Part shown: in pieces, positions 1 through 64,000 of the stretch
Numbering within the stretch: the stretch's first letter is position 1
Layout: each line of letters opens with the position of its first letter
Assembly (NCBI GenBank): GCA_030060845.1
Contig: CP094379.1
Location: forward strand, 317,737 to 381,736
Direction: 5' to 3'
DNA from: Candidatus Midichloria sp.
Lineage (GTDB): Bacteria; Pseudomonadota; Alphaproteobacteria; Rickettsiales; Midichloriaceae
DNA: 64,000 nucleotides
Notes under the pieces: generated by a model
Told to the model about the DNA's origin: nothing
Seen by the model: the letters and a program-made list of their open reading frames with translations, nothing else
The model's database searches: none
Made by a program: the position numbers and the translations under genes

Positions 1-9
1 ACAAACCAA

Positions 10-255
10 GATAAAAGCAAAATTTACCTAATATGTAACAATGCTGGATATCGTAAGTCAAAAAAATAAAAGAATATCTACAAAATAGCAGGATAGAACT
101 ATTATCTTTGCCTCCATATAATCATAATTTAGATCTAATTGAGTAATTATGGAAATTTATGTATTGGTATAGTTACAAATAATAAATTTTATGCAAATTT
201 TGAATTATTTGCTAATCCTTTAAACAGCAATTCTTTGAAAGTATTCCTAAGGACA
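10..255 (+). pseudogene. IS630-family transposase remnant (C-terminal DDE part)
   Basis: Conceptual translation in shifting frames gives the end of an IS630 transposase. The stretch KIYLICNNAGYRKSK at 19-63 corresponds to the family's LDNAxxHKS block, with the catalytic Asp changed to Asn. It is followed by LLSLPPYNHNLDLIE at 99-143, matching the LPPYSPDLNPIE block that holds the catalytic Glu. A frameshift lies in the A-run near 61-66, a TAA stop sits at 144-146, and another shift falls near 178. The rest reads NKFYANFELF, typical of the family's C-terminus. No inverted repeat is visible. The element is dead and runs off the left edge of the window. Confidence 0.75.
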
Positions 256-261
256 GATCTG

Positions 262-556
262 CTTCTTTAATAAAAAGTATACTCGTAAAAGAAGACCTGC
301 CAGATAACATATGTGCCTGACCTGCATTGGACTTACTACTTGGATCAGCCACCACATACCCCAATAAATTAAATCATTTTTACCATCTCCATTGATATAG
401 CAACCAAATTTCCTACCCAATCCTCGTCCCGCAATATCATTTCTGCAATATCATTAATAAATATCCCCAAGAGTTGTTGAACTTAGAAGGGACGATAATT
501 CAAAAACACTACTCATCATAAGATAAACCCCAAGTTATAGAGCTGTTTCACTATTA
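262..556 (-). pseudogene. FG-GAP (integrin-alpha-like) repeat protein remnant
   Basis: The minus strand, read across frameshifts, gives GRGLGRKFGCYINGDGKNDL (about 376-440) and then VVADPSSKSNAGQAHMLSG (about 295-350). This is the order of an FG-GAP repeat: G-x-G-D-x-NGDGKNDL-x-V-G-A, then ADPxGKSNAGQxYVxFG. The NGDGxxD segment is the usual Ca2+-binding loop. A further segment near 470-510 (FELSSLLSSTTLGDI) fits the linker between repeats. Such proteins are large secreted or surface adhesins. Only about one and a half repeats remain, in at least three frames. The family call rests on the motif alone. Confidence 0.55.
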
Positions 557-898
557 AGCACGTCTTGTTAATTTTAGCGGTTAATTAAAGCAATAACTCA
601 CCCTATAGTCAAGTTACTGCGCTTTTAATTTCTTGGGCTATTTTTTTGATTGAATATCATAGACAGCACCTACATTTAAAGCGCTACAGCGTACAATTAC
701 CATACCTACTAATAATTAGTCAATACTCATTTAATATGTTTTTTAAATATTGCATTAATTATACCTACTTACTTTACGCGAAGCATGATAAAATTCCAAA
801 ATTTGATATTGAGAATCAAACTTACCATTGAAGAATATCATTGACGTGGCAATCAAAAAGTAAGATATTTGCAGCTAACTAAATTTGGGTTAGGGTTT
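557..898. other. Non-coding stretch upstream of valS
   Basis: This is AT-rich sequence with no convincing reading frame. A 61-codon open frame at 646-831 has no recognisable content. The valS promoter must lie here, but no -35/-10 pair stands out. Confidence 0.4.
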
Positions 899-3358
899 AT
901 GTTTGAAAAGCGTTATAATCATAAGACAATAGAAAAAAAGTGGCAGGATTATTGGTATAGTAACGCTATATACAATTGGAATCAAAATATAGATCGAAAA
1001 AATACTTTTATAATAGATACTCCTCCCCCCACAGTGTCAGGGTTTTTACATATGGGGCATATGTATAGCTATGCTCAAGCAGATTTTGTAGCCAGATTCC
1101 AAAGGATGAGTGGAAAAAATGTATTTTTCCCGATTGGATTTGATGATAATGGCCTACCCACTGAACGCTTGGTAGAGAAAGAGCATGATTTAAGAGCTGC
1201 CAAAATAGATAAAATTGATCTTAATAAAATCTCTCAAGAAGTCGTAAAAAAATACGAGAAAGAATTCAGAAACCTCTTTAAATCAACCGCCTTTAGTTTT
1301 GACTGGAGTCAAGAATATCAAACAATTAGTAATAGAACTCGAAAACTATCCCAAATGTCTTTTATTGATCTATACCGTAAAAATTTGCTTTATAGAAGGC
1401 ATGCTCCAACTTTTTGGGATCCAGTTGATCAAACTGCAATTGCGCAAGCAGAAATTGAAGATAAAGAGCAGGCTGGTATAATGTCAGAAATACAATTTCA
1501 GACTCCAGGCGGTCATAAATTAGTGATCGCAACAACAAGGCCAGAATTATTACCAGCTTGCGCAGCAATTCTCTATCATCAGGCTGATCCAAGATATAAA
1601 AATTTAAAAAATAAACAGGCCATTGTACCAATTTTTGGGCACCAAGTACCAATTATTAGCGATGAAGATGTGGAACAAGATAAGGGAACTGGCCTTGTGA
1701 TGTGCTGCACCTTTGGCAATATTCAGGATATACACTGGTGGCAAAAATATAATTTAGAATTAAAAGAGTGTATAAACAAGTTTGGTCGAATGCAGAATGC
1801 CGGTAAGCTTAATGGCTTAAAAATTAAAATCGCAAGAGAAAAAATCTTAGATATATTAAAAGAAATGAAATTGATCTTAGGCCAAAACGAAGTCTTAAGA
1901 GCTGTGAAATGTGCGGAGCGATCTGGAGCTCCACTCGAAATTATTCCCACCTCTCAATGGTATATTTCCATTGTTAATAAAAAAGGAGTTCTATTGGATC
2001 AAGCGAACAAATGCAAGTGGCACCCAGAATACATGAAGCTGCGCCTAGAAAACTGGATTAAAGGTTTAAATCAAGATTGGTGCATTTCAAGACAGCGCTA
2101 TTTTGGTGTGCCCTTTCCAATTTGGTATTCAAGAAGGCCTGGCGAAGAAGGCAAAATATTATTGGCTGACATTAGTCAATTACCTGTTGATCCTCTCAGA
2201 GATTTGCCATCTGGTTATAAAGCAGACGAAGTTACACCAGAACTAGATATCATGGACACTTGGGCTACTAGTTCACTAACTCCACAACTCTCAAGTTGGG
2301 GAATCAGTAATGAAATAGCTATTGATTATGATAGACATGAAAAACTATTTCCAGCAGATTTAAGACCTCAAGCACATGAAATTATAAGGACATGGGCTTT
2401 TACTACTATAGTTAAATCCCTTTATCATCAAAATACTATCCCTTGGCACAATATTATGATTAGTGGATGGTGTATGGCTGCTGATAAAAGTAAGATGAGC
2501 AAGTCAAAAGGAAATGTAGTCACCCCGCAGAAATTAATTGAGGAAAAAAGTGCTGATACTGTGAGATATTGGGCAGCAAATTCAAAATTAGGGTCAGATA
2601 TTGTATACTCTGAAGAAGCTTTTAAATTAGGACACCGATTGATCAATAAAATATGGAATATAGCTAAATTTTGTTCTATACATTTACCTAAGCTGGTAGA
2701 ATCATCTATTTCAATAAAGGGTTCAATTGAAACCAGAACTATCAATCAATCTCTCGATTTTTGGATTTTAACTAAATTAAAAAAGGTTATAAAATTAGCT
2801 ACTAAACATTTTGAGAACTTTGAATATTGGGATGCTAAAAATGTTATAGAAGAATTTTTTTGGAAAGATTATTGTAATAACTATATAGAGCTCGCAAAGC
2901 ATAGGTTGTATAATGATAACAAAATTTCTGAACAGCAAAGCGGAGTGGCCACGATAAAACACTCACTCTCCGCAATACTTAAGTTGTTCGCCCCTTTTAT
3001 ACCACATTTAACCGAAGAAATTTATCAAACACTATTTCCTCATGAGTTGGTTTCAATACATCAACAAGGCAGTTGGCCAAAATTTGATAACCTAAATATA
3101 AATGAGAATCATATATTAATAGGCAATACTACTGTGGCTCTACTAGATTTAGTCAGAAAATCAAAATCTTTATTAAATATTTCAGTTGCCAAAGAAGTAG
3201 AACTAATTGAAATAGTAACAAATTTATCTAATATTGATTTGCTGACAGATTTTAAAAATGCAGTTAATGCCAAACAAATAAAATTAGTTAACGAGTTACC
3301 TGAAGAGGCTTTAAGATCTGAATGTGGATATCATGCAGTAAAACTACATTTAAAATAA
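899..3358 (+). CDS. valS: Valyl-tRNA synthetase, archaeal/rickettsial type
   Basis: A class I aminoacyl-tRNA synthetase that charges tRNA-Val in the cytoplasm. The HIGH-type signature is HMGH in PPPTVSGFLHMGHMYSYAQ near the N-terminus, and the second signature is KMSKSKGNVV near residue 540. Between them lies the CP1 editing domain (TTRPELLPACAA). The C-terminal 250 residues are the helical anticodon-binding domain. The protein is 819 aa and lacks the long C-terminal coiled coil of the usual bacterial ValRS, which is the known rickettsial/archaeal form. I chose ATG 899 because the family starts close to the FEKRYNHKTIEKKW block; an in-frame TTG at 869 would add ten residues. It overlaps the next gene by 37 nt. 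Confidence 0.96.
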   Translation: MFEKRYNHKTIEKKWQDYWYSNAIYNWNQNIDRKNTFIIDTPPPTVSGFLHMGHMYSYAQADFVARFQRMSGKNVFFPIGFDDNGLPTERLVEKEHDLRAAKIDKIDLNKISQEVVKKYEKEFRNLFKSTAFSFDWSQEYQTISNRTRKLSQMSFIDLYRKNLLYRRHAPTFWDPVDQTAIAQAEIEDKEQAGIMSEIQFQTPGGHKLVIATTRPELLPACAAILYHQADPRYKNLKNKQAIVPIFGHQVPIISDEDVEQDKGTGLVMCCTFGNIQDIHWWQKYNLELKECINKFGRMQNAGKLNGLKIKIAREKILDILKEMKLILGQNEVLRAVKCAERSGAPLEIIPTSQWYISIVNKKGVLLDQANKCKWHPEYMKLRLENWIKGLNQDWCISRQRYFGVPFPIWYSRRPGEEGKILLADISQLPVDPLRDLPSGYKADEVTPELDIMDTWATSSLTPQLSSWGISNEIAIDYDRHEKLFPADLRPQAHEIIRTWAFTTIVKSLYHQNTIPWHNIMISGWCMAADKSKMSKSKGNVVTPQKLIEEKSADTVRYWAANSKLGSDIVYSEEAFKLGHRLINKIWNIAKFCSIHLPKLVESSISIKGSIETRTINQSLDFWILTKLKKVIKLATKHFENFEYWDAKNVIEEFFWKDYCNNYIELAKHRLYNDNKISEQQSGVATIKHSLSAILKLFAPFIPHLTEEIYQTLFPHELVSIHQQGSWPKFDNLNINENHILIGNTTVALLDLVRKSKSLLNISVAKEVELIEIVTNLSNIDLLTDFKNAVNAKQIKLVNELPEEALRSECGYHAVKLHLK

Positions 3359-3870
3359 TATTTATTGCCATGAATATTATTTTTCATCTAAGTGTAACAG
3401 CCCAAGCTAAAAGCGAGCTACCCACCCCAAGGTTTGTTTCGATTAAATCAAACAAGATAAATTTACGAAGCGGCCCTGGGAATAGTTATCCAATTAAATT
3501 TATCTATAAATTCAAGAATTATCCTCTTGAGATTATTGCTGAGTTTGAACATTGGCGTTTAGTTAAAGATAATGAGGGTAGCCAAGGGTGGGTCCATCAA
3601 AGCTTGTTAAGCGGTTCAAGATATGTTTTAATAAAAGACAATAAATTAACTGAAAAAGAGTTAAAATTCCAAACCCTAAAGGATCAAGCAATAATTTTTA
3701 GGTTACCAGATGAAACATCACATCCAGTACTTATGGCAGAAATTGGTGTTGTAGCCAAAGTTAAGAAATGCTTAGGAAATTGGTGTCAAATTGAATTGGA
3801 AAAAAAGCGCGGGTGGATAAAAAAGATTAATTTGTGGGGAATATATGAACATGAGTTATTTGACAAATAA
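3322..3870 (+). CDS. Exported protein with bacterial SH3 domains
   Basis: 182 aa. The N-terminus is basic and then hydrophobic (TFKIIFIAMNIIFHLSVTAQA), with a likely signal peptidase site after AQA near residue 30, so the product is probably periplasmic. Residues 39-97 form a bacterial SH3 (SH3b) domain with the typical INLRSGPGNSYP start and GWVHQSLL end. Residues 110-175 look like a second, weaker SH3 unit ending in KRGWIKKINLWGIY. Such proteins are common in alphaproteobacteria and are thought to bind cell-wall material, but the exact role is unknown. ATG 3322 overlaps valS. ATG 3370 would leave an unusually short signal sequence without the Lys, so the upstream start is favoured. It also overlaps rpiB, which suggests translational coupling. 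Confidence 0.8.
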   Translation: MWISCSKTTFKIIFIAMNIIFHLSVTAQAKSELPTPRFVSIKSNKINLRSGPGNSYPIKFIYKFKNYPLEIIAEFEHWRLVKDNEGSQGWVHQSLLSGSRYVLIKDNKLTEKELKFQTLKDQAIIFRLPDETSHPVLMAEIGVVAKVKKCLGNWCQIELEKKRGWIKKINLWGIYEHELFDK

Positions 3871-4288
3871 CTTATTAATAGCAAACGACCATGCAGGGTT
3901 TGTTTTAAAAAAATATTTGTTATCAAAGTTTACTGCAAAAGGTTTTAAAATTGAAGATATGGGAAGTTATTCCGATGATCCTGTTGACTATCCAGATCTT
4001 GCAAAAGATTTATGTATTAAAATGACTACTTCCGTATCCAATTTTGGAATACTAATATGCAGTAGTGGCATTGGAATGAGTATAGCTGCTAACAGATACC
4101 CTTATATAAGAGCTGCACTCTGCTGTTCAAATGAAATGGCAAAACTTGCGCGCCAACATAATGATGCTAATGTATTGGTCTTAGGAAGCAAATTTATAAC
4201 TCTAGAACAAGCTTTAGAAATGACTGCTACATTTCTATCAATAAAACTCGAAGGCAACAGGCATATAGCAAGAGTTAAAAAGCTCTGA
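3845..4288 (+). CDS. rpiB: Ribose-5-phosphate isomerase B
   Basis: Interconverts ribulose-5-phosphate and ribose-5-phosphate (non-oxidative pentose phosphate route, supplying ribose for nucleotides). 147 aa, the normal length for the RpiB/LacAB family. Visible motifs are ANDHAGF at the N-terminus, DPVDYPD, the active-site Cys region ICSSGIGMSIAANR, and HNDANVLVLG near the C-terminus. The start overlaps the SH3-protein gene by 26 nt, and ATG 3851 is an alternative two codons downstream. The partner enzyme of the same pathway, ribulose-phosphate 3-epimerase, is present only as a pseudogene near 40 kb. Confidence 0.95.
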   Translation: MNMSYLTNNLLIANDHAGFVLKKYLLSKFTAKGFKIEDMGSYSDDPVDYPDLAKDLCIKMTTSVSNFGILICSSGIGMSIAANRYPYIRAALCCSNEMAKLARQHNDANVLVLGSKFITLEQALEMTATFLSIKLEGNRHIARVKKL

Positions 4289-4424
4289 TTTATATATATT
4301 TCTTTAATTTGAAGTATTAGCAGATATACAGAATTGCTTGCACAATTTTCCTCCAAAACACGTTATCCTGTGAGTGCATTCATTCATCAAATCTTCTAGA
4401 GGTATAGTAAGTGTTAGCAATCAG

Positions 4425-4610
4425 GTTGAACCAAGAAAGGATTGTGATATACTATCATCTATAAATGGAGAGGTATAGAATAGAGAGTTTATTTGCTAAG
4501 ATTAAAACAAACTGTAGATTAGCTATGCGATTTGATAAACTTCATACTACTTTCTTTAGATTTATTACTTTATCTCTTATTAAAACTTCAGGGTTGTTAA
4601 TAGTCCTATT
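4425..4610 (+). mobile_element. IS5-family transposase C-terminal fragment (copy 1)
   Basis: The open frame from 4465 starts MERYRIESLFAKIKTNCRLA and continues MRFDKLHTTFFRFITLSLIK. This matches the conserved IS5 C-terminus (KWRHRIENLFGRIK...RLAMRFDKL), where the Glu of RIE is the last catalytic acidic residue. Only the tail is present; 4425-4464 is eroded. The same tail occurs on the minus strand at 39757-39855 and at 53531-53698. Copies 1 and 2 also share the sequence just past the coding end (TTCAGGGTTGTTAA), which may belong to the element's terminus. Confidence 0.7.
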
Positions 4611-5590
4611 ATATTCAGTAAGAGTATTATTTAGTTCCGCTCTCATTGTTTTAATAATATTAATAAAAACTTTAGAAGATATAAGCTGATCAAAGGGCTT
4701 ATCATTTTGTACTTCTATAATAGATTTGCTAAGGTTGTATTGTATTATATTTGCCTATAATGAATGCAGCTCTTTTTCGAGTTATGCTTCCCTTCCCTTT
4801 TTTTAATGTATCCATTTAAATTACCCTTAAATGCCTTAGAATCAAGATCGATCCTTATCCACTCTACTTGCGTATTTTTTACCATTACCAAAATGCTTGC
4901 TGTCTTCCCTATAAATCTTTTCCTTTTAAGGTTTTCAAGCTGCTTTTAGTAGCCCCTATCCTAGCATATAAAGGCTTTAAAGATTTATCTAATTCTACTG
5001 CTCTCTTGGCTCTTTAGCAAGCTCTTAAAAAAATCTGTTTTTAAAGATTGGAGAGTGCTTACTAATTTATCTTATGAGATATTACTTCTCTCTAAAGCTT
5101 TAGCAAATTTTTATCTGCTATAGGTTAAGCTGTAGCAAGAAAATTTTTAGTTGCTTCACTACTACAATTAACTTTATATTTTCTGTGCTCATTTTTTTTA
5201 AAATTACTTGTGAATTTTGCGATTGAATCTGTTCTCTAATTACTTTAGTCAGTCTCATCATAATGATATCTTTTTTATCTTGATTTAAACTTAGAGGCTA
5301 ACAATATATTTGAATTCTCATTTTCAATAACTAGGGAGACTTCAGAGTCAAGTTCTGCGTAGGTTGTAGCTTTTGTTCTGATTGGGTTTAAACATTGTTT
5401 GCAATAGCAGCAGCAAACTCTCCAATGATACCTACAGAGTCTGGATCATAACCTACCCACTTTCTTAATCTACGAAAGCTATCGATCTTTTGACTGATAA
5501 AACTTTACCTACTGTTTTCTTCCTTTATCATTTGCTGATTTGGGTTTTTACCACTCGTTTTATTTCTAGAACTTTTAAAAATAGAAAAAA
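4611..5590 (-). pseudogene. Unrecognised decayed minus-strand gene(s)
   Basis: Protein-like segments appear on the minus strand in alternating frames, separated by stops. They include FRRLRKWVGYDPDSVGIIGE followed by FAAAIANN (about 5400-5480), MRLTKVIREQIQSQNSQVI (about 5200-5255), DKLVSTLQSLKTDFFKSLL (about 5020-5075), TQVEWIRIDLDSKAFKGNL (about 4815-4875) and SIIEVQNDKPFDQLISSKVF (about 4670-4730). Together they suggest one or two genes broken by many indels and cut at the lower end by the IS5 fragment. I do not recognise the family. No intact start, stop or ribosome-binding site can be assigned. Confidence 0.4.
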
Positions 5591-5682
5591 TGAACACACC
5601 ATACTGAAAATAAATTACTAATAAATAACAACTATTTCAGTATCGGCCAAAAAGCAATAATATATTGAAAAATATTAATAAT

Positions 5683-6009
5683 TCACTTCTTTACTCCGAA
5701 GCTTAAGCCAGCAAATTTACTGTTAAATTTAGCAACTTCACTATTTTTAGTGTTAACATATCCAGACTCTTTAGTCCAGGCAGGATGGGTTTTTGGATCA
5801 ATGTCGAGTCTTAAAGAAGTATTTTTATAAGTCGAGCAGACCTTAAAAGTTGTACCATCAGTTTGAGTAATTTCTATCTCACGGTAATTATGATGCATTG
5901 TTCCTCTTTTAACCTTCTTCATCGCAGCAGCATTTATATTTTCAGCATTAGCTACAATAGCTTGTTTTTTAGGAGATTCTTTAACAGCTGTTGCTTTTTT
6001 AGTTACCAT
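5683..6009 (-). CDS. rpmE: 50S ribosomal protein bL31 with an N-terminal extension
   Basis: Large-subunit ribosomal protein. The C-terminal 75 residues match rickettsial bL31: HHNYREIEITQ, then DIDPKTHPAWTKESGYV and KFNSKFAGLSFGVKK. The zinc-binding CxxC of some L31 proteins is absent, as in the Rickettsia form. At 108 aa the frame is about 30 residues longer than usual, with a Lys/Ala-rich N-terminus. No Shine-Dalgarno sequence is seen at 6009. The ATG at the MKKVKRG position (residue 30, about 5922) would give a normal-length protein, so the true start is open. It is divergent from ssb. Confidence 0.85.
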   Translation of the reverse strand: MVTKKATAVKESPKKQAIVANAENINAAAMKKVKRGTMHHNYREIEITQTDGTTFKVCSTYKNTSLRLDIDPKTHPAWTKESGYVNTKNSEVAKFNSKFAGLSFGVKK

Positions 6010-6079
6010 AAGCCAAATAATTTAAAACAAACTTGAAGGCAAAAAATACACCTAAGAAGCCTTTTAATCAAGATGATTT

Positions 6080-6108
6080 TTGTAAATTATATAAAAATTG
6101 TGTAAAAT
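6080..6108 (+). promoter_or_regulatory. Candidate sigma-70 promoter for ssb
   Basis: TTGTAA (6080-6085) and TAAAAT (6103-6108) are spaced by 17 bp, a good match to -35 and -10 boxes, about 85 bp upstream of the ssb start in the rpmE/ssb divergent region. The AT-richness of the genome makes chance matches likely. Confidence 0.35.
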
Positions 6109-6194
6109 GTGTAAAAAAGTTGTAACTCATCATTGACTTTAGCTTGTATAAAGGTCTAATAGAATACGAAAGTAGGTTTTATGTTTATAGAAAT

Positions 6195-6662
6195 ATGGCT
6201 GGCAGTTTAAATAAAGTAACATTAATCGGAAATGTAGGGAGAGACCCAGAAATCCGTACCACACAAGATGGAAGAGAAATTGCATCTTTTTCGTTAGCAA
6301 CCTCAGACGCATGGCGTGACAAGGGTAGCGGTGAAAAAAAGGAAAAAGTTGAATGGCATAAGGTAGTAATTTTTCAACCATATTTAGTTAGTGTGGTAAG
6401 AAGTTATGTGCATAAGGGTTCAAAAATTTACATAGAAGGATCATTGCAAACTAGAAAGTGGACTGATACAAATGGAGTTGAGAAGTATGCTACAGAAGTT
6501 GTTTTACAATCTTACAGTGGCACTTTATTGTTGCTTGATGCGCGCCCGACTGATGAAAGCAACTTTGATGAAGCAAAGAATTTAACTTCGTCTTCTGCTC
6601 AAGGAGAAAGAAGTAAACCTTACCAAATTGAAGAAATTGATGATGATGAAATTCCTTTTTAG
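6195..6662 (+). CDS. ssb: Single-stranded DNA-binding protein
   Basis: Coats single-stranded DNA during replication, recombination and repair. 155 aa. The OB-fold begins at SLNKVTLIGNVGRDPEIR and includes VEWHKVVIFQ and GSKIYIEGSLQTRKW. It is followed by an acidic disordered tail ending in DDDEIPF, the conserved tip that recruits partner proteins. I chose ATG 6195 because the family begins within a few residues of SLNKVTL; an in-frame ATG at 6144 would add 17 unrelated residues. Two pseudogenes follow directly on the same strand, so ssb may have been the first gene of a now-decayed run. Confidence 0.96.
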   Translation: MAGSLNKVTLIGNVGRDPEIRTTQDGREIASFSLATSDAWRDKGSGEKKEKVEWHKVVIFQPYLVSVVRSYVHKGSKIYIEGSLQTRKWTDTNGVEKYATEVVLQSYSGTLLLLDARPTDESNFDEAKNLTSSSAQGERSKPYQIEEIDDDEIPF

Positions 6663-6929
6663 AAAGAAATATAGACTAGGAGTTGGAATAATTCTCTTAA
6701 ATCAAAAAAAGCAAGTATTTATTGGACAGAAACTTATCAAAGGAATTACAATCAAATTTATGGAATTGCCAATATGTTAGGCATATAAAAGCAGAACGGC
6801 TCAGATTTATAATATGGAAATGGATTAAATTTACTGATTTGCCAAGTATTTATAGTGTATTTTAAGAAACAACTTTATTTAGATTTAGTTAAAGAATTTA
6901 GACCTAAGGTAAAAACTTGGCATTATTAA
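6663..6929 (+). pseudogene. rppH: RNA pyrophosphohydrolase (Nudix) pseudogene
   Basis: The 5' part reads KKYRLGVGIILLNQKKQVFI, then GQKL, the N-terminal strand of RppH/NudH. The 3' part, in another frame after an indel near 6855, reads FIIWKWIKFTDLPS and then IVYFKKQLYLDLVKEF, the conserved RppH C-terminus. The middle is missing: no Nudix box (GGIDxGE...REexEE) can be found, and 267 nt remain of about 480. RppH removes the 5' pyrophosphate from mRNA to trigger decay. The deletion of the catalytic helix means this copy is dead. Confidence 0.65.
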
Positions 6930-7780
6930 TGAGTTTGATTTCGTTCTACCTATCTTTTATAATACAAAAGTTATCCCTTCCTTACTGAAAATACATAGCA
7001 TAAATTTGCAAAAATTAACGCTTCTTTAAATATGGTGCGCCAAATTAATGACAGTAGCTGACAAGTTATGGTCAAGGCGAGGCTGGCACACTTAGAGCTA
7101 AGGTCCATAAAAAAGATGCAAGCAGTAACCACATAATTATTGATTTTTTAAGATCTGCTAAGGAGATCTTTTAAAAATATTAAAATCAGGGGCCATGCCA
7201 TTACCCCCCCTATATAAAAAGAGAAAGTACCAATGTAAATGATTTTGAAAGTTACCAAATCGTTTTCTCAAAGCATTATGGCGCTTTTGCCGCTCCCACT
7301 GCAGGATTTACTTCACACAAAATTTGTTAGAAAAATTGTTAAAAAGGGGGTGAATATTCAATTTTTGACACTACATGTTGGCCTAAACACATTTGCTTCT
7401 GTAAAGATTCAAAATATTGAAGATCATAAAACGCATACCAAAAAATTTTCCTTAAACAAGGCCGCTTGTGATGCAGTAAATCACACAAAGCAACCTGATA
7501 ACAAAGTTGTTTGCGTTAGTATTACAACTATGCAAGTACTAGAAAGCTTTGCAATCAATAATAAGGTTGCTCCTCAAATATGAGAAAGAACTATATTTAT
7601 AAAAACAGGTCATAAATTTCAAATTGCCGATGCTCTCATAACTAATTTCCACCTACCAAAATCTACTTTATTAGTTTGGTCTCTGCTTTTATTGAGAATA
7701 CAAATGTCGCTAAAGTTTACCAACACACAATAGAGCAAAGATATAGATTTCTTCTCATATGGAGATGCTTGTTATTTTAG
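6930..7780 (+). pseudogene. queA: S-adenosylmethionine:tRNA ribosyltransferase-isomerase pseudogene
   Basis: QueA makes epoxyqueuosine in tRNA. Pieces line up along the family in order: EFDFVLP (6931), YNTKVIP (about 6962), YGAFAAPTAGF (about 7279-7311), GVNIQFLTLHVGLNTFASVK (within the open frame 7239-7583), then [15 protein letters not shown] (about 7632-7676) and FFSYGDACYF (about 7748-7780). Several indels and a stop after VAPQI separate them, and the N-terminal third is shortened. The enzyme cannot be made from this copy. Confidence 0.8.
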
Positions 7781-7789
7781 TAAACTAAC

Positions 7790-8345
7790 TTAAAAATTAA
7801 GCTTAAGCCCTAAGTTAATAGTATGAAAAATTTTAGGCAATTTAATTATGAGAGTTTTAGGGTAGACCATAGCATTTAGCAAATCTTCATTAAAATTAAT
7901 TAAATCTGCTTTTTTAGTGTTGTAATTAATGTCGTAAGCGAGCTGCAGTTGAACTAATGGGTTAATATTATAAATAATACCAAATGCCACTTTGAAGAAA
8001 ATTAAATCGTTACTTTTACCCCGAAAGAATTCTGGCTTGCAGCTGAAGTCGCAACGTGATGATAACCAACTCCATCTCCTACAAATTAGCTAAATTAGCT
8101 AAATTCAGCGTCTTTTTTAGAATCATAAAAGCAGCTAGTTGCAATACTGAATTGGTATGCTTTAATTTTATCTACTGAGCTTAAAGAGTTACCTTGGTTA
8201 TCACCATAAATTTGTTATTTAGTGAATAGTTAAAGTTCACCTCCCATCTTAGGTTATCAGAAGAATAATATCCCAGGTAGATCCCTATAAGCATTCCCTT
8301 CATACCACCTTTTATATTTGATGAGTCTTTAAGTTATAGTAATTT
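7790..8345 (-). pseudogene. Outer-membrane beta-barrel (surface antigen) pseudogene
   Basis: Read on the minus strand over at least three frameshifts, the segments are GIYLGYYSSDNLRWEVNFNY, DKIKAYQFSIATSCFYDSKK, FVGDGVGYHHVATSA and VAFGIIYNINPLVQLQLAYD, ending PKIFHTINLGLKLNF with a terminal Phe. The alternating strand pattern, the FVGxGVGY turn and the C-terminal Phe are typical of Opa/MSP2-like outer-membrane barrels of Rickettsiales. The signal peptide and N-terminal strands are not found. The last 66 codons (7790-7990) are still open. The exact family is uncertain. Confidence 0.6.
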
Positions 8346-8667
8346 TAGTTGGCAATCCATTTACGCGCTCAACATAATACAAGGCAAACTTTTCGTAGAA
8401 AATGCTGTATCCTGAGTGAATTATCAAGTAGTTTCTAATAAAGTTAATAACCAGGCAATCCTGATCAACTACAGTAAATACATTCCTGATAGTTAAAAAT
8501 TTAATAAGAAGATTAAAAATACTCTCATTCTATTATAAAATATAATGTTTACAAAATAATAATAATGAGCCACTAGTGAATAGGTTAGCATTTTATTCAC
8601 CCTTAAGTTGAGTAAGCCTATATTTACCTAAATAATAAGCACTTATTAATGGTCATTTCTTCAAAAA
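8346..8667. other. Non-coding stretch between the barrel pseudogene and tatD
   Basis: AT-rich sequence with stops in all frames. It may hold the eroded 5' end of the outer-membrane protein gene. No RNA gene or terminator is evident. Confidence 0.3.
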
Positions 8668-9453
8668 TCATATTGCTACTCTTGTAAAGAGCTTGAAAAA
8701 ATTATCAGTGGTGATTTTGGATATCTCTTGAAAAGATTTTTTTCTTAAGTTAGCAAGAAACAAGGCAGTATGGGTTAAATAACTAGGTTCATTAATTTTG
8801 CCTCTAAACGGTGAAGGAGCAAGAAATGGGGCATCTGTCTCGATAATAATTCTATCTTCAGGTATCTCCTTAAAGGTTTGTTGAATATCAATTGCATTTT
8901 TGAACGTTAATATTCCAGAAGCAGAAATATATAACCCCATATTAATACATGCATCAGCAAGTTCCCTGCTTGCTGTAAAACAATGGATTACACCAGTAAA
9001 TAATTTTTCCTGCATTTGCTCTTTGATAATTCCAACTGTATCATCATCAGCAGATCGAGTATGTATTATAATAGGCATCCCAGACTGTTGAGATGCTTTA
9101 ATATGTTCTATAAAGCTTTTTTGCTGCACTGCCTTATTAAAATTTGAATGATAATAGTCCAATCCAGTTTCACCTACCCCAATAACTTTGGGTAGGTGAC
9201 AAAATTTAAGTATAGAGAAATAATCTATAATACCTTCTTCCTTTAAATAAAGAGGATGGTTGCCCACAGAGCAATAAATATGGCTATATTTTTCTGCTAT
9301 TTCGTAAATCAACTTAAATTTACTAATTTGAGTACAAATAGTTTGCAGTACAGCAACATCTAACTTTAAAGCTCTTTGCACAACCAGCTCTAAATCTTTA
9401 TTTAGTTCTTCAAAATCAAGGTGGCAGTGACTATCAATTAACACACAAAACAT
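8668..9453 (-). CDS. tatD: TatD-family metal-dependent hydrolase
   Basis: TIM-barrel amidohydrolase of the TatD/YcfH family, described as a metal-dependent DNase acting in DNA quality control. 261 aa, normal length. Metal ligands and motifs are visible: SHCHLDF at the N-terminus (HxH), GVGETGLDYY, IIIHTRSADD, IHCFTAS and ETDAPFLAPSPFRGK. The start MFCVLIDSHCH fits the family, which begins a few residues before the HxH. It lies 25 nt downstream of the IHF-like gene on the same strand, so the two are probably co-transcribed. Confidence 0.93.
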   Translation of the reverse strand: MFCVLIDSHCHLDFEELNKDLELVVQRALKLDVAVLQTICTQISKFKLIYEIAEKYSHIYCSVGNHPLYLKEEGIIDYFSILKFCHLPKVIGVGETGLDYYHSNFNKAVQQKSFIEHIKASQQSGMPIIIHTRSADDDTVGIIKEQMQEKLFTGVIHCFTASRELADACINMGLYISASGILTFKNAIDIQQTFKEIPEDRIIIETDAPFLAPSPFRGKINEPSYLTHTALFLANLRKKSFQEISKITTDNFFKLFTRVAI

Positions 9454-9478
9454 TATAAATAAGTGCTTGTATCACTTA

Positions 9479-9823
9479 TTATTTAATACACCCTATATTG
9501 TCAATATTATCATTAATTCTTTTTTTGAGAGTTGGAGCAACTTTAAACCTAACAATATCACGAGCAGGTATTTCAGCTTCTACCATGGTTTTAGGATTAC
9601 GACCAGTCCTTGATTTTTTCTTCTTAATTGTAAATAACCCAAATAGTCTAATTTTCACCTGCTTATTATTCAATATGGCGTCTAATAATGAATCTATAAT
9701 ATCATCTACAACTTCCGATGCTTTATTGATATTGAGGCTAGTACAACGCCTTATAGAACGTGCTAGATGTTCTCTAGTAATAGTGTTTTGTTGTAAAAAA
9801 GGCATTTGCTTGGTTTGTTTCAT
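9479..9823 (-). CDS. HU/IHF-family DNA-binding protein
   Basis: 114 aa. Residues 13-105 form the HU/IHF fold: ITREHLARSIRR at the N-terminal helix, LLDAILNNKQVKIRLFGLF, then KKKKSRTGRNPKTM, the flexible arm with the conserved RxGRNPKT motif whose Pro intercalates into bent DNA. It resembles IHF-alpha more than HU, but the basic KKKKSR arm and the N-terminal extension (MKQTKQMPFLQQN) are unusual. A true HU gene is found at 15703. A role in nucleoid structure or regulation is inferred from the family. Confidence 0.85.
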   Translation of the reverse strand: MKQTKQMPFLQQNTITREHLARSIRRCTSLNINKASEVVDDIIDSLLDAILNNKQVKIRLFGLFTIKKKKSRTGRNPKTMVEAEIPARDIVRFKVAPTLKKRINDNIDNIGCIK

Positions 9824-9954
9824 ATATTTCTACTGTTTATACAAATATTAAAACCTTCACCATCGGTCCATTGAAATAACGAGACATGATATACATCATA
9901 TCATAAACAAATCTATTTAAGCAACATAATTTTATTATATTGAAAATATTCTCA

Positions 9955-10880
9955 GCAAAACTAATTAAACACGCTAATTTGCTCTATAATATGAGATTTC
10001 AGACTGTGACTATTTTGCAATACTACTTCTGTTTTTTGTAAATCAGCTCTACAATAAAGTAATATATCATAACCAGCAGCCGAAGCCAGCTGAGTAACTT
10101 CTCCTATATCGCACCTCAATGCCTTGCATATCTCTAGCGCATCTGTTATTAGTTAATCCGCTAAAATGCAATATTTCCTTTAATATAGTCTATTGCCTTT
10201 TTAGAGAGAATAACTGGTGCTTCATCATCAATTGCCGTGAATACTACATGCGCAGTTATAGCTAATTTCATTTTACTTAACTGCTGAAACACCTTAGAGT
10301 CAGTTTCTAATAAAGTTTTTAAGTCAACATACATAACTGGAAGCTCTAAATGGCTATCCACCAGAGCTCGATCATAACCTGAAATATGGTTTGACCACAG
10401 ATTGCACTTTTAGATTCAGCCAAGCCAGCACCTACCACTTTACGTAAGCAACAACTGTTCAATATCGTCACCATAACTTCTCACCTATATTATTGGGTCT
10501 GCCCACTCATATTGAATGTCCCACACTGATGCACAATTTACATTAATGCCCACTTCTTGTAGCTGCTTACCAACTAAAGAAAAATCAGATTTTAATCGTT
10601 CTTGTGCAGCATTGAGGTTAATTTTAGCATCGTGATTATATTTTATAGCATTTGGCAATACCTTTAAATAAGCTCTTTTAATCTTGATACTCTTTCTCCT
10701 TCTTGATCAATTAGAATAAGAATATCATCACGCCCTGATACTTCCTTTAAATAATCTGTAAGCTTTTTTAATTGAGCAGGTTTTGATAATTTCTAGAAAA
10801 TCACATATAACCCAATGGCTTATATTTCTTAAACAATTGACTTTTTTCAATCTTTAAATCAAAAGATTGAATTGGTACTA
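9955..10880 (-). pseudogene. nagZ: Beta-N-acetylhexosaminidase (NagZ, GH3) pseudogene
   Basis: NagZ recycles peptidoglycan by removing GlcNAc from muropeptides. Pieces of the GH3 fold remain in order: LKKLTDYLKEVSGRDDILIL, then IDQEGERVSRLK (about 10690-10780), QLQEVGINVNCASVWDI (about 10530), the open segment at 10161-10361 with MKLAITAHVVFTAIDDEAPV and LSKKAIDYIKGNI, and a C-terminal part LASAAGYDILLYCRADLQKT. The catalytic KHFPGHG loop is reduced to KHISGYD. Multiple frameshifts and stops are present. It lies just downstream of the SPOR-like gene, which is the normal alphaproteobacterial order, so this was the native copy. Confidence 0.8.
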
Positions 10881-10888
10881 TCACAGAT

Positions 10889-11524
10889 TTAATCTTTTGG
10901 TAACCTAATGACATTGCATTCTCCTCCTGCTGATTTAATTTTTTGGCAAACTATACTTCCTACTTTTTCATTAATAGCCTCAGCTGTTTCTAACTTATAA
11001 GTATCTTTATTTATTTGCACAATCTTAAATTTAATTTGGAAGAGTTCTTGATAATTATTTGCAATTCTCCGCGATTTTATTTCAGCAGCCTCTTTAGTGC
11101 TAGTGTTCCCAAAACTGATTAAGGAATTTTTTTCTAAGTCCTGCTCTAGTATTGAAAATTGGTTCTCTACTATTTGCATTTCTTTTTTTAAGTATGTTGA
11201 CCTTAATAAAACTAACAAATCCTCATTTTTTCCTGGAGATATTGCATGATTTTGAGCTTCTTTTTTAGGGTTAGATTTGAGATTATCATATATAGTTTTG
11301 TTTTGATGCATAATAATTAAACCCGCAGAGTTTTTGGGCTGAAATTTAAATTCTTTTTTTAACCGTTTTACAAGGGGCAATTGTTCTAGGTTCACAGGTT
11401 TTGCATATTTGTATGCCCGGTTAAATAACACCAAAAATACAATGAGCGCAGAAGTAAAAATTATAAACTCAATTATTTTAAACTTTTTCAATAAACTTGA
11501 TTGCTTTTTACGTCTGCTTCTCAT
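10889..11524 (-). CDS. Inner-membrane protein with a SPOR-like C-terminus
   Basis: 211 aa. A basic N-terminus (MRSRRKKQSSLLKK) is followed by one transmembrane helix at about residues 17-37 (IIEFIIFTSALIVFLVLF) and then a periplasmic part with a charged, helix-rich middle. The last 70 residues (FKIVQINKDTYKLETAEAIN, then QKIKSAGGECNVIRL) have the length and the A/G-C-x-V ending of a SPOR peptidoglycan-binding domain. The position immediately upstream of nagZ and divergent from tatA matches the SPOR gene of other alphaproteobacteria. The domain call is tentative; the membrane topology is clear. Confidence 0.6.
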   Translation of the reverse strand: MRSRRKKQSSLLKKFKIIEFIIFTSALIVFLVLFNRAYKYAKPVNLEQLPLVKRLKKEFKFQPKNSAGLIIMHQNKTIYDNLKSNPKKEAQNHAISPGKNEDLLVLLRSTYLKKEMQIVENQFSILEQDLEKNSLISFGNTSTKEAAEIKSRRIANNYQELFQIKFKIVQINKDTYKLETAEAINEKVGSIVCQKIKSAGGECNVIRLPKD

Positions 11525-11604
11525 TATTATGCAATTTTTCTTGGCAAATTTTATATTGGTGATATTCTAACTTAGAAAATCTTTTTTTTTAAGCTATATT
11601 TATT

Positions 11605-11772
11605 ATGACTGGCCGCTTTGGTGAATTACTTCTCATATTATTAATTATTCTAGTGCTTTTCGGTGCTGGCAAGTTACCTAGAGTAATGAGCGAAATAGGG
11701 CGTGGTATAAAAGCTTTCAAAAGCAGTTTAAGCAATAAGTCAGAAGACGATAATGAAAACAATAAAAATTAA
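11605..11772 (+). CDS. tatA: Sec-independent translocase subunit TatA
   Basis: Pore-forming subunit of the twin-arginine translocase, which exports folded proteins. This short gene (55 codons) begins MTGRFGELLLILLIILVLFG, a single N-terminal membrane helix, and continues AGKLPRVMSEIGRGIKAFKS, the hinge (FGxxKLP) and amphipathic helix typical of TatA/E, ending in a charged tail. Its divergent place next to the SPOR-nagZ pair is the usual alphaproteobacterial context. TatB and TatC are not in the window. Confidence 0.9.
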   Translation: MTGRFGELLLILLIILVLFGAGKLPRVMSEIGRGIKAFKSSLSNKSEDDNENNKN

Positions 11773-11920
11773 GTATATTGCCAACGCAACTTATAATTTT
11801 ATTAATAAAAAAATTTATTGCAAATTCTTTCATTATCTTGTTATACTCAGAAAGTAAACATTGTGTTGTTGTTTTATAGTAATAGTTTTGCCTTTTGATA
11901 AAGAAATTTGTTGTTATTTT

Positions 11921-12505
11921 ATGAAAAAAGAAGAAGCTGACCCTGATAGTTTTCACAGCGTAACCGCTGATGTCATTATCAGAGATTGTGGATGGTTTAA
12001 TATTACAGATTTTGAAGATAGTGATATTGGACAATATATACAGAATGTTTTACTTTTGGCTTTAAACTATATTGGTTTTTTAAAGCATGTTCACAGTACA
12101 GACGTGGTAATTCTATTAACCGATGATGCTGAGCTAGAACAATTAAATCAAGAATTCCGTCATAAAAATGGCCCAACGAATGTTTTATCTTTTCCTTCTC
12201 ATGAATTTTCTGCCAGCAACTTTTCCTCTCTTCCTATTCAAGAAAATGCGAAATTCTTCTTGGGAGATGTGGCAATAAGTTATCAACGTATTTATCAAGA
12301 AAGTATAGAACAAACAAAACCCTTTAAAGAGCATTTTACTCATATATTAGTGCACTCCTTTTTACACCTACTGGGTTATGATCATATTGAAGAAAGTGAT
12401 GCAGAAATAATGGAAAAAGTTGAAATCTCTATAATGAACTCAATGGGTTTTAAAGATCCTTATCTCATAGAACATGTTACAGACACCTTACAAATCAAAC
12501 ACTAA
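11921..12505 (+). CDS. ybeY: Endoribonuclease YbeY
   Basis: Metal-dependent single-strand endoribonuclease needed for 16S rRNA 3' maturation and ribosome quality control. The zinc motif is at the C-terminus, HSFLHLLGYDH (H-x3-H-x5-H); the residue after the first His is Ser where most homologues have Gly. TNVLSFPSHE and FFLGDVAIS are conserved core segments. I chose ATG 11921 (194 aa), since the upstream frame to 11861 encodes a Cys-rich stretch unlike the family. The 3' end lies close to corC, the common ybeY-ybeX pairing. Confidence 0.92.
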   Translation: MKKEEADPDSFHSVTADVIIRDCGWFNITDFEDSDIGQYIQNVLLLALNYIGFLKHVHSTDVVILLTDDAELEQLNQEFRHKNGPTNVLSFPSHEFSASNFSSLPIQENAKFFLGDVAISYQRIYQESIEQTKPFKEHFTHILVHSFLHLLGYDHIEESDAEIMEKVEISIMNSMGFKDPYLIEHVTDTLQIKH

Positions 12506-12530
12506 TTCATTACCCCTTAATACAACATTT

Positions 12531-13364
12531 ATGTTAAAAAAATTATTCAGGCTGTTCAAGAAAAAGAATAGAAGTGATGAAATGAAGCAAAATATTGACA
12601 TTTATATAGATAAAGATGGACATGTAGATAATAATTTATTGAACACCTCAGAAAGAAATATTATAGAAAATCTTTTATCTTTCAGAGAGTTAAAGGTGAG
12701 TGAGGTAATGATACCAAGAACTGATCTTATTGGTATCAAAAGTTCTTCAACTTTTGAAGAAATTAAACAACAATTTATTAATACTGGGTATACGAGAATG
12801 CCAGTATATAGGGAAAGCCTGGATGATATAGTTGGTTTTTTACATATCAAAGACTTTATTCATTATATGGATGGCAGTAAAGCTTTTAAGATGTCTGATG
12901 CGATGCGTAAAATAATTTATTCACCCCGCTCTACCAAATGTATAGATTTATTATCTAATATGAGAAATGGCACAACTCACATTGGTGTTGTTTTAGATGA
13001 GTATGGTGGTACAGAAGGCATGGTAGTTATCGAAAATTTAATTGAAAAAATCGTAGGAGATATAAGAGACGAACACGATCAAGTGAGCAAGGTTTTTATC
13101 AATAAAATCAGCGAAAACTATTACACTGTTGATGCACGGGCAGCAATTCAAGATATGGAAGAAATATTAAATTTTAGCCTATCGCAAGAAGACGGAGAAT
13201 ATGAAACATTTGGAGGATTTATCTTATCTTACCTAGACCGTGTTCCTCTTAAGGGAGAAAAAATACTGCATCCTATGGGATTAGAGATTGAAATCATCGA
13301 TGCCGAACCACGAAAAATAAAAAGCACTAAAATCAAAATTATTAAAGCTGAAAGTTCAGAATAA
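12531..13364 (+). CDS. corC: CorC/HlyC-family CBS-domain protein
   Basis: 277 aa from ATG 12531, which I chose because the family starts with a short basic segment before the CBS pair. Two CBS domains are seen: VSEVMIPRTDLIGIKSSST with TRMPVYRESLDDIVGFLHIKD, and then RNGTTHIGVVLDEYGGTEGM with VVIENLIEKIVGDI. The C-terminal 80 residues form the CorC_HlyC (transporter-associated) domain (YYTVDARAAIQDMEEIL). The homologue YbeX/CorC is linked to Mg/Co efflux and to ribosome metabolism. No DUF21 membrane domain is present, as in CorC itself. It probably shares an operon with ybeY. Confidence 0.92.
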   Translation: MLKKLFRLFKKKNRSDEMKQNIDIYIDKDGHVDNNLLNTSERNIIENLLSFRELKVSEVMIPRTDLIGIKSSSTFEEIKQQFINTGYTRMPVYRESLDDIVGFLHIKDFIHYMDGSKAFKMSDAMRKIIYSPRSTKCIDLLSNMRNGTTHIGVVLDEYGGTEGMVVIENLIEKIVGDIRDEHDQVSKVFINKISENYYTVDARAAIQDMEEILNFSLSQEDGEYETFGGFILSYLDRVPLKGEKILHPMGLEIEIIDAEPRKIKSTKIKIIKAESSE

Positions 13365-13367
13365 AAC

Positions 13368-14255
13368 TTAATATATCATCTCTTCAGAAGAAAAAACCAT
13401 TTCCATTTCTTTCCAAGCCTGGAACTTATTTGGCGTAAGATCTTGCAGGGGTGAAACTTTTCTAATAGCCCTAATCACACTTTCAACAAAAGCGTGGTAA
13501 TTTGGGTTGTGATTACTTTCCAAAATTGGCTCAACACTAATTATAGTTCCACTTTTATCAAGCTGCATAAAAATAGTTACTTTCATAACCTGCCCACTAC
13601 CATTAACAGCTATTGGATTCCATGCTCTTTTAATTTGATTGCGTATTGAATCAATTTCACTCATCGATATTTCTAGATCTGGATTAAATGGTTCATCAGA
13701 TTTCCCTTCCATTATTTTTTCTAGCTCTTGAAATTTTTCATCTAATATTTTCTTATGATATTGCGGTTTATTGGTTGCTTTTAATGACTTAAGGAGCACT
13801 TTCGAGTACTCACCTTTTTTCTTATCTTGAACATTACTCTTTAATTCTTGTTTAGTCTCTGCACTCTTTTTTAATTCATTAGTTATTTTAGGCTGCTGAG
13901 GCGTTACCTTTCTTTGAGGTAGCACCTTTTTTTCTAGCACTTCTTGCTTCTTAATCGTTTCTTCAGCCTTAGCAGCTTCACTTTTTACCACAAAAGATGG
14001 TTGAGCGGCCTCCCCAGAAACAGCCTGCTTAGGTTTCTCTTGGGCACTCTCTGCTGGTTTAGGTTGCTGCTGAAGAGTACTTTGTTTCCTCGGTTTAATA
14101 TTTGTTATTTCAGATACAGTAACAAGATCTATAACAACTGCTTGCTCCTTAAAATTATCTTTTTTTAAAGATGGAAACCCTAAAATAAAAAAAATGAACA
14201 ATAGAGCATGCATCACCAAAGAATATGCTAGACTATTGCTGAAATTGCTAGTCAT
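13368..14255 (-). CDS. tolA: TolA-like protein of the Tol-Pal system
   Basis: 295 aa. One N-terminal membrane helix (SLVMHALLFIFFILGFPSL) anchors it in the inner membrane. Residues 55-185 are rich in Lys, Gln, Ala and Glu and probably form the periplasm-spanning helix. The C-terminal 90 residues (DSIRNQIKRAWNPI...MKVTIFMQLDKSGTI) are a TolA/TonB C-terminal domain, which contacts Pal and porins. It starts at the last base of tolR, so translation is coupled. The complex uses the proton-motive force to constrict the outer membrane at division. The tolB and pal genes are not in this window. Confidence 0.88.
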   Translation of the reverse strand: MTSNFSNSLAYSLVMHALLFIFFILGFPSLKKDNFKEQAVVIDLVTVSEITNIKPRKQSTLQQQPKPAESAQEKPKQAVSGEAAQPSFVVKSEAAKAEETIKKQEVLEKKVLPQRKVTPQQPKITNELKKSAETKQELKSNVQDKKKGEYSKVLLKSLKATNKPQYHKKILDEKFQELEKIMEGKSDEPFNPDLEISMSEIDSIRNQIKRAWNPIAVNGSGQVMKVTIFMQLDKSGTIISVEPILESNHNPNYHAFVESVIRAIRKVSPLQDLTPNKFQAWKEMEMVFSSEEMIY

Positions 14256-14680
14256 TACTTTTGAATTACTTCAGTTACAAGGGCTACATTATAAAGCCCG
14301 CTAGCTTTTAATGTTGTAAATACTTCCATAATCTTACCATAATCAACAAGCTTATCTCCTCTTAAAAAGATCAGGTTATCTTTTTTGGCAGTAAATAAGG
14401 CATTAAGCTTTTTCTCCAACTCAGCAAGCGAGACCTTAATTTCTTGTAAATATATATTGCCATATTTATCAACAGTAATAGATATCGGTTCATCTTGCCC
14501 AGTAATAGGGATAGTTTTGGCCTGCGGCAAATCAACCTCAACTCCTGATAACAGCATAGGTGAGGTAACCATAAAAATAACTAAAAGAACTAACATCACA
14601 TCAACAAATGGAGTTACATTTATTTCACTATTTAACGATCTTCTCTTATATTTATTAAAACTTGGCGTAGCAGAATGCAT
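14255..14680 (-). CDS. tolR: TolR (ExbD/TolR family) proton-channel subunit
   Basis: 141 aa. The cytoplasmic start (NKYKRRSLNSEINVTPFVDV) leads into a single transmembrane helix MLVLLVIFMVTSPMLL. The Asp in TPFVDVMLV is the conserved proton-carrying residue of ExbD/TolR. The periplasmic domain follows (DKYGNIYLQEIKVSLAELEK, then FLRGDKLVDYGKIMEV). It sits 8 nt after tolQ and meets tolA at its end, giving the order tolQ-tolR-tolA. Confidence 0.94.
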   Translation of the reverse strand: MHSATPSFNKYKRRSLNSEINVTPFVDVMLVLLVIFMVTSPMLLSGVEVDLPQAKTIPITGQDEPISITVDKYGNIYLQEIKVSLAELEKKLNALFTAKKDNLIFLRGDKLVDYGKIMEVFTTLKASGLYNVALVTEVIQK

Positions 14681-14688
14681 TAGATTAC

Positions 14689-15426
14689 CTACTCTATATC
14701 TCTTATAATTAAAGTAGATAATTCTAATGAGAAATTTTCTATCTTATTAACAATTTTATTAATATCATTAGAAAGCTTATTATAAAATATAGCAGCTGGA
14801 ACCGCTACAATCAAGCCGATAGCAGTAGCTAACAGGGCTTCAGCTATTCCAGGAGCAACAACAGCAAGAGTAGTATTCTTACTAATTGCTATAGATTGAA
14901 AGCTGCTCATGATACCCCAAACTGTTCCAAATAAGCCCACGAATGGAGCACTACTCGCTATGGTCGCTAAAAATCCAATATTATCTTCTAATTCTTCAAC
15001 TGCGCGATTAATAGCTGTTCTCATCGATTGGTCTAATCTCTCTTTAACAAAATTCAAACGAGAGCTATTTACTAAATCAATTTCCTGCATGGCAGCTACA
15101 AACACTTGAGACAAAGGATGTCTTTCCTTTTTTTGTAAAACAAGTCTCAATAGTGAATCTAAAGGTTTGCTGGACCAAAAATTTTTCTCAAAATTGTTCA
15201 TCATATAACGCAACCTCATAAATACAATAGTCTTATCAATAATTATGGTCCAACTTATTATAGAACAAATCAGAAGGAATAGCGTTACCAACTTTACTAC
15301 CGTATCAGCTTGCAAGAAAAGGTCAAAAAAAGATAAATTTGTGAGCGTTGATTTAGTTGTAGCTGCATCAACTGGTAAAGTTAAAGAATCTATTTTGGTA
15401 GTTGGTATTACAAGTATTGGCAACAT
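14689..15426 (-). CDS. tolQ: TolQ (MotA/TolQ/ExbB family) proton-channel subunit
   Basis: 245 aa. The first transmembrane helix is about residues 42-62 (VVKLVTLFLLICSIISWTII). The second and third lie in the conserved MotA/TolQ/ExbB block NIGFLATIASSAPFVGLFGT followed by VWGIMSSF, and in LATAIGLIVAVPAAIFYN. Together with TolR it forms the proton channel that powers TolA. The N-terminus before the first helix (about 25 residues) is longer than usual, so a start further in is possible. First gene of the tol operon; its promoter should lie in 15427-15560. Confidence 0.94.
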   Translation of the reverse strand: MLPILVIPTTKIDSLTLPVDAATTKSTLTNLSFFDLFLQADTVVKLVTLFLLICSIISWTIIIDKTIVFMRLRYMMNNFEKNFWSSKPLDSLLRLVLQKKERHPLSQVFVAAMQEIDLVNSSRLNFVKERLDQSMRTAINRAVEELEDNIGFLATIASSAPFVGLFGTVWGIMSSFQSIAISKNTTLAVVAPGIAEALLATAIGLIVAVPAAIFYNKLSNDINKIVNKIENFSLELSTLIIRDIE

Positions 15427-15573
15427 ATATATTTTTTATAATTTTCTTTTAATAAAGCTTCTATCAGTATCCAATTTATGTCAAGTTTTGCAGCTTTATT
15501 AGTAAGCTTCAAGTTGATTTATACTATATAAAAAAAGAAAAAACATGCTTTTTGTAAAATTTTTGCATAAAAT

Positions 15574-15603
15574 TGCGTTTTAATTAAGTATTAAGCATAA
15601 AAT
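15574..15603 (+). promoter_or_regulatory. Candidate promoter of the HU gene
   Basis: TTGCGT (15574-15579) and TAAAAT (15598-15603) are 18 bp apart, about 100 bp before the HU start. A clear Shine-Dalgarno GAGGAAA (15693-15699) precedes ATG 15703. The promoter assignment is only a sequence match in AT-rich DNA. Confidence 0.3.
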
Positions 15604-15702
15604 CTCTAGACAAATAAAATATATTACTGTTATTTTTGTTTTTAATAAGCGCATTGCAAGATATTGCAATATAAATATTAACTCAACTTATTCGAGGAAA
15701 AT

Positions 15703-15990
15703 ATGAATAAGACAGAATTTGTAGCAGCGATTGCTAGTTCTATGGTAACGACAAAATCAGAATCTGAGAAATTTATCAACTCATTCATTACTGTTGTTAA
15801 AAAAGCTTTACAAGAGGGAAGAGAAATTAAGCTAGTTGGTTTTGGTTCATACAAAGTTAAGGATGTTCCAGCTAAAGAAGTTAGGAACCCCCAAACTGGT
15901 GAAAAAATGAAAGTCCCAGCTACAAGAAAACCTAAATTTTTCCCTGGATCAGAACTAAAAAAAGCTGTTAACTCTGGTAAAAAGAAATAA
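15703..15990 (+). CDS. hup: DNA-binding protein HU
   Basis: Histone-like nucleoid protein of 95 aa. It begins MNKTEFVAAIASSMVTTKSE, has the core KLVGFGSYKVKDVPAKEVRN, the arm motif RNPQTGEKMKVPA with the intercalating Pro, and the terminal helix KPKFFPGSELKKAVN, with a Lys-rich tail. All HU landmarks are intact, unlike the longer IHF-like protein at 9479. A good ribosome-binding site and a likely intrinsic terminator just downstream indicate a single-gene, well-expressed unit. Confidence 0.95.
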   Translation: MNKTEFVAAIASSMVTTKSESEKFINSFITVVKKALQEGREIKLVGFGSYKVKDVPAKEVRNPQTGEKMKVPATRKPKFFPGSELKKAVNSGKKK

Positions 15991-15992
15991 TT

Positions 15993-16042
15993 AAGAAAGC
16001 TCTTTTAGCCTATATTAAAAGTGTGGGCATTTGAGCTTTTTT
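15993..16042 (+). terminator. Likely intrinsic terminator after hup
   Basis: AAGAAAGCTC (15993-16002) can pair with GAGCTTTTTT (16033-16042) over 10 bp including one G-T pair, ending in a T-run. The loop is about 30 nt, longer than usual, so strength is uncertain. Confidence 0.4.
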
Positions 16043-16048
16043 AGGTGT

Positions 16049-16690
16049 ATGTCAAAAACTATAGCATTGATTGTTGCATCAGGTAATTCTTCAAGGTTTG
16101 CTAATTCAAATATAGCCAAAGTATACCAAAAAGTTAAAGGGAAAGAGGTTTTATATCATGTCTTAAAAAGGTTTACAGCTCATCATTTAGTTGATGAAGT
16201 ATGTATCGTTGTGAATCCAGAACATGAAAAACATTATCAAACTGTTTTAAATAATTTTAGCTCTACCAAAATAACATTTGGTGGCAATACTAGGAAAGAA
16301 TCAGTAAAAAATGGGTTGGATTTTATTGCTAAGTTTAAACCCCAGAATGTTATTATACATGACGCAGCACGACCGTTTGTGAGTAAACGGTTGATAACTG
16401 ATGTTATTGTTGCATTAAAAACAAGTGATGCTGTAGATGTTTTGATTCCTGTAGTTGATACCCTAAAAAAATTTAATAAAAACAATGAGTTAGTTGTTGT
16501 CCCGCGAGATAGTCTTTATCAAACTCAAACACCACAAGGCTTTAAATTCAAGATAATTTATGAGCTGCATCAAAGTATTACGCAAAATTTAACTGATGAT
16601 ATCTCCTTAGCTATTGAAAAAAGGCTTATAGTTTCGTATGTTAAAGGCGAAGCTAGTAACTATAAAATTACATTCAAAGAGGATATTTGA
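16049..16690 (+). CDS. ispD: 2-C-methyl-D-erythritol 4-phosphate cytidylyltransferase
   Basis: Third step of the MEP isoprenoid pathway, transferring CMP from CTP to methylerythritol phosphate. About 213 aa. Motifs are IALIVASGNSSRF (nucleotide-binding loop, with Ser-Gly replacing the more usual Ala-Gly), IIHDAARPFVS and TQTPQGFKF. I chose ATG 16049; an in-frame start at 16031 would add six residues. The stop codon overlaps the ATG of ispF by one base (TGATG), so the two enzymes of consecutive pathway blocks are translationally coupled. Many alphaproteobacteria have them fused; here they are separate. Confidence 0.93.
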   Translation: MSKTIALIVASGNSSRFANSNIAKVYQKVKGKEVLYHVLKRFTAHHLVDEVCIVVNPEHEKHYQTVLNNFSSTKITFGGNTRKESVKNGLDFIAKFKPQNVIIHDAARPFVSKRLITDVIVALKTSDAVDVLIPVVDTLKKFNKNNELVVVPRDSLYQTQTPQGFKFKIIYELHQSITQNLTDDISLAIEKRLIVSYVKGEASNYKITFKEDI

Positions 16691-17196
16691 TGTATATTAC
16701 AAGAGTTGGAATCGGATATGATGTACATAGATTAAGAAAGGCTGCTGAAGGTGGATTTGTGCCAATTTGTGGTATAAAACTACTTTGTGATTATACTGTT
16801 GAGGCACATTCAGATGGAGATGTAGGTCTTCATGCACTTACAGACGCAATCTTAGGCGCTATTGCCAATGGAAATATTGGCTCTCATTTTCCTGCAACTG
16901 ATGAAAAATGGTGCAATAAAGAATCAAAATTTTTTGTACAGTACGCAAATGAATTAGTGGAGAAAATTGGTGGACAAATTACAAACATAGATATCACAAT
17001 AATATGTGAGTATCCAAAAGTAATGCCTAAAAGCTTAGAAATGAGACAATTTATAGCTGATATCCTAGTAGTTAATTTAGAGCAGGTTAGTGTTAAAGCA
17101 ACAACTACAGAAAAGATGGTTTTTTTTGGTAGACAAGAAGGTATAGCTGCTCAGGCTATATGTAGTATATTAATACATAATAAATTTTTAAAATAA
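16690..17196 (+). CDS. ispF: 2-C-methyl-D-erythritol 2,4-cyclodiphosphate synthase
   Basis: Converts CDP-methylerythritol 2-phosphate to the cyclic diphosphate in the MEP pathway. 168 aa. The zinc ligands and substrate sites are visible: VGIGYDVHRL (D-x-H) at the N-terminus, AHSDGDVGLHALTDAILGA, GNIGSHFPATDEKW, and KATTTEKMVFFGRQEG near the C-terminus. The ATG at 16690 overlaps the ispD stop. pgpA begins 3 nt after its stop, making ispD-ispF-pgpA a tight operon. Confidence 0.95.
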   Translation: MYITRVGIGYDVHRLRKAAEGGFVPICGIKLLCDYTVEAHSDGDVGLHALTDAILGAIANGNIGSHFPATDEKWCNKESKFFVQYANELVEKIGGQITNIDITIICEYPKVMPKSLEMRQFIADILVVNLEQVSVKATTTEKMVFFGRQEGIAAQAICSILIHNKFLK

Positions 17197-17199
17197 TTT

Positions 17200-17814
17200 A
17201 TGTTTTTTAATCGTGGTTATAAAAGAGTATTAAAGTTGCTTAAAGAAGCACAAAAAAAGTGCCTCAATTACGGATTTAAGCCTATTACAATAATTGTTAC
17301 ATGGTTTTTTCTTGGATTGCTCCCACTTGCTCCTGGCACAATTGCTTCTCTTTCTGTATACCCAATTTATAATTTCCTCGTCATTAGCTCAACCTCTTAT
17401 GAAGAAATCACACTAGGCTTTTTTATATTATCTTTAATTTTCTTTTTATTGGGGTGGTTTTGTATATCAAGATTTCAGGCTGAGACTTTAACCCATGATC
17501 ATCAATCAATTGTGATCGATGAAGTTGTTGGACAGCTCCTCACCTTTGCAATATCTTGTAAGTCTGTTTTAAAACTTGGCATAGCTTTATCTCCATATTT
17601 TTCATACCATGCTACAACCTTAGCTTTTTTTATTGGTGTAATATTCTTTAGATTTTTTGACATAAAAAAACCTTTTTTCATAAAAACTATTGATAGGTAT
17701 ATGAAAGGAGCATTTGCTATAATATTTGATGATGTTTTAGCAGCTGTATTTGCTGGGATTACAATAACTATAGTGTACCAAATTTATGATAATTTTCTCA
17801 GATACTACATTTGA
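17200..17814 (+). CDS. pgpA: Phosphatidylglycerophosphatase A
   Basis: Inner-membrane enzyme that dephosphorylates phosphatidylglycerol phosphate to phosphatidylglycerol. 204 aa, with a basic N-terminal segment of about 30 residues before the family core WFFLGLLPLAPGTIASLSVY. The catalytic acidic block is DHQSIVIDEVVGQLLTF, and IKKPFFIKTIDRYMKGAFAI with FDDVLAAVFAGI closes the fold. Four hydrophobic membrane segments are evident. The 3' end overlaps the start of the broken pncC gene by 29 nt. Confidence 0.93.
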   Translation: MFFNRGYKRVLKLLKEAQKKCLNYGFKPITIIVTWFFLGLLPLAPGTIASLSVYPIYNFLVISSTSYEEITLGFFILSLIFFLLGWFCISRFQAETLTHDHQSIVIDEVVGQLLTFAISCKSVLKLGIALSPYFSYHATTLAFFIGVIFFRFFDIKKPFFIKTIDRYMKGAFAIIFDDVLAAVFAGITITIVYQIYDNFLRYYI

Positions 17815-18291
17815 TATAGCAAGATTGATAATTCAACAAGCACAATACAAAAGAATCAAGATTGCTGACACCGGATCTTGCACTGGTGGTTTAATAGCTA
17901 TGGTTTTGACCAGTCCCTGCAGCTTAAATGTCCTTGAATTTGATGTAGTAAGCTATGCTAACCAGGCCAAAAGTTCCATTTAACCCAAACCCCTCCCCCC
18001 ACACCAGAAATTATTACAAAACACGGTGCAGTGAGCTCCGAAGTCACATTAGCGATGGCTGACGGACTGAATAAAACCTACTACAACAACCTTGTATTTG
18101 CTGTTACAGGTGTTGCTGGCCCTGGTGGTAGCACAGCTAAACCAGTAGGCACAGTTTTTATTGCCGTTTCTAATCTCCAAAGTAAGATTGATGTAGTAAA
18201 AAAGCACTTTGACGTGGATTGTGCAACTACTAGGATGAAGACAACTGACTTTGTTCTCAAAATGATTTTAAATCAACTAGATTTGTCCTAA
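17786..18291 (+). pseudogene. pncC: Nicotinamide-nucleotide amidase (PncC/CinA C-domain) pseudogene
   Basis: The first part (17786-17983) contains KIADTGSCTGGLIAMVL, matching the AESCTGGLIA active-site segment of CinA-C/PncC but with an altered residue before SCTGG. It ends SYANQAKSSI at a stop. After a C-rich patch (17981-18003), the second part resumes in another frame: GAVSSEVTLAMADGLNKTYY, then FAVTGVAGPGGSTAKPVGTV, and runs to 18291. Joining them would give a normal-length enzyme (about 165 aa), so one short indel region around 17985-18005 disrupts it. PncC recycles nicotinamide mononucleotide. Confidence 0.8.
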
Positions 18292-18295
18292 AATT

Positions 18296-18344
18296 ATGCT
18301 ATTTCTAATTTCTTCTTTTTATGCTATTTCTAATTTCTTCTTTG
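18296..18344 (+). repeat. 24/25-bp tandem duplication at the pgeF start
   Basis: The unit ATGCTATTTCTAATTTCTTC plus a short T-run occurs at 18296-18320 and again at 18321-18344. The 25-nt offset puts the first ATG out of frame; only the second opens pgeF. It looks like a recent slippage duplication that added a decoy start. Confidence 0.85.
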
Positions 18345-19091
18345 TTTAATCAAATTAAATCAATCCAACATGGCTTTTTTTCTAAGCTAAGAGAAGTAAA
18401 CCAAGAAGAGTCGTCTTTGCCAAATCGTAATACTCCATCAAATATCGAAAAAATTACCAAAAGCTTTAATTGTACTAATAATGTTAAGTTCTTAAGACAA
18501 ATACATTCAAATAAGGTAATTATTGTCGAAAACCCTTCTCAGATTTGCAGCAATATAGAAGCAGATGCCCTTGTAACACGCTTGCCACAAGTTTTACTTG
18601 CCATAAAAACAGCTGATTGTGTGCCAATTCTCTTTTGTGACCCAGAAAATAACATTATAGGAGCAGCCCATGCTGGTTGGAGGGGAGCACTTGCAGGTAT
18701 TATCGAAAATACTATTGAACAATTGATGAAGTTAGGGGCTAAACACATCCATGCCGTAATTGGGCCTTGTATTAGGGTGCAAAATTATGAAGTTAACCAA
18801 GATTTTCACCAAAATGCTATAAAAATCAATCTAAAATCCTTGAATTTCTTCACGGACGGTCACAAAAAAGATCATTATCAATTTGATTTACCAAATTACT
18901 GTTCAAGTATACTAAAGGAATCAGGAGTTAATGTTGATGACTTAGAAATAGATACCTACTCTAACCCACAGCTATTTTTTAGTTATAGAAGAGCTTATCA
19001 TAACACCAAAAGCGGTCATGCTGTAAAATACGGAAATCAGGTATCTGCTATTATTATAGCTAAAGCATTTAATTTGCATATAGGAGTCTAG
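18321..19091 (+). CDS. pgeF: Peptidoglycan editing factor PgeF (YfiH, laccase-domain)
   Basis: Cytoplasmic copper/zinc-dependent enzyme of the DUF152 family, reported to keep non-canonical amino acids out of peptidoglycan precursors and to act on purine nucleosides. 256 aa. The metal-site motifs are KTADCVPILFCD, AAHAGWRGALAG and AVIGPCIRVQNYEV, with a conserved C-terminal FFSYRRAYHNTKSGH. The start lies in a tandem duplication; the ATG at 18321 is the only one in frame nearby. It follows the pncC pseudogene by 29 nt and may belong to the ispDF-pgpA transcript. Confidence 0.92.
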   Translation: MLFLISSLFNQIKSIQHGFFSKLREVNQEESSLPNRNTPSNIEKITKSFNCTNNVKFLRQIHSNKVIIVENPSQICSNIEADALVTRLPQVLLAIKTADCVPILFCDPENNIIGAAHAGWRGALAGIIENTIEQLMKLGAKHIHAVIGPCIRVQNYEVNQDFHQNAIKINLKSLNFFTDGHKKDHYQFDLPNYCSSILKESGVNVDDLEIDTYSNPQLFFSYRRAYHNTKSGHAVKYGNQVSAIIIAKAFNLHIGV

Positions 19092-19165
19092 TAAATTCTA
19101 CATGAGCGGCCAAGAGCTGTGCTTAAAGTTAAATTATAAAGACTTAAGTTATATGATTAAAATAA

Positions 19166-21427
19166 CTAATCTATGATTTCTCTCTTTCCAGAATGATTAG
19201 GAGCACTTATCAATCCCTCTTTCTCCATCTTTTCAATGATGGTTGCTGCTCTATTATATCCAAGGTGTAAACATCTTTGAATATAGCTCGTGCTAGCTTT
19301 GCGATCACGTAATATTATTTCAACTGCTTGCCGGTATAAATCACCACCACCATTATCATCAATAGCAGTAATATTCCTCTCTTCTTCATCTGCAGTAATC
19401 TCTTCTATATATTCTGGCTCGCCTTGCTCTTTCCAAAATTTGACTACATTCTCTACTTCCTTATCATCAACAAAGGGGCCGTGTACTCTTTCTATTTTAC
19501 CTCCTGGCATCATATATAACATATCACCCATGCCAAGCAACTGTTCTGCCCCCTGTTCGCCCAATATCGTTCTACTATCTATTCTTGAAGTTACTTGAAA
19601 GCTAATTCTTGTCGGAAAATTAGCTTTAATCACGCCTGTTATTACATCAACCGAAGGTCTTTGGGTTGCCATTATGATATGTATACCTGCTGCTCTTGCC
19701 ATTTGGGCCAATCTTTGAATGTAAGATTCAATATCTTTGCCTGCCACAAGCATTAAATCAGCAATTTCATCGACTATAACAACTATATAAGGTAATTCTT
19801 TATTTTCCATGGCAATTCTTTCAAAGATTGGCTTACCAGTATTTCTGTCAAAGCCAGTTTGAATATTCTTTGTAAGAGCTTGTCCAGATTCTGCTGCCTC
19901 CACAATAGCTCTATTATACCCTCCTATGTTTCTTACTCCAAGAGTTGACATGGCTCTATATCTTTCTTCCATTTCTTTCACCACCCACTTTAAAGCAACT
20001 ACTGCTTTTTTAGGATCAGTAACCACTGGCGATAATAGATGAGAAATACCTTCATAACCAGAAAGCTCAAGCATCTTAGGGTCTATCATAACAAATTTGC
20101 AGATCTCTGGGGTATATCTGTACAATAATGATAGAATCATAGTGTTAATGGCCACAGATTTACCTGAGCCAGTAGTTCCAGCTATAAGCAAGTGCGGCAT
20201 TTTAGCTAAATCTGCAATAATAGGGACCCCAGAAATGTTTTTACCCAGTATCAATGGTAATTGGAATTGGCTATCTCTATAAGGTTTTGATTCCAGCATT
20301 TCTCTTAAATAAACTGTCTCTCTTTTTTGATTAGGCAACTCTATACCAATAGCATTTTTCCCAGGAATAACTGATATCCTGGCCGATGTAGCTTTCATTG
20401 ATCTTGCAATATCATCAGATAAACCTATAACTCTTGCCGATTTAGTTCCAGCAGCTGGCTCAAATTCATACAGCGTTACAACTGGCCCAGGGCTTATTTC
20501 AAGTAGTTCAGCATTGATACCAAAATCTTTTAAAATTTGAGAAAGCTCAACTCCATTTGCAGCTAAATTTTCTTTACTGATATTGGATTTATGGGCAGCA
20601 GGAATTGCTTTGAGTATATCAATTGGAGGTAAAGTAAATTTTGTATTAATTTTTTTTCCTTTATAAAAATCCTCAAATTCTTCTTTTCTCTCTTCAATAT
20701 GTTCTTTTTGATCCCTTTTTGGCGCAGTTTTTAGTTTTCCTAGTAGGTTACTTCTCTTAACAGGTCTTACAATTTTTTCAAAAGGTTCTTCTTCAAGTGC
20801 CTCAATTTTTCGTCTGCACTGCAATAGGCTGGATAGCTTTTTAAATAATTTTAATCCTTTCTTAAAAATAAATTTTATGAGGTAGCGAGCCACTTTGATT
20901 AATATATAAAGCAGCTCTTTCCATTCATGAATTTTTAATCCAACAGAAGCTAAAACCCCTACCAAACTTACTCCCAGTAATCCAATTAACGCTACTCTTT
21001 TAGGAAAAAGCTGGATCAATTCAATAGCCATAAAATCTCCTATAAAACCACCAAATTTTAATGGATTTAAACCAATATATGTAACTAATAGGTTTAAAGC
21101 GCCACAAAGCACAGGAAGGATAAGTAGTAAAATAGAAGTTCTAATTATCAAATACACAGGAAAACGATTATTTAATAATCTAAAAGATAGAATAGATAAA
21201 AAAGTTAAAGGATAAAAAACAGCGCAACCTACAGATTGCAACAATACATCGGCAATATCAGCACCCCATTTTCCTCCTAAATTTGTCACATAGTTATTAT
21301 TAAGATGTAATACTGTAGGATCATTAGCGTTAAATGTAATAATAGAAATTAATGAAAAAACATTAAAAACTAAAAGCGCTATACCAGATATTTTAAGTAA
21401 AATTTTTTTAGTAGCTAATAATAACAT
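19166..21427 (-). CDS. ftsK: DNA translocase FtsK
   Basis: Division-septum DNA pump that helps dimer resolution and divisome assembly. 753 aa. Four N-terminal hydrophobic segments (about residues 12-160) form the membrane domain. A short charged linker (about 200-270) replaces the long linker of E. coli. The RecA-like motor has the Walker A GTTGSGKS and Walker B VIVDEIADLM blocks. The C-terminal 65 residues are the winged-helix gamma domain (RKASTSYIQRCLHLGYNRAA) that reads KOPS sites. All parts are intact. Confidence 0.96.
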   Translation of the reverse strand: MLLLATKKILLKISGIALLVFNVFSLISIITFNANDPTVLHLNNNYVTNLGGKWGADIADVLLQSVGCAVFYPLTFLSILSFRLLNNRFPVYLIIRTSILLLILPVLCGALNLLVTYIGLNPLKFGGFIGDFMAIELIQLFPKRVALIGLLGVSLVGVLASVGLKIHEWKELLYILIKVARYLIKFIFKKGLKLFKKLSSLLQCRRKIEALEEEPFEKIVRPVKRSNLLGKLKTAPKRDQKEHIEERKEEFEDFYKGKKINTKFTLPPIDILKAIPAAHKSNISKENLAANGVELSQILKDFGINAELLEISPGPVVTLYEFEPAAGTKSARVIGLSDDIARSMKATSARISVIPGKNAIGIELPNQKRETVYLREMLESKPYRDSQFQLPLILGKNISGVPIIADLAKMPHLLIAGTTGSGKSVAINTMILSLLYRYTPEICKFVMIDPKMLELSGYEGISHLLSPVVTDPKKAVVALKWVVKEMEERYRAMSTLGVRNIGGYNRAIVEAAESGQALTKNIQTGFDRNTGKPIFERIAMENKELPYIVVIVDEIADLMLVAGKDIESYIQRLAQMARAAGIHIIMATQRPSVDVITGVIKANFPTRISFQVTSRIDSRTILGEQGAEQLLGMGDMLYMMPGGKIERVHGPFVDDKEVENVVKFWKEQGEPEYIEEITADEEERNITAIDDNGGGDLYRQAVEIILRDRKASTSYIQRCLHLGYNRAATIIEKMEKEGLISAPNHSGKREIID

Positions 21428-21436
21428 CTATTTCTC

Positions 21437-21930
21437 TAATCCATATTTTTGCCGTAAACTTTTATGGCTCTTAAAATAGCATTTTTTTTAGTATTTTCTA
21501 GTGTTTCTATTTTTTCTGCTGCTTCTTTTTTTATTATTACCAGGCCACTCGTACTCTTTTATTCTATTTAATGGCATTTGTACTAATATTTTTAAGACTC
21601 ATGTCATTAATTTTGGCAATATTTCCTTACAAAATAATTGGCAAGCAATTCTATATCCCATACTCTTTCCTTAAGGCTTGGTGGATTAATATTTATCACG
21701 TTTAATCTGTGAAATAAATCTTCTCTAAAATTGCCCTTTTTTATCTCATACTCTAAATCTCTATTTGAGGTGGAGATAATTCTTATGTCCAGTTTATCGA
21801 CATATTTGAGCCCACCCTCATTACTTCTTTTTCTTGTAAAACTCTCAAAGTTTTGCCTGTAGTTTTAAATCCATTTCGCTAATTTTGTCTAACAAAATAG
21901 TAGAGTGATTTGCTGATTCCATGCTCAGAG
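21437..21930 (-). pseudogene. Sigma-54-type activator (NtrC/FlbD-like) remnant
   Basis: The minus strand gives STILLDKISEMDLKLQAKLL and RVLQEKEVMRVGS, the Walker B region of NtrC-family AAA+ activators (usual form LLLDEISEMD...). Across frameshifts it continues with DIRIISTSNRDLEYEIKKGN, FREDLFHRLNVINI and WDIELLANYF, then the EWPGN block, and a tail NAILRAIKVYGKN. The REC domain, Walker A and GAFTGA loop are missing. The match to FlbD-type flagellar activators is suggestive only. It lies directly upstream of ftsK on the same strand. Confidence 0.7.
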
Positions 21931-22030
21931 GCACCAGTAAATTACAATGTAATCAGATAAAATCATACAGCCCTTATTGAAGTTCTTTTCTTCGCACCCT
22001 GCAAAAGAAGAACTTGACGCCTCCAGTTAA

Positions 22031-22090
22031 AGCAGTATATGGCTCACACTTCGCTCCTATATTCAAATTAAAATACTTTAGCCATAACGT
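22031..22090 (+). repeat. Dispersed ~60-bp repeat, copy A
   Basis: The core CACTTCGCTCCTATATTCAA (22046-22065) is followed by ATTAAAATACTTTA. Copy C at 42061-42122 is nearly identical in the same orientation, and copy B at 22355-22413 is inverted and more diverged. Copy A sits about 70 bp upstream of the tRNA-Leu gene. Confidence 0.7.
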
Positions 22091-22158
22091 GGTTTCAAAA
22101 ATAAACTTAGTTTATTGCTTGTAATTATGAAAAATATAATTTAGATAAATAAAAAAGT

Positions 22159-22245
22159 GCCCCTGTGGCGGAATGGTAGACGCGACAGACTCAAAATCTG
22201 TTGTCCATTGTGGGTGTGCTGGTTCGAGTCCTGCCAGGGGCACCA
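22159..22245 (+). tRNA. tRNA-Leu (anticodon CAA)
   Basis: The acceptor arm GCCCCTG (22159-22165) pairs with CAGGGGC (22235-22241), followed by A and an encoded CCA. The anticodon arm ACAGA-CTCAAAA-TCTGT gives anticodon CAA (reads UUG). A long variable arm (TTGTCC...) and the T-loop GGTTCGAGTCC are typical of class II tRNA-Leu. Inverted copies of a short dispersed repeat flank it. Confidence 0.97.
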
Positions 22246-22354
22246 TTTTATCATTGCCAAAAACTGTAAAGCTAATTTCAATAAGCCCTTAACTTTTTTG
22301 GGTATGCTGTTATTTTTATCATCTAGTGGCTAATACTAATTTCAAAATAAAATC

Positions 22355-22413
22355 GTACTTATAGCCAAAGCTTGAATTTAAATACAGGAGTGAAGCGTAA
22401 GGCATATACTGCA
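22355..22413 (-). repeat. Dispersed ~60-bp repeat, copy B (inverted)
   Basis: The minus strand reads GCAGTATATGCCTTACGCTT then CACTCCTGTATTTAAATTCAA. It aligns over about 40 bp with copy A (GCAGTATATGGCTCACACTT, CGCTCCTATATTCAAATTAAA). It lies between tRNA-Leu and the 3' end of rpoC. Confidence 0.6.
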
Positions 22414-22538
22414 TGAGCTGCCCCAAGCAACGCCTTAGTAAAATTATAAATGTTTAAGCTATAACGTCTTAGTTTTAATAGTAGTTACATCACCGCCTGG
22501 TAAGCAGCAACTTCCAGCCTAAATCACCATTTTTAAAA

Positions 22539-26780
<4,242 letters not shown>

Positions 26781-26823
26781 TTACTAATTATAAATTTTAA
26801 TTAAAAATCCTTTAAAGACAAGC

Positions 26824-29800
26824 TTAGTGTTCATCTTCTAGCATCTCTACATTTAAACCCAAAGAACGAAGTTCCTTGACCATCACATTAAATGATTCAG
26901 GGATTCCATACTCAAATACCGGGTCTCCCCTTACTATAGCAGCATATATCTTGATACGCCCTGTTATATCATCAGCTTTGAACGTAATTTTTTCTTGTAA
27001 CGTATAAGCCGCACCATATGCTTGTAATGCCCAACATTCCATTTCACCAAAACGCTGACCACCGAAATGAGATTTACCTCCAAGCGGCTGTTGGGTAACG
27101 AGGCTGTAAGGCCCAATTGATCTAGCATGTATTTTGTTATCAACTAAGTGATCCAATTTCATCATATAGATGTATCCAACTGTAATCTTTCTCTCAAAAT
27201 ATTCCCCAGTTCTGCCATCGATTAACCTAACTTGACCGGAAGTATCTAATCCGGCTTTTGCTAGTAGCTTATTTAACTCTTCTTCTTTAACACCATCAAA
27301 TACAGGAGTTGCAAAAGGAATACCTTTTTTTAGATTTTTGGCAAGATTTTTAACTTCTTTTTCACTGAGCTGTGTTATTAATTCTCTAGCCTGCTCATCA
27401 CTGCTGCGGCTGGAGTCATAAATTTCGCATAGAGCGTTTCTTAGCCTATTTGCCTCACCATTTACAGCAACAGCATCTAACATTTTACCAATTTGTTTAC
27501 CTAAATTAGCAGAAGCCCAACCTAGATGCGTTTCCAAAATTTGACCTACATTCATCCTTGAAGGAACACCAAGAGGATTTAAGACTATGTCTACTGGCGT
27601 GCCATCTTCTAAGAATGGCATATCTTCAACTGGAACAATTTTAGAAACCACACCTTTATTACCATGTCTACCAGCCATTTTATCACCTGGCTGTAGCTTT
27701 AATTTTTTAGCTATATAGACCTTAACAACCTTTAACGCACCCTGCGGCAAGTCATCACCACTTTGGATTTTTTCAACTTTATTCTTATAAACACTATCAA
27801 GCCCTCCAAGTGATTGGTTATAAGAAGATTTAAGTTTTTCAAGCTCAAGCATAGCACTTTTATCATCAATACTAACTTGCCACCATTGTTTTTTAGGCAA
27901 TGCTTCCAAATCAGCTTCTGTTAAAGGTTTTCCAACTCTTAAGCTTTTTGGACCTCCTAGAATTACTTTACCTAAACAAAGCTCTCTAATTTTTGAATAA
28001 GCAAAATTCTCAATGATAGCAATTTGATCATCTCTGTCTTTAGAAATTTTTTCAATTTCAAAACGCTCCAGAACCATTGCTCTCTCATCCTTTTCCACGC
28101 CCCTTCTAGTGAAAACTCTAACTCCTACAACAACACCACCACCACCAGGAGGCACTCTAAGCGATGAGTCTTTTACATCTTTTGCTTTTTCACCAAAAAT
28201 AGCCCGTAGCAATTTTTCTTCAGGAGTTAGTGGTGATTCAGTTTTTGGCGCAACTTTTCCAACCAATATATCACCAGGGTTAACCTTAGCTCCAACGTGT
28301 ACTATACCTACTTCGTCTAGATGTTTCAAATTTTCGTCACTAACATTTGGTATATCGCGCGTCACTTCTTCCGGACTAAGCCTGGTGTCTCTCGCAATAA
28401 CTTCAAATTCTTCTATATGTAAAGACGTAAAAATATCCTCTTTTGAAATACGTTCAGAAATCAGAATTGAATCTTCAAAGTTATAACCATTCCACGGCAT
28501 AAATGCAACTAGTACGTTGCGGCCAAGAGCAAGCTCCCCTAGTTCGGTACAAGATCCATCTGCTATTATATCTCCTTTTGATACTTTATCTCCGACACTG
28601 ACTATCGGCCTTTGTGTCATAGATGTACCTTGGTTAGATTTTTGGAATTTAGTTAAGGTATATATATCAATACCAGGTGCACTATCTTCATCCGAAGATT
28701 CGCATCTTATAACTATCCTTCTTGCATCAACTTGATCAACTATACCATCCCTCCTAGCAATTAAAACAGCGCCAGAATCACGAGCAACAACCGCTTCCAT
28801 ACCTGTACCCACTAACGGAGCTTCATTCTTTAATAATGGAACAGCCTGACGTTGCATGTTTGAACCCATTAATGCACGATTAGCATCATCATTTTCTAAG
28901 AATGGAATTAAAGACGCAGCAACTGATACTAATTGCTTAGGAGAAACGTCTACATAAGTAATTTCTTTTGCAAGAACTGTTACATATTCTCCTTTTCTTC
29001 TAGCCCTCACCATTTCAACTGCAAAAGATCCATCTTTATTTAAAGCAACATTTGCTTGAGCAATTGTATGCTTAGATTCTTCTATCGCTGATAAATAATC
29101 AATAATATCTGTCACCTTGGCATTAACTACCCTCCTATAAGGGCTTTCAATGAAACCATATTTATTGATTCTTGCATAAGTAGCTGTAGAGTTAATCAAA
29201 CCAATATTCTGCCCCTCTGGCGTTTCAATTGGGCATATTCTACCATAATGAGAAGGATGCACGTCCCTCACCTCGAATCCAGCCCTTTCTCTTGTTAAAC
29301 CTCCAGGTCCAAGAGCTGATAACCTTCTTTTATGAGTGACTTCAGCTAGTGGATTTGTTTGATCCATAAATTGCGAAAGTTGAGACGTACCAAAAAATTC
29401 ACGCACCACTGACATTAATGTTTTTGAGTTAATTAAGTCGTGAGGCATCACTGTATCAATTTCTACTGCATTCATGCGCTCTATAATAGCGCGCTCCATT
29501 CTAACTAAACCAAGTCTAAATTGATTTTCAACTAATTCTCCAACCGCTCTTACTCTTCTATTACCAAGGCTGTCTATATCATCAACCTCACCTGCTCCAT
29601 CTTTTACTGCTATGATATACTTAACAACCGCTAAGATATCTTCTTTGGTCAATACTGTAAATTCTTCAGATATACCTAAACCATGCTTAGCATTAATTTT
29701 CATTCTTCCAACAGCAGAAAGGTCATATCTTTCACTATCAAAGAATAAAGAATTGAACAAATTCTCTGCAACTTCATTGGCAACTGGCTCGCCTGGCCTT

Positions 29801-30939
29801 AAAATTCTATAAATGTCGCCTAAAGCATCTTCTTTGGAAGAATTTTTATCGGCCATCAATGTATTTCTTATGTATGGCCCTACCCTTACATTATCGATAT
29901 CTAATATATTAATTTCTTTAACATCAGCCGCTTCAATCTGCTTTAAGAGATTATTTGTTATTTCATCGCCAGCTGTAAGTAACTCTTCACCACTTTCTTT
30001 ATTTATAATAGATGTAGCAACATAACATCCTAAAATATCATCTATAGAAAGTATATAATCTCTTTTTTTCTGATGCTCTTTAAGTTTTTTAATAACATTA
30101 GGAGTAACCCTGGCCCCTGTTTTTATGATAAATCCACCGCTATCTGCATCAATTATATCTCTTAATACTTTAGTACCTTTAAAATCTTCAGGATTAAATT
30201 CAGCAATCCATGAATCTCCTTGTTTCCTAAATTTTTTAAAATTATAAAATTCTTTTAGTATGTGATTTTTATCGTAACCTAATGCTCTTAAGAGTGTAGT
30301 CACATACATTTTGCGCTTTCTATCTATACGGAAAAACAATAAATCTTTGGCATCAAATTCAAAATCAAGCCATGATCCCCTGTAAGGTATAATTCTTGCA
30401 TAGTATAGGTACTTACCTGCTACGTTCCCCTTACCTTCATCATGATAATAAAAGACGCCTGGTGACCTATGCATTTGGGATACTATAACTCTCTGAGCTC
30501 CATTAATAATAAAGGTACCACTTTCTGTCATAAGCGGTATCTCACCCATATAAACGCTCTGTTCCTTAATGCTTTTTACTTCTTTCATGCCAACTTCTTC
30601 GTCAATATCCCAAACAATCAACCGTAGTACTACCTTTAAGGGAGCGGCATAATTAACTCCGCGTTGAATACATTCCTCTATATCGTATTTAGGGGCACCA
30701 AGTTCGTAGCTTACATACTCAATTGTAGCCTTGCCATCGTAATCTGAAATAGGAAATATTGAACAAAGAACAGATTCTAAACCTCTGCTTTGCCTGCTAT
30801 TTGGATCAATATTAATTTGTAAAAAATCCTCATAAGATTTTTTCTGAACTTGGATAAGGTTAGGGATCTCTGCAACGCTAGAGATTTTACCGAAATTTTT
30901 TCTGATACGTTTTTTTAGCGCAAGTAAAGACACAGCCAC
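26824..30939 (-). CDS. rpoB: RNA polymerase beta subunit
   Basis: 1371 aa, full length. The rifampicin region reads [20 protein letters not shown] then [20 protein letters not shown], with wild-type residues at the common resistance positions as far as I can see. Other landmarks are [35 protein letters not shown] and the C-terminal [19 protein letters not shown]. The start appears to be GTG (30939), with a second in-frame GTG two codons on; no strong Shine-Dalgarno is evident. The 93-nt gap to rplL has an AGCTTAAGCTTTTT sequence (minus strand) that could attenuate rpoB transcription, as known in other bacteria. Confidence 0.97.
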
Positions 30940-31032
30940 ACCGTAAACTCATTAAACAAAGCAAAGAAAAGGCGGCAAAAAGCTTAAGCTCCTGCTTCCT
31001 TTTCCAAATATAATATTGGAGATACGCTAAAT

Positions 31033-31398
31033 TTATTTAATTTCAACTTTAGCACCTGCTGCTTCAAGAAGTTGTTTAATTTTTTCAGCATCCTCTTTAG
31101 AAACTCCAGATTTAACAGCCTTTGGAACACTCTCAACTAATGTTTTAGCTTCAACTAGACCTAAACCTGTTGCACTTCTTACTTCTTTAATCACTGAAAC
31201 TTTGTTTGCACCAGCCTCTAATAACATTACATCAAATTCTGTTTGAGCAGCAGCTTCAGAGGCTGCAACAGCTGAAGAAACAGCCATAGGAGCAGTAGCA
31301 CTAACACCCCACTCCTGTTCTAACAATTTAACTAGTTCAGCTGCTTCTGTGATCTTAAGTGCAGAAAGTTCTTGAACTATTTTCTCTAAATTTGACAT
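31033..31398 (-). CDS. rplL: 50S ribosomal protein bL12 (L7/L12)
   Basis: Stalk protein that recruits translation factors. 121 aa. The N-terminal dimerisation helix is [20 protein letters not shown], then an Ala-rich hinge, then the factor-binding domain [20 protein letters not shown] with [17 protein letters not shown] chose the ATG at 31398 because GGAGA lies 8 nt upstream; an in-frame TTG two codons earlier is less likely. It follows rplJ as usual. Confidence 0.96.
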
Positions 31399-31434
31399 TT
31401 TCAATATCTCCTATTTTTAAATAATTTAATAATT

Positions 31435-31914
31435 TTATTTCTCTGAATGTAAAGCAATAACCCTTGCAATTTGTCTAGCAGGTTCTTGTATCACTGACAA
31501 TAGCTTAGCACGCAATTCATTAAGTGATGGCAGAGTTGCCAACATATTTATATGCCCAACACTTACTTTTTCCTTCCCTATTACCCCGCCAATGACTTCT
31601 AACTTATCATCATCTTTACAAAACTTAATTAACGTTTTAGCTGCAGTGGTAGGTTCATTTGCACAGACAACGGAAACAGGACCAGTCAACAACTCCGATA
31701 AACTTTCATAACAAGTTCCCTTTACAGCAATTTTCACTAAAGTATTCTTTGCTACAAAATATTTTCCATCAGCTTCCTTTTTGATGCTTTTACGAACATC
31801 ATTAGCTGCAGATACAGTGAGCCCGCCTTTATTGTGTGTTAAAATAACTACTTCACTTGACTCAAATAAGGACCTAATCCGCTCAACAGCCCCTTGTTTT
31901 GCAATCCTATTCAC
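31435..31914 (-). CDS. rplJ: 50S ribosomal protein uL10
   Basis: Anchors L7/L12 dimers to the ribosomal stalk. 159 aa, with GTG start MNRIAKQGAVERIRSLFESS. The RNA-binding core includes NKGGLTVSAANDVRKSI and YFVAKNTLVKIAVKG. The C-terminal helix (LRAKLLSVIQEPARQIARVI) binds L7/L12. Its position between rplA and rplL is standard. Autoregulation by L10-L12 binding to its leader is known elsewhere; the short gap here was not analysed for structure. Confidence 0.95.
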   Translation of the reverse strand: MNRIAKQGAVERIRSLFESSEVVILTHNKGGLTVSAANDVRKSIKKEADGKYFVAKNTLVKIAVKGTCYESLSELLTGPVSVVCANEPTTAAKTLIKFCKDDDKLEVIGGVIGKEKVSVGHINMLATLPSLNELRAKLLSVIQEPARQIARVIALHSEK

Positions 31915-31958
31915 TATTTCACCCCAAAACTCATCAAAACTTAAAATAGGTGAGCATC

Positions 31959-32660
31959 TTAAACCAGCATACTTCTCAAGTCAAGTGCTATGGACGGACC
32001 ATGTGTAGTACTGATATACATTTTTTGCATATATACCCCCTTCGCACCTACAGGTTTCGCATTTAAAACTGCATTATATAGAACAGCAATATTTGCTTTA
32101 AGAGCTGCCAAAGCAAAACCTAATTTGCCAACCCCTGCATGAATTAGCCCTGCTTTTTCAACTTTATATTCAACTTGGCCTGACTTAGCATTTGTGACTG
32201 CTGTGACTATATTATCAGAAACTGTACCTAATTTAGGGTTTGGCATTAAACCCTTAGTACCAAGAATTTTACCAAGCACTGCTATTTTAGACATAAAATC
32301 AGGAGTTGCAATACAAATATCAAAATTGATTTTACCACCTTTAACTTTATCTACTAAATCTTCACTGCCAACAATATCTGCACCAGCTTTTAAAGCCTCT
32401 TCATGACGTTCGTTTTTAGCAAATACAGCAACACATACCTTTTTACCTAAACCATGAGGCATAGGGATGACACCTCTTACCATCTGGTCTGAATGCCTAG
32501 GGTCAACTCCTAACTTAAAAACAACCTCAACAGTCTCATCAAATTTACTCTTAAATTCTTTGCTATACCGCTCTAATACATTTAAAGCCTCATCTAAAGT
32601 ATAAAGCTTGTTTTGATTAACTAGAGCCTTTGCTCCACTTATTCTCTTATTATGCGCCAT
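31959..32660 (-). CDS. rplA: 50S ribosomal protein uL1
   Basis: L1-stalk protein involved in deacylated tRNA release. 233 aa, full length. Conserved segments include VEVVFKLGVDPRHSDQMVRG, LGTKGLMPNPKLGTVSDNI and the C-terminal MYISTTHGPSIALDLRSM. L1 represses its own operon in other bacteria by binding a mimic site near rplK. It starts 11 nt after rplK. Confidence 0.96.
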   Translation of the reverse strand: MAHNKRISGAKALVNQNKLYTLDEALNVLERYSKEFKSKFDETVEVVFKLGVDPRHSDQMVRGVIPMPHGLGKKVCVAVFAKNERHEEALKAGADIVGSEDLVDKVKGGKINFDICIATPDFMSKIAVLGKILGTKGLMPNPKLGTVSDNIVTAVTNAKSGQVEYKVEKAGLIHAGVGKLGFALAALKANIAVLYNAVLNAKPVGAKGVYMQKMYISTTHGPSIALDLRSMLV

Positions 32661-32671
32661 TATCTTAAAAC

Positions 32672-33100
32672 CTATTCTACAACTTGAACACCCATAGAAC
32701 GTGCTGTTCCTTTTACCATATTTACAGCAGATTCTAAATTATCTATACCCATATCAACCATTTTGATCTTGGCAATTTCTTTAACTTTACCAATTGCAAT
32801 TTGACCAGCAGTTGCCCTGCCTGCAGTTTTAGAACCACTAGCAATACCCACAAACTCTTTAACAAAGTAACTCACTGGTGGACTTTTCAAAACAAAGCTG
32901 AAAGACTTATCAGCATATGCAGTAATAATTATAGGAACCGGAGTTCCTTGCTTCATTTCCTTAGTTCTGTCATTAAATTGCTTACAAAACTCCATTATAT
33001 TCAAACCACGCTGACCAAGAGCAGGACCAATAGGAGGTGCAGGGGTTGCTTTACCTGCAGGGATCTCTAATTTTATTTCAGCAACTACCTTCTTTTTCAC
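32672..33100 (-). CDS. rplK: 50S ribosomal protein uL11
   Basis: Forms the GTPase-associated centre with 23S rRNA. 142 aa. The N-terminal domain signature is PAPPIGPALGQRGLNIMEFC, followed by FKQFNDRT-type residues, and the RNA-binding C-terminal domain includes KTAGRATAGQIAIGKVKEIA and KGTARSMGVQV. A GTG start at 33100 is preceded by GGAGTG on the minus strand. It lies 11 nt after nusG. Confidence 0.96.
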   Translation of the reverse strand: MKKKVVAEIKLEIPAGKATPAPPIGPALGQRGLNIMEFCKQFNDRTKEMKQGTPVPIIITAYADKSFSFVLKSPPVSYFVKEFVGIASGSKTAGRATAGQIAIGKVKEIAKIKMVDMGIDNLESAVNMVKGTARSMGVQVVE

Positions 33101-33111
33101 AGTAACACTCC

Positions 33112-33666
33112 TTATTTATTAAATTTCTCAACTTGGTTAAATTCGAGCTCTACAGGAGCCTCTCGCCCCAAAATAGACACCAGCACTCTTAACTTTAATT
33201 TTTTGTTATCTACTTCTTCAATAACCCCAGTAAAAGTCTCAAAAGGACCATCAATTATCTTAATCACTTCATGCAATTCAAAAGATACCGGTACATCCTT
33301 AGCAACACTGCCCTCTTCAACTTTCTTCAATATTCTTTCTACTTCCTTTTCAGAAACTTTAGCAGGCCTATTATCTGCTCCCAAAAACTTGGCAACATTT
33401 GGAATTCTCTTCACTAAGCCCCAAGTACTCTCAGTCATATGCATCTTAATGATTATATAACCAGGAAGAATTTTCTTCTTAGTATCAACTTTCTTACCTC
33501 TTCTTATTTCAGCATAACTTTCAGTAGGCACGATGATTTCCTCAAAAACATCATTCATACCTTTTTTTACTGCTTCCTCTTTTATAGCTTTTGCAACTTT
33601 GTTTTCACATCCAGATGTAGTGTTGACGATGTACCAACCGGAACTCACTTTATCCTCCGATACCAA
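33112..33666 (-). CDS. nusG: Transcription termination/antitermination protein NusG
   Basis: Binds RNA polymerase, suppresses pausing and links to Rho or ribosomes. 184 aa. The NGN domain has GWYIVNTTSGCENKVAKAI, KILPGYIIIKMHMTESTWGL and IPNVAKFLGADNRPAKVSE. The C-terminal KOW domain has VIKIIDGPFETFTGVIEEVD. The start overlaps the 3' end of secE by 17 nt, the common secE-nusG coupling. Confidence 0.96.
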   Translation of the reverse strand: MVSEDKVSSGWYIVNTTSGCENKVAKAIKEEAVKKGMNDVFEEIIVPTESYAEIRRGKKVDTKKKILPGYIIIKMHMTESTWGLVKRIPNVAKFLGADNRPAKVSEKEVERILKKVEEGSVAKDVPVSFELHEVIKIIDGPFETFTGVIEEVDNKKLKLRVLVSILGREAPVELEFNQVEKFNK

Positions 33667-33850
33667 GAAGCAATTTTATAGCTTTATATATAGTAGAATC
33701 AACAAGCAAAAATAATAACCCAGCAATACCTGCAGCAATCACAACAAATAAAGAAATTATAGCAACTTCCTTAAGAGTAGGCCACTTAACTTTGATTAAT
33801 TCATGTTTTACTTCCTTTAAAAAACTTACTGCTTTCACTATTTTGCTCAA
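33650..33850 (-). CDS. secE: Protein translocase subunit SecE
   Basis: Small essential subunit of the SecYEG channel. 66 aa. A cytoplasmic amphipathic helix (AVSFLKEVKHELIKVKWPTL, with the conserved KVxWP) is followed by one membrane helix (VAIISLFVVIAAGIAGLLFL). This is the single-helix form usual for alphaproteobacteria. First gene of the secE-nusG-rplKAJL-rpoBC run; a promoter is expected in 33851-34009, but none is assigned. Confidence 0.93.
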   Translation of the reverse strand: MSKIVKAVSFLKEVKHELIKVKWPTLKEVAIISLFVVIAAGIAGLLFLLVDSTIYKAIKLLLGIGG

Positions 33851-34009
33851 AAATATTAATTATACTCTACAACCAAGATATAGCTTGTCATATTATAATT
33901 TATTATAGCTCGGTAGTTAGTATAATTGCTTTCAGCTTTCTGTCAAGTAATCAGTAATACCTATCAATTATTTTTTAATTATAACAGCCAATTTAAAAAA
34001 GTAGCATAT

Positions 34010-37000
34010 TTACTCTGGGAATCGCTCCTTTTTTCTAAATTTCTTTTCTTTATCGAAAAAACCTCCTAAAAAGCCTGGTACCAGCATTGAAAATGGATTG
34101 ATGATTATAGACATATGGTTAATATCTCCGACTAAAGAAAAATTCGTTGCTATAATGCCATTATCATCCCCACCTGATAGCACCTTCCCAATTAGTGGTA
34201 TATGTTTAGTAGCAATATTTATTATATTAGAAGGTACTATAATACCTTCTCCTGATACCTTTCCATTTTCTTCATTTAAGACCCCAGAGCACTTTATATG
34301 AAGTGACGGTCCGGTAATCACCAATCCATCTACAAACACCTTTTTTTTATCATAAACGATACCGGCACTCACTTTATCGAAATATATACCTTTATTATTT
34401 AAAATATCTATTAAGCCTCTAAAAGAAGTGAGAGGGGAAATAAGTTTTGCTAGTAGAGGAGCTTTCTTTATATAAAAATCCAATACAAGTAAATTTCCTT
34501 TCAAAAGATCTTTTTCATCAAACTGCCCCTTGAACTCCAATGTTCCGCCTTTCATTCTATTATATAAGCCAAATGCACTCAGGGCTTTATAAGCAGAGTC
34601 TGTTACTACAGATATAACTGGATAGCTATAAAAAATATTGATCTTAGTATTATCAAAAAAACTGCCAGTTAATGAAAACTCCCTACATTTATCAGCTTTG
34701 CATGATAAGCTAATTTTAGGAGCGGATAAATTTTGCCCTTGATGTAGTATAATATTTTTGAAGTCCGTTCTCAAAGTAAAGCTGTTGCTATTACTCTTAT
34801 CTTTTCCAAAGCCAGAATCTTTAACTAAACCAATTATATTGATTTTGCTTAGATCTATTTTATCTCCGTGAAGATGAAGCTTTATATCTCCTTGGTAACT
34901 TTTACTGTACTTGAAACCAAAATCAGTTGCATTTATTCTGCTTTTTTCAGAAACCAATTGCACAAGTCCCTCTTCATTCAAAACACCACTCCCTGAACTA
35001 TTAAAGGTTGGCAAATTTAATGAATACGTTGATATATCAATTAAAGCATTTGAAGGCGAACCATGAATACTAAACGACAAGTCTCCTTTTTCGCCAATCT
35101 TCTTCTCAATTCCAATTGGATGAACCAGTCCTAATTGTTGTAAATCAAAATAACCATTAATATTATATTGATCATCTAACAAGAAAATATTTATATTACC
35201 TTTCAATTCTCCATCTGCTATATTACTTTTGAAGACTCCATTTTTCTTGAGATCATTAACTAAAGCATTTATAGTAATATTAGTTTTGATTGCAGACTCA
35301 TTGGACAAACTTTTTTCAAGATTAAAACTCGCTTTTATAGCTTTATTAATGATGCCTGTTCCTTGTACACTTAATTTTGTTCCAATAAATTGTCCACTAA
35401 TGTCAAATTGTGACAGGTTAATTAAACCACGTAACTTCTCGTTTGAAATATTTTTCATTTTTGAATGCACAATCACACTTTTTTTATCAAGAACAAACTC
35501 TTGGTTCAATGGTATAGCTACTTTTATTTCGGTTTCAGCTTCGCCTTTAAAATTTTTTAACTCTCTATTGTGAGCATGAACATAGGCAAAACCTACATCT
35601 ATAACGTCTTGTGCTAATCCAGTGATTTTGCCATTTAAGACAAGGATAACTTGCTCATTTTTATAATTTATGATACCCATAATGTTATTAGTTCTGCTAT
35701 TTAACACAGTAGCGTCGTTCAGTTTAAGCACAACATCTTCAGCAGAAACCACAACTGTACCTTCATTAATATGCACAACTGGCACAATATAAGGTAAAGG
35801 CATACAACGCATTATGTTATTTGCTAAACTTATATGTACGTTGATAGCTTCTCTAGGTAAGGGTCGACCCGCATTTAATTCCTTTAAGTCAATATTGATT
35901 TTAGCATCTACACCAGTTACATATCCCTTATCTAAATTCGAAACTAACCAAGTACTTGTCTCTTTTAAAATAAACGAAGGCCAATAATTTAAAACTGACC
36001 TCAACTTCATTTTTCCAGCTAATATATTACCAATTAATTTGCCATTTTTATTAGTAATAAAAGCCCTCAGTGCAAGATCATCCGCCTCCAAAATGGAAGT
36101 TACTTCAATATCATATTGACTCGACAACTTGCCAGACAATAGAAATTTTTTAGGTACTATATCATGTTTTAGATAATCATTCTTTTGTATAAATCCATGG
36201 TAATTAACAACATCAAAATTTACGTATTCCAATCCATACTTTCCTATTTTGCTGTCTAAATTCAGGTCTAGCTTTAAATTGCTCTGAATTTTCGCATAAT
36301 ATGCTGAGCTAGCCCATAATAAGGATATGGGTATAAAATTTAACTTCCCTTCTAATTCAATAACATTAGGTTTAGTAGTATCAATGTTAAAATCAAAATT
36401 TATAAAATCGCTTCCTGCATTAAGGTCTCCTCTAAAGTTAAAAATTCTATCCTCAATCAAGGTAAAAGTAAGATTGTTTAAACTTAAAATCAGAACTGTT
36501 TTTTTATCTGCGTTCCTTATTTTAAAGTTAATATCCTTTAATAACTCAGGTAAATAACTTACAAATCCAACATGACTCATTAAGTAAGTTTTTATTGATT
36601 TTGCCACATTTTTAGGAGTTTTTTTCACTATAATGTTATTAGGGTTTTGTGCCCTACTAATCTCAATATCAGAAGGAACCGAAATATGAGAGAGAGCTTC
36701 TATGATATCACCCCTTAGTATTTTACTTACATATATATCCATCTTAAAGTATGGCACTGTCATTGTGTTTTGACTGTAAGTGACTTTCAGATTAAAAACA
36801 GAAAAATCCACTACGTCATCTGTTACTGCCAATTCAACATGGTCTATTTCAATTTTTATGCCTTCTATATGGCGCTCTAAAACTGTTCCTATTAACTTTC
36901 CAATAAATTTTGAGGAGACTGGCCCATGATATTTTAAAAAGAGAAAACTACCACTTAAAATAGTAATGGAAAATACAACTAATATACTAAAAAATATAAT

Positions 37001-37042
37001 GATACCTTTTAATTTACTAATTACTTTCCAAAATTCATTCAT
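34010..37042 (-). CDS. Large AsmA/YhdP-like envelope protein
   Basis: 1010 aa. One N-terminal membrane helix (IIIFFSILVVFSITILSGSF) is followed by a long periplasmic region rich in beta strands with repeated NLDL/KGNL-type patterns. The C-terminal 200 residues (GGTLEFKGQFDEKDLLKGNL, then FYIKKAPLLAKLISPLTSFR and LIDILNNKGIYFDKVSAGIV) match the AsmA-like C-terminal domain of the YhdP/DUF3971 family. Members are now seen as bridge-like lipid transporters between the inner and outer membranes. The adjacent divergent gene is lolA, also an envelope-trafficking function. Confidence 0.8.
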   Translation of the reverse strand: MNEFWKVISKLKGIIIFFSILVVFSITILSGSFLFLKYHGPVSSKFIGKLIGTVLERHIEGIKIEIDHVELAVTDDVVDFSVFNLKVTYSQNTMTVPYFKMDIYVSKILRGDIIEALSHISVPSDIEISRAQNPNNIIVKKTPKNVAKSIKTYLMSHVGFVSYLPELLKDINFKIRNADKKTVLILSLNNLTFTLIEDRIFNFRGDLNAGSDFINFDFNIDTTKPNVIELEGKLNFIPISLLWASSAYYAKIQSNLKLDLNLDSKIGKYGLEYVNFDVVNYHGFIQKNDYLKHDIVPKKFLLSGKLSSQYDIEVTSILEADDLALRAFITNKNGKLIGNILAGKMKLRSVLNYWPSFILKETSTWLVSNLDKGYVTGVDAKINIDLKELNAGRPLPREAINVHISLANNIMRCMPLPYIVPVVHINEGTVVVSAEDVVLKLNDATVLNSRTNNIMGIINYKNEQVILVLNGKITGLAQDVIDVGFAYVHAHNRELKNFKGEAETEIKVAIPLNQEFVLDKKSVIVHSKMKNISNEKLRGLINLSQFDISGQFIGTKLSVQGTGIINKAIKASFNLEKSLSNESAIKTNITINALVNDLKKNGVFKSNIADGELKGNINIFLLDDQYNINGYFDLQQLGLVHPIGIEKKIGEKGDLSFSIHGSPSNALIDISTYSLNLPTFNSSGSGVLNEEGLVQLVSEKSRINATDFGFKYSKSYQGDIKLHLHGDKIDLSKINIIGLVKDSGFGKDKSNSNSFTLRTDFKNIILHQGQNLSAPKISLSCKADKCREFSLTGSFFDNTKINIFYSYPVISVVTDSAYKALSAFGLYNRMKGGTLEFKGQFDEKDLLKGNLLVLDFYIKKAPLLAKLISPLTSFRGLIDILNNKGIYFDKVSAGIVYDKKKVFVDGLVITGPSLHIKCSGVLNEENGKVSGEGIIVPSNIINIATKHIPLIGKVLSGGDDNGIIATNFSLVGDINHMSIIINPFSMLVPGFLGGFFDKEKKFRKKERFPE

Positions 37043-37163
37043 ACTTTAGAATTAATCATTAATATGGTATGAGTTGCACTTGCAATATCACCAAATAAGC
37101 AAGAAAATGAACTCTCTTACAAGTAAATCAAGTAATTCTCCTACTATCAATTTTATGTTTATA

Positions 37164-37802
37164 ATGTTTAATAAATTAAGAAATATATACATTTTTATCA
37201 CTTTTTTATCCATAATTTTTTCATACAAATTATCAGGAGCCCAGAGCCAAGAAATCATAAAGGAAGTTGAGAATTACTTAAACCAAATCAAAACAGCAAA
37301 AGCCAAATTTAAACAAGTTGGTCCAGAAAAAGGTATGGAAAGAACTGGCTTTTTTTATCTCTCAAAACCTAGAAAGCTCAAATGGGAGTACTTAAAACCT
37401 AAGAAAATCACAGTAATCAGCAATAATAATAAGGTATCCTATTATGATCACGACATAGAAGAATTAACAAAAATCGATCAAGATCATACCTTAGCTAAAT
37501 TACTTACTACCCAAAATATCTCTTTGAAAAATATAGTTAATATCATATCTGTAATCAATCACAAAAATAATATTGAAATAATTGCCTCTAAAAAGGAAGA
37601 AATTAGCGAAATAGATAAATATCCGTATTTAGTATTAAATTTCAAGAGAAAGCCAAAATTTACTATAGATAAAATAATTGTAGTGAATGATGAAATCACC
37701 TCAACAGAAATTTTACTTCTTAATTTAGATACCAATATAAAAATAGATGAAGCAAAGTTTAGATTTAAGAATCCAAGTTTTTTTGCTCCAAGAGATAATT
37801 AA
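37164..37802 (+). CDS. lolA: Outer-membrane lipoprotein carrier LolA
   Basis: Periplasmic chaperone that shuttles lipoproteins to the outer membrane. I chose ATG 37164 (212 aa) because it gives a clean signal peptide, basic MFNKLRN then IYIFITFLSIIFSYKLSGA, cleaved near GA-QS. In-frame ATGs upstream to 37074 would add 30 unrelated residues. The mature part starts EIIKEVENYLNQIKTAKAKF, then RTGFFYLSKPRKLKWEYLKP, a LolA hallmark (G-x-FY-x-x-KPxKLRW-x-Y), and VLNFKRKPKFTIDKIIVV. LolB and LolCDE are not in the window. Confidence 0.88.
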   Translation: MFNKLRNIYIFITFLSIIFSYKLSGAQSQEIIKEVENYLNQIKTAKAKFKQVGPEKGMERTGFFYLSKPRKLKWEYLKPKKITVISNNNKVSYYDHDIEELTKIDQDHTLAKLLTTQNISLKNIVNIISVINHKNNIEIIASKKEEISEIDKYPYLVLNFKRKPKFTIDKIIVVNDEITSTEILLLNLDTNIKIDEAKFRFKNPSFFAPRDN

Positions 37803-37865
37803 TATTTTAAGTCTATCAGCTTTAGGTTATATATATTTTCCATAAGTAAAAAGGTAAGTTGATTT

Positions 37866-39395
37866 GTGGAAGTAGCTAAATTTTTATTAGAAATTTTCAG
37901 CGAAGAAATACCTGCTAGTATGCAAAATTCTATGGCTGAAACTTTATTTAGAGATGTGATTCATAAGATTGGGGATATATTTAAAACAATCAAACTTTCT
38001 GGACGTTACTTTGCCACACCACGAAGAGTAGGATTTTTTATAGAGAACTTACCTATCGTCACTCCAAGATTCATTGAAGAAATAAGGGGCCCTAGAATTA
38101 ATTCTACTGAACAAGCTATTGATGGCTTTTTAAAAAAATATCAAACCCCTTCAAAGGATTATTTAGAACAAAGAGGGAATTTCTATTTTTGGGTTAACCA
38201 ACAAGAAAATAAAAAAATAACCGAAATACTACCAAAGATTATAGAAGAAAGTATATCCAAATTAGTGTGGCCAAAATCAATGCGCTGGGCTAATTACAAA
38301 ATAAAATGGGTGCGACCAATACATAATATTTTATGCCTATTAGGAACTCAAACAATTAAGGTAGATTTCGGGCATTTAATATCAAATAATTACACTTATG
38401 GTCATAGATTTATGGCTCCAGAAAAGATTACCATTCAAAATGCAGATGATTATGAAACTGCCTTAAAAAAAGCATTTGTTGAAATTTGGCCACAGAATAG
38501 AGAAAAAATAATAACAAAAAACTTAAGAAACCAATCTAATAAATTGGGTGTTTCTTTAATAGATGATCAAAAGCTCTTAGAAGAAGTTTCAGGTCTAGTT
38601 GAGTGGCCTGTGCCATCAATTGGAGAAATTGACAAAAAATTTCTTCACTTACCAAAAGAGCTTCTAATTACTACTTTAAAAAATAATCAAAAATATTTCC
38701 TATTTGAAGACAACAAAGGAAGCATTACCCCTTTTTTTGGTATTGTTGCTAATGTCATTACAGATAATAATAACAAAACAATTATTAAAAGCAATCAAAG
38801 AGTGGTGGCAGCTAGATTAAGTGATGCGGCATTTTTCTTTAATAATGACAAAAAAGAAAAATTAAGGTCACGAGTTATAAAGTTAAAAAATTTGTTGTTT
38901 CATAACAAAATTGGCACTGTATACGATAAAGTGCAAAGCACTAAAGTACTCGCTATAAAAATAGCAGAGCAAATCAATTGCGATAAAGAAAAAGTAATAA
39001 CCGCTGTAGAATTAATGAAAGCAGATTTGTTAACTGATATGGTGAAAGAATTTCCAGAGCTTCAAGGCATCATGGGATACTATTATGCCTTAGATAATGG
39101 TGAAGATATAGAAGTAGCAAATGCAATTAAAAATCAATATAAACCCAAAGGGCCTAATGATTCTATACCGACAGAACCAATCAGTATAATTGTTGCTCTA
39201 GCAGAAAAGCTTGATACATTAAATCAAATGTTTCTTCACAATATCAAGCCAACTGGCTCTAAAGACCCATTTGCTTTAAGAAGAGCAGCAATAGGAGTGA
39301 TAATGATCCAAAATCAAAACAATATCTCCTTAGATTTTAATAAGCTAGGGTTAAGACAGGATGTTATAGATTTTATTTGTCAAAGAAAAATCTGA
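37866..39395 (+). CDS. glyS: Glycyl-tRNA synthetase beta subunit, C-terminally truncated
   Basis: The beta subunit works with GlyQ (not in this window) to charge tRNA-Gly. 509 aa, beginning with GTG 37866 after the Shine-Dalgarno AAGGTAAG. Family segments are ready to see: KFLLEIFSEEIPASMQNSMA, KSMRWANYKIKWVRPIHNIL, LKNNQKYFLFED, AARLSDAAFFFNNDKKEKLR, LVKEFPELQGIMGYYYA-type block and SKDPFALRRAAIGVIMI. The frame stops at DVIDFICQRKI; homologues usually run to about 660-690 aa, so the C-terminal DALR/anticodon-binding region is absent. No continuation was found in other frames. It may be functional but impaired, or a recent pseudogene. Confidence 0.88.
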   Translation: MEVAKFLLEIFSEEIPASMQNSMAETLFRDVIHKIGDIFKTIKLSGRYFATPRRVGFFIENLPIVTPRFIEEIRGPRINSTEQAIDGFLKKYQTPSKDYLEQRGNFYFWVNQQENKKITEILPKIIEESISKLVWPKSMRWANYKIKWVRPIHNILCLLGTQTIKVDFGHLISNNYTYGHRFMAPEKITIQNADDYETALKKAFVEIWPQNREKIITKNLRNQSNKLGVSLIDDQKLLEEVSGLVEWPVPSIGEIDKKFLHLPKELLITTLKNNQKYFLFEDNKGSITPFFGIVANVITDNNNKTIIKSNQRVVAARLSDAAFFFNNDKKEKLRSRVIKLKNLLFHNKIGTVYDKVQSTKVLAIKIAEQINCDKEKVITAVELMKADLLTDMVKEFPELQGIMGYYYALDNGEDIEVANAIKNQYKPKGPNDSIPTEPISIIVALAEKLDTLNQMFLHNIKPTGSKDPFALRRAAIGVIMIQNQNNISLDFNKLGLRQDVIDFICQRKI

Positions 39396-39429
39396 GAAAT
39401 TTTTAACTAATCCAGTGGATTTGAGCTGT

Positions 39430-39745
39430 AGATAACAAATTTAGAAAGTAACCACTTTTTCTATCCTTAGTCTTAGAATTTCTGATGAAATTGCTTTGCG
39501 TTATACTCTATAATGTTTAATGTAGGTAAATTTCCATTGTAAGCTAGCATCACACACTTTTGATCGACTAAATTGTAAAAATTACCAAATGCCTTAGATA
39601 CCAAATCTGATTCTTTATCTTTATCATATGTCCTTACCCTTGCAAACGTATTAATAGTCCCCCCCCTCTAGAAGCTGTGATACCTTTCAAAATTTTCATG
39701 AAGTTCCAAAGATAAAAAATGATTTGGTGTATAATCTTCATAGAA
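39430..39745 (-). pseudogene. Unrecognised decayed coding segment
   Basis: The minus strand gives a protein-like stretch, TINTFARVRTYDKDKESDLV, then SKAFGNFYNLVDQKCVMLAY and NGNLPTLNIIEYNAKQF, preceded in another frame by YEDYTPNHFLSLELHENFER. An 8-base C-run near 39659 marks a likely frameshift. I do not recognise the family. It lies directly beyond the end of the IS5 copy. Confidence 0.35.
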
Positions 39746-39756
39746 ACTGTTAACAA

Positions 39757-39855
39757 CCCTGAATTTTAATAAGAGATAAAGCGACAAATCCCAAGAGAGT
39801 AGTATCAAGTTTACCAAAATCGCATAGCTAATCTACTTTAGCAAACAATAATCCC
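39757..39855 (-). mobile_element. IS5-family transposase C-terminal fragment (copy 2)
   Basis: The minus strand reads RLAMRFGKLDTTLLGFVALS then LIK after restoring one indel, the same tail as copy 1 (4465-4600) and copy 3 (53531-53698). It shares with copy 1 the flank TTCAGGGTTGTTAA. Only about 100 bp remain, between the unrecognised segment and the rpe pseudogene. Confidence 0.65.
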
Positions 39856-39865
39856 AATAAAAGCA

Positions 39866-40510
39866 ACTAAATGCCTTAAGAGCTTTTATATTCTCCTTAT
39901 ATTTAAGGTTGTTAAATATAAATCTAGTAGCAACTAAGATATCAGCACCAGCATTGACACATTTTAGCAGTTGCTTCGTTGATGCAGCCATCTATAGCAA
40001 GTAATATTTTGCAGTTTGTTGCCTTGATTTTACTGTGAATATTAGTAATTTTTTTAGCTGCGAGGATAAAAGATTCTGACTAGCAAGTCCAGAGTATACC
40101 GTCATAACTAATATTAAATCCACGCAGTTATATAAATCATTCAAAACACCCTCATCAGTATCAGGTGATATAGAAATACCAACTACTACTCCATATTTTT
40201 TAATTTCTTTAACGACTACTTCAAAGTTTTGAGTAACCTCTAAGTAAATAGTTAAATCGAACTGCCAGCTGTTATAAACTCTTTTATATAGTGTTCTGGC
40301 TTTTCTATCATAAGATGAACATCTAATGGAACTTTAGAGTGCTTGGGCGATATCTGCAATGACCTTAAGGTCTTAGACGATATTGGGTACAACAATACCA
40401 TCTATAACGTCAACATGTATACAATCAGTGCCAGCCTCCTCAAGCTTAGTTATTTCTTCTTTTAAGATAGAGAAGTCAGCTGATAACATTGATGCAGAAA
40501 CTTTTGGCAT
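39866..40510 (-). pseudogene. rpe: Ribulose-phosphate 3-epimerase pseudogene
   Basis: The 5' end is well kept: MPKVSASMLSADFSILKEEI, then TKLEEAGTDCIHVDVIDGIV. Later segments appear in other frames: VVVGISISPDTDEGVLNDLY, VDLILVMTVYSGLASQ (normally MTVNPGFGGQ) and CVNAGADILVATRFIF. Several stops and frameshifts intervene, and the catalytic DGG segment is broken by a stop. Rpe interconverts ribulose- and xylulose-5-phosphate. With rpiB intact, the non-oxidative pentose route is left incomplete unless another copy exists. Confidence 0.85.
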
Positions 40511-40551
40511 GAGTATTTGTTGTTAATTAATTAGAATATTAAAAAATTTAC

Positions 40552-41110
40552 TATGACACAAAACATTCCAAAAATTTTGCTGCCTGTTAACAATATAAAT
40601 AGATAGTGCCCAGATTCAAAGCTTTGTACTAACTACTTAATCCGATTTTTGTAGGAGCTGATCTAAGTTTTTTGATTTGTTGCCAAATTTGGGAGGTAAA
40701 AGTTTAGCTATCTGGAGCTTGGAAGACCATATACTAACAGGAACTAATAATGAATTCACTGCCAAAGTTTTGCAGCCTGATAATGAAAAGAGATTTTAGC
40801 ACAATTAATGCTGAGAGAGAATTTACTTATTTTATGTTAAAGCAAAATAGTGAGAAACTCATTTCAATGCTTTCGGGTATTGGGGTAAACCAACCTAATA
40901 TTAACTTAAATTTCGCTATGCATAATAGAGCATTTGGAAAAAAACGAGAGCTATTAAAAATAGCACTAATAAGGAGTTTGCAGAGTTGCAAATCGCAATG
41001 AATGAATCCTTAGGAAATGGGTCTTGATAAAAAAATAAAAACTGCTAGCATTTTGGTTAATGGTATAGTTAGTGGTGTGAATTTGTTAATTTAAATAAAA
41101 TCACTTTTGA
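40552..41110 (+). pseudogene. fliK: Possible flagellar hook-length protein FliK remnant
   Basis: The first segment is MTQNIPKILLPVNNIN at 40552. After frameshifts, the stretch LTGTNNEFTAKVLQPDNEKR reads into STINAEREFTYFMLKQNSEK and LISMLSGIGVNQPNINLNFA. The pattern T-x-x-ML-x-x-NSE-x-L-x-x-ML-x-x-GI-x-x-x-x-INLNF resembles the FliK C-terminal (Flg_hook) domain. The main support is position: it sits directly before an flgD remnant, and fliK-flgD is a common gene order. The family call remains tentative. Confidence 0.4.
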
Positions 41111-41121
41111 GGTATTGTTTT

Positions 41122-41690
41122 GTGGAAACTGATATAAAACCTAAGATTCGGAACGAGAAACCTAAAATAGCCCCAGCATCATCTAAGATACGTTCTATAA
41201 AGGAACTAAAAATAATATGACGAAGTTACTTATAGCTTCAGTTAGAAATGCCAACCACCTGCAACAGACAGATCCAACAGCTTCAATGAATATGGTGAGT
41301 ACGATTATTGCGCTTGAACAAGGAGACGCTTAAAATCAAAGAAGAAGCTAAGAACCCTATACCAGAAATAATTGATTTAACAGGAGAAATAGTGTTTACA
41401 GAATCAATTCAAATTTTGGATACAAAATTTACTTGGAATGGGATACCAGGTAAAGCTGAAGATTTCTACAAAGAATTAAAATTTAGAATCATAGATGAGC
41501 TTGACGTAGAAAAAAAGATATGGCAAAATATGAAAGCCTACTATACGTTATGTTGATGAGATTATCCAAGAAGGTGAAGATTCAAAGAGAAAAAGGTATT
41601 TGCTAACTAAGTGCGGAAATAAAATTGAAATAGAGCAAGCTGTTGATATGTCACTACTGTTGCCCTTATTATTAATTGCAATACCATCCA
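41122..41690 (+). pseudogene. flgD: Flagellar hook-capping protein FlgD pseudogene
   Basis: The segment TKLLIASVRNANHLQQTDPT with SMNMVSTIIALEQ corresponds to the FlgD N-terminal signature (FLKLLxxQxxxQDPLxPxDxxxFxxQxxxxxxxEQ). After another frameshift come PEIIDLTGEIVFTESIQI and KFTWNGIPGK, the FlgD Ig-like part with its W-D/N-G turn. The tail VDEIIQEGEDSKRKRYLLTK then CGNKIEIEQAV matches the FlgD C-terminal GRV-E-x-GG-x-LL pattern. At least three frameshifts break it. FlgD caps the growing flagellar hook. Confidence 0.6.
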
Positions 41691-42060
41691 TAACTACTCA
41701 TACCTAATTTAGTTATATTGCCAAATACTCAGTTGTTGTTTGTATGGTTTCCATGGCATATTGCGGATGTAGTAAAATCAATGATACCTGTATAATCTCC
41801 CTTAAATTAACTGTAACATTATGGTTAGCGGTAATATTAATCTTGACCATAATTGTATTGTTCTGTTGTAGCTTGGTAATTTGAAATATCCTCTATATCT
41901 ACATGATAAATGACATACGTATAGCAAGCGAGTGCTACTTTTAATCACAACAAATCATACTGCTATCAGTCTTTTGCACCTTACAAGAGAAGACAACTAA
42001 TAATTAGGCTCATCTTTATAATTTAATTATGGGCATCACACTCAGTAGCTCATCGGTAGC
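41691..42060. other. Degraded stretch without assignable gene
   Basis: No open frame over 50 codons. The minus strand has a short NITANHNVTVNL stretch followed by GDYTGIIDFTTSA, which recalls autotransporter passenger repeats of rickettsial surface antigens, but the match is too short to call. Confidence 0.25.
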
Positions 42061-42122
42061 TCATATAGAATTCACTACACTTCACTCCTATATTCAAATT
42101 AAAATACTTTATCTATAGCACT
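42061..42122 (+). repeat. Dispersed ~60-bp repeat, copy C
   Basis: CACTTCACTCCTATATTCAA then ATTAAAATACTTTA is identical to copy A (22046-22080) except for one base. It ends about 35 bp past the trmJ stop, in an intergenic position like copies A and B. Confidence 0.7.
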
Positions 42123-42155
42123 CTTTAGTAACACATCCAAACCCTACGAAGAAAT

Positions 42156-42887
42156 CTAGTTCCCGTTTCTATTTTTCTTTATGGCTTTTATGATACCTCT
42201 TAATGTTCCGACATCTTGAGAAGAGAGGCACATTCGCATAATGATATTTCTTATATTTTGCATCATACCCTGCTTCTTTTCAGGTAGTTGAAAAAAATTT
42301 GTCTCATCCAGTTCATTTTCCAAGTGCCCAATAAGATATGATAACTCTGCTTGAGTTGCTTTCTGCATCAAATTAAATTTGCTGCTACCTAATTTGTTAA
42401 TCTTTGACAACTCATAGATTATAATGCAAACCGATTGTGCTAAATTTAATGATGGATTGGTTTTTACAGTATCGATTTGCACTATTTCATCTGCAAAAGA
42501 TATTTCTTTATTTGTAAGACCACTCCTTTCTCTGCCAAACATCAACCCTATTTTCATTAAATGTTTAGAGTCAACATACTGACCAATCTTGTGTGCAATC
42601 TCACTTGGGCTATTAACTGTTTTCGGTAAATACCTAGTATTAGCTGTTGTTGCAATAAGATAGTTTATATTAGAAATTGCTGATTCGATATCTTGGAATA
42701 TTTCCGCTTGTTCAATAACAAACTTCCCATGTGTGGCCATTTCTAATGCCTTTTGGTTAGGCCATCCATCTCGAGGATTTACTATGTGTAAATTACAATA
42801 GCCAAAGTTACTCATAGCCCTGGCTGTTGCTCCTATATTTTCTCCCATCTGTGGTTCAATCAGTATAACAAAAATACTGGAATTCAT
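42156..42887 (-). CDS. trmJ: tRNA (cytidine/uridine-2'-O-)-methyltransferase TrmJ
   Basis: SPOUT-class methyltransferase that methylates the 2'-O of residue 32 in several tRNAs. 243 aa. Knot motifs are FVILIEPQMGENIGATARAM (motif 1 with the catalytic Arg), IGLMFGRERSGLTNKEISFA (motif 2) and NPSLNLAQSVCIIIYEL (motif 3). The C-terminal extension of about 80 residues (ATQAELSYLIGHLENELDET) is characteristic of TrmJ. It is 21 nt downstream of pnp on the same strand. Confidence 0.92.
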   Translation of the reverse strand: MNSSIFVILIEPQMGENIGATARAMSNFGYCNLHIVNPRDGWPNQKALEMATHGKFVIEQAEIFQDIESAISNINYLIATTANTRYLPKTVNSPSEIAHKIGQYVDSKHLMKIGLMFGRERSGLTNKEISFADEIVQIDTVKTNPSLNLAQSVCIIIYELSKINKLGSSKFNLMQKATQAELSYLIGHLENELDETNFFQLPEKKQGMMQNIRNIIMRMCLSSQDVGTLRGIIKAIKKNRNGN

Positions 42888-42908
42888 GGTGAGGGAATAT
42901 TTTAATGC

Positions 42909-45221
42909 TTAAAAAAACCGTCTACGTTTCTGGCCTTCATCAAAATTATCATTTTTTCTGCTCGATCTTTTATTATCTTCACGACTACTCCTATCACTGT
43001 GGCCTTCTTCGCGACGATTTCCTTTATCGCCTTCACGCTCTCTACTGCGCCTACCTTTGCGACCAAATTCAGAAAATCTGTCAGAAGCTCTATCTTTGGT
43101 AGATTTATCAGAATTTCCAGAACTAGAGCTACTTTCATAGCCACTATCACCACTGTTTAGAATACTCTTAACGCTCAGACGCACTTTGCCACTTTTTTCC
43201 AAGCCAATTACTTGCACGGTAACTGATTCACCTTCAGATAAGACATCTTCAATGTTTTCAACTCTTTCATTAGCAATTTCGCTAATATGAAGTAATCCTT
43301 CCACAGCCCCCAAAAATCTAACAAAAGCTCCAAAAGAGGTCAATTTTATTACGGTACCTTCATAAATTTTGCCAACTTCTGGAACTGCCACAATATCACT
43401 AATCATTTTAAGAGCGATTTCTATAGACTCAGCCGTCATACCTGCAACATTTATTTTACCTGTTTCTTCTATATCTATCTTAGCACTACTTTTCTCACAT
43501 ATTTCTCTAATGACTCTGCCACCAGACCCTATTACTCCCCTAATCTTGTCTTTATCAATTTGAATACTAACAATCTTAGGAGCATAGGAGCTTGCTTCTT
43601 TTCTAGGCTTTTCAATAGTTTTAGCCATTTCAGAAGAAATATGGTTTAATCCTCTTATGGCCTGCTCCAAGGCAATCTCCATGATCTCCTTACCGATGCC
43701 ACCGATCTTTATATCCATCTGCAGTGCAGTAATACCATCTCGAGTGCCAGCAACCTTAAAGTCCATATCACCTAAATGGTCTTCATCTCCTATAATATCT
43801 GATAAAACTACAAAATTATCACCATCTTTTATTAAACCCATTGCAATCCCTGCAACAGGTTTAGTAATAGGGATACCAGCAGCCATCATAGATAACGATG
43901 CCCCACAAACTGTAGCCATAGAAGATGAACCATTTGATTCTGTGATTTCAGAAACTACCCGGATTGTATAAGGAAATACATCCCTCGAAGGCACAACTGC
44001 CGCAATTGCTTTCAAAGCAAGTCTACCATGTCCCACTTCTCTTCTTCCAGGAGCCTTTAATGTGCTTGTCTCTCCAACTGAATAAGGCAAAAAATTATAA
44101 TGAAGCATAAGGTGGTCAGATTTATTTCCCAATAAATCATCACTCATTTGCTCATCTTGGGAAGTACCTATTGTGGTAACAACAAGAGCTTGAGTTTCTC
44201 CACGCGTAAATAATGCCGAGCCATGAGCCCTTGGCAGTAAATCAAGTTCGCAATTTATCGGTCTAATTTGTTCCAGGTTTCTACCATCAATGCGCCTTTT
44301 ATCTTTCACAATCATATTGCGTACAATTTTATAGCATATCAGGTTAAACTCTGTCTTAATCGCGTGCTCAGTAACCTCTTCAGAAACCAACTCACTTATA
44401 GCTTTCTTTCTAGCTTCATCAACTAAGCTATATCTTAATTGCTTTTGCGGCTCGAGGTATGCTTGATTTAAGCTCTTACCAACCAAACTATTAAGTTCCT
44501 TAGCCAATTCCTTACGGCTAGCTACTTCAAATTTCCATTTTTCTTTTTTGACTTCTTTAGCCAAAGCATTAATCATTTTAATTACCAGCTTAAATGCTTC
44601 TTGACCATACATGACCGCTTCAAGCATAACAGATGCAGGTAGCTCCTTAGCTTCTGATTCAACCATTAAAATAGAGTCTTTAGTTCCTGCCACAACTAGC
44701 TCTAAGCTAGATTCTAAATCTTTACTTTGATTTAAGGTGAATTCACCATTTCTATAACCTACTCTTGCAGCAGCAATTGCTTCAGTAAATGGAATTTCCG
44801 AAATCGCTAGAGCCGCAGAAGTACCTATTATAGAAAGTACATCAGGATCATTAACTCCATCATAAGAAAGTACAGTGCATATAACCTGCACAGCGTTATG
44901 GTACTCATCAGGAAACAAAGGCCTAATAGGTCTGTCAATCAACCTAGAAACTAGAACTTCTCTTTCGCTTGGTTTATTTTCTCTTTTTATGAAACCACCT
45001 GGAATTCTCCCTGATGCATAAAATTTTTCTTGGTAATGAACAGTCAGTGGCAAAAAACCTGCATCAACTGCTGATTCTTTTTCTCCGACCACTGTACATA
45101 AAACTACTGTTTCTCCCATAGATGCAACAACAGCTGCAGTTGCTTGCCTGGCTACTTTACCAGTTTCTAGGGTAAGCATAGCTCCTCCCCATTTTATTTG
45201 TTTTTTGATAATATCAAACAT
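42909..45221 (-). CDS. pnp: Polynucleotide phosphorylase
   Basis: 3'-to-5' phosphorolytic exoribonuclease of the degradosome. 770 aa. Two RNase PH domains are present; the first begins IKWGGAMLTLETGKVARQAT, the second is around RRIDGRNLEQIRPINCELDL with GRREVGHGRLALKA. The KH domain has RGVIGSGGRVIREICEKSSA and the S1 domain EGTVIKLTSFGAFVRFLG. The last 75 residues are a disordered Ser/Arg/Asp/Glu-rich tail (RKGRRSREREGDKGNRREEG) ending RRRFF, a possible site for binding RNA or RNase E. It lies in the classic truB-rpsO-pnp order. Confidence 0.97.
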   Translation of the reverse strand: MFDIIKKQIKWGGAMLTLETGKVARQATAAVVASMGETVVLCTVVGEKESAVDAGFLPLTVHYQEKFYASGRIPGGFIKRENKPSEREVLVSRLIDRPIRPLFPDEYHNAVQVICTVLSYDGVNDPDVLSIIGTSAALAISEIPFTEAIAAARVGYRNGEFTLNQSKDLESSLELVVAGTKDSILMVESEAKELPASVMLEAVMYGQEAFKLVIKMINALAKEVKKEKWKFEVASRKELAKELNSLVGKSLNQAYLEPQKQLRYSLVDEARKKAISELVSEEVTEHAIKTEFNLICYKIVRNMIVKDKRRIDGRNLEQIRPINCELDLLPRAHGSALFTRGETQALVVTTIGTSQDEQMSDDLLGNKSDHLMLHYNFLPYSVGETSTLKAPGRREVGHGRLALKAIAAVVPSRDVFPYTIRVVSEITESNGSSSMATVCGASLSMMAAGIPITKPVAGIAMGLIKDGDNFVVLSDIIGDEDHLGDMDFKVAGTRDGITALQMDIKIGGIGKEIMEIALEQAIRGLNHISSEMAKTIEKPRKEASSYAPKIVSIQIDKDKIRGVIGSGGRVIREICEKSSAKIDIEETGKINVAGMTAESIEIALKMISDIVAVPEVGKIYEGTVIKLTSFGAFVRFLGAVEGLLHISEIANERVENIEDVLSEGESVTVQVIGLEKSGKVRLSVKSILNSGDSGYESSSSSGNSDKSTKDRASDRFSEFGRKGRRSREREGDKGNRREEGHSDRSSREDNKRSSRKNDNFDEGQKRRRFF

Positions 45222-45278
45222 TTAGTATCCTCTTTAGTTTACTGCTTAAAATTTGCAATATCACAAAAATTGCAAAAT

Positions 45279-45548
45279 TTATTTTCTCAAGCCTAATCTA
45301 GCTATTAAATCTTGATGTGCAGACTCATTAACTCTTTTATAATAGGCTAGAAGCCTTTTTCTCTTATTAACCATAACCAACAAACCTCTTCTTGATTGAA
45401 AATCTTTGGGATTCTGTTGCGCATGGGATGTTAAATTATTAATCTGCTTTGTAAGTACAGCACATTGTACTGCAACAGAGCCGGTATCATTAATACTTTT
45501 AGCAAATTCTTTTATTAAACTACTTTTCTTTTTCTTGAAAATCGACAT
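45279..45548 (-). CDS. rpsO: 30S ribosomal protein uS15
   Basis: Small-subunit protein that nucleates the 16S platform. 89 aa, normal length. Core segments are TGSVAVQCAVLTKQINNLTS, RRGLLVMVNKRKRLLAYYKR and the C-terminal RLGLRK. The conserved HxxxxxKD turn is replaced by SHAQQNPKDFQSRRG. It sits 14 nt after truB and 57 nt before pnp. Confidence 0.95.
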   Translation of the reverse strand: MSIFKKKKSSLIKEFAKSINDTGSVAVQCAVLTKQINNLTSHAQQNPKDFQSRRGLLVMVNKRKRLLAYYKRVNESAHQDLIARLGLRK

Positions 45549-45562
45549 CTTTTTCTCCTATT

Positions 45563-46489
45563 TCAATTTAAATCATAATCATTGATAACACGTTTAGGAA
45601 TTAATTCAGAATCCTTAAAAATACAGACCGCTATAACCTTATATCCTGTAATATCGCATGCAATAAGCTTTTGGCCTTCATAGCAATTCAAATTCTTTAC
45701 CTGAACTTTTTTTCCTTGACGTAATGCTCTGATTTCTTGTTCATTAATACGCAAAACTAAGATGTCGTCTAGCAGCGCGTTTATTGGCTTCAAAAAATCA
45801 AAGAACATTTCTAGCTGGCAGGCATTATGCAACAACTGTAATAAATAATCCAGCTTTATTGAATCAAATTGTGTAAATTTACCCACCTTGATTCTTCTTA
45901 AATATGAAACATGACCGCAAGCCCCTAATTTATCTACAATATCTCTTACAAGAGACCTCACATAAAAACCTTTGCCACAACTTATTTCAAAAGTCGTCGT
46001 ATCATTCATGTGATTAATTATCTTTATACTTTTCAAAAAAACTTCCCTTTCCACTAAAGAAAACTCTTGTCCAGCTCGAGCCATTTTATACGCTCTTTTG
46101 CCATTCACATGCAGAGCAGAATATTTAGGAGGCTGCTGCTTTATTATAGAATTATGCTTAAATTCTTCTATACAAGATTTAATTTCTTCTAATGTTGGAA
46201 TGATTATAGATCTTTGAATTATCACACCGGTCGGATCTAGCGTATCTGTCCTTGCACCCCATTTTATCGAGAATTCATAAGATTTTTCTTGATTCATCAC
46301 ATAATCAATAAGCTTAGTAGCTTCACCAATTGCTGTGATAATCACCCCTGAAGCAAATGGATCGAGAGTCCCTGTATGCCCAATTTTACTAAGCTTAACA
46401 AACCTTTTTAATTTATTAATTGCAGCAGTTGAACTTATTCCTTCTGGCTTATCTATAACAAGCCAACCGTTTATTCTGTCATTGAGCAC
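45563..46489 (-). CDS. truB: tRNA pseudouridine(55) synthase
   Basis: Makes the T-loop pseudouridine 55 in tRNAs. 308 aa. The N-terminal NGWLVIDKPEGISSTAAINK is followed by KIGHTGTLDPFASGVII, which holds the catalytic Asp. Other family blocks are KYSALHVNGKRAYKMARAGQ and ISCGKGFYVRSLVRDI, with a C-terminal PUA-like region (IRALRQGKKVQVKNLN). The start overlaps the end of the DUF2155 gene by 19 nt. Confidence 0.95.
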   Translation of the reverse strand: MLNDRINGWLVIDKPEGISSTAAINKLKRFVKLSKIGHTGTLDPFASGVIITAIGEATKLIDYVMNQEKSYEFSIKWGARTDTLDPTGVIIQRSIIIPTLEEIKSCIEEFKHNSIIKQQPPKYSALHVNGKRAYKMARAGQEFSLVEREVFLKSIKIINHMNDTTTFEISCGKGFYVRSLVRDIVDKLGACGHVSYLRRIKVGKFTQFDSIKLDYLLQLLHNACQLEMFFDFLKPINALLDDILVLRINEQEIRALRQGKKVQVKNLNCYEGQKLIACDITGYKVIAVCIFKDSELIPKRVINDYDLN

Positions 46490-46980
46490 CAGTTCAAAGT
46501 AAAAAAATAATTTCCATAAATTGGTTGAGCAAACGATTTATAGCCAGAAAATATCCAACCATTGAATACTACAACGCCTGTATCTCTCTCAATTATTTCG
46601 ATAAAGGCCTTATAATTCGGTGATAAAGTAACAGCCACCTCTTGCACACAACGTTTTGTTTCTATCTGTAAATTAGCAAACCTTAATTTCTCATTCACTT
46701 TATTTTTTAAATTTACTATCCTGCCAAAGCTTACGTCTATAACTTTTAAATTAGCAATATTACAATCTTTATTATTTGCAACTTCTTTAGGGATCAATAC
46801 AGTATTATTTCCATCCTCTTCGTCTGGGTTGATCCAAATACTCTTATTATCATCTAGATGAGCATTCTCTTGTTCAAATATAGAAAATATCGATTTATTC
46901 TCTTGGTTTACCTCAGCCAAACCTATTTCTAAAATAGCAAAATAACAAAATGAAAAAATAAAAAATTTTTTTATTAACAT
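46471..46980 (-). CDS. DUF2155 periplasmic protein
   Basis: 169 aa with a signal peptide (MLIKKFFIFSFCYFAILEIG, cleavage near LAEV). The C-terminal 95 residues fit the DUF2155 family of alphaproteobacteria: ANLKVIDVSFGRIVNLKNKV, LRFANLQIETKRCVQEV and FIEIIERDTGVVVFNGWIFS. Two Cys residues (in KRCVQE and NWCSM) may form a disulphide. The function of the family is unknown; it is commonly placed, as here, after an MlaD gene and NDUFA12. Confidence 0.8.
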   Translation of the reverse strand: MLIKKFFIFSFCYFAILEIGLAEVNQENKSIFSIFEQENAHLDDNKSIWINPDEEDGNNTVLIPKEVANNKDCNIANLKVIDVSFGRIVNLKNKVNEKLRFANLQIETKRCVQEVAVTLSPNYKAFIEIIERDTGVVVFNGWIFSGYKSFAQPIYGNYFFTLNWCSMTE

Positions 46981-46983
46981 TTT

Positions 46984-47547
46984 TTAGCCAGAAACATTTA
47001 TTGAGTCAATTTCATCAGATATACTACTATGGCCATTTTCTCGCTCGGTATTAAGGCTATCCTTTAATTCAACACTACTACCTTTAGGACCTGCTTTTTT
47101 TTCAGCTCCTCCAAATATAAATTTACCTATCAAAGATTCAAGGCTTAGCGATGATTGAGTAAATTCTATAACTCCACCATTATTTAAATACTTATCATCC
47201 GACCCAGGAACAAGTGATATATATTTATCACTCATTAACCCAAGACCAATTATCTCAGCAGATGTATCTATTGGTAATTTAATATCTTGCTTTATTTTCA
47301 TTTGTACTAAGGCATGGTAACTTCTTTTATCAATAGATTGTTCAATTACCTTACCAATAGTTATACCACTTACTTTAACAGGCGAACCGACATTAACCCC
47401 ATCTATTTTATCAAATTCAGCTTTTATAATATAGCTATCCTTATCAAGGGTAACAAATCCTCCTTCTTTATAGGCAATAATCACTGAACCAACTGCCAAT
47501 AATAAAACAATTAATCCGACTATTGTCTCCACAACACTTTTATTCAT
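46984..47547 (-). CDS. mlaD: MlaD-family lipid-transport protein
   Basis: Substrate-binding part of the Mla ABC system that keeps the outer membrane lipid-asymmetric. 187 aa. One N-terminal membrane helix (TIVGLIVLLLAVGSVIIAYK) is followed by the MCE domain, YIIKAEFDKIDGVNVGSPVK, VSGITIGKVIEQSIDK and AEIIGLGLMSDKYISLVPGS. The C-terminal 45 residues are charged and probably disordered. Other mla genes are not adjacent. It lies 3 nt after the NDUFA12 stop, so they are co-transcribed. Confidence 0.9.
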   Translation of the reverse strand: MNKSVVETIVGLIVLLLAVGSVIIAYKEGGFVTLDKDSYIIKAEFDKIDGVNVGSPVKVSGITIGKVIEQSIDKRSYHALVQMKIKQDIKLPIDTSAEIIGLGLMSDKYISLVPGSDDKYLNNGGVIEFTQSSLSLESLIGKFIFGGAEKKAGPKGSSVELKDSLNTERENGHSSISDEIDSINVSG

Positions 47548-47550
47548 TTA

Positions 47551-47901
47551 CTAAGGCCTCCATGGTTTATAACTTCGTTTTAATCTTTTATCATGATTAA
47601 TCTTATCTGGAGAGTAAGAAAAACTAGTTCCAGTTAAATTGGGCATATGATTTTTTTCCCAATGACAACTTTTATGTATAGCATCGTTTTTGTTGGGTGG
47701 CAAATCAGCTTGGTGATGCAGCCATAAAAACCATGTGCTTGGTACCTTACTTCCAATAGGCAGCCCATTATAACAGACCCATCTATTTTCTCTACCAAAA
47801 TCTCTAAGTATTCTAGTACTTTTAAAATAAATATTTCCAAACTCGTCTTGGCCCACCTGTTCTCCAAATAACTTAGTATATAATTTTGTTGCAAATGTCA
47901 T
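47551..47901 (-). CDS. NADH dehydrogenase accessory subunit, NDUFA12 family
   Basis: 116 aa. Homologue of mitochondrial complex I subunit NDUFA12 (B17.2), found in alphaproteobacteria. Segments seen are KLFGEQVGQDEFGNIYFKST, RWVCYNGLPIGSKVPSTWFL and WLHHQADLPP, with the C-terminal KPWRP box (YKPWRP). It probably stabilises the peripheral arm of complex I. It is flanked by an NDUFA9 homologue upstream, so complex I accessory genes cluster here. Confidence 0.93.
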   Translation of the reverse strand: MTFATKLYTKLFGEQVGQDEFGNIYFKSTRILRDFGRENRWVCYNGLPIGSKVPSTWFLWLHHQADLPPNKNDAIHKSCHWEKNHMPNLTGTSFSYSPDKINHDKRLKRSYKPWRP

Positions 47902-47904
47902 AAG

Positions 47905-48821
47905 TTATTTAATATATCTTGCTAAAATAAAATTTAAATTTTGAGGTTTGATCTCAAGTTCTTCTAACGCATTTTCAGAAGTTATTACACTATTTTTCTT
48001 TAATGATTTCACTTGATCAGCTGTCAATATTGGTGATGGAAAATAGTTTGCAAAATGTATGCAATTAGTAAGGATAAGCTGAATGGTATAGGTATAAATA
48101 TCCTTTTCTTATTCATTAAAGATGTAATAAGCTTAAATAATTGCTTTAGTGAATATTGTTTCTCTCCCCCTATCTCAAATATTTTGCCTGCAACTTGGGA
48201 ATCAGGCAAGCTACAGCACTTCTCTATTGCAGCTGCCACATCATCAACATATATAGGTTGAAATTTTGTTTTCCCTAAAACAATCATTGGAACAAAAAAT
48301 GAATACCTTATAATTTTAGCAAATAAATTTAAAGATTTATCTTCTGGACCAAATATTACACTAGGTCTTAAGATCACAGCTTCAGGAAATGCATTTAATA
48401 CAGCCCTTTCCCCCGAAATTTTACTTATACTATAATCTGACTCACTAGTTTTGCAAGTCAGTGCTGAGATATGCACGAATCTTGAAGCATTATTTAATCT
48501 CGCAAAATGCGCTATCTTTTCTGCTAATTCAATATGTACAGATTGAAAAGTTTCCTTTTTTGTTTGGAATAAAATTCCAATGAGATTTATTACATAAGTT
48601 ACTCCTTCAAGTAATTCCTGCCACCCCATTTCTAAATTTGGTACTTTTTGAAAAGATATTTGTCCAATCGCACACATTAGAGACAAATCCTGCCTAAAAC
48701 TAGCTGATCTTTCAACTACAGTTATCTTAGCATTCGTTTTGGCCAGTCTCCTTATCACATAACGACCAACGAATCCACTACCACCAAAAATCACTACTTT
48801 ACTATTTTCATCAATATTCAT
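47905..48821 (-). pseudogene. NDUFA9-like complex I subunit (SDR), frameshifted near the 3' end
   Basis: Atypical short-chain dehydrogenase related to mitochondrial NDUFA9. The N-terminal frame (48024-48821, 265 aa) has the Rossmann motif KVVIFGGSGFVGRYVIRRLA and VILRPSVIFGPED. It goes out of frame near 48045. The next frame carries the conserved end, ANYFPSPILTADQVKSLKK then NSVITSENALEELEIKPQN and ARYIK, to the stop at 47905. Joined, they give a normal-length protein of about 305 aa. The frame change may be a real mutation, a sequencing error or programmed slippage. The loss concerns only the last 45 residues, so the truncated protein might still fold. Confidence 0.8.
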
Positions 48822-48975
48822 TGCCTTGAAACCAATTTAATAAGTGCACTTATAGCTTGCAAATTTTATTTTATACTATTAAAGATAAATTAACTGGTCA
48901 ATTCATTTGCTTTTAAATTAAGCACCATTAATCAGTAAATTTATAAATTGTTTTAATTTTAAAGTAAGTAAAAAA

Positions 48976-49599
48976 ATGAAGAAAGAAGAGAAATACCCCT
49001 TTAAATTACCAGACCTCCCTTATGCAAAAAATGCTTTGGAGCCTATAATTTCAACTAACACCCTATCTTTTCATTACGACAAACATCATCAAACATATGT
49101 AACCAATTTAAATAATTTAATAAAAGATCGGCACTTTTCTTCCCTATCTTTGGAAGACATCATAAAAGAAACAGCTAATGAAATAGCAGAAATTGCCATA
49201 TTTAATAATGCCGCTCAAGTATGGAATCATACGTTTTACTGGCACTGCATGCGTCAAAATGGTGGCGGAGCCCCTACAGATAATTTACTGAAACAAATTG
49301 AAAGAGACTTTGACAATTACAATAATTTTAGGGCAGAATTTAGTAGAACTGCCTCATCGCAATTTGGCAGCGGGTGGGCGTGGCTGATTTGGGATAAGGG
49401 TCAGAAACGCTTATTAGTAACAAAAACTGAAAATGCTGATTTGCCAATGGTGCATGAGCAAGTAGCTTTATTTACTATTGATGTCTGGGAACATGCATAT
49501 TACCTAGATTATCAAAATCGTAGAGTTGACTATATTGCTGCCTTTTTGGATCATCTTGTAAACTGGCAATTTGCAGAAGAAATTTTTGCTAGGTGCTAA
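48976..49599 (+). CDS. sodB: Superoxide dismutase (Fe/Mn type)
   Basis: Removes superoxide. 207 aa. Metal ligands are seen in LSFHYDKHHQTYVTNLNNL, NNAAQVWNHTFYWHCMRQNG and FTIDVWEHAYYLDYQNRRVD (D-x-W-E-H). The AAQVWNH and GSGWAWLI segments are characteristic of the iron form. In several Rickettsiales sodB heads a virB gene run, and here too decayed virB genes follow 41 nt downstream. Confidence 0.96.
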   Translation: MKKEEKYPFKLPDLPYAKNALEPIISTNTLSFHYDKHHQTYVTNLNNLIKDRHFSSLSLEDIIKETANEIAEIAIFNNAAQVWNHTFYWHCMRQNGGGAPTDNLLKQIERDFDNYNNFRAEFSRTASSQFGSGWAWLIWDKGQKRLLVTKTENADLPMVHEQVALFTIDVWEHAYYLDYQNRRVDYIAAFLDHLVNWQFAEEIFARC

Positions 49600-49640
49600 C
49601 TAAAATTACTAGTCCTTGGCAAGTAATTAAAAAATGAGCC

Positions 49641-50358
49641 ATGGGATTAAAGGATTTTTTTGCAAAACTAAAGAATGAACAAGAGGTTGCTGCTCCTTCC
49701 AACGTAGCAATATTACGCAATTGGTATAAAGAAAGGTATGAAACCGCTATTATACAACGTAATCTTCTATTTATTAGTATTAGTTGCATTATTAGCAATA
49801 GTTTCTTTTTTCTTTTTCGTTATAAGATATGTAAGAAGCACTAGATCCATAGAACCCTTCATCATTGAAATAGAAAGAAAAACTGTGGTTCCAACTGTAG
49901 TTGATCTAGTAACAATTGAGGCCTACTCTGCTAATACTTCCATAAAACGTTATTTTGTTTGGAGATAGATACATAACAACAAGAGAAGAATATTTTCCTT
50001 CAACATATACATACAATTATACAACCACTGTATGGGGGTATTATCTACACCTGAAGTCTACTTTTTGGGGGACTATAGGCCAAAGTATGGCGTGGCTAAC
50101 TCAAAAAGCCCATATAATTTGTATTTCCAAGGAAGTAGTAGAACAGTTAAATTAAAATCTATGATATTTACTAATAATTCATCTACTCAAGTTAGGATTT
50201 TAATTGAGGTTACTGATTTAATGAATATGAAGATGGATAAAATAGTTTCCATTGAATTTGATTTTCAAAATATTGAAATGAATGATGAGGAAAGATTAAT
50301 AAATCCTTTGGGTTTTAGAGTTAAGTTATATAGGATAGAAGATGAAAGAATTCAGTAA
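49641..50358 (+). pseudogene. virB8: VirB8 (type IV secretion) pseudogene
   Basis: VirB8 is the bitopic inner-membrane core protein of type IV secretion. The start MGLKDFFAKLKNEQEVAAPS with NWYKERYETAIIQRNLLF is sound. Frameshifts near 49770, 49965 and 50030 then move the reading into LVLVALLAIVSFFFFVIRYV (membrane helix), RSIEPFIIEIERKTVVPTVV, YITTREEYFPSTYTYNYTTT, and MNMKMDKIVSIEFDFQNIEM in the last frame. Together the pieces cover the whole protein in order. The stop overlaps the virB9 start as in an intact operon, so decay is recent. Confidence 0.85.
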
Positions 50359-51075
50359 CTTATTCATGCGATACATTGCATCAATCGTCTGTATCTTTTT
50401 TATTCTTAAAAGCGCTAATGCCCTATTGGACAAGCCTATAGCCACGGATAGCAGAATTAGAACATTCATTTATAGTAAGAATGAAGTATTTAGAGTAGTG
50501 GTGCATTATGGATATCAAACCAATATAATAATTTGCTGATGGATAAGAAATACAAACCATCTAGGTAGGTAATAACTACGCATGGCAACTATCACCACTT
50601 GGATACCAATTATTCATAAAGCCGTTGGAAGAAAATATTCTAACTAATATGACTTTAATAACTAACAAGCGCACCTACCAATTTGAATTACAATCCAAAG
50701 ACTTAGCAGGATTGATAGGTGATGAGCTGGTTTACGTAGTAAGATTCTTTTACTCTGATGAAAATCAAAACATAATATCTCCAGAAACATCCAGCGTAGT
50801 TGCTGAAAATGATACGATACCAGCAGTACAACCTTATAATTTCAATTTTCAATAATGGGATCAATACTTATTTCAGATTTCCCAAAAATTTAGATAAGAT
50901 TCCGGTAATTGAAAATAAAATAGGTAGCAACCTAATCAAAACTACCTCTAAAAAGCTAAAGGGTTATATTTTAGTAAATACCACCAGTACCTCTTTTCTT
51001 ATTTCATTAAATAATCAAAAAGTAGAAATAATTAATAACAAATTGGTTGGACAGAACAATGGAAAAAGTAAATGA
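50342..51075 (+). pseudogene. virB9: VirB9 (type IV secretion) pseudogene
   Basis: Outer-membrane-complex component of type IV secretion. It begins MKEFSNLFMRYIASIVCIFF, a signal peptide, then ANALLDKPIATDSRIRTFIY and SKNEVFRVVVHYGYQT before a break near 50520. A second frame carries WQLSPLGYQLFIKPLEENIL and TNKRTYQFELQSKDLAGLIG to 50855. A third has INTYFRFPKNLDKIPVIENK and TSTSFLISLNNQKVEIINNK. Two frameshifts disrupt an otherwise full-length gene, whose end overlaps virB10. Confidence 0.8.
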
Positions 51076-52015
51076 TCAGAATTCTTTTAATCCAGTAGTT
51101 GAAACAAAAGTTCAGCCTAAAGCTTCAGCAACCTCTAATCCAAGTACTACAAGCCCCCAACAGGCACAGCCTAACGGGAGTAATAAAATTGATGGTATAA
51201 AAAGCTGCTAAAACAACATACAGGAGCAATTTTCTTCAGTTGCAATTAACTCTGACCATAAAAAGCTAATAGGCGTACTATCATTAATCGCAATTGGAGC
51301 ATTAGTTTATTTCTTTTTTTCAGCGGCACTCCAACTCCTGATAAACAAAAAGATGATTATAATAAAAAAATAGAAGCTAGTAAAGAAGAGATAGTAAAAC
51401 AATCCATATTGCTGCCAAAAGTGGTAGTTAATGAAGGTACTACTATAAATACAGATATACCAGGCACTTTAAGAGCAATTGTAACGCATGACGTTTTTCT
51501 GGAATCAGGTAATAATATTTTAGTACCTAAAGGCTCTCGTCTTGTTAGCAGTTATGAGTCAAAGGTTAAGCCTGGACAAACCAAAGTTAGTATAATGTGG
51601 AGCAAGGCTAATTCGGCCTGCTGGTGAGATATAGCTATTGAAAGGTCAACAGGAACCGATGCCCCTGGTAGAGCTGGGTGCATAGGTCAAGTAGATAGTA
51701 AATTTTTATCGCAAGCTTCTAAATGCTTTCTTGGTTTCTTACGTTATCCCACTTGGAGCTCAACAACTTTTTGAATATGGTAAAAACCAGATCTCAACTT
51801 CAACAACCACTGGTGGCACCGGCATAACTACAACCACTATTGGAACAGCTAGAAATTTTACTCTACAACAAGCAGCTCAAGATTTTAGTAAATTAGTCTC
51901 AGATGCAGTAAAAAATAATTTTTCACCTAAGTCAACTATTAGTATCAATCATGGTACTATAGTTGATATTCTAGTACAAAAAGATTTAATTTTCCCAACA
52001 ATGGTATTACCATAA
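51059..52015 (+). pseudogene. virB10: VirB10 (type IV secretion) pseudogene
   Basis: Energy-sensing scaffold spanning both membranes. MEKVNDQNSFNPVVETKVQP opens a Pro/Gln/Ser-rich cytoplasmic part that stops at 51210. The membrane helix region (LIGVLSLIAIGALVYFFF) follows in another frame. The periplasmic core is seen as ILLPKVVVNEGTTINTDIPG then TLRAIVTHDVFLESGNNILV, PKGSRLVSSYESKVKPGQTK, and, after a stop and shift, LGAQQLFEYGKNQIST and INHGTIVDILVQKDLIFP, the normal C-terminus. At least four lesions are present. Confidence 0.85.
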
Positions 52016-52019
52016 GTTT

Positions 52020-52445
52020 AGCAGCATTAGAAACTTACCTAGAACTCTTAAAAAATCTCTTTGCTTGAAGAAGGAGTAAATGAAATATCTATTAACCGAC
52101 CAGCAGAAGCTTGGGTAGAAAAAAGAGGAAACATTCGAAAAGAAGTTCTTCAACAACTAGATTTTAATCATCTAAGAGAACTTGCACAGCTTGTTGTCCA
52201 GTCAACTGAATAAAGCATTAGTGAAGATACTCCTTTCCTCTCAGCTACATTACCAACTAGCTTTAGGATACAAATTGTAATTCCCCCCAGCTTGTGAGCC
52301 AGGAACTATAGGGATGTCTATAAGAAAGCCTTCTTCGATGAACTTAGATCTTGACAGCTATGAGAAGTGAGGTGCTTTTGACAATACAGCTATTGAAGAG
52401 GAAATTGATAATAATACTCTAATACTTAAAGATTTATTGGTCAAA
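52020..52445 (+). pseudogene. virB11: VirB11 ATPase N-terminal remnant, truncated
   Basis: N-terminal half of the hexameric type IV secretion ATPase. Broken frames give LAALETYLELLKNLFA, EEGVNEISINRPAEAWVEKR with one shift, FNHLRELAQLVVQST, IQIVIPPACEPGTIGMSIRK with one shift, and [19 protein letters not shown] then KDLL. This is the VirB11 N-terminal domain in order. The Walker A and B motor domain is absent. At about 52445 the similarity ends and a fliP fragment begins in the same reading frame. Confidence 0.75.
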
Positions 52446-52655
52446 AATATAATAAAAAATATACCACTCCATGCGTTGATCCCTGCATTTATGATCAGTG
52501 AGCTTAAGGAGGCTTTTGAAATTGGCTTTCTTATATTTTTACCTTTCTTAGTAATTGACATGCTAATATCATTACCATTTAAGATTATCTTTTTCGTACT
52601 TATAGATGGCTGGTATATGCTTTGCAGTAATTTAGTTAAAAGCTATGGCCTTTAA
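52446..52655 (+). pseudogene. fliP: Flagellar export gate FliP C-terminal fragment with internal deletion
   Basis: The frame from 52437 encodes [20 protein letters not shown] then [20 protein letters not shown] and [14 protein letters not shown], a strong match to the end of FliP, a type III flagellar export gate protein. Between VIDM and LISLPFK about 16 residues of the usual family sequence (the ASVLMSMGMMM region) are missing, an in-frame deletion. Everything upstream of PLHALIPAF is gone and is replaced by virB11. No start codon of its own fits. Confidence 0.8.
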
Positions 52656-52664
52656 TAGGGCACT

Positions 52665-52790
52665 ATAATCCCTAAGTACGAAGCTGGTTAAAGATAATGA
52701 CATTGAGCCTGAGATACCTAATAAAAGGAATAGAAGAGCAAATTTTAGATTTGATAAGACAGTTTATAAATGGAGGCATAGAATAGAGTT
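52665..52790 (+). mobile_element. IS5-family transposase fragment (copy 4)
   Basis: The plus strand reads LVKDNDIEPEIPNKRNRRAN then FRFDKTVYKWRHRIE, the C-terminal part of an IS5 transposase up to the last catalytic Glu, where similarity stops abruptly. Positions 52719-52788 are identical to the reverse complement of 53629-53698 in copy 3. Confidence 0.75.
52719..52788 (+). repeat. 70-bp perfect inverted repeat, left arm
   Basis: All 70 bases match the reverse complement of 53629-53698. The arm encodes the NKRNRRANFRFDKT...KWRHRIE part of an IS5 transposase. The two arms flank an IS630 remnant about 840 bp long. Confidence 0.95.
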
Positions 52791-53530
52791 TATAAGAATT
52801 TATACAATTTATTGGAAAGACTCGATGGTTTTTCTTATTTCATTTTTAATTTTAAACCGGTAATACTCTATTGGATTCAAGTCAGGAGAATAAGTTGGTA
52901 GATATGAAACTTTACAACTTACTGATTCTATTAGTAATTTCACTTTAGCAGTTTTGTGAAAATCAATATTATCCAGAACTACTGTTTGCCCAGCTTTTAA
53001 TTCTTTAATTAACATAGTTTCTACGTAAGTCTCAAAAATATCCTTATCACAATTTACCTCAAATAATAATAAGTGCAATAACAGCATTATTACAAATACC
53101 TGCTATCATACCGATTCTAGATTTACGTTTATAAGCCTTTTCACCATAACATCTTTTATCTTTAATGCTCTATCCGTATTCTCTGCAACTACTTATTTTC
53201 TATCAAGATTCATCAAGAAATACCAATTGCTCTTTGGGAACTTGTTGTTTAGTCCTATAAACTCATTTCTTAATCCAGTATCCCTTTTTGGATGATGAAA
53301 AAGTTTTTTATAAGCTCTATAACCAAATTTCCTCAGTAACCTTGCTATAGTACTTGCAGAAACTTTTTAATTCTAGTTGCGAGCTAGTTCTCTAGTAGTC
53401 TTATCGTAATTTGCTTCCACAAATTCCTTAAGCTTTTCTGTATCCTTTATTACCCTACCATGTCCCTTTTGATAACCAGTTCTTGCTTTTACATACTTCT
53501 TGCTGCTTCTTATAATTTTTTCCACTTTTT
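52791..53530 (-). mobile_element. IS630-family transposase remnant with N-terminal HTH
   Basis: The open C-terminal part (52809-53087) has GQTVVLDNIDFHKTAKVKLL with the catalytic Asp in LDN, and KVSYLPTYSPDLNPIEYYRF with the catalytic Glu. Upstream in other frames are the helix-turn-helix region RTGYQKGHGRVIKDTEKLKE, ASTIARLLRKFGYRAYKKLF, HHPKRDTGLRNEF and NWYFLMNLD, where the first catalytic Asp would be expected (normally xxDE). At least three stops or shifts break it. It differs from the IS630 remnant at the left end of the window. Confidence 0.8.
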
Positions 53531-53698
53531 TTTAATAAGAGATGAAGCAATAAATCCAAGAAAGTAGTATCAAGTTTATCAAATCGCATAGCTAATCTAC
53601 AGTTTTCTTTAATCCTACCAAATAAATTCTCTATTCTATGCCTCCATTTATAAACTGTCTTATCAAATCTAAAATTTGCTCTTCTATTCCTTTTATTA
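53531..53698 (-). mobile_element. IS5-family transposase C-terminal fragment (copy 3)
   Basis: The minus strand gives NKRNRRANFRFDKTVYKWRH then RIENLFGRIKENCRLAMRFD and KLDTTFLDLLLHLLLKK with one indel. This is the best preserved IS5 tail in the window. It abuts the AAA-ATPase fragment at its upper end and the IS630 remnant at its lower end. Confidence 0.8.
53629..53698 (-). repeat. 70-bp perfect inverted repeat, right arm
   Basis: Exact reverse complement of 52719-52788. The identity of the arms contrasts with the strong decay of the IS630 remnant between them. Confidence 0.95.
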
Positions 53699-53704
53699 AG
53701 TAAT

Positions 53705-54060
53705 TACGCTCCTGAAAAAGAGATATTATTACTAATTTTAATTGCTCTTCTATTTTTTCTATTGAGCTACCAGTATCCTCACCTGATTCAAGAGTATATT
53801 CCTCAACCTCCAAATAATATTCTATTATGATTCTCATTTAATAAAACACCATGATTATCAATTTTAATTTCTAAAAAAGTTTTTAACATATCCATATTAA
53901 GGGTCTTGCCCCACCTACATGGACGAGTTATAAGAATTGCTTCATTGGCACTACTTAGTATTTCTTCTATAAATAAAGTTTTACCTACAAAAAGTCATAA
54001 GTAGTAACCACCCTCTCAAAATTCTAAGTGCCTGATGGTATTAATGGATGATTATGTGAC
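53705..54060 (-). pseudogene. AAA-ATPase-like (PF09820-type) protein, N-terminal remnant
   Basis: Across frameshifts the minus strand gives NFERVVTTYDFFVGKTLFIE then EILSSANEAILITRPCRWGK, TLNMDMLKTFLEI, and EYTLESGEDTGSSIEKIEEQ near the lower end. The FVDKT...LITRPRRWGKTLNMSML pattern is the start of the AAA-ATPase-like family often paired with a PD-(D/E)XK nuclease domain and widespread in intracellular bacteria. The RWGKT part is its degenerate P-loop region. The rest of the protein is cut off by the IS5 fragment. Function unknown. Confidence 0.65.
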
Positions 54061-54138
54061 ATATCTAACCTACCTTAACGTTGTTGTGCCGCAGTATACA
54101 ATCAATTCAATGAAAGTAGAATTGGAATTATATTAATA

Positions 54139-55164
54139 TCAAATACCATAAATCTCATGCCAACGTATATCACCCTCGAAAAAGATACGAAGATCAGGGA
54201 TATTATGCTTTAACATGGTGAGCCTTTCTATGCCAACTCCAAAAGCGAATCCTTGGTATTTCATTGGATCTATACCAACATTTTTTAAAACTTTCTCATG
54301 CACCATGCCACAGCCAAGAATCTCAAGCCAATCATTGCCTTCTCCAATTTTAATTTCTTTTTTAGCACTGCGGTCACATTTTATATCTATTTCTGCTGAT
54401 GGTTCTGTAAAAGGAAAATAACTAGACCTCCATCTCATAGCTAATTCATTCACTCTAAAAAATGCTTTTAAGAATTGTGATATACAACCCTTCAGATGTC
54501 CAAAATTAATTTCTTCTCCTATAACGAGGCCTTCTAGTTGATGAAACATTGGAGTATGAGTTGCATCATAGTCTGATCTATAAACTCTACCTGATGAGAT
54601 AACGCGAATAGGCGGTTGGTTTTTCTCCATATATCTAATCTGTACACCTGAAGTATGAGTTCTTAAAAGCCCTTCAACATTTTGCATATAAAAAGTATCG
54701 TGCATTTGCCTTGCGGGGTGAGATTCATTTATATTTAAAGCAGTAAAATTATTCCAATCATCTTCAATTTCCTGCCCTTCAACATGAGCAAAGCCAATGC
54801 GGGCAAATATGTTTTTTAATTCGTTAATAGTGTTGGTGATTGGGTGAATTTTGCCACGTGCAAAGCCTCTACCAGGAAGAGTTATATCAATACTTTGAGC
54901 ATTTAATTTTTGTATTAGCTCTAATTCTTCCAGTTCTTTTTGTTTTTCATTTAAGCTTTTTAAAATGTACTCTCTGATAGTATTTATCTTAGTACCAAGC
55001 TGCCTCTTCTCTTCAGGAGTCAACGTTGCTAACCTTGATATTTGCTCTGCAAGTAGGCTTTTTTTACCCAAAAATTTTGCTTTTAGGTTAAATAATTCTG
55101 TGAAATTGCTAACATTGGAAAGTTCTAAAACAAATAATTCATTAATATTGTTTAACTGGCTCAT
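54139..55164 (-). CDS. pheS: Phenylalanyl-tRNA synthetase alpha subunit
   Basis: Catalytic subunit of the alpha2-beta2 enzyme charging tRNA-Phe. 341 aa. An N-terminal coiled coil (about residues 1-90) leads into the class II core: HPARQMHDTFYM, LLRTHTSGVQIRYMEKNQPP, THTPMFHQLEGLVIGEEINF, SSYFPFTEPSAEIDIKC and GVGIERLTMLKHNIPDLRIF (motif 3 Arg). All class II motifs are intact. pheT usually follows directly; here the downstream DNA is transposon debris, so the beta subunit must be elsewhere. Confidence 0.96.
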   Translation of the reverse strand: MSQLNNINELFVLELSNVSNFTELFNLKAKFLGKKSLLAEQISRLATLTPEEKRQLGTKINTIREYILKSLNEKQKELEELELIQKLNAQSIDITLPGRGFARGKIHPITNTINELKNIFARIGFAHVEGQEIEDDWNNFTALNINESHPARQMHDTFYMQNVEGLLRTHTSGVQIRYMEKNQPPIRVISSGRVYRSDYDATHTPMFHQLEGLVIGEEINFGHLKGCISQFLKAFFRVNELAMRWRSSYFPFTEPSAEIDIKCDRSAKKEIKIGEGNDWLEILGCGMVHEKVLKNVGIDPMKYQGFAFGVGIERLTMLKHNIPDLRIFFEGDIRWHEIYGI

Positions 55165-55580
55165 TTATAAAATTTTTATCATGAAGGAAAATTCTCTTGG
55201 ATATTATATATACCTGATTATTTAATTCTACTAAAATCTCTATATACCACTGCCCTTCTTTGCATCTAATTAAGGCTCTATAAGAATTATCCTCTTGCCT
55301 AATTATTGCAAGATGTTTGCCATACTTATTAGTTACAGGGTAATCAGATTTAAATTAACTTCCTCTATATTATCTGGTACTGACTTCAGATCTTTAAAAC
55401 AAAATTCCAGCCCTCACATATTCTTGCTGGACTTCTAGATCATAATTAAAAGGCAAGATGGATGGGAACCCCTTAGTCTTTATTAGATATTCCCTTATAA
55501 ATAACTCTGCCGTGTTCTATGGAGCTGACAGAACTGTTATAACTATTTGAAACAAAGTGTTGTAGATTAAAGATAAAAAT
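55165..55580 (-). pseudogene. Unrecognised decayed gene upstream of pheS
   Basis: Minus-strand segments read FPSILPFNYDLEVQQEYVRA, FKDLKSVPDNIEEVNLNLIT, and KYGKHLAIIRQEDNSYRALI then RCKEGQWYIEILVELNNQVY and IISKRIFLHDKNFINE, in at least two frames. The last segment is open for about 60 codons and ends across the pheS start. The pattern is protein-like but I cannot name the family. Confidence 0.35.
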
Positions 55581-55659
55581 GCAAAAAATACTACAATTGG
55601 GTGAGAAATAAGGCAATTTATAGCTTGAGCCCAAAGACACAAATTATTTTACAGGAAAA

Positions 55660-56290
55660 TCAAAATGAATATCTTGAAAATGGTTCACCTTTTAATTTAA
55701 AATGCCACTACTCCCACTTATATCCTTTAAAGCCATGTATTTCTATAGCAATACGGAGTACTTCTCTGTTTTGCTTCAGTTCTTCTGACAAATCAGCAAA
55801 ATCTGTATTAGATTTTGAGTCTAAAAATCAAATTCGGTCCCCATATCAAGCTCTTTGCCTGAAGCCAAATCAATTATTGAGTAAATCCACAGTACTACCT
55901 CTACTATGTGTGGATTTATCGCTAATACATTCCTCTAACAGCTTACTCTTACTGATATTTGGATAAAATCTAGCTTTAATTTCTGGATCTTCACCTGCGG
56001 ATACAGCCCACTCTCTAAAACTTTTTACTGCCATCACAGGCTTATATTCATCGAAAACTTTGAAGCTAAATCCATGTTATTTTAGCGCAGCTTGTATTTT
56101 TATCAATATATTAACTGTCTCTTAAGTTAAAACAATAGTACTCTTTTCTACCCAAATACTACATTCTCTGTAAAATTATCTTTGGTGAGGTATTTTACAT
56201 ATTGAATAACATCAGATGCAACATCTGCTAAGTAAACAAACCATGTTGGCAAATTGTTGGAAAATACAAAAATCTTTTGGCATAACATAA
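55660..56290 (-). pseudogene. ddpX: D-alanyl-D-alanine dipeptidase (VanX/DdpX family) pseudogene
   Basis: Segments in family order on the minus strand are YLADVASDVIQYVKYLTKDN then FTENVVFG, IKIQAALK, FKVFDEYKPVMAVKSFREWA, ARFYPNISKSKLLEECISDK and STHSRGSTVDL, then YKWEWWHFKLKGEPF. SxHSRGSxVDL holds the zinc His and Asp, and EWWHF the catalytic Glu and last zinc His of VanX-type dipeptidases. Several frameshifts and stops disrupt it. The enzyme splits D-Ala-D-Ala, probably in wall recycling or nutrient use rather than resistance. Confidence 0.8.
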
Positions 56291-56660
56291 TTAAAAAATA
56301 TTACTACAAGCAGTGTTAAAACACTTCCATAATATGGATACTTCTTTTTTTTCATTTGAGCAAATTTAATGAAATAGAGAAAAACAAGATAAATATAACA
56401 TATACTAAAAAAATGTAAATATTACACAATAAAGCTGCAGAAAATATGGCAAATACTAATTCGGCAGACTTGTTATTTTTCAATCACTAATGATTATGAC
56501 TATTGCTAGAAATATATTTAACAAACAATTATACATAGTGCCTTCATTTAATATTCTAAGGACTACCACTATAAAGGCAAAAGCTATAGTTTAGAACTAG
56601 CCAAATCCTTTGGTACTTATGATAGTAATAATTTAAGAAGCAATATAGCTGCAATACAAA
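56291..56660. other. Degraded AT-rich stretch
   Basis: No frame longer than about 45 codons. The minus strand just past the prepilin-peptidase-like stop shows IIVCIAAILLLKLLLS, hydrophobic, which could be its eroded C-terminal membrane part, but this is not secure. Confidence 0.25.
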
Positions 56661-56984
56661 CTATGATTTAGTAAATCCTAAGAGATGATATAATAAAGTG
56701 GAGATCACTCCAGTGATTACCTCCAGCAAAGTGGAAGATGGATCTATTTTGTCTCCACAATAATTACATTTACCAAAAGTGCTTATCCAACTTAGTAGAA
56801 GTAAATATTCGTAAAATTTTAGCTGCGTTCCGCAGCTTGAACACATAGATGGATTATTTATTTTTTGATCAAATCTAAATAACGAGACCCTTCTTGGCAA
56901 TCTATAATAAGCTGTTGTTGCAAAGTTACCAATAAGGATACCAAATAAAAAAGCTATGGTATAAGATAATAATACGTTTAACAA
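56661..56984 (-). CDS. Prepilin-peptidase N-terminal domain protein (A24-type, truncated)
   Basis: 107 aa. The start is a membrane helix (YTIAFLFGILIGNFATTAYY) followed by the cytoplasmic zinc loop, NNPSMCSSCGTQLKFYEYLL then LLSWISTFGKCNYCGDKIDP and STLLEVITGVISTLLYHLLG. The two CxxC pairs are the DiS_P_DiS domain of type IV prepilin peptidases. The catalytic A24 part with two Asp residues is missing, so no peptidase activity is expected. It may be a free-standing relic or a small membrane protein with another role. No pilus genes are in the window. Confidence 0.75.
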   Translation of the reverse strand: MLNVLLSYTIAFLFGILIGNFATTAYYRLPRRVSLFRFDQKINNPSMCSSCGTQLKFYEYLLLLSWISTFGKCNYCGDKIDPSSTLLEVITGVISTLLYHLLGFTKS

Positions 56985-57064
56985 CTTACTTTACATTACT
57001 TATATTGTATCTTAAAAGGAAGAATATGAACAAAACTAACTCTTAGTAAATAAAATTTTTAGTA

Positions 57065-58153
57065 ATGTTATATTATTTTTTATCCCTACTTATTTCTAAA
57101 TACCATATATTCAATGTTGTAAAGTATATCACTTTCAGGAGTATAGCTGCAACTTTTACTGCCCTTATTGTTAGCTTTTTCATTGGGCCAAGAATTATAA
57201 AGTTATTAAAATCTATCCAGAGAGACGGGCAACCTATTAGGGTTGATGGACCTAAGTCTCATATTGTTAATAAAAAAGGTACACCTACTATGGGCGGCCT
57301 CATGATAATAATAAGTATATTATTATCAACTTTCCTTTGGGCAGACTTATCAAATTGCTATATCTGGGTTTGTTTATTTTTGATGCTAAGTTTTGCCGCT
57401 CTTGGGTTCTTAGATGACTATAAAAAACTTAAATATAGAAATTCCAAAGGAGTATCTAGCAAGCTTAAATTAAGTTGGCAATTTATCACTGCATTAATTA
57501 CCTCTATTACAATAAGCAGAATGTCTCAAAATGAGATTGCAACAATGGTGTTTTTTCCTTTTTATAAGAACCTAACTTTAGATTTAGGTATATTATATTT
57601 TTTATTTGCTAGTGTGGTTGTTATTGGCTCATCAAACGCAGTGAACCTAACAGATGGGCTGGATGGACTTGCTACTCTCCCAGTGATAATTGTTGCATGT
57701 TGTTTTGCTTTAATTTCTTATTTAGTGGGAAATTTTATTTTTGCTAACTATTTACAAATACAGTATGTGCAAGGTGTCGGAGAGATTTCTATATTCTGTG
57801 CTACCATAATTGGGGCAGGACTTGGGTTTCTATGGTATAATGCCCCACCAGCTAAGGTTTTCATGGGAGATATAGGCAGCCTATCTCTTGGAGGTGCTAT
57901 AGGCACAATCAGTGTTATTACTAAACATGAGATAGTATTGTTTATTACTGGTGGACTTTTTGTCATGGAAGCTTTATCGGTAATAATACAGGTTGGATTT
58001 TACAAATTAAGAGGTAAGCGTGTGTTTAAGATGGCTCCCATTCACCATCATTTTGAGAAAACAGGCTGGAGTGAACCAACAATCGTAATAAGATTTTGGA
58101 TATTAGCATTCATTTTTGCTTTAATTGGACTTTCAACATTAAAATTAAGATAA
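57065..58153 (+). CDS. mraY: Phospho-N-acetylmuramoyl-pentapeptide transferase
   Basis: Makes lipid I from UDP-MurNAc-pentapeptide and undecaprenyl phosphate at the inner membrane. 362 aa, about ten membrane helices. Catalytic blocks are LGFLDDYKKLKYRNSKGVSS, SSNAVNLTDGLDGLATLPVI, NAPPAKVFMGDIGSLSLGGA and the cytoplasmic loop MAPIHHHFEKTGWSEPTIVI. All are intact. Its stop touches the murD start, so the pair is coupled as in the dcw cluster, though the other mur genes are elsewhere. Its presence shows that the organism still makes peptidoglycan precursors. Confidence 0.97.
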   Translation: MLYYFLSLLISKYHIFNVVKYITFRSIAATFTALIVSFFIGPRIIKLLKSIQRDGQPIRVDGPKSHIVNKKGTPTMGGLMIIISILLSTFLWADLSNCYIWVCLFLMLSFAALGFLDDYKKLKYRNSKGVSSKLKLSWQFITALITSITISRMSQNEIATMVFFPFYKNLTLDLGILYFLFASVVVIGSSNAVNLTDGLDGLATLPVIIVACCFALISYLVGNFIFANYLQIQYVQGVGEISIFCATIIGAGLGFLWYNAPPAKVFMGDIGSLSLGGAIGTISVITKHEIVLFITGGLFVMEALSVIIQVGFYKLRGKRVFKMAPIHHHFEKTGWSEPTIVIRFWILAFIFALIGLSTLKLR

Positions 58154-59539
58154 ATGATAAAACTTGATAATTACAATGATAAACTAATAGGAATTCTAGG
58201 GCTAGCCAAAAGCAGCAAAGCTGCAATTAATTCTTTTATAGAAAGCAACACCCAAATTGTGGCTTGGGATGATAACGAGAAAATTTTAAATCAAGTTAGA
58301 GAAGAGTTTAGTAATCAAAGCAAGAGCTTACTATTTGCCTCGCCTGCTAAGGAAAAAATTTGGCGCAGAGCTGATGCCTTTTTAGTTAGCCCAGGAATCC
58401 CAATGTATTATCCTACCCAGCATCCATTATATAAAATAGCTCGCAATCAAGGCATTCCTCTTTATTGTGATATAGAGTTTTTATATCAAAAGGTAAATAA
58501 AAATGTGGGCTTTATTGGGATAACCGGAACAAATGGTAAATCTACTACAACCACCCTGATTAACCATGTACTTCAATCTGTGAAAATTAAAACTGAAATC
58601 GGAGGTAATATAGGCACCCCCGTCCTAGAACTTACAGAGTTAGATACAGGCTTTTATGTACTGGAGGTATCTTCATTTCAGTTAGATTTATTAGAAAAAA
58701 CCAGATTTAACATTGCAGTGTGTCTTACAATCACACCAGATCATTTAGATAAACATGAAACTTTTAAACGCTACGTTGAAGCAAAACAAAAGATATTTAA
58801 TAATCAAGAAGAATGGGACTTGGCAATAATTTCTACTGATAGCTACACTAATAATCAAATAATGAGTGAAGTTATTTCTAAAAAAAAAGCAAAAGTTATA
58901 CCAATATCAAGAACAGAGCAGATAGAAGGGGGAGTCAGCGTTATTTCTGGCATTCTATATGACAATTATAAATCAAGAAAACAGTATAATGTATCTGACA
59001 TAAATAGCTTAATTGGTGAACACAATAGTGAAAATATGGCAGCGGCATTTGCTGCATGTATCGCAGCCTGTGTAAAACCCGAAGAAATAATCACTGCTTT
59101 TAAAACATATAAATCTTTACCTCATCGGATGGATTTATTTCATCATTTTAATGGTATCAGCTTTATTAACGATAGTAAGGCAACGAATGCTGATTCAACT
59201 TACTGGGCATTAAAAAATTTTGATAATATTTATTGGATTGCAGGAGGTATCTCTAAGGATAGTGGTATAAAATTATTGAAGCCCTTTTTTGAAAAAATTA
59301 ATCATGCCTATTTAATTGGGGATGCCGCTGAAAGTTTTGCAACGATTTTAGCAGAAAATAACGTGCCATATACAATTGCAACCACCTTAGTAAATGCCGT
59401 TTCAATTATTAAAGCACAAAATATAGAAAATGGTAATGTTTTATTATCACCTGCCTGTGCTTCTTTAGATCAATGGAAAAATTATGAGGAAAGGGGAACT
59501 GCATTCATGAAATTAGTTAAAGAAAAGTGGCCTGGTTAA
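58154..59539 (+). CDS. murD: UDP-N-acetylmuramoylalanine--D-glutamate ligase
   Basis: Adds D-Glu to UDP-MurNAc-L-Ala in the cytoplasm. 461 aa. The P-loop is FIGITGTNGKSTTTTLINHV, and further Mur-ligase signatures are VLEVSSFQLDLLEKTRFNIA, LTITPDHLDKHETFKRYVEA, LPHRMDLFHHFNGISFINDS and KATNADSTYWALKNF. The N-terminal UMP-binding fold begins LIGILGLAKSSKAAINSFIE. It starts immediately at the mraY stop and ends 2 nt before the gpmI start. Confidence 0.96.
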   Translation: MIKLDNYNDKLIGILGLAKSSKAAINSFIESNTQIVAWDDNEKILNQVREEFSNQSKSLLFASPAKEKIWRRADAFLVSPGIPMYYPTQHPLYKIARNQGIPLYCDIEFLYQKVNKNVGFIGITGTNGKSTTTTLINHVLQSVKIKTEIGGNIGTPVLELTELDTGFYVLEVSSFQLDLLEKTRFNIAVCLTITPDHLDKHETFKRYVEAKQKIFNNQEEWDLAIISTDSYTNNQIMSEVISKKKAKVIPISRTEQIEGGVSVISGILYDNYKSRKQYNVSDINSLIGEHNSENMAAAFAACIAACVKPEEIITAFKTYKSLPHRMDLFHHFNGISFINDSKATNADSTYWALKNFDNIYWIAGGISKDSGIKLLKPFFEKINHAYLIGDAAESFATILAENNVPYTIATTLVNAVSIIKAQNIENGNVLLSPACASLDQWKNYEERGTAFMKLVKEKWPG

Positions 59540-59541
59540 AT

Positions 59542-61041
59542 ATGTCAGAGTATTTAGGTCCGATGGTTTTATGTATACTAGATGGATGGGGTCATTCTAA
59601 CCAATATGAGCATAATGCAATTGCTCAAGCAAAGCTTCCGTTCTTCACTCATGCATTAAAAACAAGGCCTATTTCGCTTTTAGATGCAAGTGGTACAGCC
59701 GTTGGACTTTCTGCAGAGCAAATGGGCAATTCTGAAGTTGGGCATATGACTATAGGTTCTGGAAGAGTTATAATACAAGATCTAGAGAGAATTAATGTAG
59801 CAATAGCTACTGGTGAATTTGCATCAAATAGGGTTATAAAAAATACCATAGAGTATTTGAAGTTAAATAATAAAACTTGTCACTTAGTTGGACTTGCTTC
59901 TGATGGAGGGGTCCATTCGCACATCAACCACTTCTTGGAATGTGGTAAATTGATGCGTAATCAAAATATTGATGTATGTATACATATTATTACAGATGGT
60001 AGGGATACTGCACCGAAGAGTGCAGCAAAATATATTAGTGCTTTTATAGACCAAGGCTTCAAGATTGCAAGTGTTAGCGGGAGGTTTTACGCAATGGACC
60101 GAGATAAAAGATTTGAGCGCACAAAAGAATATTATAAAGTATTAGTTAAGGCAGAAGCTAAAAAATTCTCTGATCCTTTTGCAATTATTGAGGACTATAA
60201 AAGTGACGAATTTATTGAGCCTCATGTAGCAACTGATTACTCTGGCATGAATGACAAGGATTGCGTTTTCATGATTAACTTTAGGGCAGATAGAGTGCAG
60301 CAAATTATGCTCTCGTTGTTAGATACTACCTTTCAGGATTTTCAAACAAAAAATTTAAATCTGAAAGGAGTTGGTATGACATCTTATTCTAATAAAATTG
60401 AGGCATTTATGGATGTAGTTTTTCCTAGACAATTAATAAGGAATACTTTGGGCGAAGTCATTGCTAAAAATAACTTAAAACAATTGAGGATGGCAGAAAC
60501 TGAAAAATATGCGCATGTTACATATTTTTTCAATGGGGGCCAAGAAAAACCCTACAATCAAGAAGATAGAATTATAGTTCCTTCCCCAAAAATCTTAACC
60601 TATGACCTATATCCAGAAATGGCTGCATATGTATTAACGGAAAAGTTAATTGAAAAAATTAGACAAAAAGAATATAGCTTTATTTGCATAAATTTTGCTA
60701 ATGCGGATATGGTTGGTCACACGGCTAATATGGCAGCTACTATAAAAGCATGTGAAACAATAGACTTATGTCTTACAAAAATTTCAAAAGCAATTGAAGA
60801 GCAAAATGGTGACATATTTGTCACAGCTGATCATGGTAATGCAGAACAGCTTTTTGACTCTACAACCAACCAAAGTCATACTGCGCACACTATAAACAAA
60901 GTACCATTAATCTATTTCGGCAATAAAAATATTCGCCTTAAGGATGGACAATTGAAGGACATAGCTCCAACGGTACTGAATGTTATGAAGATTGAGGTGC
61001 CAAAAGAAATGACGGGCGTATCTTTAATAATAGATGGTTAA
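59542..61041 (+). CDS. gpmI: 2,3-bisphosphoglycerate-independent phosphoglycerate mutase
   Basis: Interconverts 3- and 2-phosphoglycerate with two Mn ions. 499 aa from ATG 59542, which directly follows the murD stop; an in-frame GTG at 59527 overlaps murD and is less likely. Motifs are VLCILDGWGHSNQYEHNAIA (first metal site), MGNSEVGHMTIGSGRVIIQD with the catalytic Ser, HIITDGRDTAPKSAAKYI, and FVTADHGNAEQLFD near the C-terminus. Its presence implies at least partial glycolysis or gluconeogenesis. Third gene of the mraY-murD-gpmI run. Confidence 0.95.
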   Translation: MSEYLGPMVLCILDGWGHSNQYEHNAIAQAKLPFFTHALKTRPISLLDASGTAVGLSAEQMGNSEVGHMTIGSGRVIIQDLERINVAIATGEFASNRVIKNTIEYLKLNNKTCHLVGLASDGGVHSHINHFLECGKLMRNQNIDVCIHIITDGRDTAPKSAAKYISAFIDQGFKIASVSGRFYAMDRDKRFERTKEYYKVLVKAEAKKFSDPFAIIEDYKSDEFIEPHVATDYSGMNDKDCVFMINFRADRVQQIMLSLLDTTFQDFQTKNLNLKGVGMTSYSNKIEAFMDVVFPRQLIRNTLGEVIAKNNLKQLRMAETEKYAHVTYFFNGGQEKPYNQEDRIIVPSPKILTYDLYPEMAAYVLTEKLIEKIRQKEYSFICINFANADMVGHTANMAATIKACETIDLCLTKISKAIEEQNGDIFVTADHGNAEQLFDSTTNQSHTAHTINKVPLIYFGNKNIRLKDGQLKDIAPTVLNVMKIEVPKEMTGVSLIIDG

Positions 61042-61188
61042 GATGTATTCCGTAATATATTGATTTTTGGTTTGTTATGATTTTGGTAGCTAAATCAATA
61101 GTAATATATATAAAAATACTGTTGCCAATAAGCAACTATCGTTCTAATAATTGAAGATACAAAATAATCTTTTGAATTACAATACATT

Positions 61189-62529
61189 ATGGCTGATATA
61201 TTGATAGTTGATGATAAGGCTGATATTAGAGAACTAATCTCCGAAGTTTTACAAGAAGAGTTTAAGTACACAGTTGCTTGTGCAAAGGACACTCAAGGCG
61301 CTCTAGAACAATTATCGACTAACCCAAAAGTGGTTATATTGGACATATGGCTTGAGGGCAGCCATATGGATGGGATGGGTTTGTTAAAAATAATAAAACA
61401 GCGCTTACCTAAGACTCAAATAATTATGATAAGTGGTCATGGCAATATAGATATTGCTGTAAAAACGATCAAGCTGGGTGCTTATGATTTTATAGAAAAG
61501 CCGTTTAAAACTGCTAAACTATTAATTATGGTTGAGAGGGCCATTGAAAAATATTTACTACTGAATGAGAACAATAGACTTAAAAGTAATAAAGAAGAAT
61601 TAGAAATTATAGGCCAAAGTAAGCAAATTATAAAATTAAGATCTTTAATAAACTCGATAGCTCTTAAATCAAATAGTAGAGTGATAATAACAGGGGAGCA
61701 TGGAGTTGGTAAAGCCACGGTAGCTCAGGTGATTCATAATAAATCAATCCGTTGCGAGAAACCTTTTTTATACTGGCATGTAACAAATAAATCACAGGAT
61801 GTAATCACAAGAGAATTGTTTGGTGATGAGAATGTGAATTCAGTTTTTACAAAGGCTGATGGAGGTACTTTATTTATCAATGACTTTTTGTGTATGACAT
61901 TAGAAACACAGTCAGATTTATTACAAATCCTGAAAAACTCTGCTGTAGGCAACCATAATTTCGACGTTAGAATCATTGCAGCAACAACTGGTAATCCAGA
62001 ACAAGCTTTAAGTGAAAGGTCACTAAGTGAAGCTTTATATTATAATTTAAATATAGCACAGATTAACATACCATTATTATCTCAAAGAAAAGAGGATATC
62101 GAACTACTCTCAAAAAAATTCATTAAATTAATTGCAGAGAGCTATGGCAATAAAATACAGGAGCTTAATAAAGATATATTAAAGATAATGAAATTTTATG
62201 ATTGGCCAGGCAATGTTCGACAACTTAAAAATGTAGTTGAGTGGCTAGTAATCGTTGCGAATAGCCAACAAAAGCAGGAAATAACTATAGACATGTTGCC
62301 AGCTGAAATTTTGTCCAATAATGATTGGAGCAGAAATATCAGCAGTAGTGGTAGTAATGATTTATTTGATAAACCTATAAAGGAAGCAAGAGATATTTTC
62401 GAAAAAAATTATATTGAAGTACAACTAGAAAGATTTAACGGTAATATCTCCAAAACTGCTGATTTTATAAAAATGGATAGAGCGGCTTTGCATCGAAAAA
62501 TTAAATGTCTGCAAGAAGAAACTTGTTAA
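61189..62529 (+). CDS. ntrX: NtrX-like response regulator with a degenerate AAA+ domain
   Basis: 446 aa. The receiver domain (residues 3-118) begins DILIVDDKADIRELISEV, with the phospho-Asp in KVVILDIWLEG and IEKPFK at its end. The central AAA+ domain is altered: the P-loop is GEHGVGKATVA, Walker B reads GGTLFINDFLC where activators have LDEI, and the GAFTGA loop that contacts sigma-54 is absent (ELFGDENVNSVFTKADGG). The C-terminal Fis-type helix-turn-helix ends NISKTADFIKMDRAALHRKI. Overall order and FYDWPGNVRQLKNVVEWLVI match NtrX, part of the NtrYX pair linked to nitrogen or redox sensing. It probably works as a DNA-binding regulator without sigma-54. NtrY is not nearby. Confidence 0.88.
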   Translation: MADILIVDDKADIRELISEVLQEEFKYTVACAKDTQGALEQLSTNPKVVILDIWLEGSHMDGMGLLKIIKQRLPKTQIIMISGHGNIDIAVKTIKLGAYDFIEKPFKTAKLLIMVERAIEKYLLLNENNRLKSNKEELEIIGQSKQIIKLRSLINSIALKSNSRVIITGEHGVGKATVAQVIHNKSIRCEKPFLYWHVTNKSQDVITRELFGDENVNSVFTKADGGTLFINDFLCMTLETQSDLLQILKNSAVGNHNFDVRIIAATTGNPEQALSERSLSEALYYNLNIAQINIPLLSQRKEDIELLSKKFIKLIAESYGNKIQELNKDILKIMKFYDWPGNVRQLKNVVEWLVIVANSQQKQEITIDMLPAEILSNNDWSRNISSSGSNDLFDKPIKEARDIFEKNYIEVQLERFNGNISKTADFIKMDRAALHRKIKCLQEETC

Positions 62530-63482
62530 CCCCATAGCTCTTCAAGCTTATATATGGCACGGTATTCTGGCATAAAAGCATTGACTATTATATCGCCAGC
62601 ATCAAGTAATACCCATGTTGCTTCTTCTAAGCCAGAGGTGGTGCTTGGAACATTTATATTTTTTAGCCTTTCCATGAGATTTTCAATCATAGAAGTGACA
62701 TGCCGATTCGAACGCCCAGAGGCTATAACCAAGTAACGTGCCAAATCTACTTTATTAGTTAAATCACAGACTTTAATATCATCAGCTTGATCCCGACCCA
62801 GGCTATTTAATACAACATCTTTTATGTAATCTATATCTTTCATATCAATTATTTTTTCATGCTCTCTAAAGTCTTTATACTGACAAACCTCTCTCAGCAT
62901 TGTTGAAGATAAAGGAGATTTAAGTATTCTAAAAAAATACCAATGTCTCTTGTCTAAATTATTTTTTTTGAAATCCTCTAAAGCAATGTCTATCATATTG
63001 TAACATTTACTTGCCTCACTTGCAATAACTTCTTCTGCATACTCTTCGCGATCAAATACAGCTACGAATACTGATTCAAATATATCTTTCCAATTATACC
63101 ACTTATGCACTTGGAGCATATTATCTGCTCCCATCATCCATACGAATTTTACATGGGGATAAGTGTTTTTCAAAATTTTAATAGTTTCAGATGTATATGT
63201 TGTTGGAAATGATTTTTCTACATCTGAAACTATTATTCTTTTCTCATTTCGAGCTATCAATCTAGCATATAAAACCCTTCTGTCCAAAGAATTCCACATG
63301 TTAGACTTAAGAGGGTTTTGGGGTGAGACAAGCCATATCACACACTCTAAATTTAACAACTCTATTGCTTTTAAAGAAACATGTAAATGCCCACTATGTG
63401 CAGGATTGAAAGAGCCCCCAAGAAGGCCAACGCGGATACCAGTATCTTGCATTGACAAAAGTTTTTCTTGCATATTTCTCAT
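62526..63482 (-). CDS. nadD: NadD-RsfS fusion: nicotinate-nucleotide adenylyltransferase plus ribosomal silencing factor
   Basis: 318 aa with two full domains. Residues about 15-205 are NadD, which makes deamido-NAD: GIRVGLLGGSFNPAHSGHLH (nucleotidyltransferase HxGH motif), FVWMMGADNMLQVHKWYNWK and KSPLSSTMLREV (the SSTxIR motif). Residues about 215-318 are RsfS (Iojap): ADDIKVCDLTNKVDLARYLV then IASGRSNRHVTSMIENLMER, GLEEATWVLLDAGDIIVNAF and MPEYRAIYKLEELWG. RsfS blocks subunit joining when nutrients are low. In many bacteria nadD and rsfS are neighbours; here one frame encodes both, with no stop or start between. The ATG overlaps the lon stop (TAATG). Convergent with ntrX, overlapping by 4 nt. 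Confidence 0.92.
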   Translation of the reverse strand: MRNMQEKLLSMQDTGIRVGLLGGSFNPAHSGHLHVSLKAIELLNLECVIWLVSPQNPLKSNMWNSLDRRVLYARLIARNEKRIIVSDVEKSFPTTYTSETIKILKNTYPHVKFVWMMGADNMLQVHKWYNWKDIFESVFVAVFDREEYAEEVIASEASKCYNMIDIALEDFKKNNLDKRHWYFFRILKSPLSSTMLREVCQYKDFREHEKIIDMKDIDYIKDVVLNSLGRDQADDIKVCDLTNKVDLARYLVIASGRSNRHVTSMIENLMERLKNINVPSTTSGLEEATWVLLDAGDIIVNAFMPEYRAIYKLEELWG

Positions 63483-64000
63483 TAATGAGCTTTAGGTACT
63501 AACTCGCCTTGTGTAGAAGAATGGGCTAAAGGAGCACTTACTGGTAGGAGCTTACCTTCTAAAGCTATCTTTAAAGCTTCTTCAGCACTTTCTAATGGGA
63601 CAATATTTAAATTCTCTCTAACTTTCTGCGGCATTTCCTCCAAATCTTTTAGATTTTCTTTAGGGATCATCACAGTTTTAACACCACCTCTTAATGCAGA
63701 AAGAAGTTTTTCCTTTAATCCACCGATGCCTAGAACTCTACCACTTAGTGTTATTTCACCGGTCACAGCTATATCTTTAAATACAGGTATGTTAGTTAGT
63801 GCAGAGACAATCGATATACAAATGGCAACCCCAGCTGATGGACCATCTTTAGGTGTTGCTCCTTCTGGTACATGTACATGTATATCTTTCTCCTTAAATA
63901 TTTCTGGGTTAATCCCAAAATCTAAGGCCTTTGAACGGATAAAGCTAAATGCAGCCTGTACAGATTCTCTCATTACATCTCCAAGCTTACCAGTGATTTT
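63482..64000 (-). CDS. lon: ATP-dependent protease Lon, C-terminal part (cut by the window)
   Basis: The last 172 residues of Lon, which degrades misfolded and regulatory proteins. The proteolytic domain shows FKEKDIHVHVPEGATPKDGP then SAGVAICISIVSALTNI with the catalytic Ser in DGPSAG, and GIGGLKEKLLSALRGGVKTV with the catalytic Lys. The frame continues without interruption to the right edge (KITGKLGDVMRES), so the 5' two thirds lie outside the window. The stop overlaps the nadD-rsfS start. Confidence 0.96.
   Translation of the reverse strand, partial: KITGKLGDVMRESVQAAFSFIRSKALDFGINPEIFKEKDIHVHVPEGATPKDGPSAGVAICISIVSALTNIPVFKDIAVTGEITLSGRVLGIGGLKEKLLSALRGGVKTVMIPKENLKDLEEMPQKVRENLNIVPLESAEEALKIALEGKLLPVSAPLAHSSTQGELVPKAH

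Follow-up and report, generated by a model that had tools for sequence, protein, structure and literature searches.

The window analysed here, a stretch of 64,000 nucleotides covering positions 317,737-381,736 of the single 933,600-base contig of a Candidatus Midichloria sp., contains at 40552-41690 a series of short, broken reading frames. A preliminary description attributed these to remnants of the flagellar hook genes fliK and flgD, raising the question of whether the locus is indeed a dead fliK-flgD pair, and whether the flagellum it once served was lost before or after two Midichloria lineages split. We hold with very high confidence that the locus is such a dead pair, and that it reflects the loss of an inherited flagellum amid genome-wide decay. 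The pair, encoding a hook-length control protein (FliK) and a hook-capping scaffold (FlgD), would once have helped to build the flagellar hook, with frame-shifts, stops, internal deletions, and a 3' repeat fragment having destroyed both genes and left them without present function. Their decay forms part of the genome-wide decay of an inherited flagellum in a tick endosymbiont.

The window pieces themselves respond weakly to direct profile searches, with no piece at 40.5-41.7 kb exceeding a curated flagellar threshold by itself. Pfam FlgD (PF03963) gives no match in the whole genome at E <= 10, FlgD_ig (PF13860) gives no match to the FlgD middle piece, and the sole Pfam match of that piece is to the unrelated family YqgU (E = 0.028, sub-threshold). 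The FliK piece matches Pfam Flg_hook (PF02120) over profile positions 41-78 with a sub-threshold E of 0.036-0.039, and the N-terminal block of FlgD matches an NCBIfam FlgD model with E = 0.062. Models of FlgD and FliK, built from 37 and 35 open frames respectively of order and family relatives, yield a FliK match with E = 0.47 in the window pieces and no match to FlgD at E <= 1. A profile check of the remnants, as proposed in the preliminary description, therefore fails on the window alone, and identification was shifted to the sister genome Candidatus Midichloria sp. HscuESP (G106), the one other Midichloria returned by searches with glyS and FliP, the fliK-flgD ortholog of which does match FlgD and FliK models.

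Comparison with 19 genomes by blastn reveals the locus in HscuESP, with 80% DNA identity over 531 query bases (E = 8.9e-130) and a second block of 82% over 305 query bases (E = 2.7e-78), on a contig of 28,604 bases (G106:C141, represented by L039, with L047 being the same contig). The relatives' FlgD model scores 22.3 bits on the N-terminal block and 16.2 bits on the Ig-like block of HscuESP, and the relatives' FliK model 27.7 bits on the HscuESP FliK fragment, with E values of 1.8e-6, 1.2e-4, and 7.7e-8 for the HscuESP pieces against these models. One additional FlgD match in HscuESP from this search is at chance level (E = 0.86), and a reversed-sequence control gave no match at E <= 1. In a search of 319 kb in six-frame translation (11,848 pieces), covering the window, L039, and a further 30 loci, the matches at E <= 5 comprised the HscuESP locus alone (twice, as L039 and L047), plus the window's own FliK piece (7.4 bits, E = 2.3). 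Curated families respond more faintly: the HscuESP middle piece matches YqgU (E = 0.0017) ahead of a sub-threshold FlgD_ig (E = 0.0077), and NF009453, the flagellar basal body rod modification protein, with E = 0.0075, while the HscuESP FliK piece matches Flg_hook over profile positions 6-36 with E = 0.0034, below the cut-off, and the threshold of PF03963 is reached by FlgD of neither the window nor HscuESP. The conserved N-terminal block of FlgD (Q-DPT/S-M...ALEQ type) is nevertheless present, as seen by the model score of the HscuESP ortholog, to which the window block is orthologous at the DNA level. The window locus is thus identified as fliK-flgD on the basis of its DNA orthology with HscuESP and the FlgD and FliK model matches of the latter.

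The arrangement of the genes is likewise that of a hook gene pair, with fliK lying directly upstream of flgD, on the same strand, in 35 of the 37 loci containing flgD (a non-random sample of the 30 best FlgD matches and seven loci from the family), and no FliK frame found upstream of flgD in L015 and L040. This agrees with the earlier placement of a FliK-like C-terminus before flgD in the usual order. The fliK-flgD pairs of flagellated Rickettsiales, both in the family (G120, G126, G033, G152, G161, and G009) and in genomes of the wider order, share the genes, order, strand, and signature blocks of the window, however these pairs are open frames, whereas the window pair is broken, shortened, and cut by a repeat. 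The HscuESP locus resembles that of the window in being an orthologous, broken fliK-flgD pair adjoined by a broken rpe, but is less decayed, retaining the middle of fliK and the segment of flgD missing from the window. Its neighbourhood is rearranged, and blast finds no counterpart in it of the repeat that terminates flgD in the window.

Table 1. Features of the fliK-flgD locus, its flanks, and the other flagellar relics of the window (window coordinates)
Feature	Position	Strand	Evidence or remark
FlbD-like sigma-54 activator relic, part of AAA+ domain	21610..21864	-	PF00158, E 3.4e-10
rpe (ribulose-phosphate 3-epimerase) relic, upstream of fliK	39908..40522	-	PF00834, E 1.6e-10 for piece 39995-40333
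fliK relic, 5' part	40553..40716	+	within blast block 39908-40716 to HscuESP, 75% identity
fliK relic, 3' part with Flg_hook-type segment	40803..41094	+	blast block to HscuESP, 80%
flgD relic, N-terminal block with DPT...ALEQ signature	41122..41329	+	HscuESP ortholog matches relatives' FlgD model
flgD relic, Ig-like block with WNG turn, other frame	41335..41553	+	HscuESP ortholog matches FlgD model
flgD relic, C-terminal block, third frame	41534..41640	+	block 41335-41639, 82% to HscuESP
Multi-copy repeat fragment, 288 bp	41630..41917	+	overlaps flgD relic end by ~11 bp at the junction
fliP relic, C-terminal part	52371..52652	+	PF00813, E 3.5e-21, two stretches

The 5' part of the fliK relic (Table 1) retains a start codon and the first ~54 codons in broken frames, with the gene probably beginning at the ATG common to the window and HscuESP. 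The relic terminates in VNLLI followed by a stop, comparable to the INILV, INILA, and INLVI ends of FliK in five of the six family relatives compared, L041 being different. The middle of the gene is gone, as window positions 40716 and 40803, less than 90 bp apart, correspond to positions ~650 bp apart in HscuESP. The flgD relic, likely starting at ~41122, is without ~140 bp near 41330 relative to HscuESP, and its FlgD-like blocks occupy three different frames (41187-41330, 41299-41553, and 41534-41704). With three frames, the ~140 bp deletion, and an end removed by the repeat, the open frame is not intact, and the flgD relic is a pseudogene encoding no working FlgD. The FlgD signature, the WNG-containing Ig-like block, and the C-terminal block reported initially are all found in these broken frames, and the interval 40552-41690 stands as fliK-flgD as far as ~41640, where FlgD homology stops, its last ~50 bases belonging to the repeat and not to flgD.

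The repeat segment at the end of flgD has five further copies in the same genome at ~99% identity, plus several shorter pieces. These five copies run on past both ends of the 288-bp segment, and its interpretation as a complete small element was rejected on this ground. A structured RNA was also rejected, with 175 of 200 shuffled sequences folding at least as well, and the only match of an Rfam scan at gathering thresholds is a tRNA at the position of a tRNA-Leu predicted by ARAGORN. Frames which we take to be transposase-like lie near one of the repeat copies (L119). Two matches in a plasmid blastn search, of 39 and 47 query bases (E = 0.09), are regarded as chance. On the other flank, rpe is a pseudogene in both the window genome and HscuESP, as seen from the blast block and the broken frames. 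Within the locus, window positions 41012-41105, around the fliK stop codon and the gap between the two genes, match HscuESP at up to 78 of 80 aligned bases, compared with a locus mean of 81%, a similarity reached in 3 of 5000 column shuffles.

Flagellar relics extend well beyond the hook genes. The fliP relic at 52.5 kb in the preliminary description is secure, scoring 76.4 bits against PF00813 (cut-off 26.9), albeit over profile parts 111-153 and 167-191 only, and matching TIGR01103 (E = 1.5e-22) ahead of yscR-type models; a whole-genome search returns the same place (52443-52634) with matches of 55.5 and 25.6 bits. The flbD-like activator at 21.5 kb fares less well, in that FlbD is the best-scoring of the 24 NCBIfam families listed (81.9 bits, followed by 72.0 for the next and 69.5 for NtrX), but the match spans only 68 residues, and its score lies well short of the 750 bits required for a full-length match, such that a FlbD-like relic is suggested. 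Elsewhere in the genome, flhA (508.5-510.4 kb) survives as seven matches interrupted by stops and shifts of frame, fliF and fliG each contain two internal stops, and Flg_bb_rod gives five short matches, three of them above the cut-off, in frames 19-121 aa long. No match to Pfam Flagellin_N or FlgI was found in this genome, leaving part of the flagellar set without a visible trace. In HscuESP, flhA, fliF, fliG, and flgI are all broken and the remaining flagellar genes searched are broken or were not found, with no match to FliP in this assembly of 150 contigs, in which a gap is possible. A flagellin N-terminal match does occur in HscuESP within an open frame of 190 aa (L111, G106:C152:21500-25500).

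FlgD matches occur in 73 of 173 genomes of the order, and FliP exceeds the cut-off in 18 of 23 genomes of the family, the window relic counted. Taken with the flagellar relics, the presence of FlgD and FliP in relatives renders the absence of an ancestral flagellum untenable, and the relics document the loss directly, more strongly than missing genes would. The preliminary claim of at least two relics scattered over 31 kb was therefore correct as to the relics but understated their spread, which is genome-wide, and its preference for loss over primitive absence is upheld by fliP, the FlbD-like piece, flhA, fliF, and fliG. The identity of the locus, its broken state, the same state in the sister genome, and the further flagellar relics are matters of observation, from which the cell would be expected to be non-motile.

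Whether this loss preceded the split of the two Midichloria lineages was addressed with the flhA, fliF, and fliG sequences of the window genome and HscuESP, aligned with frame-shifts allowed to the intact proteins of a third genome (G145). At codon positions one, two, and three, the two genomes differ by 0.142, 0.121, and 0.331 for flhA, 0.173, 0.143, and 0.336 for fliF, and 0.131, 0.109, and 0.345 for fliG. Realignment to another reference under a stricter frame-shift penalty, two settings on which the break counts depend, gives similar values (0.319-0.362 at the third position and 0.094-0.199 at the others). The fliK-flgD blocks together show 0.134, 0.102, and 0.321, with the fliK block alone, comprising only ~30 codons, showing little third-position excess (0.200, 0.097, and 0.226). 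Comparable patterns are observed in the intact control glyS (0.126, 0.081, and 0.291), which is 83.4% identical between the two genomes (253 differences in 1526), and in an open control gene that we take to be lolA-like (0.128, 0.071, and 0.314). Neutral decay of both copies since the split would produce equal differences at all codon positions.

Breaks in these genes are mostly private to one genome. On the first (G145) alignments, with coincidence defined as lying within three codons, the three genes of the window genome contain 28 breaks, of which HscuESP reads through 21 in frame, with three coincident and four unresolved, and those of HscuESP contain 27, of which the window genome reads through 20, again with three coincident and four unresolved. 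One of the three coincident breaks, in flhA, has the same phase change in both genomes, and may be an older, shared break or a hot spot. The third-position excess and the private breaks argue that selection outlasted the split and that decay was mostly separate. At least one lineage, and probably each of them, thus appears to have kept its flagellar genes under selection past the split, and we conclude from these alignments that most of the decay would have occurred separately. That the two sister lineages lost their flagellar genes largely separately, following a period of selection beyond their split, is in our view likely. A more specific history, in which both lineages kept the flagellum under purifying selection long past the split, presumably in ticks, before separate and fairly recent losses, perhaps together with the type IV secretion system (T4SS), we regard as evenly balanced between true and false.

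Of the alternatives, a single inactivation before the split, with both copies decaying since, would account for fliK, flgD, flhA, fliF, and fliG being broken in both genomes and for the one flhA break possibly common in site and phase, but is unlikely given that differences are some two- to threefold more frequent at third than at first and second codon positions, a pattern that neutral decay since the split does not give, that most breaks are private, and that Midichloria mitochondrii is reported to possess flagellar genes (PMC10847448). Sequencing or assembly errors breaking otherwise intact genes might be suspected of a genome in one contig, which may derive from long reads with common indel errors. 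Such errors are a highly improbable explanation, as the same window contains long intact frames (829, 1411, 1371, 1010, and 770 aa), fliK and flgD also bear large deletions and a repeat fragment, and HscuESP, assembled separately, has these genes broken as well. Finally, whilst the window pieces alone give only sub-threshold matches, and one of them matches an unrelated family best, the idea that AT-rich, non-coding DNA resembles these genes by chance is scarcely credible against the DNA orthology, the specific sister-genome model matches, the fliK-flgD order, and the codon-position pattern.

The reading of the locus as a dead hook gene pair, lost with the flagellum, accords with published accounts of the order. 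Flagellar genes differ within the genus Midichloria, and their pattern across the order is attributed to repeated, independent reduction or loss (Castelli et al. 2024, PMC10847448), with Floriano et al. 2023 cited on Midichloria flagellar gene content in both that work and a meeting report (PMC10847448, PMC11044969). In the symbionts of Hyalomma marginatum, pseudogenisation is described in few functional categories, with motility not among the two named in the passages drawn on here (Buysse et al. 2021, PMC8709577), and the stem "flagell" occurs in the main text of that paper once, in a reference title. The Midichloria symbiont of I. frontalis has 84% genome identity to that of I. holocyclus and 91% to those of Hyalomma (PMC12645838). 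Set beside these figures, the 83.4% identity of glyS to HscuESP would allow the guess that the window genome is the third Midichloria species, that of Ixodes holocyclus, although a single gene does not stand for a genome average. As flagellar loss within Midichloria is already reported, the present finding is real but largely expected, and is an ordinary case of endosymbiont genome decay. The parts of Castelli et al. 2024 (PMC10847448) drawn on here contain no description of relic sequences or of a codon-position pattern, and what the present analysis adds is the anatomy of the relics and the test by codon position and private breaks, with late, separate loss being of modest added interest.

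Private breaks combined with the third-position signal offer a way to date the disuse of the flagellum in each lineage and to compare this with the place of the symbiont in the host cell. Comparative genomics is said to tie mitochondrial colonisation to the T4SS and the flagellum (meeting report, PMC11044969). If late, separate loss is true, the flagellum would have served a purpose within ticks up to its abandonment by each lineage, for instance by giving access to mitochondria or by acting as a secretion device.

The T4SS, called almost fully conserved in Rickettsiales in the text of PMC10847448 drawn on here, is itself damaged in the window, with broken virB8, virB9, and virB10 (PF04335, PF03524, and PF03743) at 49708-52012 (+), just upstream of the fliP relic. 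Two of the five virB8/virB9/virB10 pieces fall below the cut-off, no further VirB10 is found in the same genome at E <= 0.1, and the VirB10 match in HscuESP contains two internal stops. On the other side of the fliP relic, a stretch at ~52669-52860 (+) recurs at 53458-53837 (-), and the interval 52669-53703, leading to what we take to be a pheS-like gene, is occupied by short broken frames that presumably represent transposase pieces.
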